41,224 nt of DNA. It comes from Bacillota bacterium. GTDB lineage: Bacteria; Bacillota; Sulfobacillia; Sulfobacillales; Sulfobacillaceae. This document shows, in pieces, positions 1-41,224 of this stretch; positions within the stretch are counted from its first letter, which is position 1, and each line of letters starts with the position of its first letter. The stretch is from assembly GCA_021798975.1 (NCBI GenBank), contig JAJZBJ010000009.1, positions 1 to 41,224 on the forward strand. Reading direction: 5' to 3'. Under the pieces are notes generated by a model that was not told the origin of the DNA, did no database searches, and saw only the letters and a list, made by a program, of their open reading frames with translations. A program made the position numbers and the translations under genes.

Positions 1-186
1 CGGGATGCCGGCACGATTACCGCCGGGATGATTATTGCCGAATTTGTCGGCGACGTACCCTTCGCACATTTGGACATTGCCGGCAGCGCTTGGACCCCGG
101 CCGGCCCGCTCAACCGAACCAAGAATGGTCCCACAGGGGTGATGGTGCGGACCTTCGTCGAATTGGCGGAGCGTCTCGCGCACTAA
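1..186 (+). CDS. pepA: Leucyl aminopeptidase (M17) C-terminal fragment, 5' end outside window
   Basis: Frame 1 reads RDAGTITAGMIIAEFVGDVPFAHLDIAGSAWT...TGVMVRTFVELAERLAH*, the M17 C-terminal signature. Confidence 0.85.
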   Translation, partial: RDAGTITAGMIIAEFVGDVPFAHLDIAGSAWTPAGPLNRTKNGPTGVMVRTFVELAERLAH

Positions 187-205
187 ACGCTGTCCCTGAT
201 TCATC

Positions 206-236
206 AGCCGACCGAGCTTTTCGGTCGGCTTTTTTT
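206..236 (+). terminator. Rho-independent terminator after pepA
   Basis: AGCCGACCGA-GCTTT-TCGGTCGGCT followed by TTTTTT. Confidence 0.9.
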
Positions 237-293
237 CTGGGAGGAATAAATTCCCAAATGGACGGTATACTGGAGTCGAGAGGAGGCGACACG

Positions 294-497
294 ATGGTCT
301 GGGTCCGTAACCCGGAGCAAGAGATCGTGCGGCTGCAAGAGCAGGTGCATAAGTTAGAGAGGGAAATGTTGCGCTTGCGGGCCAGCCGGCGCGTGCTGTT
401 GGATCTGGTCGCCTTCCAGGACCGGCAGCAACGGCTGCGGATCGGAGCGCTGGAGCGCGAAAACCGGCGGCTAAGGCATCGACGCTACAACCCATGA
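294..497 (+). CDS. Short coiled-coil hypothetical protein (67 aa)
   Basis: AGGAGG at 281-286 ahead of ATG 294; MVWVRNPEQEIVRLQEQVHKLEREMLRL..., heptad-like pattern. Confidence 0.6.
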   Translation: MVWVRNPEQEIVRLQEQVHKLEREMLRLRASRRVLLDLVAFQDRQQRLRIGALERENRRLRHRRYNP

Positions 498-556
498 CTC
501 GCTTGGTATGAACTGCAACCGGGGACGCATGCTACCAGCAAAGGGGAGATGCGTCC

Positions 557-1636
557 GTGGACTGGCAAGATTGGCTCAAGAACAATCGCACCATGGCGGC
601 AATCGTGGGGGGGCTCATCGCCCTGCTTCTGGTGATTTGGGCGGTGGAGGCAGCCTTTAAACCGTCCTCCGCCCCGGCTCCGGCGGCCATGCCCAAGGGC
701 CGTGGACCCTTTCAAGTCGTAGGCTTCTACGAAAACAAAGTGGCGGGCGATGGGATTCCCAGCTCACGGGTTTCGTTTGACGCCCACCATCGTCAGCTGA
801 CATCGGTGAGTCCCCTGTGGTTTGCGGTCAACACCGATGGAACCGTGACGGATACCGGATATGACAACAGCCTCGTCACCGATGCGCATTCCCACCACAT
901 CCCGGTGGTTCCACTCTTTACGAACGCCCAGGGCAGCACCAACGTGCTGTGGTCCGCTGCCACCCGGCATAAAGCGGCCAAGTCGATTGCGGCGGTGGTC
1001 AAGACCGACAACCTCGACGGGGCCAATATCGACTTCGAACTTTTGAACCCATCAAGCCGCGCCGACCTATCTGATTTTGTCCATGACCTGGCCCTGCAGC
1101 TTCACCCCATGCACAAGATTGTGGCGGTTTCCGTGTTCCCTCTGGTGGGCTTGCCCGCCTCCATCAACGGGGCGTACGACTACCATGCGTTGGCCCAAAG
1201 CGCCACCTATCTGGTTTTGATGGCGTACGACCACCACTACAGTGGAGGACCGCCGGGCCCGGTAGCGTCGTATGGATGGGTGCAGCAGAATGTGGCCGCG
1301 GCGTTGAAACAAGCACCGGCCAACCGCTTGGTTCTGTCCATCGGCATGTATGGATATGATTGGGTGAATAATGGCGCGGCTGGTGCGGCGGCGACAGTAC
1401 CGGACGTGACCGCCAAAGAGATGGCGGCGCGTTACGGGGCCCCGGTCCGCTACATCGCCTCCGAGTCGCAGAACGAGTTCACCTATTCCCAGGGCGGCGT
1501 GTCGCACGTGGTGTGGTTCATGGGCGATCGGTCAGCCAAGGCCCGCGTCGCCTTGGCGCGCCAGTACCATCTGGCGGGCGTGTCGTTGTGGCGTTTGGGG
1601 ATGGAGGATCCGCAATTTTGGGGCAACGTGCCTTAG
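557..1636 (+). CDS. Membrane-anchored glycoside hydrolase family 18-like protein
   Basis: GTG start; N-terminal TM; DGANIDFE (GH18 DxxDxE motif) and LVLMAYDHH...GYDW. Confidence 0.8.
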   Translation: MDWQDWLKNNRTMAAIVGGLIALLLVIWAVEAAFKPSSAPAPAAMPKGRGPFQVVGFYENKVAGDGIPSSRVSFDAHHRQLTSVSPLWFAVNTDGTVTDTGYDNSLVTDAHSHHIPVVPLFTNAQGSTNVLWSAATRHKAAKSIAAVVKTDNLDGANIDFELLNPSSRADLSDFVHDLALQLHPMHKIVAVSVFPLVGLPASINGAYDYHALAQSATYLVLMAYDHHYSGGPPGPVASYGWVQQNVAAALKQAPANRLVLSIGMYGYDWVNNGAAGAAATVPDVTAKEMAARYGAPVRYIASESQNEFTYSQGGVSHVVWFMGDRSAKARVALARQYHLAGVSLWRLGMEDPQFWGNVP

Positions 1637-1648
1637 GGGGACGGCCGG

Positions 1649-2197
1649 TTGGCCAACGATTATGTCACGGTGCTGATCACGATGGCGATGGCTTATCAGA
1701 TTAGCGGGCCGCGCTGGGATGGGCGATTGCGCCCGGCTCTTGAAGCCGTGGCGGTCGGCCTTGTCGGCTTGGGCGTCGTGCTGCTCTTGCCGGCCTTAAG
1801 TTTTGATGGCCTGCGGCTGGGATGGAGCGTTAGCGGGATTATACTGTGCGCCTATGCGGCTCGATCGGTGGCGAGCGGACGCACCGATCGGGCTGCATGG
1901 CTCAGCGTGTTGGATGGAGCCGGCGCGTGGGCGGCGCTGGTCTTGTCCGGCGCCAGCCCCTTAGCCGTGGCCGCCGGGGCTCTTGCCGGCGGCGTTCTGC
2001 CACTGGCGATCGGCCCCTGGCCGGTCGTTCTCAAGCGGTTTATTGAGCCCTTGGAAGTGGTGCTGATGGGGGCGGTCGGCCTGCGGGTGTTGGGCCAAGC
2101 CGCCCTAGGCCCTGAGATGGAATCGTGGCCGCTGCTCGTGTTCTCGCTGCCGTGGTTGGTTATTTGGGATTGGCGCGCCGCCGCGCGAACAGCATAA
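1649..2197 (+). CDS. Hypothetical multi-pass membrane protein
   Basis: 182-aa hydrophobic ORF, TTG start. Confidence 0.55.
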   Translation: MANDYVTVLITMAMAYQISGPRWDGRLRPALEAVAVGLVGLGVVLLLPALSFDGLRLGWSVSGIILCAYAARSVASGRTDRAAWLSVLDGAGAWAALVLSGASPLAVAAGALAGGVLPLAIGPWPVVLKRFIEPLEVVLMGAVGLRVLGQAALGPEMESWPLLVFSLPWLVIWDWRAAARTA

Positions 2198-2750
2198 TGA
2201 TCCAGATAATGAACAGTACCAGCACCGCGCCGAGGAAATAGTGGGTCCACCCGCCCAAGTGCTTCCAACCAGGTCCGAAACTATAGCCGAGATAGGTGAA
2301 GAGCACGGTCCACGGCAAAGCGCCCAGCAGGGTGAACAGGATGAAGCGCCCAAACGGCATGTCGGCAATGCCCGCCGGGAGGGAGATGTAGGTCCGAATG
2401 CCGGGCAACAGTCGCCCGAAAAAAACCGCGCCGTCGCCGTGGCGCTGGAACCACGCGTCAGCCCGATCAATTTCATGGCTGCGGACGCCAATATAGCGCC
2501 CATAGCGCTCCACCAGAGGCCGTCCACCGAAGCGTGCCAAGAGATACCCGATTACCGCTCCGACCAATCCGCCTGCTAGGCCGGCCGCCATGGCCTCGAT
2601 GAGCGAGGTGCGCCCCGTATAGGCCAAATATCCCGCATACGGCAGGATGAGCTCGGACGGTACGGGAATGTAGCAGCTCTCTAAGACCATGCCAATAAAG
2701 ATTCCAAAGACCCCCAGGGCCAAGATGGCCTGGGTTGCGTGTGTCAGCAT
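2160..2750 (-). CDS. DedA family membrane protein
   Basis: MVLESCYIPVPSELILPYAGYLA...GRLLPGIRTYISLPAGIADM, typical DedA. Confidence 0.9.
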   Translation of the reverse strand: MLTHATQAILALGVFGIFIGMVLESCYIPVPSELILPYAGYLAYTGRTSLIEAMAAGLAGGLVGAVIGYLLARFGGRPLVERYGRYIGVRSHEIDRADAWFQRHGDGAVFFGRLLPGIRTYISLPAGIADMPFGRFILFTLLGALPWTVLFTYLGYSFGPGWKHLGGWTHYFLGAVLVLFIIWIIMLFARRRANPK

Positions 2751-3754
2751 TAATGATCCCCCTCAGCGCCATACAGCGCAGTTAGAAAGTCGGTTGGCGG
2801 CATGGGATGCTCAGCCCGATAGCGTTCTTGGTACCACGCCAGCCGATCTAGGGAAATGACCCCAGAAATGAGTTCTTCACCCACAGACAAGTGCGACTCG
2901 GCTAGGACCCCGGAACCATCGTCGGTCAGGGGTGCAGGCAAATAGATGCCCGCTTTGCCTGTCAAATGCAAGCCAAATAGGCGTCCTGTGGCAGCCGAGA
3001 CCACACCCACCATGGGAACGTCTTGGACACGGGAAAAACAACCGCGCCGGGCCTTGCCCGCCGTATAGCGCGCATCCGCGTCGGCGATGGGGACGACCGC
3101 GATGCGGGCGCCTTGGGAGGCAATGAGCCGAAAGCTCTCGGGATACGTAGCATCGTTGCATACCAATGTCGTCAGGCCCCACGGACTCAGCGGCGCGGAT
3201 GGCGGGCTGTCGGCCTGCGCGACGCCCCAACGGATCTCTTCCGGGGTCAAATGCCATTTGCCCTGGCGGACGCGTTCCTGCCCCTGGCTGTCGAAGATGA
3301 TACCGGTGTTGACTAATCGGCCCCGGTCCCAGGTCAGGGCCGATCCGGCCGCGGTGACCAGGTGATATTGCCGGCTTAGCGACGACATCCAGCGGTACCA
3401 AAAACGAAAGGACGGCGGGGCCAGGGCCCCCAGCACCTCCCGGATGGTGGCGTCGGTCAGGGTATGGGCGCTGGTGCGCTCCGGCATGACCACGCCCAGC
3501 AACGACAACGGCATGTATTCGGGAAACGCCAGGAGGTGACAATGGGTGTCGGCCGCCTCTTCGAAGAACCGGGTGACGCGGCGACTCCAATCCTCCACCG
3601 CTCCGACCGGTTCGGCGTTCCACTGGACCGTCGCAATTTTTACCCGGTCGAGCGGGAAGGTGACAGGGACAGCGTTGCCCGGCGCGGGCGGGGTTGTGCG
3701 GCCCAGTTTCGCGCCCAGCCAGAAGCGCAGCAATCCGCGTGACAGCGGGTTCAT
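2750..3754 (-). CDS. Carbon-nitrogen hydrolase (nitrilase superfamily)
   Basis: Glu-Lys-Cys triad candidates: FPEY, QGKWHLTPEE, LVCNDATYPES; ATG 3754 overlaps upstream TGA. Confidence 0.8.
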   Translation of the reverse strand: MNPLSRGLLRFWLGAKLGRTTPPAPGNAVPVTFPLDRVKIATVQWNAEPVGAVEDWSRRVTRFFEEAADTHCHLLAFPEYMPLSLLGVVMPERTSAHTLTDATIREVLGALAPPSFRFWYRWMSSLSRQYHLVTAAGSALTWDRGRLVNTGIIFDSQGQERVRQGKWHLTPEEIRWGVAQADSPPSAPLSPWGLTTLVCNDATYPESFRLIASQGARIAVVPIADADARYTAGKARRGCFSRVQDVPMVGVVSAATGRLFGLHLTGKAGIYLPAPLTDDGSGVLAESHLSVGEELISGVISLDRLAWYQERYRAEHPMPPTDFLTALYGAEGDH

Positions 3755-4365
3755 GAGTGCCACCACCCATTCTCCCGGTAGAAGGACATGCGCAGCCCAG
3801 GCAGTACTGGCAGCAGGCGCCGTGCGTCCGCCAGTTCCTCGAAGCGGAGGGTGGCGCGCCATCCTCCGGGTTCGGCCGCCAGCGGCATGCTGCCCTCCTG
3901 GGCCGGGTCGATTTCGCAGGGCAGGTACAGCACTGGCTCGGCGCCGAGAGCCAATCCAAACACTTGGTTAGCCTGGGCGGCGCGCCAGAGTGGATCCAGC
4001 GCCGGGTCTCCGACAGAGGTTGACCGCGACCCGATCATGAGTTCGACACCGGCTAGGGCCAGGGCGCGCGGCACCTCGGGAATTTGATAGAGAGCCGGCG
4101 TCAGCCAGGCCACGAAACGGTGGTTAAACCGCCAGATTTTTCCGCCCCCTAGGGCAAAGTCCGTGCCGGGCCAGAGATCGGGACGCGGTTCGAAGCCTGT
4201 CAGGACGCTGGCGGGGTTCCCTGCCAGCAAGTGCGTCTCCGCCCAGCCCGCCCAAGTTCGCATCTGGGTTTCCGAGGGAAGGTCCGCGGTCTCCCAAATG
4301 GTGAGATCATATCCGGCCGCCGGTGGAGGCAATTCCGCGCCCCGCACTACCCACAGCTCAGCCAC
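3751..4365 (-). CDS. Degenerate nitrilase-like protein lacking the catalytic Cys
   Basis: 204 aa; IPEVPRALALAGVELMIGSRS...LDPLWRAAQANQVFGLALG...GSMPLAAEPGG resembles the nitrilase C-terminal half; ATGA-coupled to the active homologue. Confidence 0.5.
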   Translation of the reverse strand: MAELWVVRGAELPPPAAGYDLTIWETADLPSETQMRTWAGWAETHLLAGNPASVLTGFEPRPDLWPGTDFALGGGKIWRFNHRFVAWLTPALYQIPEVPRALALAGVELMIGSRSTSVGDPALDPLWRAAQANQVFGLALGAEPVLYLPCEIDPAQEGSMPLAAEPGGWRATLRFEELADARRLLPVLPGLRMSFYRENGWWHS

Positions 4366-5569
4366 GATTCACGCCTCCTCCCAATCGACGCCGCCCGGCG
4401 TTGGGCCCCAGGCGGCGCGTCCCAATCCCCAGGGAAGCGGCCACCGCGACCGGCAGTAACAGCCAGGCCCAGTTCCACCGAAGCGGGGGAGGCAAGGGCG
4501 CCACGGCCCTGGCCGCACGCACCGGCACCTGGGCCACGAGGTGCCGATTCACGGTAATCTCCGCTTCCCCAATCGTTTCATGCTGGCGAATGGGACGGTT
4601 GCTATGCGGGGTGAGGGCCGCCAACTGGACACCAATCTCTGGATGCGCGGTTTTCTCGACGGTATAGGTCAGGCCTTGAGCCGACCGGACCGGCACCCGC
4701 CGGCCGCCCACATCGAGCGTCCCCAGTCTCTGCCCTCTTGTGACCAGCGTCAACGGCCGGAAGTTTCGAAAACCCCATGAAAGCAAGTTCTGCGCGTCCG
4801 GCCAGAGTCCTGCTGGCGTGTCCTTCAGAAGCACTTCGATGAGGAGCAAGTGGTGGCGCCGCGCTGCCCCCACAATGGTTTCATCTGCTTCAATGGTGTA
4901 ACCGATTTTGATGCCGACAGCGCCTGGGAAATTGTATAGCAGCTGGTTCTGGTTATAGTACACACGCGGGGTGGGATCGGGCGGCAGGGTGGATTCCTTG
5001 GTGGACACAATCCGCCGGAATACCGGGTTCTGCATGGCATGTTCGGCAATAACGGCCATACCTAGAGCACTTACCACGTGCTTGGGATCCGGCAGCCCGT
5101 TGGGGTTGTCAAAATGGATGCCCGGAGCACCCCAAATTCGTGCTTGGCGATTCATCATACGGACGAAGTTCGGCACCGTTCCGCCCACGGTTTGGGCAAT
5201 GGCGTAGGCGGCATCGTTGCCCGACACCAGCATCATGGCGGTGACGACTTTGGGCATGGGCAGTGACTGACCGGCCCGCAGATAGGCGCTGGATCCGATT
5301 TGGTCTTGGGCTTGGACTGAGACGTGTACGGTGTCGTGCCAACCGTGGGTGATAGCCAGATAGGCTGTCATAATCTTCGTGATAGAGGCCGGATAGAACT
5401 CCCCGCGGATATTTCGTGCATAGAGTATCTGCCCGGTGCTGCCATTGACGAGAATAGCAGCGTGAGCAGACAGAGCTGGCGCGCGGTGAGCCCAGACCGG
5501 GGGGGTCAAGGTAGAGACAAACACCATGGCCGCGGCCGACAAAAGCGCCTCTTTCCAGCGATGAATCAC
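4358..5569 (-). CDS. D-alanyl-D-alanine carboxypeptidase (S11 family)
   Basis: YPASITKIMTAY (SxxK), SGNDAAYA (SxN), KIGYT (KxG), signal peptide. Confidence 0.9.
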   Translation of the reverse strand: MIHRWKEALLSAAAMVFVSTLTPPVWAHRAPALSAHAAILVNGSTGQILYARNIRGEFYPASITKIMTAYLAITHGWHDTVHVSVQAQDQIGSSAYLRAGQSLPMPKVVTAMMLVSGNDAAYAIAQTVGGTVPNFVRMMNRQARIWGAPGIHFDNPNGLPDPKHVVSALGMAVIAEHAMQNPVFRRIVSTKESTLPPDPTPRVYYNQNQLLYNFPGAVGIKIGYTIEADETIVGAARRHHLLLIEVLLKDTPAGLWPDAQNLLSWGFRNFRPLTLVTRGQRLGTLDVGGRRVPVRSAQGLTYTVEKTAHPEIGVQLAALTPHSNRPIRQHETIGEAEITVNRHLVAQVPVRAARAVAPLPPPLRWNWAWLLLPVAVAASLGIGTRRLGPNAGRRRLGGGVNRG

Positions 5570-5736
5570 CCGGTCTCCTCCTACCGCAAATCAGTACTCC
5601 CATTCTACCAGAACTGTTCCGCGATTCCTGCATGGGGTGGGGGCTCAAGAGGCCGGTTTGGTATAATACGGCTAATCAGGTCGATTGATGGATAGGAATG
5701 TCGGGTCGCCCCCGGCCAGGAAGGCGGAGACACCTC

Positions 5737-6474
5737 GTGCCCCCAGCGGCCATTATCAAAATTGGATCTACCAGCAGCACTCTGCTCGTGGCCGAGCGCC
5801 TGAGCCAGCCGCTCGTTCGCGACCAACGCCTGTTCAATCTATTTGAGGCCGAGGGGCAGCGAGCGCTCCTCGGCCAGGTCGCCGACTGGCGCCGTGTGGC
5901 GCGGGACTACGGGTCGGAACCGATCGGGGCGGGCGGTGAGGCGGTGCGGCAGTGCGCGGCCCTTGCCGACGCGTTGCGGTCCTTGCTGGCCGATTGGTGG
6001 GACTTGAGTGGCGATGCCGAAGGGCGCTTGGCCTGGATGGCGGTATCAGCGGAAGACGCCCACACCGACGGGGTGCTGGATATTGGCGGCGGGAGCACCG
6101 AAATTGTGACTCGCACCGGGGTGGCATCGCTCCCCTGGGGCGCCGCCCATCAAGCCCCGCATATGGACTGGCCCGAGCTACCCACCCTCACCAATCCAGC
6201 GGCGGTTGGGGGAACCGTCTCGGCCCTGGCCGCGTGGTGCGGCCGCGACCGGGTGAGTCGCAAGGACGCTCGGGCATTGGCGGACGCGCTCGAGACCAAC
6301 CCGGGTCAGTTTGAGTCTTTGGATCCGCTCCGCCGGCGCATTTTACCGGGAGGCTTGGCGGTTCTCGAGTCATTGTGGGATCGGACCGGATGGCCGTGGC
6401 TGCGGATCAGCAGACGGGGGCTTACTGAAGGATTGTGGCTGGCAGCCAGTCTCGGGCGGGGGGTGCAACCATGA
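5737..6474 (+). CDS. Ppx/GppA phosphatase-like protein
   Basis: GTG start; IIKIGSTSSTLLVAE N-terminus and VLDIGGGSTEIV; stop overlaps mutS start (ATGA). Confidence 0.65.
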   Translation: MPPAAIIKIGSTSSTLLVAERLSQPLVRDQRLFNLFEAEGQRALLGQVADWRRVARDYGSEPIGAGGEAVRQCAALADALRSLLADWWDLSGDAEGRLAWMAVSAEDAHTDGVLDIGGGSTEIVTRTGVASLPWGAAHQAPHMDWPELPTLTNPAAVGGTVSALAAWCGRDRVSRKDARALADALETNPGQFESLDPLRRRILPGGLAVLESLWDRTGWPWLRISRRGLTEGLWLAASLGRGVQP

Positions 6475-9011
6475 CACAGACAAAAAAGGTCACACCCATG
6501 CTGGAACAATACTGGCGTCTCAAGGCCCAGCAGCCCGGGGCGCTGCTGTTGTTTCGGTTAGGAGATTTTTATGAACTTTTCGAGCAGGACGCGGAGGTCG
6601 CAGCCCCGGTTCTAGACCTTCAGCTGACCACCCGGGACGGACGGGTGCCGATGTGCGGAATCCCCCATCATGCGCTGGGCTCGTATGCGCGCCAGTTGCT
6701 CGAGAAGGGATACACAGTCGCCATTGCCGAGCAGATGGAAGACCCGCAGGCGGCCAAGGGACTGGTCGACCGGCAAATCGTACGCGTCCTCACGCCGGGC
6801 ACCGTAATCCCTGAAGAAGATGGAACCGCGGCGCCGCGGCTGGGCGTCCTCTATCAGCATCGAGGGGGCTGGGTGGCTTTGGCGGCCGAGTTGTCTACCG
6901 GGACCCTGCACGTGGCTGAATGTACGACGGAGCCCAAAGAGCGGCGGCGCCTGGAACAGTTGTGGGCGCTCTGGCGGCCCGATGAGTACCTCAGCAATGC
7001 GGATGTGCCGTGGGCCGGGGGCCGGCTGAAGGTGGATGCCGAGCCCTTTTTCCGGCGGACAGAGCCCCTTCGATTGGAACGTATGATTGTCGAGGAGATG
7101 GGACTCGGCAGTCTCCGGAGATGGGACCTGGAAGCGCGTCCGGCCGTGCAGGAGGCGCTGGCAGCGTTATGGAGATATCTAGACTCTCTAGCCGGGCGCT
7201 CGCCGCAACATCTGAAGGACATCCGGGTCCATGCCCTGGCCGGTGAGATGATGGTCAGCGAGCGCGCCTTGAAGCAGCTTGACATTGTGGACGGAGCGTA
7301 CTCGCTGCTGAAGCGGATCGACCGATCGCAGACGCCCATGGGATCACGCCGAGTGAAAGAGTGGCTGGAACATCCTTTAGTCGATGCCGCGCTCTTGCAG
7401 GCGCGGCACCGGGCGGTGGCTGCGCTTGTCGGCAAGCCTATGGACCGTGCGAGGATCAGGGAGAGGCTCGGGCGGGTGGGCGATCTTGGCCGCCGGGTGG
7501 CGCGGCTGGTGATGGGGATTGGCCGGCCCCGCGATGCGGCCGGGGTTGCGGCCGCGCTCGCGGAGTTGCCGGCGATTTGGGAGATGGTCCACCAGACCGG
7601 CTGGTGGTCGTATCAGGGCGACATCTCGACGGAGCGCATCGGGCGGTTGGCCGAAGTCTTGGAAATGCTGGAGACACCGCCGCCGGCCCGATGGGAGGAT
7701 ACCCCTCTGATTCGCGCGGGCGCCGATGAAGCCATTGAGGGGCACCGCCGCCTGTTGGAGGACCAGCGGCAGTCGTTGCTGGCCTTGGAAGACGAAGAGC
7801 GGGAACGCTCCGGCATCAAGTCGCTCCGGGTTGGCTACCACCGCACCTTTGGCTATTACTTGGAAGCAACCCGCAGCCAAGCGAAGAACGTGCCCGCGGA
7901 CTGGCATCGCCGGCAGACGACCGCCCACACGGAGCGGTTCGTGTCCGAGCGCCTCCGGAAACTGGAAATCGCGATTCAAGAGGCCGAGGTGAATTTGAAG
8001 TCGCTGGAGAGGGCCTGGGCAGAGCGGATCCAAGCCAGCATCGCGGGGGAGGCGGCTTGGTTGTCCGAGGCCGCTGCATGGCTTGCCGACGTTGATGCCT
8101 TGAGCGCGCTGGCCGAAGCCGCGGTCTTGAATCGGTATTATCCCCCGGATTTCCAAGCCCCCGGCTCGGAACTCAGGGCCGGCGGGCTCCGGCATCCGGT
8201 GTTGGACGGGCTGCTCGCGGACTATGTGACCAGTGACTTGGCGGTGCCCACGACGCACCGCACACTCATCATTACTGGGCCCAATATGGGCGGAAAGTCT
8301 ACTTTTATGCGGGCCTTGGCGCAAAACGTCATTCTCGCCCAGAGCGGGTCATGGGTGGCCGCCGATCAGTTTCGGTCGCCTCTGTTTGATGCGGTGTTGA
8401 CCCGAATCGGGGCCGACGACGACCTGGTGCGTGGCCAATCCACGTTCATGGTGGAAATGGAAGAAGTGTCCGCGATTTTGCATCAGGCCTCCTCCGAGAG
8501 TTTGGTACTGCTGGACGAACTGGGCCGGGGCACCTCCACCTATGATGGGCTGGCCATCGCCCAAGCGGTTATTGAGCGGCTGGCCATGCCAGACGGACCG
8601 CTGACCCTCTTCGCGACGCACTACCACGAGATTACAGCGCTGGCGGAGGGGCATGACAGCATCGACAATCTCACGGTTGAGGTGTTGGAAGCGGCTCACG
8701 GCTTGGTCTTCACCCACCGGGTGGTGCCGGGCCGGGCCTCGCAGTCGTACGGGATTGAAGTGGCCCGGCAGGCGGGATTGCCGGCCGCTGTTGTACGCCG
8801 GGCCGAAGGCCACTTGAAGGCACTGGAACAGGGGGTCCGCCCGGAGATGCGGGACGAGCGGTCAGCCCAGCTGACCTTTGACAATCCTGATCCCGAGGCC
8901 GGGCCGCTCCTGGCAGCGATGCGGGCGCTGGATCTGGATGATCTGTCTCCGCGAGAAGCGTGGCTTTGGATACAAGAATGGCAGCGACGGCTTCGTCGGG
9001 AGGGATCGTAA
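6471..9011 (+). CDS. mutS: DNA mismatch repair protein MutS
   Basis: MLEQYWRLKAQQPGALLLFRLGDFYELFEQDA; TGPNMGGKSTFMR; LLDELGRGTSTYDGLAIA. Confidence 0.98.
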   Translation: MTQTKKVTPMLEQYWRLKAQQPGALLLFRLGDFYELFEQDAEVAAPVLDLQLTTRDGRVPMCGIPHHALGSYARQLLEKGYTVAIAEQMEDPQAAKGLVDRQIVRVLTPGTVIPEEDGTAAPRLGVLYQHRGGWVALAAELSTGTLHVAECTTEPKERRRLEQLWALWRPDEYLSNADVPWAGGRLKVDAEPFFRRTEPLRLERMIVEEMGLGSLRRWDLEARPAVQEALAALWRYLDSLAGRSPQHLKDIRVHALAGEMMVSERALKQLDIVDGAYSLLKRIDRSQTPMGSRRVKEWLEHPLVDAALLQARHRAVAALVGKPMDRARIRERLGRVGDLGRRVARLVMGIGRPRDAAGVAAALAELPAIWEMVHQTGWWSYQGDISTERIGRLAEVLEMLETPPPARWEDTPLIRAGADEAIEGHRRLLEDQRQSLLALEDEERERSGIKSLRVGYHRTFGYYLEATRSQAKNVPADWHRRQTTAHTERFVSERLRKLEIAIQEAEVNLKSLERAWAERIQASIAGEAAWLSEAAAWLADVDALSALAEAAVLNRYYPPDFQAPGSELRAGGLRHPVLDGLLADYVTSDLAVPTTHRTLIITGPNMGGKSTFMRALAQNVILAQSGSWVAADQFRSPLFDAVLTRIGADDDLVRGQSTFMVEMEEVSAILHQASSESLVLLDELGRGTSTYDGLAIAQAVIERLAMPDGPLTLFATHYHEITALAEGHDSIDNLTVEVLEAAHGLVFTHRVVPGRASQSYGIEVARQAGLPAAVVRRAEGHLKALEQGVRPEMRDERSAQLTFDNPDPEAGPLLAAMRALDLDDLSPREAWLWIQEWQRRLRREGS

Positions 9012-10732
9012 TGCCCCGCATACATCGCTTGGAGGCGGTGGTGGCCAACCAAATCGCGGCCGGCGAGGTGGTGGAGCGGCCCGCGTCGGCGGTCAAGGAA
9101 CTGGTAGAAAACTGCCTCGACGCGGAATCCAGCCGCATTACCGTGCAGGTGGATGGCGAGGGCAGGAGTCTCAGCGTGATAGATGACGGGGTTGGCATTG
9201 CGGGAGACGAGCTGGCTTTGGCGGTAGACCGCCACACCACGTCCAAAATATACCGCATCGAAGACTTGGAATCCCAGACGAGTCTCGGCTTCCGCGGGGA
9301 GGCGTTGGCCGCCATTGCGTCGGTGAGCCGCTTCACGATTCGTTCGCGGGTTCACGGCGCGGCGGCGGGGACCCAGTTGACGGTCGACTACGGCCGTGCC
9401 GGCGGCCTCCGCAGTGTGGCCATGCCAGAGGGCACACGCGTGACGGTGGATGACTTATTCCATCTGCACCCGGCCCGACTTAAAGGACTGAAGACACCCG
9501 CCGCCGAGTTCGGAGCGATCCAGCACACCGTGCAGCAACTGGCCGTGGCCCGCCCGGACGTGCGCATGACGCTGATGCGGGACGAGCGGCACGTGCTCGA
9601 AACGCCGGGCCAAGGAGATGCGGCGGAGACACTGCTCGCGCTCTTCGGCCGGGAACTGGCCTCCCATCTCATCGGCATCGATTACGCGAGCGAATCGGGC
9701 CTGCGCGTTCATGGCTATGTAGCCCCAGCCCACGTGCATCGGGCCAATCGCTTCGGCGAGGGGTTGTTCGTCAACGGGCGGTGGATTACGAACTGGGGGC
9801 TCCGGGCCGCGATTGAGGAGGCCTTTCGGCCGAACCTTCCCGAGCGGCGCTTTCCCTATTTCTGGCTGTGGCTGGAGATGCCGCCGGCCGACTATGACCC
9901 GAATGCCCACCCGACCAAGGCTGAGGTTCGGCTCTATCAAGAAAACCGGATTAAAGCGCTCCTGTTCCGGCAGGTCCAAGACGCGCTGGCCCGGCGCTCG
10001 ACGCCCGTTTCCTGGGGGGCCGAGGGGCGTATGCCGGATGTGGCGCGAGCCGCCGAAGGGTCACTCGACCTCGGCTGGGATCGAGCGGATCGCGCCGAAT
10101 CCGCGGCGGATGACTCGGGCCGCGTGCTGCACCGCCAATTTCAGGAGTTGACGCCGCTGGGGCAGTGGCGCGCCAAGTACATTCTGGCCCAGGGCGTGGA
10201 TGGCCTGTACCTCATTGACCAGCACGCGGCGCACGAGCGGGTGTACTTCGAGCGGTTTCGGCGCCAGGGGGCCGAGGTCACGTTGAGCCAGCCGCTGCTG
10301 GTGCCCGTGCCTGAGAGCCTGACCGCGGACGAATGGGCGGTCTGGAAGCGCCACCAGCGCGACTTGGCCCGCTTGGGGTTTGAGGTGGAGGATCTGGGAG
10401 GCAGTACGGTCGCAATCCGGTCGGTGCCTACAGCGTTTCATGACTTGGAGACCCACCAGGGATTGTTCCGTGTGGTGTTGGAAATGTTGAGCGGAGGCGA
10501 ATCGGCGGAAGGGCGCCTGCATCCCGTGTCCTGGGCGGAGGAAGCCGCCTATGCCATGGCCGCCTGCAAAGCCGCCATCAAGGCCAACCGGCCCATGTCG
10601 CACGATGAAATGCGGTGGCTGTTCGGGCAGATGAGCCAGGTGGAGGATCCGCGCGGCTGTCCGCATGGGCGGCCCACCCTGATTGTGTTGTCGTTGGAGG
10701 AGGTGGACCGGCGCTTTGGACGGCGTGGCTAA
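9011..10732 (+). CDS. mutL: DNA mismatch repair protein MutL
   Basis: IHRLEAVVANQIAAGEVVERPASAVKELVEN; GFRGEALAAIASVSRF. Confidence 0.98.
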   Translation: MPRIHRLEAVVANQIAAGEVVERPASAVKELVENCLDAESSRITVQVDGEGRSLSVIDDGVGIAGDELALAVDRHTTSKIYRIEDLESQTSLGFRGEALAAIASVSRFTIRSRVHGAAAGTQLTVDYGRAGGLRSVAMPEGTRVTVDDLFHLHPARLKGLKTPAAEFGAIQHTVQQLAVARPDVRMTLMRDERHVLETPGQGDAAETLLALFGRELASHLIGIDYASESGLRVHGYVAPAHVHRANRFGEGLFVNGRWITNWGLRAAIEEAFRPNLPERRFPYFWLWLEMPPADYDPNAHPTKAEVRLYQENRIKALLFRQVQDALARRSTPVSWGAEGRMPDVARAAEGSLDLGWDRADRAESAADDSGRVLHRQFQELTPLGQWRAKYILAQGVDGLYLIDQHAAHERVYFERFRRQGAEVTLSQPLLVPVPESLTADEWAVWKRHQRDLARLGFEVEDLGGSTVAIRSVPTAFHDLETHQGLFRVVLEMLSGGESAEGRLHPVSWAEEAAYAMAACKAAIKANRPMSHDEMRWLFGQMSQVEDPRGCPHGRPTLIVLSLEEVDRRFGRRG

Positions 10733-11645
10733 TCCCATCCCGCTCTTGGTCATCGCAGGACCGACGGCGGTGGGCAAGACGGAACTCAGCTTGCAGGTGG
10801 CCGAGCGGCTGGGCGGCGAGATTGTGTCCGCTGATTCGGCGTCGGTATACCGCGGGCTGGATATTGGCGCGGCTAAGCCGAGTCCAGAGGACCAGCGGCG
10901 GGTTCCTCACTGGCTCATTGATGTGGTCGGTCCGGAAGCGTCGTTCTCCGTTGCGGATTTTCAGCGTCTGGCCAAGCAAGCTGTGGCGGACATCCACGGA
11001 CGGGGGCGGTTGCCGATCGTGGTGGGAGGTACGGGACTATGGATTCGCGCTTTGGTCCGCGATTTTAGTTTGCCCGCTGAGGCTCCGCCCACGATCCTGC
11101 GCGAACACCTCCACGCGACCGGGGAAACATACGGATTTGAGAGTTTGCGGCGCCAACTGAGAGTAGTCGATCCCGTCAGCTACCACGCTATTGCGGGCAA
11201 TGACCACCGCCGCATCGTGCGGGCCTTGGAAGTGTTCCAAGCGTCCGGCCGGAGACTGGCGCGCAACGCCCCCGACCGTTCTCCGTTCCGGCCTGTGTAT
11301 TGGGTACTCACGCGGTCCGTCCAGGAACTGCACGACCGCATCCGGGATCGGGTGCAGGGCATGTTGGCGGACGGCTTAGTGGAGGAGGTCACAACCCGGC
11401 TGCATGCCGGCCTGGCTCCCCGGTCCCAAAGCCTCTTGGCCATCGGGTATCGTGAGACCGTCGATTGGTGGTTCGGGCTCTTGAGCGAACGCGAGCGCGA
11501 CGCGCTCATTGTCCGCCACACCCAGCAGTTTGCTAAGCGCCAGCTAACCTGGTTCCGATCCGAAAAGGATGCCCGGTGGCTGGATTTATCGGCCTGGTCA
11601 TTGGACGAGGCGGCGGCCAAAATCGCCGCGTCGCGCCCCTCCTAG
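10725..11645 (+). CDS. miaA: tRNA dimethylallyltransferase MiaA
   Basis: LLVIAGPTAVGKTELS; SADSASVYRGLDIGAAKPS; HWLIDVVGP. Confidence 0.97.
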   Translation: MANPIPLLVIAGPTAVGKTELSLQVAERLGGEIVSADSASVYRGLDIGAAKPSPEDQRRVPHWLIDVVGPEASFSVADFQRLAKQAVADIHGRGRLPIVVGGTGLWIRALVRDFSLPAEAPPTILREHLHATGETYGFESLRRQLRVVDPVSYHAIAGNDHRRIVRALEVFQASGRRLARNAPDRSPFRPVYWVLTRSVQELHDRIRDRVQGMLADGLVEEVTTRLHAGLAPRSQSLLAIGYRETVDWWFGLLSERERDALIVRHTQQFAKRQLTWFRSEKDARWLDLSAWSLDEAAAKIAASRPS

Positions 11646-12652
11646 CGGCAAAAGACCTGATCGCCGATGGTTGCGGTGACGGGCAAGGTGTTCATCCAGG
11701 CGACGTGCGGCATGGATGGATTGAAAAAGTACAACGCGCCGCCGGTTGGGTCCCATCCGGACGCAGCTGCTTTGACGGCCATCATGGCCAAAGGACCGGG
11801 AGCGTTCCAGAAGGTGCCGTTGGACACCGTTTCAAATTGACCGGGCGCGAACACCACGCCATCCACTGTTTTCGGGAATCCCGGCGTTCGCAGGCGATTG
11901 AGGACGACAGCGGCCACAGCCACCTGGCCCAGAAACGGTTGGTCTCCAGCTTCCGCCTGGACTAAGTGGGCGATGGTCAGCATCTCCTGAGAACTCAGCG
12001 AGGCAGGCAGGGCGTTGAGTCCGCGCGATGGTTGGGCCGGTACTGGCGACTGGGCGGCTGTTGCGCCGCCGTAGCGTGCGTGCGGAATGTGTCCGGTATA
12101 CGGAATGACCAGCACCTGTCCAGGTTTGAGCTTGTCGTGGCTAAGACGATTGGTGTGCCAGAGCATCACCAGAGGCACGTCCCACTGGCGGGCCACGGAG
12201 GCCAGGGAGTCGCCGGGCCTGACGTGATACAGGTGGGGGATGACCAAGTACTGGCCCGCCACCAGATCAGGGGCTGGCATGTGGTTGGCCTTCTCGAGGT
12301 CTTTCATGGGAATATGGAATCGTTGGGCCAGGCTCCACAACGTGTCTCCCCAGCGGATGTGATACAGATGTCCTTGGGGGGGCACGTGATGCGGTCCGGT
12401 CTTCAGAGCCAATCGAACGCGCTGACCAGCCGCCCGTGCGACCAGTTCTCGCAAATCGGGCGGCGGAGCTGCTTGAACGATGGAACTGGGCTTCACGGGG
12501 GTAGGAGGGGAGGTTGGGGCCGAGCCCACGGGCTGATGGCTGGCGGCAGCGAAGCCCAGTCCCAGCACCACTGCGCCGACGGCTGTCACTAGGGGTTCCG
12601 TCCAGCGGGACCGAGTCAGACGGGGAAGAGTCGTCAAGACAGACATGGACAC
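11642..12652 (-). CDS. LysM-domain cell wall hydrolase (SleB family)
   Basis: Two LysM motifs (YHIRWGDTLWSLAQRF, YHVRPGDSLASVARQW) plus SleB-type EAGDQPFLGQVAVAAVVLNRL. Confidence 0.9.
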   Translation of the reverse strand: MSMSVLTTLPRLTRSRWTEPLVTAVGAVVLGLGFAAASHQPVGSAPTSPPTPVKPSSIVQAAPPPDLRELVARAAGQRVRLALKTGPHHVPPQGHLYHIRWGDTLWSLAQRFHIPMKDLEKANHMPAPDLVAGQYLVIPHLYHVRPGDSLASVARQWDVPLVMLWHTNRLSHDKLKPGQVLVIPYTGHIPHARYGGATAAQSPVPAQPSRGLNALPASLSSQEMLTIAHLVQAEAGDQPFLGQVAVAAVVLNRLRTPGFPKTVDGVVFAPGQFETVSNGTFWNAPGPLAMMAVKAAASGWDPTGGALYFFNPSMPHVAWMNTLPVTATIGDQVFCR

Positions 12653-12818
12653 GCTCCTCTCGGGGTTTGTCCTACCTTATTCGCCAAAGTGGTAGAAATT
12701 GCCTGCAAGAAAATGGAAAAAACTGACGGAATTTTCCTATTCCACAAAACGGACAGATTTACGCCGCTCCCTCGCATAGTCTTGGGTAAAGATTGGAGGA
12801 GGGGGTTGGTTTGTCCAG

Positions 12819-13799
12819 GTGTATTCCACAGACATGACTCCCGGTTCGCCCGACGAGGTTTTGCAGTGGATGGAGGCCGGTCGGCTGCCCCCGGATGCAG
12901 CGGTTCAGATGCTGGCTCGCTTTCAAAGTTCGGCGGCGCTCCGCGAGGACACCAAGCGGGATCGCGCCGAGACCGTGCCGGAGAGCCCCGATGAGGTCCT
13001 GCAGGACTTAGATCGACTGGTGGGGTTGGGGGAGATTAAACGCGTGGTACGGGACGTGCGGGCCTTCGTGGAGATTCAGCGGGTACGCGAAGAGCATGGC
13101 TTGTCCCGAACCCAGCAAAGTTTCCATATGATTTTCACGGGTGCGCCGGGCACAGGCAAGACCACGGTGGCCCGGGTTGTGGGGCGGATGTTCCGGTCGC
13201 TGGGCGTTCTCTCGAAAGGCCACATGGTGGAGGCCGAACGGGCGGATTTAGTGGGCGAGTACATCGGGCATACCGCTCAAAAAACCCGCGAACTCATTAA
13301 ACGTGCCCTCGGGGGCGTTCTGTTCGTGGATGAGGCCTATTCCCTGGCCCGGGGCGGGGAGAAAGACTTCGGCAAGGAAGCTATTGATACGCTGGTGGCT
13401 GCCATGGAAAATTATCGGGATGATTTGTTGGTCATTTTGGCCGGCTATCCCGACGAGATGTCCGCGTTTCTCGCCACCAATCCGGGACTCATGTCCCGGT
13501 TCCCCCTGCGCCTCCAGTTCCGGGATTACAGTGCCCAGGAACTGGTCACCATTTGCCGCCGCATGGTGCGGGAACGGGACTACGCTCTCAGTCTGGAGGC
13601 GGAGTCGGGACTCTTGATGCTGTTCAGTGATCATCAAGGGTATTGGCACAAGAATGCCGGGAATGCGCGCATGGTCCGAAACTTGCTTGAGCACGCCATC
13701 CGCCGGCAAGCGGTGCGACTCGTCAATCGTCGAACGCCGTTGACCCGGCATGACTTAATGACCCTCACCTGGTCCGACTTCGAGGGAGGGGCGGGCTAG
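12819..13799 (+). CDS. SpoVK/CbxX-type AAA ATPase
   Basis: FTGAPGTGKTTVARVVG, GGVLFVDEAYSLARGGEKDFGKEAIDTLVAAMEN. Confidence 0.9.
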   Translation: MYSTDMTPGSPDEVLQWMEAGRLPPDAAVQMLARFQSSAALREDTKRDRAETVPESPDEVLQDLDRLVGLGEIKRVVRDVRAFVEIQRVREEHGLSRTQQSFHMIFTGAPGTGKTTVARVVGRMFRSLGVLSKGHMVEAERADLVGEYIGHTAQKTRELIKRALGGVLFVDEAYSLARGGEKDFGKEAIDTLVAAMENYRDDLLVILAGYPDEMSAFLATNPGLMSRFPLRLQFRDYSAQELVTICRRMVRERDYALSLEAESGLLMLFSDHQGYWHKNAGNARMVRNLLEHAIRRQAVRLVNRRTPLTRHDLMTLTWSDFEGGAG

Positions 13800-14407
13800 T
13801 GGACCTTCTCATATTGGGCAAACCCAACGTCGGGAAGACCTTGCTCATGATTAACTTGGCGGCGTATTTGGGACTTCGGGAAATCCAACTGGATGTAGAA
13901 GATGCGGATGGCCGGAGCCGGAGTCTGCGGCTGGGACTGGAGCGGGCGCGCCGGGAACTGGTCTCCATGCGCGCACCCAAGACTCTAACGGTACAGTCGG
14001 TCGGACTGGAGGCATCATTGGGGCGGCAGAAGGTCCGGTTGGTCGCGGTGGACACTCCCGGAATCGGAGAGGGAATTCCGGATGAGAATCATGTCCGCCA
14101 CCAGATGGCATTGACGCTGGAACGGCTGATGTCGGCAGCACTTGTCTTCCACGTTGTCGATGCCTCCACGGTGGGAATGCGGCGCGTGGAAGCGCCTGGG
14201 CCCTTCGATTGGGCCCTGATGGAATTGGGCCGCAACATGGCGGCCGCATATCTGCTAGTGGCCAACAAGATGGATAAGCCGGGAAGCCAGGAGGGCATGC
14301 GCCACCTCAAGGAGCGGGCCCGGGGCATCACCATAATTGGGGTGTCAGCCGTGACGCGGCGGGGATTCCGGGACGTTAAAAGCTGGATGATGCGCACCTT
14401 GGCTTAA
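13799..14407 (+). CDS. Small TRAFAC-type GTPase coupled to the AAA ATPase
   Basis: G1 GKPNVGKT, G3 DTPG, G4 NKMD, G5 SA; GTG start overlaps upstream TAG. Confidence 0.75.
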   Translation: MDLLILGKPNVGKTLLMINLAAYLGLREIQLDVEDADGRSRSLRLGLERARRELVSMRAPKTLTVQSVGLEASLGRQKVRLVAVDTPGIGEGIPDENHVRHQMALTLERLMSAALVFHVVDASTVGMRRVEAPGPFDWALMELGRNMAAAYLLVANKMDKPGSQEGMRHLKERARGITIIGVSAVTRRGFRDVKSWMMRTLA

Positions 14408-14462
14408 ACTTTGTCCACGCCCCAGTTTCGTGTATGATCGCGGAGCGAAAGGGGACCGGACC

Positions 14463-15635
14463 ATGCAGATTGACGAACAGCTATGGAAACGATGGCGGCA
14501 AGTCGACGGGGTGGTGGCCGCCAACACGGCACGGGTGGTGAATGCCTTCCGACTCAGCGGGTTGGCAACGCCGGATTTGATGGGGACCACCGGCTACGGA
14601 TATGACGATCGAGGCCGAACCATTGTGGACCGTATTGTGGGAGAAATTTTTGGCGCCGAGGCGGGCTTGCTGCGGCCGCAGTGGGCGTCGGGCACCCATG
14701 CGCTGGCTACCGCTCTGAAGGCGTTGGTGGTACCGGGACGAGACCTCTGGATCCTGAGCGGGATTCCCTATGACACCATTCAACCCACGCTGGGAAGACT
14801 CGCAGCGCGGGGTTCGGGCGTTCACATCGTGGAGCCGCGGAGCGGCCGCCCGGACGTCGCGGGACTGGGCGGCGCGAAGACCGGGGACATTGTCTACGTA
14901 CAGCGGTCCCGGGGCTATTCATCGCGACCCTCGTGGGGAGAAGAGCAAATCGCGCCGCTGGCGGAGCACTGCCGGGCGCATGGATTGACCCTCATGGTGG
15001 ATAATTGTTACGGCGAGTTCACCCAGATGGAGGAGCCGGGACACTGGGGTGCGGACTTGGTCGTGGGTAGTCTGATGAAGAACCCCGGCGGAACGATTGC
15101 CCCGACCGGAGCGTACGCGGCCGGGCGCCAAAGGCTCATAGCCCAGGTCGCCGAGGAACTGTTCGCGCCGGGCATCGGCGGGGAAGTGGGAGCGACTGGT
15201 CCGTATCTGCGGTTAGCGGCTCAAGGGTTGTTTCTCGCTCCGCAGATGGTGGGTGAAGCGCTGAAGGGCGGTCTTTATGCCAGCGCCGCGGCATCGCGGC
15301 GGGACATTGCGGCCGACCCCGCCCCGGATCAGGTGTCCCGCAACGACATCGTGGTTGCGTTGGAATTGGGTTCCGCCGAGCGCGTGGTGGCCTTCTGTCA
15401 GGCCATTCAGGCCTGGTCGCCGGTGGACGCTTTGGCTCAGCCGGAGCCGTGGGATATGCCCGGCTACGATCATCCGGTGGTTATGGCGGCCGGGGGCTTC
15501 GTGGCAGGCGGATCGTTAGAGCTTTCTGCGGACGCCCCCATTCGGCCGCCTTATCGCGTCTACTTGCAGGGCGGAGTTAATCGCTGGCACACCCAGTTGG
15601 CCGTAGACGCCGCCCTTGACGCCCTCGACCCCTAG
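14463..15635 (+). CDS. PLP-dependent methionine gamma-lyase/YnbB-like (aluminium-resistance annotated) protein
   Basis: GYGYDDRGRTIVDRIVGEIFGAEAGLLRPQWASGTHA; VGSLMKNPGGTIAPTGAY. Confidence 0.85.
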   Translation: MQIDEQLWKRWRQVDGVVAANTARVVNAFRLSGLATPDLMGTTGYGYDDRGRTIVDRIVGEIFGAEAGLLRPQWASGTHALATALKALVVPGRDLWILSGIPYDTIQPTLGRLAARGSGVHIVEPRSGRPDVAGLGGAKTGDIVYVQRSRGYSSRPSWGEEQIAPLAEHCRAHGLTLMVDNCYGEFTQMEEPGHWGADLVVGSLMKNPGGTIAPTGAYAAGRQRLIAQVAEELFAPGIGGEVGATGPYLRLAAQGLFLAPQMVGEALKGGLYASAAASRRDIAADPAPDQVSRNDIVVALELGSAERVVAFCQAIQAWSPVDALAQPEPWDMPGYDHPVVMAAGGFVAGGSLELSADAPIRPPYRVYLQGGVNRWHTQLAVDAALDALDP

Positions 15636-16228
15636 AGCGAACGAATGAGGCCGATCACGCGGCCGATGACCTGGATGTCGGGGCTGATAATCGGCTGGTA
15701 GCGAGGGTTGGCTGGGTTCAACTGGATATGCCCCGCTTCGCGGTGCAGATATTTGACGGTCGATTCCTCGCCGATTAAGGCGATCACGATTTCGCCGCTG
15801 GCCGCCGTTTCGGTGGCCTCGACCGCGACTAAGTCGCCGTCAAAAATGCCGGCTTCAATCATGGAGTCGCCTTCGACCCGGAGAAAGTAGTCCGGTACAC
15901 GGCCAAAAAACTGGGGGGATAAACGCAGCCGCTCTTCCTGGTTTTCAATAGCGAGCACGGGTTCCCCAGCCGTAATACGGCCTACCAAAGGCGCTTCGCC
16001 CGCCGAGGGGCGGTCTTGAAGGCTCCAAGCGCGCCGTTTGGTTGGCGGATGGCTAAGGCGGCCGTCGGACTCCAAGGCTTTCAGATACCGGGCGACGCTC
16101 GCAGTGGATTTGAGCCCCACGGCGGCACCAATTTCCCGCACCGACGGCGGAAAGCCGTTCTGGTCCGTGTAGGTTTGGATGAACGCAAGGATGTGGTGTT
16201 GGCGCTCCTGGCCATTTTGTCTCGGCAT
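15632..16228 (-). CDS. lexA: LexA repressor
   Basis: N-terminal wHTH, Ala-Gly cleavage site (GRITAGEPVLA), GDSM Ser and TVKYL Lys. Confidence 0.95.
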   Translation of the reverse strand: MPRQNGQERQHHILAFIQTYTDQNGFPPSVREIGAAVGLKSTASVARYLKALESDGRLSHPPTKRRAWSLQDRPSAGEAPLVGRITAGEPVLAIENQEERLRLSPQFFGRVPDYFLRVEGDSMIEAGIFDGDLVAVEATETAASGEIVIALIGEESTVKYLHREAGHIQLNPANPRYQPIISPDIQVIGRVIGLIRSL

Positions 16229-16259
16229 GGCGACTCCCGTTTTTGTGGGATAGTATACC

Positions 16260-17276
16260 ATGGCAAGCTCACGGGGAGGCGGAATAGTGGCCGTTTGGCA
16301 ACGGTATCTGGCGGGATTGGCCGGCACGGGCCTGCTCTGCGTCAGCTGCGGGGTGCTGCCCGGGCAAGCGGGGCCTTCCACCCTGCTGTGGGCCTTGGCC
16401 GGTGAGATGGGACTGGCGGTCATGGCCTACGCGTGGCAGTGCTGGTGGCTCTCCCTGGCGGTTGCGGGCAGTGCGGTGGCGGGCATGGGGCTGGCTTACG
16501 GGGCCGTGCATCCCGCCACCGTGGGCACGGCGGCCCTGCTGGGAGCCGTGGTGGGATGGTGGTCGCGTCAGCGATGGGCATGGCCCTTTCGGCCATGGCA
16601 GGCCCTGATGGCCGTGGGCGTCCTGGTGACGGTGTCCATGGCGTTATCCGGACTGGTGGCGGTGGCGGATCGACCGGTGGCGGCGCATGGCGTCGCGGCC
16701 ATGGTGGTCTTGTATTTGAGCACCCCGCCCTGGGAGGGGGCGGTAGTGCTGACGGCATTGGGCCAGGGCTCAGCGCTGAAGCGGTTTTGGGTCCAGAACT
16801 ATGGGTGGACGGCCCGGGCTTGGGGCAACGTCGCGATGGGCGTGGCGGCGGGCCTGGGAATCTTAGTCGTGACCGCCCTGGTGGTGTCGCTGGAGAGCCG
16901 GACCTTCCGCGTGCGGGCCAACAATCCGTTCGTAACCGCGTCCGCGCTGGGGCATCATCTTGGATTCGCCGCGGCGGCCATTGCGTGCGGGGTGGTGCTG
17001 TTGGCACCCATGGCGGAAGAAGCCCTCTTCCGGGGCATTTTGTTCGGGTCGTTGTCGCAACGCTGGCGCTACCTCCCGAGCACCGCCGTATCGGCGGCCA
17101 TCTTCGGATTGGCACATCTCAATCTGTCTCTTCTCCTGCCTCTGGCTGTAGCCGGGGTGGTGTTCAACGCCCTGTACCGCCGCACAGGCTCCCTCATTCC
17201 CTCCACGATGGCCCACGCCACCCTAAACGGGGTATCGGTAGCGGCGGCATTGGGTCTGGCGGGACTTTTACATTAA
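16260..17276 (+). CDS. CPBP family intramembrane metalloprotease
   Basis: MAEEALFRGILFGSL, FGLAHLNLSLLLPL, MAHATLNG. Confidence 0.85.
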   Translation: MASSRGGGIVAVWQRYLAGLAGTGLLCVSCGVLPGQAGPSTLLWALAGEMGLAVMAYAWQCWWLSLAVAGSAVAGMGLAYGAVHPATVGTAALLGAVVGWWSRQRWAWPFRPWQALMAVGVLVTVSMALSGLVAVADRPVAAHGVAAMVVLYLSTPPWEGAVVLTALGQGSALKRFWVQNYGWTARAWGNVAMGVAAGLGILVVTALVVSLESRTFRVRANNPFVTASALGHHLGFAAAAIACGVVLLAPMAEEALFRGILFGSLSQRWRYLPSTAVSAAIFGLAHLNLSLLLPLAVAGVVFNALYRRTGSLIPSTMAHATLNGVSVAAALGLAGLLH

Positions 17277-17355
17277 GTACGAGCTCTGCTCTGGCCATAG
17301 AAAAGTTGCCGTGGTAAAATAATGCCGAATGCAGGTATCGGAAGGAGAGGACAGG

Positions 17356-18495
17356 ATGGAATTTGCGCTTACGCCAGAACAACTGGAGCTGCGCGAGTGG
17401 GCCCATGGATTTGCCGAACGCGAAATCCGCCCGATTGCTCAAGAATACGACGAGCGGGAAGAAATTCCTTGGGAGCTCTTGCACAAGGCTGCCAAGGTGG
17501 GGCTGCTGTCGTATGCCATCCCGGAAGAATACGGCGGCAGCGGGGTGTCTAGCCTGTTGTCCAACTTAGTGATATCGGAGGAGCTGTTCTGGGGCTGTGC
17601 CGGCATTGCCACGGCCATGGGCGGCATCGGCTTAGCTTCTCTGCCGATCCTCGAAATGGGCAGCGAAGAGCAGAAGAAGCGCTGGCTGCCCCTGTTTACC
17701 GATCCCGACCACGTTCGCCTCGGGGCTATGTGCCTCACCGAACCGGGGGCGGGCTCGGATGTGGTCAACATGAGCACCCGGGCTGTTCGGGACGGCTCAG
17801 ATTATGTGATTAATGGCACCAAGACCTTCATCACCAACGGCGGTATTGCCGACCTTTACGTGGTATTTGCCAAAACCGATCCGGATGGTGGATACGCGGG
17901 CGTGTCGGCCTTCGTAGTCGAGGCGGGCACCCCGGGGCTTTCGGGCGGAAAGAAGTTCAAAAAGCTGGGATTGCGCGCCAGCCACACCGCTGAGGTGCAC
18001 TTCGACAATGTGCGCGTGCCCGAGGAGAATCGATTGGGACCCGAAAACATGGCGTTTTTGGGCGCCATGAAAATGTTGGAGCACTCGCGCCCGTCGGTAG
18101 CTATTGCGGCGGTGGGCGTGGCCCGGGCGGCCTACGAGTATGCATTGAATTACGCGAAGGAGCGGGTTCAGTTTGGCAAGCCCATCATCCACAATCAGGG
18201 AATTGCCTTTCCGCTGACGGAAATGCTGACCAAGATTGACGCGGGCCGCCTCTTGGCCTATCGTGCCGCATGGTTGGCTGACCAGCATGAGTCCTGCAAC
18301 CTGGAGGGATCCATGGCGAAGGCGTTCTGCGGTGATATGGCCATGGAGGTCACGACCCAAGCGGTGCAAACCCTGGGCGGCTATGGATATATGCGGGACT
18401 TTCCGGTGGAAAAATGGTTCCGTGATGCGAAGATTATGTCGATATACGAGGGGACAACCCAAATTCAGAAGCGCGTGATGAGCCGGCTGCTATAG
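17356..18495 (+). CDS. Acyl-CoA dehydrogenase
   Basis: CLTEPGAGSDVVNMSTRA; QTLGGYGYMRDFPVEKWFRDAKIMSIYEGTTQIQ. Confidence 0.95.
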   Translation: MEFALTPEQLELREWAHGFAEREIRPIAQEYDEREEIPWELLHKAAKVGLLSYAIPEEYGGSGVSSLLSNLVISEELFWGCAGIATAMGGIGLASLPILEMGSEEQKKRWLPLFTDPDHVRLGAMCLTEPGAGSDVVNMSTRAVRDGSDYVINGTKTFITNGGIADLYVVFAKTDPDGGYAGVSAFVVEAGTPGLSGGKKFKKLGLRASHTAEVHFDNVRVPEENRLGPENMAFLGAMKMLEHSRPSVAIAAVGVARAAYEYALNYAKERVQFGKPIIHNQGIAFPLTEMLTKIDAGRLLAYRAAWLADQHESCNLEGSMAKAFCGDMAMEVTTQAVQTLGGYGYMRDFPVEKWFRDAKIMSIYEGTTQIQKRVMSRLL

Positions 18496-18519
18496 TGGGC
18501 CGCAGAGACACAGGAGGCG

Positions 18520-18849
18520 ATGGGAATGACGACCAAGGAAGTATTTGAAGAACTGAAGGGACGGCTGGAAGGGAAGGGCAGCGCTCAACTGGCAAACTCG
18601 CGCGGCGTGTACCAATTTGCCCTGACTGGCGAAGATGCTGCGTCGTACTATGTCGCAGTGGGCGACGATGGGGTGACGGTGGCCGAAGGGACAACCGAAA
18701 ACGCGGGCGTCACCATTACGATGGCTGCGTCCGATTTTAAGGCGTTGGCCCAAGGGGCGCTGAACCCGATGTCTGCCTTCATGAGCGGCAAGCTGTCGGT
18801 GGCCGGAGACATGAGTATGGCCTTGAAGCTGCAGTCCCTGATTTCGTAG
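18520..18849 (+). CDS. SCP2 sterol-binding domain protein
   Basis: ENAGVTITMAASDFKALAQGALNPMSAFMSGKLSVAGDMSMALKLQSL. Confidence 0.88.
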   Translation: MGMTTKEVFEELKGRLEGKGSAQLANSRGVYQFALTGEDAASYYVAVGDDGVTVAEGTTENAGVTITMAASDFKALAQGALNPMSAFMSGKLSVAGDMSMALKLQSLIS

Positions 18850-18857
18850 ATTGGCGG

Positions 18858-18880
18858 GGCCGCCTTGCGCGGCCTTTTTT
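18858..18880 (+). terminator. Rho-independent terminator
   Basis: GGCCGC-CTTGC-GCGGCC then TTTTTT. Confidence 0.85.
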
Positions 18881-18915
18881 AAGTATTGAGACCATGTTGC
18901 AAAGGAGAGAGCCGA

Positions 18916-20058
18916 ATGCCTGAAGCATTTATTGTCGACGGGTTGCGATCGCCGTTTGGCCGCCGCGGCGGCGGGCTGTCCCGGATCCGCCCCGATGACC
19001 TGGCGGCGCGGACCCTTAAGGCCTTGACCGAGAAATCCGGTGTGAATCCGGCAGAAGTCGAGGATGTGCGGCTCGGCTGCGTGACGCAGGTCGCAGAGCA
19101 AGGATTTAATATTGGCCGGTTGGCACCGCTGATTGCGGGGTTTCCCGTGGAGGTGCCCGGTGTAACCATTAACCGCATGTGCGCCTCGAGTTTGGAGGCG
19201 GTCAATCAGGCCGCCCAGGCGATCCGCGCGGATGTGCACGACCTCGTCATCGCCGCCGGTGTTGAATCGATGTCGCGCGTGCCGATGGGCTCCGATGGGT
19301 CGACCTTCAGTGACGGGCTGCTGGGCCAATACAATATTGTTCCGCAAGGGGTGTCGGCGGAGATGATTGCCGAGCGTTGGCACCTATCTCGGCAGGCCCT
19401 GGACGGGTTCTCGTATGAAAGCCATCAACGGGCGCTGCGGGCCGTCGAAAAAGGATATTTCGCGGAGGAAATCGTGCCCGTCGACACCGTAGACGCCGAG
19501 GGCCAGCCGGTGACCATTGCGCGCGACGAAGGCCCCCGAGCGGATACCTCGCTCGAGAAGATGGCGACGCTGAGGACCGTCTTTAAGCCCGATGGCGTCG
19601 TGACGGCAGCCAACTCCAGCCAGATTACGGACGGCAGCGCAGCCCTGCTGCTGGCGTCGGAGCGGGGACTGAACCGGCTGAACCTGAAGCCGCGAGCTCG
19701 GATTGTCGCGATGTCGGTTGTGGGGGTGGATCCGGTCATCATGTTGACAGGACCCATTCCAGCCACTGCCAAGGTCTTGGAGAAGGCTGGGCTGCGATTC
19801 GAGGATATGGATGTCATTGAAATTAACGAGGCTTTTGCATCGGTTGTGTTGGCGTGGGGCGAGGAGTACCATCCGGATTGGTCGCGTGTCAACCCCAATG
19901 GAGGCGCGATATCGATGGGCCATCCGCTGGGCGCTTCAGGCGGACGTCTCGTGCTGACCGCCCTGCACGAATTGGAGAGGCGGCAAGGCCGGTATGCGCT
20001 CATTACCATGTGTATCGGTTGGGGCATGGCGGTCGCGACGATTATCGAGCGCGTGTAA
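18916..20058 (+). CDS. Thiolase (acetyl-CoA C-acetyltransferase family)
   Basis: NRMCASSLEAVNQAA active-site Cys, EINEAFAS, GGAISMGHPLGASGGR. Confidence 0.95.
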   Translation: MPEAFIVDGLRSPFGRRGGGLSRIRPDDLAARTLKALTEKSGVNPAEVEDVRLGCVTQVAEQGFNIGRLAPLIAGFPVEVPGVTINRMCASSLEAVNQAAQAIRADVHDLVIAAGVESMSRVPMGSDGSTFSDGLLGQYNIVPQGVSAEMIAERWHLSRQALDGFSYESHQRALRAVEKGYFAEEIVPVDTVDAEGQPVTIARDEGPRADTSLEKMATLRTVFKPDGVVTAANSSQITDGSAALLLASERGLNRLNLKPRARIVAMSVVGVDPVIMLTGPIPATAKVLEKAGLRFEDMDVIEINEAFASVVLAWGEEYHPDWSRVNPNGGAISMGHPLGASGGRLVLTALHELERRQGRYALITMCIGWGMAVATIIERV

Positions 20059-20071
20059 CCATTAGACGACG

Positions 20072-20133
20072 GGGCCTTCCGACTCCTTCACCCGATTCGT
20101 GGGGTGGCAGCCAGTCAGAAGGCCCTGTTTTGT
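20072..20133 (+). terminator. Possible terminator with long stem
   Basis: GGGCCTTCCGACT (20072-20084) pairs with AGTCAGAAGGCCC (20113-20125), one G:U, followed by TGTTTTGTTT. Confidence 0.5.
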
Positions 20134-20262
20134 TTGGCTAGGGCCACAGAGCGGGGACCTTGGGTGGAGTCGTTGGATTCTTAAGGGGATTCCGCAGTCG
20201 CGCGAACCACCGCAGCAAACAAAGAAAAGGGTGGACAAAGGCGCAAGGATGGCCCCGTGCCC

Positions 20263-20299
20263 CACGAAAAAACGGATGCCGGCACACGGCATCCGTTTT
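20263..20299 (-). terminator. Intrinsic terminator of the ECF/anti-sigma operon
   Basis: 13-bp perfect stem AAAACGGATGCCG/CGGCATCCGTTTT (20269-20281/20287-20299) with U-tract on minus strand. Confidence 0.85.
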
Positions 20300-20319
20300 C
20301 AGCTGTCTCTCGTTGACGC

Positions 20320-21885
20320 TTAGGGATTTCGGACCTGAGCGGCCGGCTTGTGTGCGGCTGCTTTGGGGTGGGCGGGTCCGGTCGCCTCTCCGGGGGGTTC
20401 CCAGAAGATTTGCCAACTGGAGGGATAACCCGCCAGGACTTGATTGTTGCCGATGGCTTCTAGGGGCGACGGCGCCACACCCGAGGGGTCGACGTGGCGC
20501 GGCGCCGGAATGAGGAGCCACTTTTGCGACTGCTTAATCCACTGATAGATGTCGCCTCCGGGTGCACCGTAGAGCAAGTCGCCATTGCCGCTGGCGGCCA
20601 ACTGGCCCAGACCCAGATTGTCCTGTTGAGCCGGGACCGGGAAGACCGACCACTGTTGGGTCTTGGGCGAATATCGAACCACTACTGGGCCGTTGGAGTT
20701 GACTAGAGCCGAAATCCCACCGTCCGTGGTCATGGCCATGGTGGTCGGTGCGGCTCCGGTCGCTGGGAAGTTGGGTACCTCGGACCAGGTGCGTCCGCCG
20801 TTTGCGGTTTGTAGAACCGGTCCGACCCCATCGCCACTGATGGGGATGAGGGACACCGTGAAGATGTTCGGGTTGGCGGGATTAATAGCATAGGTCTCCA
20901 CCTGCCAGCGATGGGTGTTCAGCGGCAGCACGTTGTGCCAGTGATTGCCGTCCACACTCCACGCCAGGGTACCGTTGAGAATAGCCCAGTACCGGTTGTT
21001 GATGGAAATGAGATCCGCAATGGATTGAGTACCGAGTGTCCACGCGTGCCACGTTACCCCGCCATCCTGGGTGATGAATCCGCGGCTGAGCCCAGAGGGA
21101 TTCTCTTCCAGCAATAGGGCGCTGTCCGGATGGGCCGGGAGGCCTGCGATGCTGTCCTGCACATTGTCCTTGGGGTCCGTCGGGGACTGGCGCCAAAAGT
21201 CTTGGGTGCTGCCAATCTGATCTGCCCAGAGATTTCCGTGGGTCACATACACGTGTGCTCCAGCCGCCGAAAAGGAGGTAATCCCGACATTGGTTCCGTT
21301 GTCGGACCACCATGTGCCCTTGGCAGGCTTGGCCTTGGAGGTGGCCGGGATGGCCGTGCCGGAATCGATGGACGCACTGGAGAAATTGTAGACCGGGGTG
21401 CCGTGGCTAAACAGCATGCCGCCCTGCAGTTGCATACGGTTGTTGACCAAGAGGGACAACGAGTCACCCGAGACTGAGCCAATCTGGAAGGACCCGCTCA
21501 CTGTCAGAGCGTGGCCGGTGGGCCGTGCCATCGGGTAGGTGCCGTAGACCGGGACCATACTTTCCACTTGAAAGCGGCCCTGACTCACAGCGTCAATGGA
21601 CGCAGACAACGCGGTCGGCAAATGCACGGCACTAAGGCTGGTATTTCCCACCGCACGCTGCTGTACGGGCAGATGCACCGTCAACGGCAGGGCAATGACC
21701 ACTGCAGCGGCCGCAGCGGCGCCCAAGAGTCCCATGCGCCATTGCCGGGACCGACGCCGGCCCTCTCGATGCTTGGGATGCCAAGCAGGCTGAAAGTATA
21801 GTCCCAACTCGTCGCCCAATGCCTGGTCCAGCAATTCGCCTACACGTTTTTCCGGCTCGTAACTCACAGCGAGTTCTCCTTCCAC
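20320..21885 (-). CDS. Membrane-anchored protein with Asp-box/BNR-like extracellular domain; putative anti-sigma factor
   Basis: Short cytosolic N-terminus, single TM (LLGAAAAAAVVIALPLTVHL), then ITQDGGVTWHAW, TANGGRTWSEV repeats; overlaps ECF sigma gene. Confidence 0.65.
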   Translation of the reverse strand: MEGELAVSYEPEKRVGELLDQALGDELGLYFQPAWHPKHREGRRRSRQWRMGLLGAAAAAAVVIALPLTVHLPVQQRAVGNTSLSAVHLPTALSASIDAVSQGRFQVESMVPVYGTYPMARPTGHALTVSGSFQIGSVSGDSLSLLVNNRMQLQGGMLFSHGTPVYNFSSASIDSGTAIPATSKAKPAKGTWWSDNGTNVGITSFSAAGAHVYVTHGNLWADQIGSTQDFWRQSPTDPKDNVQDSIAGLPAHPDSALLLEENPSGLSRGFITQDGGVTWHAWTLGTQSIADLISINNRYWAILNGTLAWSVDGNHWHNVLPLNTHRWQVETYAINPANPNIFTVSLIPISGDGVGPVLQTANGGRTWSEVPNFPATGAAPTTMAMTTDGGISALVNSNGPVVVRYSPKTQQWSVFPVPAQQDNLGLGQLAASGNGDLLYGAPGGDIYQWIKQSQKWLLIPAPRHVDPSGVAPSPLEAIGNNQVLAGYPSSWQIFWEPPGEATGPAHPKAAAHKPAAQVRNP

Positions 21886-22400
21886 ACCGGTTCCAACAGC
21901 GGTTTCAAATGCTGTCTTGCCCGGTACAACCGAGTTTTAACCACCTGTTCCGTGACACTCAAAGCCTCGGCGGTCTCCTTGAGACTACGGTCCATGTAAT
22001 AGAAGAGCAAAATGCATTGGCGCTCAGGGGCGTTCAATTGCATGACGGCTTCCAACACCAAGGCGCTGTCTGACAGCAGGGGCGTATCATCGACTTCGCC
22101 TTGAGTCACTTCCAGCAGGTCCGTGGGATCTTCAGGATGACGTTTGAGGTGGCGCATGCGGTCGCGGCACAAATTGGTTACGGTGTGGAACAACAACGCG
22201 GCAGACAACGTGTCGACACCGCGCCGTCCACAATGGCGCCACAGGCGCAAAAACGCTTCCTGGGCGACATCTTCCGCATCGGGACGGGAATGCAGGGTGA
22301 CATAGGCGTAACGAACCGCCTTGTCGCCGTATTCGGAAATGAATTCGTCAAAAATCTTTTGTTCGTGCGCGTTCGTGAGTGGCACCCCTCTTTGTGTCAT
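21864..22400 (-). CDS. ECF-type RNA polymerase sigma factor
   Basis: DAEDVAQEAFLRLWRH (region 2) and LKETAEALSVTEQVVKTRLYRARQHLK (region 4). Confidence 0.92.
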   Translation of the reverse strand: MTQRGVPLTNAHEQKIFDEFISEYGDKAVRYAYVTLHSRPDAEDVAQEAFLRLWRHCGRRGVDTLSAALLFHTVTNLCRDRMRHLKRHPEDPTDLLEVTQGEVDDTPLLSDSALVLEAVMQLNAPERQCILLFYYMDRSLKETAEALSVTEQVVKTRLYRARQHLKPLLEPVWKENSL

Positions 22401-22409
22401 CCAACTAGT

Positions 22410-22438
22410 ATAACGCCACGTGAAGTCATGAGGTTACA
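22410..22438 (-). promoter_or_regulatory. Candidate ECF-type autoregulatory promoter
   Basis: Minus strand TGTAAC (22438-22433), 17-nt spacer, CGTTAT (22415-22410), immediately upstream of the sigma gene. Confidence 0.55.
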
Positions 22439-23020
22439 TCACAGGGCTGCGACCTGGCCGAAGCCCAGAACAATGGCCACGATGCCGAACAAGATGGCGG
22501 CTCCGCGCTGCAGCCAGAGGCCGGAAATGCGCTTCAACACCGCATCACCAAATAAGACGACCGTGCCGTTGGCGAGAATCAGGGCCGCCGCGGCCACAGA
22601 CCCCAAGAGCCACAATTGGTGTGCATAATGGGACGCATAGGCTACAGTGGCCATCTGGGTCAGATCCAGAAATTCGGCCAGGAAGACCAAGCCGAAAACT
22701 TGGGCCATGACTCGGACGGGACGGCCTCCAAACGCCGGAGCGGTGGCATCAGGCGGTTCCGATTCCGACGCTTCATGCCACATCCAGACAGCGAATCCTA
22801 AAAACAGAATGACTTCGACCCACACCAGGGGCCGTTTGGGAACCAGAGCCAGGAGACGGCCCGCAGTCAGGGCGACGACGGTTTGGACCACCAGCGCCGC
22901 GCTCGCTCCCGCCCAGACCAGCGCACCCCGGTGGCGGCCCAGCAGGGCCAGAGTCACCAGAGAGGTCTTGTCAGGAAGCTCGGCTGCATACAAGCTGAAA
23001 AACATCAATAACCAAATCAT
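22439..23020 (-). CDS. GDT1/UPF0016 (TMEM165-like) cation transporter
   Basis: Two-repeat architecture with ELPDKTSLVTLAL and EFLDLTQMATVAYA. Confidence 0.75.
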   Translation of the reverse strand: MIWLLMFFSLYAAELPDKTSLVTLALLGRHRGALVWAGASAALVVQTVVALTAGRLLALVPKRPLVWVEVILFLGFAVWMWHEASESEPPDATAPAFGGRPVRVMAQVFGLVFLAEFLDLTQMATVAYASHYAHQLWLLGSVAAAALILANGTVVLFGDAVLKRISGLWLQRGAAILFGIVAIVLGFGQVAAL

Positions 23021-23070
23021 GGACTACCCTCCGTCACCCCAAGGCTAGTCCACTCAGCCCGGATGTGCAA

Positions 23071-23096
23071 CAAGCAGGCAGATGGCTGCCTGCTTG
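23071..23096 (-). terminator. Strong hairpin downstream of 3D-domain gene, weak U-tract
   Basis: CAAGCAGGCAG-ATGG-CTGCCTGCTTG, 11-bp perfect stem. Confidence 0.55.
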
Positions 23097-23112
23097 CGCG
23101 GGTTAGGAGACG

Positions 23113-23874
23113 TTAGTTTCCGAGGACATAGACCACGACGGGCTGGATACCGAAGTTGGAGACTACGTTGGAATTGTCGTTCATAAAGATGTCAACCCGC
23201 ATCCCCTGGATGGCTCCGCCGGTGTCCATGGCCTGTCCCAGGAACCCACCCTGCGGCAAGTAGCTGTCTTTGTAGCCGGTGACGTAAACGGTCGACTTCA
23301 AGGGAATCACGGACGGGTCTACGGCAATCATACCCGCCTGCAGCGGCTGACCAAAGGCGTCAGTCGGCCCGTAGGGGTAGTTGTCCGCCAAGCTGGGGCC
23401 GTAGGCGGTCGCCAACATGTGGTACACATGCAGGATCGGGTGCCCGTCGATGGTGTTGCTGCTCGGCGTCGGGGCTGCACTGCTTTGGGCGACCGCACCG
23501 TTGGTCGCGCCAGCTTGCCCCACCGGGGGCACGAGGCCGTATCCGGCCAAAATGTCTTGCCAGGTTGCCGCATCGGCAATTCCGGTGACCGGGAGGTTCT
23601 TCGCAGACTGAAAAGCCTTCACGCCAGCCTCCGTCTTAGGTCCGAAAATTCCGTCGACCGGGCCCGAATTGAATCCCAGGCCGTTGAGGTCGGCTTGCAG
23701 GGTCATTACCCAATGGCCCGTATCCGAATACTGCAACACCTGCTGCATCGCCGGATGCACGGCTGCAAGCTGGGCCGTGGTGGGAACTGCGGCCCCATTG
23801 GTACTCTGGGCAAAAGCCGGCACCGTCATGGCCATAGTTCCTATCATTGCCGCACCAATCATCCACTTTTTCAC
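23113..23874 (-). CDS. Secreted peptidoglycan-binding + 3D-domain protein
   Basis: Signal peptide; LQADLNGLGFNSGPVDGIFGPKTEAGVKAFQ; C-terminal LATAYGPS...AVDPSVIPLKSTVYVTGY...AMDTGGAIQGMRVDIFM. Confidence 0.9.
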   Translation of the reverse strand: MKKWMIGAAMIGTMAMTVPAFAQSTNGAAVPTTAQLAAVHPAMQQVLQYSDTGHWVMTLQADLNGLGFNSGPVDGIFGPKTEAGVKAFQSAKNLPVTGIADAATWQDILAGYGLVPPVGQAGATNGAVAQSSAAPTPSSNTIDGHPILHVYHMLATAYGPSLADNYPYGPTDAFGQPLQAGMIAVDPSVIPLKSTVYVTGYKDSYLPQGGFLGQAMDTGGAIQGMRVDIFMNDNSNVVSNFGIQPVVVYVLGN

Positions 23875-23893
23875 GCAAATATCCCCCTCGTAG

Positions 23894-24002
23894 TGCCTCC
23901 GAGGTTAGCTGACGGGTTCGGGACCGAGAGAGATCGCCCTAGGGCCGTGCGGCCCATTCACCCCTAACGTGGTTTCCCCGGTTCCTCTGCAGGAATTAGG
24001 CA
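23894..24002 (-). ncRNA. c-di-AMP riboswitch (ydaO/yuaA leader)
   Basis: Minus strand: TGCCTAATTCCTGCAGAGGAACCGGGGAAACC...GGGGTGAATG...AGGGCGATC...GGTCCCGAACCCGTCAGCTAACCTCGGAGGCA; matches conserved ydaO blocks, terminal TGCCT/AGGCA P1, upstream of a wall-associated gene. Confidence 0.9.
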
Positions 24003-24020
24003 ATTTTATGACACGGTCCG

Positions 24021-24049
24021 AGTCTACAAATGTTTCGAATTTGTGTCAG
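24021..24049 (-). promoter_or_regulatory. Candidate promoter for the riboswitch transcript
   Basis: Minus strand CTGACA, 17-nt spacer, TAGACT; predicted start falls just upstream of riboswitch P1. Confidence 0.55.
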
Positions 24050-24212
24050 ACCGCGTGTGAGCGCGATGCTGAGAGTGGGGACATACTAGGTCTTCGACGC
24101 GTGGGGGCGCTCGAGTGGGCGCACATAGAGAGGCCATGTCCGATTTATGGTGCGCAAGGAAATCTCTTGCAGCCGGCGGGTTCGTCACTAAAATGGCAAG
24201 AGAGCTTTTAGA

Positions 24213-24320
24213 GCAAGGGTTTGGGATTCAGAAACCGTAAGGAGCGGGCCGCCTGTGTCGAAAATTGGCTCCATAACTCGCCTAAACATTGGATCAGGCG
24301 GTCCCGCTGGCAACCCTTGC
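24213..24320. repeat. Nested inverted repeats in the odhA upstream region (possible structured RNA)
   Basis: GCAAGGGTT/AACCCTTGC (24213-24221/24312-24320) enclosing AGCGGGCCGCCTG/CAGGCGGTCCCGCT (24243-24255/24295-24308). Confidence 0.45.
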
Positions 24321-24489
24321 CCGAGATGGAAAGCGGCTTTTGGGTCGGCTTAATTTAACCGCTCAAGCCATTTTCTGCTATGATATCAGCGAACACCGCA
24401 TCTCCAGAGCGTTCCCGTTGGGACTGTGGAGACGTATTTTGATGCGTGTAAGACGGAAGAGATGGTGCTTCTGATGGGAGGGAGTTTCG

Positions 24490-27324
24490 TTGCAGGCAGA
24501 GGACGACCAACAGACGTTGAGAAACCTCTTCATCGGCCCTAACGCGGGTTATCTTGTCGAGGCTTATGAGGCGTATCGACGAAATCCGGAGGCAGTAGAC
24601 GAAGACGCACGGGCATTGTTCAGCCAGCTTGGTCCCGAGGCTATTGAGGCCTTGGTTCAGGGCGAGCGGCCGACAGTCCCGGCGTCTTCTGCTTTACCGG
24701 TTGAAAAGATGGTGAAAGCGGTCCAACTGGCTCGAAACATTCGGGAGTTTGGACATTTGCAGGCTAGCTTCGACCCGCTCGGGGTGGCGACCCGCCGGGT
24801 CGTCGACGATCCCGAGGTCATGGGCATCTCAGACAGCGATTTGCGCGCCATGCCCTCCACGGTTGTCTGGCCGAACCGATTGCGCACCGCGCCGACGGCG
24901 CTGGATGCCATCAATATGTTGCGGCAATTTTACTCCGGTCCCTTAGGGTATGACTTCAGCCACGTTCATAATGTTGAGGAGCGGGACTGGTTGCGTCAGC
25001 AGGTGGAGGGCGAGTCGTCTGAAGCGCCCTTGACGGCGGGAGAAAAGGTCGGCATTCTCAAGCGGCTGACCGAGGCCGAGGCGTTCGAACGGTTTTTGCA
25101 CACAACCTTCGCGGGGCAAAAGAGGTTTTCCATTGAAGGGACCGATGTGCTGGTTCCCATGCTTGATAATCTGGTGACAGCTGGGGTTAAGGCGGGCGCC
25201 CATGAAGTAGTTATCGGCATGGCCCACCGGGGCCGTCTCAATGTATTGGCGCACGTGTTGGGGAAACCCTATCACAAGATATTTGCCGAGTTTCACAGCA
25301 CGGTGAACAAAGACATGGTGCCGTCGGAGGGATCGATGGGCATCAATGCCGGATGGACGGGCGACGTCAAGTACCACTTAGGCGGGCATAAACTTTTGCG
25401 GGATGGTGAATTGGCCGGGGTTCGCATCAGCCTCGCCAACAATCCCAGCCACCTAGAATTTGTGAACCCGGTCATCCAGGGACTGACACGGGCGGCCCAG
25501 GAGGAAGTCGACCATCCCGGACAGCCCCGGCAAGACTCGGACCGGGCCATGGCCATTGCCATCCACGGCGATGCGGCCTTTCCCGGCGAGGGCGTCGTGG
25601 CCGAAACGCTCAACTTGTCTCAACTGCGCGGGTATCGAATCGGCGGCACGGTGCACATCATCATGAACAATGGCCTCGGGTTCACCACGGAGCCGGAGGA
25701 TGACCGCTCCACGCTCTATGCCAGCGACCTGGCTAAAGGCTTCGAGATTCCGGTGGTGCATGTCAACGCTGACGACCCGGAAGCTTGCCTGAAGGCTGCG
25801 CATTTGGCGTTTGAATACCGGCAGAAGTTCCATAAGGACTTTCTTATCGACCTGGTGGGATACCGGCGCTGGGGACACAACGAAGGCGACGAGCCCTTAT
25901 ACACCCAGCCCATGCTATACCAGAAGATCGCGGCGCATCCGACGGTGCGGGCCTTGTATGCGGAACAATTGGAGCGGGACGGTGTCATGACCCCCGGTCA
26001 GGCTCAACAGCTGGTCGAAGAGATTCAATCGGTGCTGCGGGAAGCCAAGGACACTCTGGGCGAGGACAGTACGCCGGACGGTTCCGAAACCAGCACCTGG
26101 CGCGATGCCTTGGTGGGATTGGCCGAGCCAACCGAAGTTCCCGTGGATACGTTGAAGCGGTTGGTTGATGAAGTCCATCACATGCCGGACCACTTTCACA
26201 TGAACCCTAAGCTGGAACGGCAGTTCAAGCGCCGTGTGGACAATATTGAGAATCCCGGCGGCGTTGACTGGGGGCTCGCCGAGACCCTGGCATTCGCCAG
26301 CATCCTTAGCGATGGCACAGCCATACGGCTGACGGGTCAAGACAGCGAGCGGGGTACGTTTAGTCACCGCCACGCCGTTTTGCATGACGCCAAGACCGGT
26401 GCGACCTATACGCCTCTGCAGCATATTCCCGCAGCCAAGGCAGCATTCGCGATTTATAATAGTCCGCTGTCGGAAGCGGCGGTGCTCGGATTCGAATACG
26501 GCTACAGTGTCGAATCGCCCAAGGTATTGACCTGCTGGGAAGCGCAGTTTGGCGATTTTGCGAACGCAGGGCAGGTCATTTTAGACCAGTTCGTCGCGGC
26601 AGCGCGCTCCAAGTGGAAAGAGCAATCGGGGTTGGTCGTGTTGCTCCCGCACGGATACGAGGGGCAAGGTCCCGAGCATTCCAGCGCCCGCCTCGAGCGC
26701 TATCTTCAATTGGCTGGAGATAACAACATGCGGGTGGTGAACTGCACCACCGCGGCGCAGTATTTCCATCTTCTGCGCCAACAGGCCAACCTGATTCATC
26801 GGGATCCCCGGCCACTGGTCGTCATGTCCCCGAAGAGTCTCTTGCGCCATCCGATGGCCGCCAGCTCCTTGGCCGACCTGGCCAGCGGAACGTTCCAGCC
26901 CGTGGTCGATGACCGCACCAATCCCGCTGAGCGCGTCAAGCGCCTGGTGTTCTTGAGCGGCAAGGTGGTAGTTGACTTGGCGGCAGCGATGCAGGATCAG
27001 CCGACGGACACCGTCAGTGTCATCCGGGTCGAGCAGTTGTTCCCATTCCCCCACCACGAGGTGGCCCAAGTGCTGGCACGCTACCCGCACTTGGAGGAAG
27101 CGGTATGGCTTCAGGAAGAGCCGCAAAACATGGGGGCTTGGCGCTACATTCAGTCGCGGCTGGCCAGCGAGCTGCCGGACGGAGTGCCCCTCAGATACGT
27201 CGGGCGGCCAGAACGGGCGGCGACGGCTGAGGGATTCCCGGAAATGCACAATGAGGAGCAGGCTCGCATCACGCGTGAAGCACTCCAGCCACGCGAAGTT
27301 TCCACACGGGGAGGGCAACGTTAG
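24490..27324 (+). CDS. odhA: 2-oxoglutarate dehydrogenase E1 component
   Basis: 944 aa; [53 protein letters not shown] start after GGGAGGGA. Confidence 0.95.
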
Positions 27325-28517
27325 TGTCAGAGTTGAAGGTACCAGAACTGGGCGAATCGGTTGTTGAGGCCACCGTCGGCCATTGGTTGAAGCAGGTCGG
27401 CGAGGCGGTTAAGACTGGGGATCCCGTGGTTGAGTTGGAAACGGACAAGGTGAATTTGGAAGTGGCGGCGGAGGAAGACGGGGTGTTGGCCGCCATCGTC
27501 GCCGAGGAGGGAGCTACGGTTGCGGTAGGCGCCGCCCTGGCGGTCATTGACGCGGGAGCTGCGGCGGCTCCCCAGCGGCAGCAGGCTCCGTCCGAGCCTC
27601 CTGCCCAGGCGGTCGCGGCCGAGCCGGAGGCAGGGCCGCGGGCGACTCCGGATGTCCGTCGTCTGGCGCGCGAACAAGGCGTCGACTTGAACCAGATTAG
27701 CGGCAGTGGACCGCGCGGGCGGATCGTGCGTGAGGACTTGGCGCCTCCACCGCCTGTCAGCGCTCCCGCGCCACAAGCGCCGGCAGCCCCGGCCGCCGCT
27801 CCAGCTATGGAGACCAACCGGGGTGACGAACGCGTCCCGATGTCGTCCCGCCGGCAGACTATTGCCCGCCGGTTGGTGGAAGCCCAGCACACCGCGGCGA
27901 TGTTGACCACTTTTAACGAAGTGGACATGACGAACATATTAGCGGTGCGGGCGCGCCGCAAGGACAGCTTTAAAGAACGTTATGGGGTGGGGCTGGGGTT
28001 CATGTCCTTCTTCACCCGTGCTACGGTAGGGGCCTTGAAACTGTTCCCGCGGCTCAATGCTGAAATCCAGGGCACGGATATGATCTTGAAGCACTACTAC
28101 GACATTGGGGTGGCGGTGTCTACGGAATCCGGACTGGTGGTACCCGTGGTGCGGGACGCCGACCGGCTGAGTTTCGCGGAAATCGAACGACAGATCGCTG
28201 ACATGGCGCAGCGCGCCCGCCACAACAAACTGAGTCTGAAAGAACTGCAGGGCGGCACGTTTACCATCACCAATGGCGGCGTGTTTGGATCGCTGCTGTC
28301 GACCCCGATTCTGAATGCTCCGCAGGTGGGCATTTTGGGAATGCATAAAATCGAGGAACGGCCTATCGCCTTGAACGGGCAGGTCGTCATTCGACCCATG
28401 ATGTACTTGGCGTTGTCGTATGACCACCGGATTGTGGACGGGAGTGAAGCGGTACGCTTTCTGGTGGCCATCAAGGAGTTCCTCGAAGATCCGGAAAAGT
28501 TGTTGTTGGAGGGCTAG
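27324..28517 (+). CDS. odhB: Dihydrolipoamide succinyltransferase E2 component
   Basis: Lipoyl domain [13 protein letters not shown]3-binding motif, [19 protein letters not shown] overlaps odhA stop. Confidence 0.95.
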
Positions 28518-28518
28518 G

Positions 28519-28920
28519 ATGTCAGCCGGCACCGCACTCCGACTTGTTCTGTCAGCCATCATCGTGCTGGCCTCGACGGCCACGCTGCTGGTGGTCCATC
28601 ATCCCAGCGTGCTGGGATGTCCAGGGTCCGCCGTGAGTCCTTTGGTGGACTGCCGCCTGGTGGTGAGCAGTGCTGGAGGGCGCGTGCTGGGACTGCATCT
28701 GGGCATGTGGGCGCTGTTGTGGCTGGTGTTCTACTGGCTGGTTGTGCTGGTGCGGCGGGATCTGCGGTGGATCCCGCCGGCGCTGGCGTTTTTGGGGGTG
28801 GCCTACGCGATTGGCACGGAGCTGCGCGTGGGCCACCTGTGCATGTGGTGCACGGTCGATCAGGCAGCTCTGGTGGCGTTGGCCATTGTGACGCTGGGGT
28901 CGCAGGAGCAGGCGGCTTGA
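28519..28920 (+). CDS. Vitamin K epoxide reductase (VKOR) family protein
   Basis: C...VDCRLVVSSAGGRVLGLHLGMWAL and C-terminal CMWC CXXC motif in 4-TM context. Confidence 0.75.
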   Translation: MSAGTALRLVLSAIIVLASTATLLVVHHPSVLGCPGSAVSPLVDCRLVVSSAGGRVLGLHLGMWALLWLVFYWLVVLVRRDLRWIPPALAFLGVAYAIGTELRVGHLCMWCTVDQAALVALAIVTLGSQEQAA

Positions 28921-28925
28921 ACGGC

Positions 28926-29528
28926 ATGACGCGCGCGGAGCGGATGGAGCTGCTGCGCCCGCAGGTGTTAGCGTGCCAGGCGTGCGGATTGCGCCCTAGT
29001 GCGCACCAGGTGGTGTTTGGCGAGGGCCAGCCGGAGGCGCGCGTGGCTTTCGTGGGGGAGGGGCCGGGGGCGCAAGAGGATGCGGCGGGACGACCGTTTG
29101 TGGGACCAGCGGGGCAGCTCTTGGACAAGATGCTGGAGGCGATGAACTTCCGCCGCGAGCGCGACGTCTATATCCTAAACGTGGTAAAGTGCCGGCCCCC
29201 CGGCAATCGGGCACCCGAGACGTCGGAGGTGAACCAATGCCTGCCGCACTTGGCTCGGCAGTTGGAGATTTTAGACCCGGTCATCGTGGTGCTGCTGGGG
29301 AGTACGGCCGTCCGTGCGCTGATCCATGCAGAGGCCCGGATTACCCGGGTGAGGGGCGACTGGGTGGTGCGGGATGGCCGCTGGTGGATGCCCACATACC
29401 ATCCCGCGGCCCTTTTGCGCAATCCGGAGCTAAAACGGCCTGTATGGTCGGACCTTAAGCGTGTTTTGGACAAGTACCGGGAACTGGTGGATCCGAGCCA
29501 CGACTCGCCGCATTATCCGATCTCTTGA
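28926..29528 (+). CDS. Family 4/5-type uracil-DNA glycosylase (Fe-S)
   Basis: ACQACGL, FVGEGPGAQEDAAGRPFVGPAGQLLD, NVVKCRPPGNRAP, NQCLPHL, TYHPAALLRNP. Confidence 0.93.
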   Translation: MTRAERMELLRPQVLACQACGLRPSAHQVVFGEGQPEARVAFVGEGPGAQEDAAGRPFVGPAGQLLDKMLEAMNFRRERDVYILNVVKCRPPGNRAPETSEVNQCLPHLARQLEILDPVIVVLLGSTAVRALIHAEARITRVRGDWVVRDGRWWMPTYHPAALLRNPELKRPVWSDLKRVLDKYRELVDPSHDSPHYPIS

Positions 29529-29547
29529 AAAAAATTCCGGTGGAATT
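29528..29547 (-). terminator. Candidate minus-strand terminator
   Basis: AATTCC-ACC-GGAATT followed by TTTTT on minus strand; short AU-rich stem. Confidence 0.4.
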
Positions 29548-29618
29548 GCCCAATCATGTAATTTCGAGTAATGTTAAGTTAACACCTACCATTTTGCTGG
29601 TGAAAGGGGTCTAAAACG

Positions 29619-29723
29619 ATGGGATACGTTGACTCGATATTTCTCTCGGTCGTGCCGCTCTTCATTATTACGGTAATCGTGTTGTCGCGGTATCTCCTGA
29701 TTGACTACGACTTCGAATCGTAA
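29619..29723 (+). CDS. 34-aa single-TM micro-protein
   Basis: GAAAGGGG RBS then MGYVDSIFLSVVPLFIITVIVLSRYLLIDYDFES*; below the supplied ORF length cutoff. Confidence 0.55.
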   Translation: MGYVDSIFLSVVPLFIITVIVLSRYLLIDYDFES

Positions 29724-29834
29724 TCAATCATCGTCGCGGGCGTGGCCGTAGCGCCGTTCTCCGACCCAGATATAGGCCGCGAGAGCGACTGCGAGGATAA
29801 ATACGATACCAGAGGCAATCAGATAAGATTTCAT
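29724..29834 (-). CDS. 36-aa single-TM micro-protein
   Basis: Minus strand AGGAGGGACTTATCCG-ATG; MKSYLIASGIVFILAVALAAYIWVGERRYGHARDDD*. Confidence 0.55.
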   Translation of the reverse strand: MKSYLIASGIVFILAVALAAYIWVGERRYGHARDDD

Positions 29835-29936
29835 CGGATAAGTCCCTCCTACAGTTCCTGAATCCCATTGTACTCGTTTTGTGGGTGGAGGAGCTCGAGT
29901 GTGGGGATTTATCTGTTCAGAAAGGAATTAGGCCGC

Positions 29937-30179
29937 ATGAGCCACGCGCTAATCATCACGTATTTCGGCCTGTTGATTACAGCGGCCACGGGCGGGTTTG
30001 TATTCTTTGGATTCGCCTTGTTCGGTCCGCCAAAGCCGAAGCGCCGGGGGACGACCGTCACCATGCCGCGCCGCACCATCCCGCTCAATTGGGTGGTCCT
30101 GCACATATTTTTCGCCTGCGTCACGCTGGTCTTATTTACCTTGGCGGTCTTTGATCCCGGTGCGTTATCATCACTTTAG
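29937..30179 (+). CDS. Small hypothetical membrane protein (80 aa)
   Basis: MSHALIITYFGLLITAATGGFVFFGFALFG..., two TM segments. Confidence 0.6.
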   Translation: MSHALIITYFGLLITAATGGFVFFGFALFGPPKPKRRGTTVTMPRRTIPLNWVVLHIFFACVTLVLFTLAVFDPGALSSL

Positions 30180-30197
30180 ATTAATGGGGACATCAGC

Positions 30198-30497
30198 ATG
30201 ATATGGATTGACATCAGCTACGCTCTGTATGTAGTGACATTTCTGACAGGAATGCTGTTCTTTTTGCGGTTTGATGCCCGTCGGCGGCCGCTGCGGCGCC
30301 GGCTTATAGGCCTTCATCTGGTCATGGCGGTGGCTACCTTCATCATGATTACGTCTATCATGGCCGTCAATGCGTTTCCGCAACATGTGTCCAAGCCACC
30401 GGCGAATCCCAAACATTCCACCATGTGGGACTATGTCCGCCAGCACCAAAGTGAGTTGAAGGCGCACCACCGCAAGTACCTGTGGAAGAAGCCGTAA
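30198..30497 (+). CDS. Hypothetical membrane protein (99 aa)
   Basis: MIWIDISYALYVVTFLTGMLFFLRF..., two TM segments, co-directional cluster. Confidence 0.6.
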   Translation: MIWIDISYALYVVTFLTGMLFFLRFDARRRPLRRRLIGLHLVMAVATFIMITSIMAVNAFPQHVSKPPANPKHSTMWDYVRQHQSELKAHHRKYLWKKP

Positions 30498-30512
30498 GGG
30501 AAAGGATTGGAT

Positions 30513-31262
30513 ATGAGTCCACGTTGGCAGGAGAGTTGGGTCCAAGCGACCGCATATTGGGGAGACCACTGGCGCCAGTGGATTACCGTGGCAGCAGCCG
30601 TGACGGTGTGGTTGTGGGTTGTGTTTCTGGCCGCGCCGCAGGCGACCCCGTTTCTTCTCATGCAGTTTCAACCGATTAACGACAAGTCGGTAGTACTTCA
30701 GTACCATCAACAATTGACTGCGTTCCAAGCGCACCTGCCCGTATTGGCCATTGCGGCCGCTGTCATCGGCCTAGTGGGCTTGTTTGTGGTGTCCTCCATG
30801 CTGCGGGGGTGGCGGGGCGGACAGGTTTCGGCCGTGTTAAGCAATGCTCTCATGACCTTATTGGCCCTGGTGGCCGTGGCGGCGACGCGTGTCCCGATGT
30901 CGGGCACCGGGCATAATCCCACGGCGGAAGCAATGCGCTGGCTCTTTATCGGGGTTGTGTTCGTGGTAATTGTGCCCTGGCTGTTTTGGTATGCTCCGAC
31001 GCGAGGCCAAAGCGGGGGAGGGTTTTGGGCTCTTTTGCGGCATCATTGGCGTGATGCGCTGTTTATGCCGTGGGCCTGGCTTGCCCTGTTGGTGGTCTGC
31101 GAGCTTGTGAGCGCGTCCTTCGCCTGGACTACCACGGTTAACGACATTGGCACCTTTGTGCTGGCCGTCCTCATCGCCGCCGGCGGTCTCCTCTTTCAAT
31201 CGGTGGCCAGCTGGTATGCGGCACCGTCCGGCGGACCGGCCCAATTGAAACAGACTTCGTAG
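30513..31262 (+). CDS. Hypothetical multi-pass membrane protein
   Basis: ~250 aa with several TM segments, precedes a terminator. Confidence 0.65.
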   Translation: MSPRWQESWVQATAYWGDHWRQWITVAAAVTVWLWVVFLAAPQATPFLLMQFQPINDKSVVLQYHQQLTAFQAHLPVLAIAAAVIGLVGLFVVSSMLRGWRGGQVSAVLSNALMTLLALVAVAATRVPMSGTGHNPTAEAMRWLFIGVVFVVIVPWLFWYAPTRGQSGGGFWALLRHHWRDALFMPWAWLALLVVCELVSASFAWTTTVNDIGTFVLAVLIAAGGLLFQSVASWYAAPSGGPAQLKQTS

Positions 31263-31272
31263 GGAAATCGAC

Positions 31273-31303
31273 AAGCGCTCCCCGAAAGAGGGGGCGCTTT
31301 CTA
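31273..31303 (+). terminator. Rho-independent terminator
   Basis: AAGCGCTCCC...GGGGGCGCTT followed by TCT. Confidence 0.65.
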
Positions 31304-31518
31304 TTCTCCCGTGAAAAGAAAAGATTTTTTGTCGCCAAAAATCTACATAACTTTGCAGGAATTTTTCTTCGTCTGTAGAAGTGTACGAGCGAGGTAGGAT
31401 GAAGCATGTATCCTGCTTCGCGCGAATACAGCCTTACTAGACCGAGTGAGCTATCAGGCAAGGGGTCTTGAAGGTTGTTTTGTGTGTGTTACGAGTCTCG
31501 CAGAAGGAGGAAGATAAA

Positions 31519-32166
31519 TTGGACAACACGCCGGAACGTGGTCAGTCGGTCCCCAGCGAAGCTCCTGAAGAAATGCGCTGGAGTCGGCGCCAATTTATCT
31601 GGGGTACCGCCGGCGCTGCCGTAGTCGGCACCGCGACCTTGTTTGGTCATGGTGTGATTGCGAATGCGGCCCGCGGTGTCTTTGGTTCTCCGGTTTCTAC
31701 CGGGCTCATTCACGTCTACCAAGAGGACTTTTATTTCGTCCCCAACTACATGACCTGGCGTGTCGGTGACAAAATGACGCTTCGGCTCCACAACATGAGC
31801 CTGACGCGTTATCACGAGATGCAGCTAGGTCGGGATGTGAGCACCGAGAATACCGTGTTTGGAACCTTAACAGCGGACGGTTTTACCAAGGACTTCTGGG
31901 AAGGGGTGCACGTTACCGCATCCAGTCCTTACCTGATTGACAACTTCGTCACCAACAAGGCCATCATGACCTTCGAGGGGCCGAAGAGCGCCTTCCAGTT
32001 GGCGACCGGCGGAGGATTTAGTCCGACGCTCAAGCCCGGGGGAAGTATCGATCTCAGTTTCACGGTTCCTGACAAGCCTGGTATTTGGCACTACGGGTGA
32101 TTTGTGCAACACGCCGCTCATTGGCGTTTCGGGATGCGTGGCATCCTCAACGTAGTGCGGGCCTAA
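31519..32166 (+). CDS. Tat-exported cupredoxin with an in-frame TGA at the type-1 Cu Cys position (32098-32100); readthrough frame ends at TAA 32164-32166
   Basis: GGAGGAAG then TTG start; SRRQFIWGTAGAAVVGTATLFGHG Tat signal; ...LSFTVPDKPGIWHYG-[TGA]-FVQHAAHWRFGMRGILNVVRA*. Confidence 0.65.
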
Positions 32167-32214
32167 CCGTAGTCCTTCAACAGGAACAATTAGGGAAGGA
32201 GGCCCGAATTCTCA

Positions 32215-33039
32215 ATGGCTAATATGGTTCTGTTTGGAGTCCTGTGGATTGTGATTTCGCTGCTCGGCGAGTGGGGAGTCACAGCTTGGATTAATTCTGC
32301 CCCTAACGGGACAGGACCATACTTTGGTTCGTTTTCGAACTTGGGCATTATCGGGGCCGGCGCCTTTGACTTCTTGCTGTGGGTCGCGGTGCCGATCTTT
32401 GTGTTCGTCGTACTGATGTTGGTCTTCGCCATGATTCGGTTCCGCGTCAAGAAGGGCGAAACGCCTGACGAGGCCAAGAACCAGAGCCGGGTGAACAAGA
32501 CTTTTATCGGTATCTGGGTGGTGGCCAGCATTCTGGTCAACATCTTGATTTGGCTGCACCCCAACGCCAGCGGTTTAGAGCAGGTGTTCGCGGCACAGAA
32601 AGTGACGGCCAAACAACATCCGCTGATTGTTGACGTGACCGCTCGTCAATGGGAATGGATTTTCAGCTATCCCCAATATGGGATCTCCCAAGCGGTGAAC
32701 TCGCAGGGTGACGACGTGCTCTACTTGCCGGTGAACCGTCCGGTTAAGTTTGTGCTCCAGTCGTTTGACCCGTTCCACACCTACGACTACCAAGTCGATG
32801 TGATTCACAGCTTCTGGATTCCCGGATTTGGCGTGAAGCAGGACGTGGTTCCGGGTGAGACCCGCACGCTGGTTCTCACACCGACTCAGATTACGTCCAC
32901 CGAAAAGAACCCCATGGTTCGTGTGCAGTGCGCCGAAGACTGCGGACCCGGTCACCCGTACATGGAGGCCAACGTCCACGTAGTGAGCGCCAGTGCGTTT
33001 GCTCAGTGGGCCAAGGCTCAAGCCGCGGGAGGGTCTTAA
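32215..33039 (+). CDS. ctaC: Cytochrome c oxidase subunit II
   Basis: CuA site QCAEDCGPGHPYM (Cx3Cx3Hx2M), HSFWIPGFGVKQDVVPG. Confidence 0.95.
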   Translation: MANMVLFGVLWIVISLLGEWGVTAWINSAPNGTGPYFGSFSNLGIIGAGAFDFLLWVAVPIFVFVVLMLVFAMIRFRVKKGETPDEAKNQSRVNKTFIGIWVVASILVNILIWLHPNASGLEQVFAAQKVTAKQHPLIVDVTARQWEWIFSYPQYGISQAVNSQGDDVLYLPVNRPVKFVLQSFDPFHTYDYQVDVIHSFWIPGFGVKQDVVPGETRTLVLTPTQITSTEKNPMVRVQCAEDCGPGHPYMEANVHVVSASAFAQWAKAQAAGGS

Positions 33040-33087
33040 TCTGATGGCCGCTAAACACGAGTCGATAGGAAAGGGGTTGAAGTAAAG

Positions 33088-34965
33088 ATGGCGCAACGCG
33101 CTTCGGTAGAGGTTAAGACCTCCACTCCCGTCGCCCCTGACCGCCGCATGATGCCTCCGGTATTGCGCGCGCTGCTGTTCGCGGCGATCGGGTTTGTAGT
33201 TCTTGATGCTCTCACCGTTTTGCTGGACTACAGCCCGCAATCCCCGTATCTCAGTCAAACGGGAGCGGTAGCAGGCTGGTTCGGAGCCTTAGTGGGCTGG
33301 CTTCTCGGGATCGGCGGCTACGAGCATATCATTAAGCCGATGCTCGGTTTCGACGACCCGGGTTACAAGCAAGTCGGCTGGCGGCGCTTTTTCCAGTTGG
33401 CTGACGACCACAAGGTCATCGGCGTTCAATATCTGGTGTTCTCGACCGGTACGTTCTTGATTGCAGGTCTCGTGGCGATGGCTATGCGCTTCCAGCTTAT
33501 GTCCTGGCAGCCGACCATCTTCCAGTACCCGCAGAGCTACCTGAACGCGGTTGGTATCCACGGTACCCTGATGATGTTTACAGTGGCGACTGTGGCGATG
33601 TTCGGCGGACTCGGGAACTACATGGTGCCGCTCATGATTGGCGCCAAGGAAACCGTGTTCTCCAAGGCCTCTGGAATTGGCGTGTGGCTGGTTCCAGTCG
33701 GTGTGTTGACCGTGGCATTCAGTCCCTTGTTGGGGGCGTGGACGACCGGATGGCGTGGATACGAGCCGTTGGCCGCTTCGGACGGCGTCGGCATGTTGTA
33801 CTACTATCTGGGCGTTTTCGCGTTGACCCTGTCCTCGTTGATTGTGGCCCTCAACTTGGTGACGACCATTCTCTTCAAGCGCACCAAGGGTTTGACCTGG
33901 AATCGGCTGCCCCTCTTCGTGTGGGGTATTTTGACGGTCTCTTTGCTGACCGTTATCTGGTTCCCGGAAATTCAGACCACCTTCTTGCTGGCCTTGACCG
34001 ACAAGATGGCCATGTTGAACATGTTTAACGGCCTCGGTCATGCGCTGGGATTCTCGGAGTTCTTCTGGCTGTTCGGTCACCCCGAGGTGTACATCGTCGT
34101 GGTGCCGGCGTTGGCCATGTGGAACGAAATTATCCCGGTCTTTACCCGCAAGTCGTTGTTCGCGCGGCCGATGGCTGTGCTGGGCTTGGTGTTCGTGATG
34201 ATGCTGAGTGGTATGGTCTGGGCTCACCACATGTTCACCAACATGCGGTACAGTGAAATGCTGCCGTTTTCCTTCTTCACGGAGATGATCTCCATTCCCA
34301 CCGGGTTTGCATACTTGGCGGCCATCGGGACCATCTGGAACTCGCGCATGCGTTTGACAACCCCGATGTTGTTGGTCTTGATGAGTATGTTCAATTTCCT
34401 CATCGGTGGTTTGACTGGATTGTTCGTCGCGGACGTACCGGCTAACCTGCAGCTGCACAACACCTTCTTCGTGGTCGGACACTTCCACTTCACCATTATT
34501 GGTGGGATGGTGTTCAGCTGGATGGCTGCTATGTACTACTGGCTGCCGAAGTTCTCGGGCCGGACCTACAACGAGTTCTGGGGCAAGTTCGGGGCCATCT
34601 GGGTATTCGTGGCCTTCAACGCGACCTTCCTGAACTTCTTCATTCTGGGTCTGCACGGCATGAACCGGTGGGTCAGCGCATATCCGAAATACCTCCAGCC
34701 GGAAAACTTCTGGACCTCCATTGCGGCCTTCTTCCTCGGTGCGGGATTTGGCATCAACCTTATCCACATCGTTTGGGCGTGGGTCAAGGGACCCAAGGTT
34801 CAGGAAAACCCCTGGCAGGCCAAGACTCTGGAGTGGCAGACATCCTCGCCGCCGCCGCGTTACAACTTCGAGGAGCTTCCGGTTGTCGTCGCTGGGTTCT
34901 ACAACTACGGCGAGGGCGCTCCGGAACCCGTGATTGTTGCAAAGCAGGCCGGTACTCAAGCTTAA
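33088..34965 (+). CDS. ctaD: Cytochrome c oxidase subunit I
   Basis: HGTLMMF, WLFGHPEVYIVVVPA, GHFHFTIIGG, many TMs. Confidence 0.97.
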   Translation: MAQRASVEVKTSTPVAPDRRMMPPVLRALLFAAIGFVVLDALTVLLDYSPQSPYLSQTGAVAGWFGALVGWLLGIGGYEHIIKPMLGFDDPGYKQVGWRRFFQLADDHKVIGVQYLVFSTGTFLIAGLVAMAMRFQLMSWQPTIFQYPQSYLNAVGIHGTLMMFTVATVAMFGGLGNYMVPLMIGAKETVFSKASGIGVWLVPVGVLTVAFSPLLGAWTTGWRGYEPLAASDGVGMLYYYLGVFALTLSSLIVALNLVTTILFKRTKGLTWNRLPLFVWGILTVSLLTVIWFPEIQTTFLLALTDKMAMLNMFNGLGHALGFSEFFWLFGHPEVYIVVVPALAMWNEIIPVFTRKSLFARPMAVLGLVFVMMLSGMVWAHHMFTNMRYSEMLPFSFFTEMISIPTGFAYLAAIGTIWNSRMRLTTPMLLVLMSMFNFLIGGLTGLFVADVPANLQLHNTFFVVGHFHFTIIGGMVFSWMAAMYYWLPKFSGRTYNEFWGKFGAIWVFVAFNATFLNFFILGLHGMNRWVSAYPKYLQPENFWTSIAAFFLGAGFGINLIHIVWAWVKGPKVQENPWQAKTLEWQTSSPPPRYNFEELPVVVAGFYNYGEGAPEPVIVAKQAGTQA

Positions 34966-34996
34966 CCAACCGTAGGCGGAAGGAGGAAAGACTGTC

Positions 34997-35557
34997 ATGG
35001 CGATACAAAAGACTCGCGGCGAAATGGAAGACATGCGTGCCATTCGCACAGGTTTCGGGATATTTCTCGCCAGCCTCAGTGTGATGTTGGTCACCTTGGT
35101 TGCCGCGCGTTACCTGACAGCCGGATCGACGGTGGGTCCGTACAGCCAATGGCTGGGCGCGATTACCACGCTGTTCATGCTGATTAGCGGCTTCGCCGCC
35201 CGGTCGGCGCGAACGGCCATCGTTCGCGGCAACAATCAGGCGATGCAGAGTCGTCTCGGTCTCGGATTCTGGTTCGGCGTTCTGACGGTAGCAGCGGTTC
35301 TTCTGCAGTGGATACTGCTGAACAACCAAGGTGTTCCAGTCACACTGCCTGCCGCAGAGGTGTACTATGTACTTACGGGAATATGGATGCTTCTTGCCGT
35401 GGTCTCGGGATTTGTACTGTACGCTTCGAAGGCGCGTGGACGCCGTATTGGCGGATACACCGTGGATAACCACTGGGATGTAGACGCAGCCACGTATTTC
35501 TGGACTTGGACAGCGATGGGCTGGATTGTCCTCTACATCGTGCTGTACTTCATTTGA
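34997..35557 (+). CDS. Cytochrome c oxidase subunit III-like protein
   Basis: Position after subunit I; C-terminal VDNHWDVDAATYFWTWTAMGWIVLYIVLYFI. Confidence 0.8.
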   Translation: MAIQKTRGEMEDMRAIRTGFGIFLASLSVMLVTLVAARYLTAGSTVGPYSQWLGAITTLFMLISGFAARSARTAIVRGNNQAMQSRLGLGFWFGVLTVAAVLLQWILLNNQGVPVTLPAAEVYYVLTGIWMLLAVVSGFVLYASKARGRRIGGYTVDNHWDVDAATYFWTWTAMGWIVLYIVLYFI

Positions 35558-35589
35558 GTCTGGCGTGACTAGGGAAAGGAGGAAATGAA

Positions 35590-35820
35590 ATGGGATTTTT
35601 TCCCCATTTTCCGTTTTTCATTCCGCACAGCCCCGGCATGCCGCACTGGTGGGATATCTTCTGGTGGTGCTTCCAGTTGGTCGTGATGGGTGGCGTGTTG
35701 TTGGGTTTGCGGAGCATCGCTTTGCGCGTTGACCGCGAACGCGACGCCGAAAGCTTCGGCACGCGCGCAGCACGTCCGGAGGCGCCGATTCCGCCGGATG
35801 GACCGGGGATCCCGGGATAA
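35590..35820 (+). CDS. Small membrane protein of oxidase operon
   Basis: 76 aa, one TM, RBS AAAGGAGG. Confidence 0.6.
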   Translation: MGFFPHFPFFIPHSPGMPHWWDIFWWCFQLVVMGGVLLGLRSIALRVDRERDAESFGTRAARPEAPIPPDGPGIPG

Positions 35821-35898
35821 AGTGGGTGCCAACGGTGGGGCCTGGGGTCTCACCGTTGGGCTTGCTCGCTTGTAGAATTATTTTAAATTGGACAAGGT

Positions 35899-36777
35899 GT
35901 GTGTCAGCCCATGATGAAACGGGTTAACGAGACAATACGTGCGTACACAGAGCTCATGAAGCCCGGCATTGTGCTGTGGCTTCTGATTACGGCGTATTGT
36001 GCGATGGTTGTGGCCCATCACGGACTACCGCCGATCGGGCAAACAATCTTTACCCTGGTCGGGCTGGGACTGTCTGCCGGTGGCGCCCATGCGGTCAACA
36101 TGTGGTATGACCGAGACATCGACCAAATTATGAAGCGGACTCGGCGACGTCCAATCGTGACCGGCCGCGTACGGCCTCAAGATGCTCTCATTTTCGGTAT
36201 TGCCTGCGGCGTGGTGGCGTTCCTAGGAATGGGCCTTCTGGTTAACTGGCTGGCCGCAGCATCATCTTTGGCTGGATATTTATTCTATGTGTTTGTCTAC
36301 ACCATCTGGCTGAAGCGCCGTTCGGCTCAAAACATTGTCATCGGCGGAGCCGCGGGCGCGTTCCCGCCCATTGTGGGCTGGGCTGGCGCGACGGGCCACT
36401 TGGGCATTGCCCCGGGATTGATGTTTCTCTTAATCTTTATGTGGACTCCACCGCATTTTTGGGCACTGGCGCTGTACAAGCAGGATGACTACCGCAACGC
36501 CAAGATTCCCATGATGCCGATTGTCCGTGGGGCGTCGACGACCAAGGTGCAAAGTTTGGTGTATGCCGTGTTGTCGGTGGCGGTGTCGGTGATGCTGTAT
36601 TTGACCCATACGGTCAGCCAGGTGTACTTGGTAGCCGCGCTGGTGCTGGGCGTGACATTCGTCATGTACAACATTCAGCTCTTGCGGGAACCGGCGGATG
36701 AACTGCGTTGGGCCAAGCGGACGTTCCGGTTTTCCCTGATTTATATCGCAGCACTGTTTGTGGCGATGGTTGTTTGA
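35899..36777 (+). CDS. ctaB: Protoheme IX farnesyltransferase
   Basis: NMWYDRDIDQIMKRTRRRPIVTGRV, WTPPHFWALALYKQDDYRNAKIPMMPIVRG. Confidence 0.95.
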   Translation: MCQPMMKRVNETIRAYTELMKPGIVLWLLITAYCAMVVAHHGLPPIGQTIFTLVGLGLSAGGAHAVNMWYDRDIDQIMKRTRRRPIVTGRVRPQDALIFGIACGVVAFLGMGLLVNWLAAASSLAGYLFYVFVYTIWLKRRSAQNIVIGGAAGAFPPIVGWAGATGHLGIAPGLMFLLIFMWTPPHFWALALYKQDDYRNAKIPMMPIVRGASTTKVQSLVYAVLSVAVSVMLYLTHTVSQVYLVAALVLGVTFVMYNIQLLREPADELRWAKRTFRFSLIYIAALFVAMVV

Positions 36778-36790
36778 CCACATTCCGTCC

Positions 36791-36822
36791 GGGCTCTATG
36801 GTATCCATAGAGCCCTTTTTTT
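36791..36822 (+). terminator. Rho-independent terminator after ctaB
   Basis: GGGCTCTATGG-TAT-CCATAGAGCCC then TTTTTTT. Confidence 0.93.
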
Positions 36823-36854
36823 GTGGGCCGGGAGACGTCCAAGGAGGATAAACC

Positions 36855-37099
36855 ATGGCCCATGAGCGGTTTTTGGGGAATTTGACGCGCAGCCCGGAAG
36901 AGGACCCGACCGGGAGACGGTGGCTTTTGTGATGGCAGCTGGTCCCTCGTCTTGGAAAAAAGAGGAGGTGGTGCTGTTCTCGACAGAAGGGGTGCGCACG
37001 GGATTGGCGGCGGCGGTGGATGGTGTCGAAGAAGCCAACTTCACCGCGGGGAGCGCCATCGAGCGGGTCTGTGAAGCGGGCGTCAGCGTTTCCTTCTAG
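36855..37099 (+). pseudogene. DsrE-like gene with apparent -1 frame discontinuity
   Basis: ATG after AAGGAGG: MAHERFLGNLTRSPEED... continues only in another frame as PDRETVAFVMAAGPSSWKKEEVVLFSTEGVRTGLAAAVDGVEEANFTAGSAIERVCEAGVSVSF*. Confidence 0.6.
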
Positions 37100-37839
37100 A
37101 GCGCGTTGAAGTATTGCACAAGCGCGTGGGATTGACTGGACGACACGGGACTTCCCGGAGGCATGCGCGAGGCGATGAATTGCTGCATATTGGCGGCCCC
37201 CATCGACGAGACCAGAGAATGGGTGAAGGGCGGGGTCGGTCCGTGGCACCGGGTGCAGGTGGTGGTATAGATTTGTTTGCCCTGCGCGACGGCCGCTGTG
37301 GTGGAAGACGGAGTACGCGTGGTGGTCGTGCCGGAGGCCGGGGGACGCGCGCTCTGCACCGCAGTGGGAGGCAGGGCTGCCACGCCCAGACCGTGGTCGT
37401 ACACCATGCTACCTCCCAGGATACCGGTGGTGGAAATCATGATCAATCCGAGAATATAGGCCGCGCTGGCATAATACCAAGGTTTTAGGGTGTCGCCAGG
37501 CCCGGCCGCGCTTAGATCACCGCTCTTTGTCCACGCGCGGTGGGCGCGCATGCGCAAGGCCACGATCGCGGCAATCACCAGGCCGGTGATAATGCCGTCG
37601 CGCCGGTGGGCACGCAGCAGCGGCCGCACACTGGGTGTGACCAATAGGTGACCGGCCGCGTAGAGTCCGGCCAGAATGGCAAAAAATACTGCGATAAGCG
37701 TCAGCCAGAGTAGGACCAGACCCGCCCGTTCAAAAAACCGGTCACGCCGCCAGACGGCAATGGCGTCAAGGAGAAACGCCGTAAACAGGAGGGCGATGGG
37801 AAAGTGCACCAGCATGGGATGTACGGTGGGTGGAATCAT
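37096..37839 (-). CDS. DUF2231-type membrane domain fused to C-terminal cytochrome c
   Basis: HPMLVHFPIALLFTAFLLD N-terminus; CTRCH haem motif and distal RMPPGS Met. Confidence 0.85.
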   Translation of the reverse strand: MIPPTVHPMLVHFPIALLFTAFLLDAIAVWRRDRFFERAGLVLLWLTLIAVFFAILAGLYAAGHLLVTPSVRPLLRAHRRDGIITGLVIAAIVALRMRAHRAWTKSGDLSAAGPGDTLKPWYYASAAYILGLIMISTTGILGGSMVYDHGLGVAALPPTAVQSARPPASGTTTTRTPSSTTAAVAQGKQIYTTTCTRCHGPTPPFTHSLVSSMGAANMQQFIASRMPPGSPVSSSQSHALVQYFNAL

Positions 37840-37893
37840 GGAGTCCCCCTTAGTCATGCCGGGAGGCGCCGCACCCCCCGGCTCGTGTTGATA

Positions 37894-38010
37894 TTACGAC
37901 CCGCAGCCGCAGTCGTTGCAGGCGCATTGTCCGGCGCAAGAGCAGGTGTCGGCGCAGTGCCCTTGAGCGCAACTAGCGCAGCAGCATTGCCCAACCACAG
38001 AGTTTTCCAT
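37894..38010 (-). CDS. Cys-rich metallothionein-like peptide (38 aa, 11 Cys)
   Basis: AAGGAGG RBS; MENSVVGQCCCASCAQGHCADTCSCAGQCACNDCGCGS*; absent from the supplied ORF track. Confidence 0.7.
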   Translation of the reverse strand: MENSVVGQCCCASCAQGHCADTCSCAGQCACNDCGCGS

Positions 38011-38116
38011 AAGATAAACCTCCTTCCAGCATTCAGGGTGTAGCGTGTCGGTTATGGAAGAAACTTATGCGGGCAAAGCCTGCCTCCTGATAGCAATGTT
38101 ACGGAGTCTGTTGCGG

Positions 38117-40465
38117 TTAGCGGTCGAGTCGGCGCAAGGTCACGCGCAGGTCGTGCAGACCGGACCAGGAGAGGCGCACACCCGAGGCCGCCACGGAGCT
38201 GCGGGCGGGGATGCGGAAGGCGGACCCCGGCCGGGCCAGCCAGGGCGCGTGGTCGGTGAAGCGCGGGATTTCGGTGGCAGAGGCCGGGGACGTGTCTCCG
38301 TCGTCACCCGGTGCAATCGCGAGCGTTCCGCCCGGCAGGATGAGATGCTGGGCCTCAATAGGCCCGAAAGCGAGCAGACTGATGCTGTCGCGGGCGGCGC
38401 GCTGCCCATCGGGAGAGGCCACCGTTTCCAAGAACCCTAACGGTGCGCCCTCCGAAGCCCACCCCTCGTGGCATGGGACTACGGCGCCCCGGCGAATCAA
38501 GAGCGGCACTTCGCCCAGCGGGGCGCGGACGCGAATGGTGGACGGGCCCTGCCAGTGTTGATCGCTCCACCAGTCGTGCCAGACGCCGGGAGGCAGGGCG
38601 ATCCGGGTGGTGCGCGTGCCGCGGTTGGTCACCGGCGACGCCAACAGCTTGTCACCCAGTAGAAACACCGTATTCAGTCGCTCGAAACCGTACTCGGGGT
38701 ATTGCAGCCATAGGGGCCGGAGGAGCGGCATGCCGCATTCTTGCGATTCAGCGGCTAAGTGGTGGAAATAGGGCAAGAGCAGCATGTGCAAACGGGCAAA
38801 GCGGGCGAACACCTGTTCTGTTTCTAAATCCCGGGTCCAGTGCCAATTGCGAGGCCGGGCCGTACCATGGTGGGTGCGCATGAGGGGGAGGAGGGACGCT
38901 AGGGCTGTCCAGCGCAGATACAGCTCCCGGGACGACGGGCGCGTCAAACCCAATGTCATGTAGCCGGCGATATCGGTTCCCCAGATGACATTCCCCATGA
39001 GACCCGCGGAGAGCGCTTGGGGAATGACCGTGGCCAGTCCGTCGGCGGCGTCCCAATCGGTATCATTGTCTCCACCCCACATGGCCGGGGCCCAGGCGGG
39101 GGTCTCAAGGCCCGCGGAACGCACAAAGAACGTATAATCGCCGTCGGGGCGCTGCCGGTCCCAGAATTCGCGGTTCACGGACTGCCACAGCACCGGGTAG
39201 CGGTTGTGCGATGTCCAACCGGTGGTCCCATCTGCCAAGCGGCTCTCAGGCGGCAGGTATTCGCCGAAGTCCGCCATCCAGCCGTCGAATCCGGCCTGAG
39301 CCAGTGGCGCAAAGATCCGTTCTTGAACCCACTGGCGTGTTGCGGGGCGGCTTAGGTCGAGTTCCCCGTGGTGTCGCCCTAAAATATTGATATCGACCGG
39401 GGTTCCTGCGTCATCGCGCACCAAGTGACCCCGCGCCTCTGCCTCGTCGTATAACGGCGTGTCCACGGCCACCTCCGGGCATAGATAACCGAGCAGCTTG
39501 TATCCTTGCTGGTGCAGGTGGTCGGCCATCTGGTCAATCTGAGGATAGAGCTGGGGACTGACCTGGTGGGACAGGGGGCGCATCCAAAATCGGCGGTTAT
39601 CTTGCCAGGAGCCCATCCAGTCTTCGACCCACATCGCGCTGGCGGGGATATGGCGGCGTCGGGCTCGGTCGGCCAAGCCGAGCACCTCATCTTCGCCTTG
39701 AACGGCATCCAGCCAGGGTGCAAACACCCACAGCGGCGGGATGGCCGGACCGCCCAACAGCTGGCGGCGGCGAGCCAGCACGTGGACGAGACTGGGGCCT
39801 GCCAAGAGGTGCAGGGTAAAGCGGTCATTCCACACGCGCATGGAGCGCCGAGCGCCCTGGAGCGACCAATCGACGCGCTCCGTGTTGTCGAGCCAGGCTG
39901 CATAACCCAAAGAGCTCAGCCAGGCCGGAGCGGGTGAATAGGTGGTGCGATATCCGCGGGGCAGCGGGACCCGGCCGGTCCATCGGAACCATGGCGACAA
40001 GGGACCCAAGCCCACGGGCCCTTCTTCCGTCCAAGTCGTCCAGCGGCCGGGGCGCGCCTCGGGGCCATCATTGTAGGTACCCCATCCATACAGGACTTCC
40101 GGCGCCGGGGCGAACCAACGGAACCCGACACGGTCTGCCCGGTCAGCTTCAAAGGACAAAATCAGGTGGTCAGGCGCGGGCTGCTCGATGGAAAGCCGGG
40201 CGCGCCGTATCCGGTCTTGGTCCACAAGAGTCCAGAGGCCGGGCTCGGAGGGCATGAAGCGATGTCCCTTGGACACTCGACGGCCGTGTTCGGTATAGAA
40301 GTCCCAAGCAATAAAGTGGCGCCGAGAGACGCGCTCAACGGTTTCGAGAAGCCAGTGTTGTACATCGATGGCCATGAGCGGCCGGTTCTGGTTACGGATG
40401 ACCAGACGACTGCGGGCGTCGATGGTAACATGAAGCGGAGAGGCTGGTGCGCCGATTATATCCAT
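38117..40465 (-). CDS. GH31 glycosidase, sulfoquinovosidase (YihQ)-like
   Basis: WVEDWMGSWQDNRRFWMRP, GWMADFGEYLPPESRL, MWGGDNDTDWDAADGLATVIPQALSAGLMG. Confidence 0.8.
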   Translation of the reverse strand: MDIIGAPASPLHVTIDARSRLVIRNQNRPLMAIDVQHWLLETVERVSRRHFIAWDFYTEHGRRVSKGHRFMPSEPGLWTLVDQDRIRRARLSIEQPAPDHLILSFEADRADRVGFRWFAPAPEVLYGWGTYNDGPEARPGRWTTWTEEGPVGLGPLSPWFRWTGRVPLPRGYRTTYSPAPAWLSSLGYAAWLDNTERVDWSLQGARRSMRVWNDRFTLHLLAGPSLVHVLARRRQLLGGPAIPPLWVFAPWLDAVQGEDEVLGLADRARRRHIPASAMWVEDWMGSWQDNRRFWMRPLSHQVSPQLYPQIDQMADHLHQQGYKLLGYLCPEVAVDTPLYDEAEARGHLVRDDAGTPVDINILGRHHGELDLSRPATRQWVQERIFAPLAQAGFDGWMADFGEYLPPESRLADGTTGWTSHNRYPVLWQSVNREFWDRQRPDGDYTFFVRSAGLETPAWAPAMWGGDNDTDWDAADGLATVIPQALSAGLMGNVIWGTDIAGYMTLGLTRPSSRELYLRWTALASLLPLMRTHHGTARPRNWHWTRDLETEQVFARFARLHMLLLPYFHHLAAESQECGMPLLRPLWLQYPEYGFERLNTVFLLGDKLLASPVTNRGTRTTRIALPPGVWHDWWSDQHWQGPSTIRVRAPLGEVPLLIRRGAVVPCHEGWASEGAPLGFLETVASPDGQRAARDSISLLAFGPIEAQHLILPGGTLAIAPGDDGDTSPASATEIPRFTDHAPWLARPGSAFRIPARSSVAASGVRLSWSGLHDLRVTLRRLDR

Positions 40466-40507
40466 AGGACCACCATATCACGCGGACTAAGGGCAGGGAA
40501 ACAGGGG

Positions 40508-41224
40508 ATGCGAAGGATGCTGGAATGGTCGGATAGGCTGTCGCCGTACGTCGGACAACCGGTATCGATGGAGCGCCTGACGAGCGCCGGCGGCGGGGGG
40601 GCGTTTCATGTTCGGGGAAGCCGCCGTGCGGCCGTGTTGAAGATCGGTGTGGAGGCACCGGAGATGGCCTTCTACCGGTCCGTCGCAGATCCGCTGAGGG
40701 ATCGGGGAGTGATGGTCCCGGCCTTGCTCGCGTCCGGGGACGATCCCGCTTGGATTCTCCTCCAATACTTTCCGGGAAGCCTGTCCCGCGACCGATGGGG
40801 GGTTGACCGGGACGTTGTCCAGTACCTGGCACGCTGGCATGCGGTGGCGCCTACGGTTTTGGATGCGCACCCGATCCCGGCGCACGTGTTTCGCTGGGAG
40901 GACGCCTTGCGGAGCCTGCCCCAGTATCCCGCGCCGGGGAGCGTATCGGCGGAACTGGACGACATCTTCTCGCCGGTCGGGTGGGTGCATGGGGATCCCA
41001 ATGTCACGAACTGGGTCGCCACCGAGGACGGTGTCTTAGCCCTCACGGATTGGGCCCGGGTGGGTCGAGCCCACCCCGCCGTCGACCTGGCCATTCTGCT
41101 GCCGGGGCTGCCCGAGGCGAACGCGTTTCGCGAGTTGGCGGAGGCATACTGCACCGTGCGGCCACGGGCTGGGCCAGCGCCCCGTTTGGCGCGGCTCATG
41201 GCGGTGGCCAAGTGGTGGACGGCG
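40508..41224 (+). CDS. Aminoglycoside phosphotransferase-like kinase (3' end outside window)
   Basis: MRRMLEWSDRLSPYVGQPVSMERLTSAGGG...GWVHGDPNVTNWVATEDGVLALTDWARVGRAHPAVDLAIL; open to window end. Confidence 0.75.
   Translation, partial: MRRMLEWSDRLSPYVGQPVSMERLTSAGGGGAFHVRGSRRAAVLKIGVEAPEMAFYRSVADPLRDRGVMVPALLASGDDPAWILLQYFPGSLSRDRWGVDRDVVQYLARWHAVAPTVLDAHPIPAHVFRWEDALRSLPQYPAPGSVSAELDDIFSPVGWVHGDPNVTNWVATEDGVLALTDWARVGRAHPAVDLAILLPGLPEANAFRELAEAYCTVRPRAGPAPRLARLMAVAKWWTA

Follow-up and report, generated by a model that had tools for sequence, protein, structure and literature searches.

AcoP of Acidithiobacillus ferrooxidans, a green cupredoxin, has been proposed to bind copper through H85 and the C-terminal set C159-x6-H166-x4-M171, and homologues in Sulfobacillus were reported within oxidase gene clusters (PMC4059628). 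The locus described here lies in a 41,224-nucleotide stretch of DNA from the Sulfobacillus lineage (the window), and it contains a gene of the AcoP type in which the codon for the copper-ligand Cys is replaced by an in-frame TGA. The known selenoproteome is dominated by thioredoxin-fold and anaerobic enzymes, and natural ligation of a metal by selenocysteine (Sec) occurs in nickel and molybdenum/tungsten enzymes. Sec has been placed at the thiolate position of a type 1 copper site in the engineered azurin Cys112Sec, which was made by protein ligation and which is, to our knowledge, the only type 1 copper site with this residue.

Results

Reading frame, fold and predicted copper ligands

The reading frame begins with TTG at 31519, preceded by the Shine-Dalgarno sequence AAGGAGG (31504-31510), reaches TGA as codon 194 (32098-32100), and continues for 21 more residues, FVQHAAHWRFGMRGILNVVRA, up to the TAA at 32164-32166 (Table 1). 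This is the frame that had been described in an initial sequence-only reading of the window, and the accompanying statement that the protein has no other Cys was confirmed on the read-through translation, which makes residue 194 the sole thiol or selenol position. At the N-terminus, the motif WSRRQF was recognized by eye as a twin-arginine (Tat) type signal or anchor; an AlphaFold2 model predicts a helix at residues 23-42, and the cupredoxin domain extends over approximately residues 61-215. With this signal and with coxB and coxA located downstream, the earlier description of a Tat-exported cupredoxin beside a haem-copper oxidase agreed with what we observed.

A family profile built from 17 homologues (A1) was compared with solved structures by hmmsearch and matched AcoP (7z3b, E=8.1e-27). 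The AlphaFold2 model, with a mean pLDDT of 74 and values of mostly about 90 in the cupredoxin domain, led to the same protein: the top 7 Foldseek matches were all AcoP chains (E about 1e-11), the best of them with a TM score of 0.81 over the target. No family for this cupredoxin was found in Pfam (E up to 0.001) or in NCBIfam 20.0 (E up to 0.1). The predicted copper ligands are H99 and U194-x6-H201-x4-M206, with a spacing identical to that of AcoP, and A1 shows no variation at any of the four positions. The claim that the TGA falls on the copper-ligand Cys is borne out by this alignment, in which it pairs with AcoP Cys159. Judged by sequence, modelled fold and ligand spacing, the window protein is an AcoP-type (green) cupredoxin for which copper binding is predicted; the sequence-only reading had proposed a blue-copper-type carrier, of which the cupredoxin assignment stands while the generic blue type is replaced by the AcoP type.

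Selenium also serves thiol-type redox chemistry, and a Sec residue could in principle be inserted here for a purpose other than copper ligation, for instance redox protection or the binding of an alternative metal. The position concerned is, however, the protein's only thiol or selenol, it is aligned with AcoP Cys159, and the His and Met ligands around it are intact. We therefore regard such a use of Sec as improbable, and favour its role as a copper ligand.

Table 1. Positions of the cupredoxin gene, its predicted functional codons and the neighbouring genes in the window.
Feature	Position	Strand	Remarks
Three small membrane-protein genes upstream of the cupredoxin gene (29868-30179, 30198-30497, 30507-31262)	29868..31262	+	Synteny in relatives
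AcoP-like cupredoxin gene with predicted Sec	31519..32166	+	215 aa when the UGA is read through
Codon for H99, predicted N-terminal Cu ligand (AcoP His85)	31813..31815	+	Invariant in A1; AcoP alignment
UGA in frame, predicted to encode the Cu ligand Sec194	32098..32100	+	Aligns with AcoP Cys159
Candidate SECIS hairpin, ACGCC / loop GCTCATT / GGCGT	32111..32127	+	Starts 11 nt past the UGA; loop opens with G
Codons H201-W-R-F-G-M206, predicted Cu ligands His201 and Met206	32119..32136	+	Invariant in A1; AcoP H166/M171
coxB, oxidase subunit II, CuA motif CAEDCGPGHPYM	32215..33039	+	
coxA, haem-copper oxidase subunit I	33088..34965	+	
coxC-like subunit III	34997..35557	+	TGA stop
Likely ctaB (haem O synthase), of the UbiA prenyltransferase family	35899..36777	+	TGA stop

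The ligand codon in relatives and the surrounding gene cluster

A TGA at the ligand codon was found in 5 species from 3 genera, with 68-97% identity: the window genome, HSP1.bin10 (97%) and Sulfobacillus harzensis DSM 109850 (83%), together with the more distant TL1-5.bin8 (70%) and FK_Sedi_B_Bin.12 (68-71%). Every remaining homologue examined has TGC or TGT, including orthologues from the same genera and a paralogue in the window genome itself, and among all homologues examined no codon besides these three occurs at the position. Tabulating the codon, as had been suggested together with the sequence-only reading, thus revealed a clean exchange between Sec and Cys codons. These five were also the only cases of an in-frame stop in the cupredoxin family in the related genomes searched, each of them on the ligand codon, and no other in-frame stop or frameshift was present in any cupredoxin copy examined. 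It had been argued from the window alone that a random nonsense mutation would be unlikely to hit this very codon, and the recurrence of the same TGA in four further genomes, with TGC or TGT elsewhere, reinforces that argument.

On a protein tree built after the column of the ligand codon had been masked, four changes of the Sec label were required (3-4 across bootstraps), with well-supported branches forcing at least two, which indicates that Sec and Cys have been interchanged repeatedly. The 20 codons past the UGA are conserved between the Sec forms, with 1-5 amino-acid differences, and this conservation suggests that the region is translated.

The gene order of three membrane-protein genes, cupredoxin, coxB, coxA, coxC and ctaB was kept in those orthologous loci checked whose contigs reach far enough. 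On the minus strand beside the oxidase cluster, a gene at 37096-37857 encodes a membrane protein whose C-terminal region has a CTRCHG motif for haem binding; this gene also adjoins the cluster in HSP1.bin10 and S. harzensis, and its product is a possible redox partner. A second cluster, consisting of a Cys-form AcoP, coxB, coxA and coxC, is present in the window genome (L167, G000:C15:10000-20000; paralogue L002/L167); the cell would thus possess both a Sec AcoP and a Cys AcoP, each adjoining its own oxidase. Elsewhere in the window, a c-di-AMP (ydaO) riboswitch (23879-24012, minus strand, 91.4 bits) is located upstream of a gene for a secreted protein of the peptidoglycan-binding/3D-domain type (23113-23874).

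Since the genome also encodes a Cys-form paralogue beside a separate oxidase cluster, the window copy could tolerate loss, and the UGA might then be a true stop that leaves a decaying or truncated copy of 193 aa with His99 as its only remaining ligand, while the paralogue does the work. This is difficult to reconcile with a TGA that recurs in 5 species, as distant as about 70% identity, in genes that retain their length and all downstream ligands. No copy has a further stop or a frameshift, the synteny of the cluster is preserved, and Sec machinery is present. Because five species share the codon with intact ligands, we consider gene decay very unlikely and read the UGA as a sense codon.

Selenocysteine machinery and decoding of the UGA

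The genome to which the window belongs (2.89 Mb in 192 contigs, an 87% complete assembly) contains all components of the Sec system that the sequence-only reading had proposed to search for: a tRNA-Sec whose anticodon is UCA (72.2 bits), SelA (552.8 bits), SelB (339 bits, in a 642-residue open frame) and SelD (L163, G000:C15). The selD gene has an in-frame TGA of its own, in SGUGCK, with a clear hairpin after the UGA. In the gene for the formate dehydrogenase FdhA (L188, G000:C92), a TGA in the canonical UHAP motif is followed by a GGUCU-loop hairpin, which we take to resemble the SECIS element of E. coli fdhF. With a Sec system and Sec-type UGA genes in the same genome, a conserved pairing of UGA with Cys is expected to signify Sec insertion. 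The earlier proposal would have been undermined if the homologues in close strains all had TGC or TGT and the genome lacked a UGA-decoding tRNA; what we found were close homologues with TGA and a tRNA-Sec(UCA). UGA still serves as an ordinary stop as well, for example in coxC and ctaB next to the cupredoxin gene, both of which terminate with it.

Among the other Sec-form genomes, G005, G006 and G008 have tRNA-Sec, SelA, SelB and SelD; in G028 (71% complete) SelB and SelD were present, and SelA and tRNA-Sec were not found. Nearly all relatives have Sec machinery, and its co-occurrence with the TGA is therefore not discriminating. G004, from the same genus and 91% complete, has SelA, SelB and a TGA-containing SelD; among its listed tRNA-Sec matches there was only a selC*-type tRNA with GCA and no UCA tRNA-Sec, probably owing to an assembly gap.

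An alternative to Sec insertion is that a suppressor-type tRNA reads the UGA as Cys or another ordinary residue. The one other tRNA-Sec-like tRNA found in the window genome is a tRNA-Cys of the selC* type, and selC*-type tRNAs with UCA anticodons have been proposed to act as opal suppressors in other bacteria (PMC7609411). However, the anticodon of the selC*-type tRNA is GCA in all ten genomes inspected, and the UCA tRNA found among the tRNA-Sec matches is tRNA-Sec, accompanied by the full set of SelA, SelB and SelD. Since the selC*-type tRNA-Cys carries GCA and the UCA tRNA found is tRNA-Sec, decoding as Cys has little chance of being correct. The sequence-only reading had allowed for either Sec or Cys; decoding of the UGA was supported, and tRNA-Sec(UCA), SelA, SelB and SelD and the Sec/Cys exchange favour Sec much more than Cys. 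The tRNA-Sec-shaped tRNA-Cys with GCA (G000 contig C159:32600-32690; L032, L192; 57.8 bits to the tRNA-Sec model) is also found in nine relatives across the Sulfobacillus lineage and looks like the selC* class from Firmicutes and others (PMC7609411).

The fragmented, incomplete assembly of the window genome might suggest that a sequencing or assembly error turned TGC or TGT into TGA, but this is refuted by independent assemblies with the same codon and is untenable in view of the TGA in S. harzensis DSM 109850, a cultured iron- and sulfur-oxidising acidophile with a pH optimum of 3.0 that was sequenced at 500x (PMC8489842).

A candidate SECIS element

The feature shared by bacterial SECIS elements is a small apical loop containing a G (PMC1088965), and these elements are weakly conserved (PMC12013277). 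A SECIS-like hairpin recurs at the same place past the UGA in 4 of the 5 Sec genes, with an altered stem in G028. The hairpin is short, and in the window genome its energy was unremarkable when compared with synonymous recodings (fraction 0.37); it stood out in the same test for HSP1.bin10 (0.002) and G028 (0.042), and one Cys orthologue was also low (0.009). When the 45 nt past the UGA were folded and compared with dinucleotide-shuffled sequences, none of the Sec genes reached a significant z-score. Among the closely related Sec forms, synonymous change past the UGA was reduced (p 0.034), with p 0.003 when G008 was included and 0.08 with all five, and one pair of Cys paralogues, taken as a control, showed the same reduction. 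Because the signal weakens with all five genes and the Cys-paralogue pair behaves alike, we did not rely on synonymous constraint. It is plausible that the candidate hairpin functions as a SECIS element.

Discussion

Altogether, our data are consistent with the view that the UGA is very likely read as Sec, yielding a Tat-exported AcoP-type cupredoxin with Sec as a predicted copper ligand. SelA would make Sec-tRNA(UCA) with selenophosphate supplied by SelD, SelB would bring this tRNA to the UGA at codon 194, and the ribosome would continue through the final 21 residues, among them the two remaining C-terminal ligands. In the folded protein, one copper would be held by His99, Sec194, His201 and Met206, and the exported cupredoxin would act as an electron donor for the CuA oxidase of the neighbouring genes, probably as part of the respiratory chain with which an acidophile oxidises iron or sulfur. 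The codon and its conservation, the Sec machinery, the homology in fold and ligands and the gene cluster are the observed parts of this scheme; selenium incorporation, copper-selenium ligation and the electron-transfer role of the cupredoxin are the parts that we infer.

No cupredoxin is among the 119 families of prokaryotic selenoproteins that were inventoried in 2026 (PMC13188914). Term searches in a 2022 review and in a 2025 deep-Sep paper returned no cupredoxin selenoprotein, and our searches of the open-licence literature, judged by titles and abstracts, turned up no account of a natural Sec cupredoxin. Since neither the inventories nor NCBIfam contain such a cupredoxin, and natural Sec-metal ligation is familiar to us from nickel and molybdenum/tungsten enzymes alone, we place the protein among the AcoP cupredoxins, as a Sec variant that probably also represents a new selenoprotein family. 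We consider it quite likely that the locus encodes a natural selenium-copper electron-transfer site for the terminal oxidase of an acidophile, within an uninventoried selenoprotein family that has switched between Sec and Cys repeatedly. Compared with thiolates, selenolates have lower pKa values and withstand irreversible over-oxidation, and either property could perhaps help a copper ligand to function at low pH in an oxidising chain. If our reading is true, an aerobic respiratory electron carrier joins the selenoproteome, and a cultured organism would allow the role of selenium in a low-pH copper electron carrier to be tested directly, with the Cys orthologues of sister species and the cell's own Cys paralogue as the comparison.

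The window protein resembles AcoP from the A. ferrooxidans iron-oxidation chain (PMC4059628; PDB 7z3b, 7z3f, 7z3g, 7z3i) in its fold, in the C/U-x6-H-x4-M spacing with an upstream His, and in the position of its gene in an oxidase gene cluster, and it differs in having a Sec codon at the position of Cys159, in belonging to the Gram-positive Sulfobacillus lineage, and in its Tat-type signal, with 28% identity between the two. The Cys-form AcoP homologues of Sulfobacillus and Alicyclobacillus have the family, the ligand positions and the oxidase neighbourhood in common with the window gene, and some, sited in the same gene cluster as the Sec form, are its true orthologues, but they have TGC or TGT at the ligand codon. 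Sec replaces Cys as a natural direct metal ligand in [NiFeSe] hydrogenases and Sec-formate dehydrogenases (PMC13188914). The window protein has its predicted Sec likewise at a Cys metal-ligand position, although those proteins are nickel or molybdenum/tungsten enzymes and the window protein is a predicted copper electron carrier. With Sec-azurin it would have in common Sec as the copper ligand at the thiolate position, and azurin shows that this chemistry is feasible; Sec-azurin is man-made, whereas the window gene is encoded in a genome.

Follow-up and report, generated by a model that had tools for sequence, protein, structure and literature searches.

The window, i.e., the whole stretch of 41,224 nucleotides analyzed here, carries a cytochrome c oxidase cluster in which CoxII, CoxI and CoxIII are directly preceded by a gene with an in-frame UGA codon (Table 1). 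This gene starts with a TTG codon, with the sequence AAGGAGG ahead of it at positions 31504-31510, and ends with a TAA stop codon at 32164-32166. When TGA is translated as selenocysteine (Sec, U), the product has 215 residues, with U at position 194, and its C-terminal sequence reads WHYG-U-FVQHAAHWRFGMRGILNVVRA. The protein has a twin-arginine motif followed by a hydrophobic helix, and this motif suggests that it is exported via Tat. The UbiA prenyltransferase encoded further downstream is, from its gene context, probably CtaB, the haem O synthase. The arrangement is recurrent: CoxII and CoxI are found downstream of the cupredoxin gene in 15 of the 15 loci that we compared, usually together with CoxIII and CtaB.

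Table 1. Features of the cupredoxin locus (positions in the window).
Feature	Position	Strand	Evidence
AcoP-type cupredoxin gene, in-frame UGA	31519..32166	+	Translation with TGA=U; homology through and past the UGA; match to AcoP in PDB
Twin-arginine motif SRRQF, followed by hydrophobic helix	31582..31596	+	Sequence; predicted helix 23-55
His99, predicted first copper ligand (AcoP H85)	31813..31815	+	Invariant in 21 homologues; phmmer alignment; PMC4059628
UGA codon 194, at the position of the invariant Cys ligand (AcoP C159)	32098..32100	+	C194 column; UGA/Cys alternation among orthologues
Hairpin A, 5-bp stem, 7-nt loop, spacing 15 nt	32111..32127	+	Sequence, folding, comparison of orthologues
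His201, predicted copper ligand (AcoP H166)	32119..32121	+	Alignment with AcoP; conservation in homologues
Hairpin B, 7-bp stem (6 Watson-Crick pairs and G-U), GUG loop, spacing 37 nt	32131..32147	+	Folding; model limits (PMC13188914)
Met206, predicted axial copper ligand (AcoP M171), codon inside hairpin B	32134..32136	+	Alignment; conservation
CoxII, CuA-type motif (CAEDCGPGHPYM)	32215..33039	+	Pfam COX2; sequence
CoxI	33088..34965	+	Pfam COX1
CoxIII, ordinary UGA stop	34997..35557	+	Pfam COX3, slightly below cut-off; stop codons
UbiA prenyltransferase, ordinary UGA stop	35899..36777	+	Pfam UbiA; stop codons

Searches of Pfam and NCBIfam returned no family for the protein, and its identity came from a search of the PDB. 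Its nearest solved relative is AcoP (phmmer, 5.2e-18), the green cupredoxin of Acidithiobacillus ferrooxidans (PDB 7z3b, 7z3f; PMC4059628). The AlphaFold model has a mean pLDDT of 77, with values mostly above 90 in the core and below 50 in residues 1-54, and the predicted fold matches AcoP (7z3i and 7z3b) with a Foldseek probability of 1.00 and a TM score of 0.85 on the target. The copper of AcoP is bound by H85 and by the ligands of the loop C159-X6-H166-X4-M171 (PMC4059628). This four-ligand pattern (H, C-X6-H-X4-M) is kept in the window protein: H99, H201 and M206 are conserved, and the position of the Cys is occupied by the Sec codon, U194. With UGA read as Cys, this column is an invariant Cys in the 21 aligned homologues. 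The two proteins also share a single-domain organization, an N-terminal membrane or export segment and a location of the gene within a cytochrome c oxidase cluster. They differ in the Sec codon at the position of Cys159, and their identity across the aligned fold is about 28%. By sequence, predicted fold, ligands and operon, we assign the protein to the AcoP type of cupredoxins. Sulfobacillus homologues of AcoP were already pointed out in PMC4059628, a paper in which selenium goes unmentioned.

We compared orthologues of the gene. Among the 11 that we found, five have the in-frame UGA and six have a Cys codon (TGT or TGC) in its place. The UGA is found in the window genome (G000), in Sulfobacillus harzensis DSM 109850 (G005) and in G006, G008 and G028. 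These five assemblies are separate and represent three genera; one of the assemblies is from an isolate, at ~111x coverage. Cys is found in G001, G009, G011, G017, G018 and G035. A phylum-wide search gave no UGA-bearing cupredoxins beyond these five. Homology runs on past the UGA, the tail with His201 and Met206 stays conserved, and the codons 3' of the UGA are more constrained than those elsewhere in the gene. In the cupredoxin tree, in which several branches are weakly supported and the direction of change is not fixed, the UGA and Cys states are interleaved and imply at least four changes, only two of which are forced by strongly supported branches. Hence, there seems to have been repeated exchange between Sec and Cys. 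A second AcoP gene, of the Cys type, is present in the window genome (C15:14259-14870) and in S. harzensis. In the latter it sits in another cox cluster, so that Sec and Cys versions would coexist in one cell.

Two hairpins lie just downstream of the UGA. They had been described as SECIS-like in an earlier reading of the sequence only, and we found them at the letters and coordinates it had given. Hairpin A is made of ACGCC (32111-32115), the loop GCTCATT (32116-32122) and GGCGT (32123-32127); hairpin B is made of GGATGC (32132-32137), the loop GTG (32138-32140) and GCATCC (32141-32146). The description of the stem of B as a perfect one of 6 bp was right about the six pairs and left out a G-U pair (32131/32147), which brings the stem to 7 bp. 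Similarly, the distances of 16 and 38 nt are correct as positions of the first loop base. We define the spacing as the number of bases between the UGA and the first loop base, i.e., 15 for A and 37 for B. Neither hairpin is followed by a U-tract, as had been noted. Folded alone, hairpin A has an energy of -7.0 kcal/mol, equalled by 6 of 200 shuffles, and hairpin B one of -9.1 kcal/mol, equalled by none of 200. We rejected an unusual stability of the whole 63-nt stretch after the UGA (z of -0.26). When the stretch was recoded synonymously, keeping the peptide and the local codon usage, the five pairs of hairpin A arose in 7% of the cases, the seven pairs of hairpin B in 17% and any SECIS conforming to the model in 17%. 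Hence, the hairpins of one sequence could be due to chance, their significance in a single sequence was rejected, and a comparison across orthologues was needed. What stands above chance is the conservation among UGA-bearing orthologues. A scan of the region with Rfam returned nothing relevant.

The published limits for bacterial SECIS elements (bSECIS) are a stem of 4-16 bp, an MFE of -7.5 or lower, a spacing of 16-37 nt and a loop with G followed by G or U (PMC13188914). Hairpin B lies within these limits in all five UGA genes, with a GUG loop, 7-11 bp, -8.7 to -13.0 kcal/mol and a spacing of 37. A scan with the same limits matched 5/5 UGA genes against 1/13 Cys homologues, a contrast with a hypergeometric probability of ~0.0007 under an independence that these sequences do not have. 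The lone match with Cys is G001, where hairpin B is intact. This genome is close to UGA-bearing species, and the retention of hairpin B is thus as expected after a recent change from Sec to Cys. In G017, which has Cys and is close to the UGA-bearing G028, the stem of hairpin B includes wobble pairs and the loop is GGG. The hairpin is broken in three other orthologues with Cys (G018, G009 and G011). With its 3-nt loop starting with G-U, its 7-bp stem, an MFE below -7.5 and a spacing within 16-37 nt, hairpin B shares the features of the bSECIS consensus (PMC13188914) and is a plausible member of this class.

The codons that make up hairpin B are frozen in the UGA-bearing genes. Its degenerate third bases (codons GGG, CGT, GGC and NTC) are identical at 4/4 positions across four UGA lineages, compared with 22/173 outside the first 15 codons after the UGA (Fisher p=0.0004, for lineages that share ancestry and comprise five UGA genes in all). 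Among the orthologues with Cys, 0-1 of these four bases are frozen. CGT accounts for a minority of the Arg codons here (14%), yet it is present in all five UGA genes, where it keeps the U in the loop of hairpin B. Variation returns just outside the hairpin, at codons +9, +10, +16, +17 and +18. Since hairpin B had been named in the sequence-only reading before this test, the interval was not picked post hoc. Six of its seven pairs never vary among the five related UGA genes and one shows a U-A/U-G exchange; compensatory double changes were not found within this set.

The SECIS elements of SelD and FdhA in the same genomes have their loops at 16-20 nt from the UGA, with GGA, GGC or AGGA in most SelD genes and GGUCU in FdhA. 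By comparison, hairpin B is at the upper limit of spacing, which speaks against it, and has a GUG loop instead of GGUCU or GGA/GGC. Across the group, SelD and FdhA have an in-frame UGA followed by a SECIS at short spacing. The SelD hairpin keeps a near-constant position while its stem and loop vary. These elements provide a good reference set for a SECIS model of the lineage.

It is conceivable, if rather doubtful, that Sec decoding depends on an extended or composite RNA, in which hairpin A folds and draws B nearer or in which B tops a long, irregular stem, and that neither of the two is enough alone. With A folded, ~20 nt plus a helix would separate the UGA from the loop of B, which is near the norm of the lineage, and the MFE folds of G000, G006 and G008 place B atop an irregular stem. 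However, the folds of the orthologues disagree, as A and B are separate in G005 and G028, and there is no covariation for the lower stem.

An unlikely alternative is that hairpin A is the SECIS read by SelB, and that hairpin B has no role of its own or belongs to a longer stem. The sequence-only reading leaned this way from distance, placing A in the usual range and B at its far edge. Hairpin B is indeed at the edge, since 37 nt is the upper limit, and A, at 15 nt, misses the published range by 1 nt. This spacing is nevertheless closer to what SelD and FdhA show (16-20 nt), G is the first loop base of A in each of the five UGA genes, and RNAalifold, run on the UGA genes, predicts A and B together. 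Against this, the second base of the loop is C or A, the energies (-7.0 to -7.3 kcal/mol) and the spacing are outside the published limits, the base of the stem is broken in G028, and 1/5 third bases are frozen among the UGA lineages, i.e., there is no signal. Most of the shape of hairpin A follows from the Ala..Trp-Arg codons, and several Cys homologues keep part of it. Hairpin A may be an accessory element.

The proposed bacterial SECIS-like geometry is borne out for hairpin B in every UGA orthologue and fails for A on spacing, MFE and loop, and it is B that fits the bSECIS model and carries the signature of conservation. None of the five UGA genes lacks both hairpins, a case that the sequence-only reading had suggested looking for. 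We regard it as probable that hairpin B, alone or with A, is the SECIS element.

The window genome encodes SelA, SelB, a tRNASec with a UCA anticodon and SelD, whose gene has its own in-frame UGA. It also encodes a formate dehydrogenase FdhA with an in-frame UGA, with the classic GGUCU SECIS in relatives; Sec-containing formate dehydrogenases were reported in all Sulfobacillus genomes (PMC4378227). In G028, an assembly that is 71% complete, SelA was not found and there was no strong match to tRNASec. The in-frame UGA of the cupredoxin gene, as first read, is an internal sense codon in a genome with the full Sec machinery. UGA is an ordinary stop codon in 6 of the 24 window ORFs examined, including the neighboring CoxIII and CtaB. 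A genome-wide reassignment of UGA was rejected, since ordinary genes terminate at this codon.

In principle, a suppressor tRNA could insert Cys or some other standard amino acid at the UGA, which would make the hairpins irrelevant. In favor of this, the homologues have Cys at this site, and one further tRNA of the genome resembles tRNASec and bears features of Cys identity. However, the anticodon of this tRNA is GCA, ordinary UGA stops abound, and the full Sec apparatus is present together with other selenoprotein genes with UGA. Searches for a suppressor in G000 (incomplete) and S. harzensis gave UCA only on tRNASec, the sole tRNA with this anticodon among the 44 isoacceptors read in S. harzensis. 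Decoding by a Cys-tRNA, the other refuting case named in the sequence-only reading, is hence very improbable. The idea that the UGA is a true stop, arose by nonsense mutation or reflects an error in sequencing, with a decaying tail, agrees with the standard code, which ends the ORF there, and is hardly credible given the UGA common to the five assemblies and the constrained tail with its ligands. The shared UGA, the Sec apparatus, the ordinary UGA stops and the restriction of UCA to tRNASec in S. harzensis thus make nonsense, sequencing error, reassignment and a Cys suppressor all unlikely, and together they leave selenocysteine insertion as by far the best reading.

The tRNAs of the group show some peculiarities of their own. 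The tRNASec-like tRNA of the window genome (contig C159:32600-32690) has a D stem of 6 bp with a 4-nt loop, a long variable arm and a U before CCA as in tRNACys, and is conserved in at least 10 genomes of the group. G000 carries an ordinary tRNACys(GCA) besides. The tRNASec-like form is probably a minor tRNACys mimicking tRNASec. In S. harzensis, a copy of tRNASec (contig C357:18460-18610) has its 5' part swapped for unrelated sequence, and the intact tRNASec is on contig C33. In G001, where the cupredoxin carries Cys, there are two tRNASec matches of unlike sequence above the family cut-off (one at C73:140550-140710), in addition to the GCA variant. Contamination of this assembly (6%) is one possible reason for the double matches.

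We estimate a probability of about 0.86 that a SECIS downstream of the UGA directs the insertion of Sec there. For the insertion step, the comparison of orthologues gives strong support. We infer that SelB brings Sec-tRNASec to the UGA at 32098, prompted by a SECIS just downstream, most likely hairpin B, to which it would bind. Hairpin A possibly helps by compacting the unusually long spacer, as the loop of B would then be ~20 nt plus a helix away from the UGA. The product would be a Tat-exported AcoP-type cupredoxin in which selenium ligates the copper, the ligands being His99, Sec194, His201 and Met206. Made together with the cytochrome c oxidase, it would presumably handle electrons beside CuA, as proposed for AcoP.

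Each of the classes involved is already known, and what is new is their combination: a bSECIS-type hairpin and a Sec codon in an AcoP-type cupredoxin. There is no cupredoxin among the 119 families of prokaryotic selenoproteins in an inventory of May 2026. We found no natural selenocysteine cupredoxin, azurin or rusticyanin in the open-licence literature, and there may be a report that we have not seen. Cys is the defining ligand of type 1 copper sites, and Sec replaces it in semisynthetic selenocysteine azurin. The swap is the same as the one predicted here, but azurin was engineered in the laboratory, whereas the cupredoxin would, if real, be natural and genetically encoded. Sec is also a metal ligand in FdhA (Mo/W) and in [NiFeSe] hydrogenase (Ni) (PMC13188914). 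These differ in metal, fold and reaction from the protein predicted here, which would bind copper and carry electrons, after export, in an aerobic chain.

With a standard gene caller, the gene would end at the copper loop and lack three of the four ligands. The comparison of hairpins A and B provides a test case for SECIS recognition at long spacing, with the SelD and FdhA elements of the same genomes as references. We think it likely that aerobic acidophiles encode here a respiratory cupredoxin with a natural Sec-ligated mononuclear copper center, that its SECIS, perhaps one made of two hairpins, lies as far from the UGA as the published range allows, and that Sec and Cys were switched repeatedly as one cox operon diversified. 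If this is true, there are natural Sec/Cys pairs, in the cox operon of sister species and in the copies within S. harzensis, that could be compared for potential and rate of electron transfer, and selenium biology would come to include electron carriers that use copper and would reach into the aerobic respiratory chain of acidophiles.
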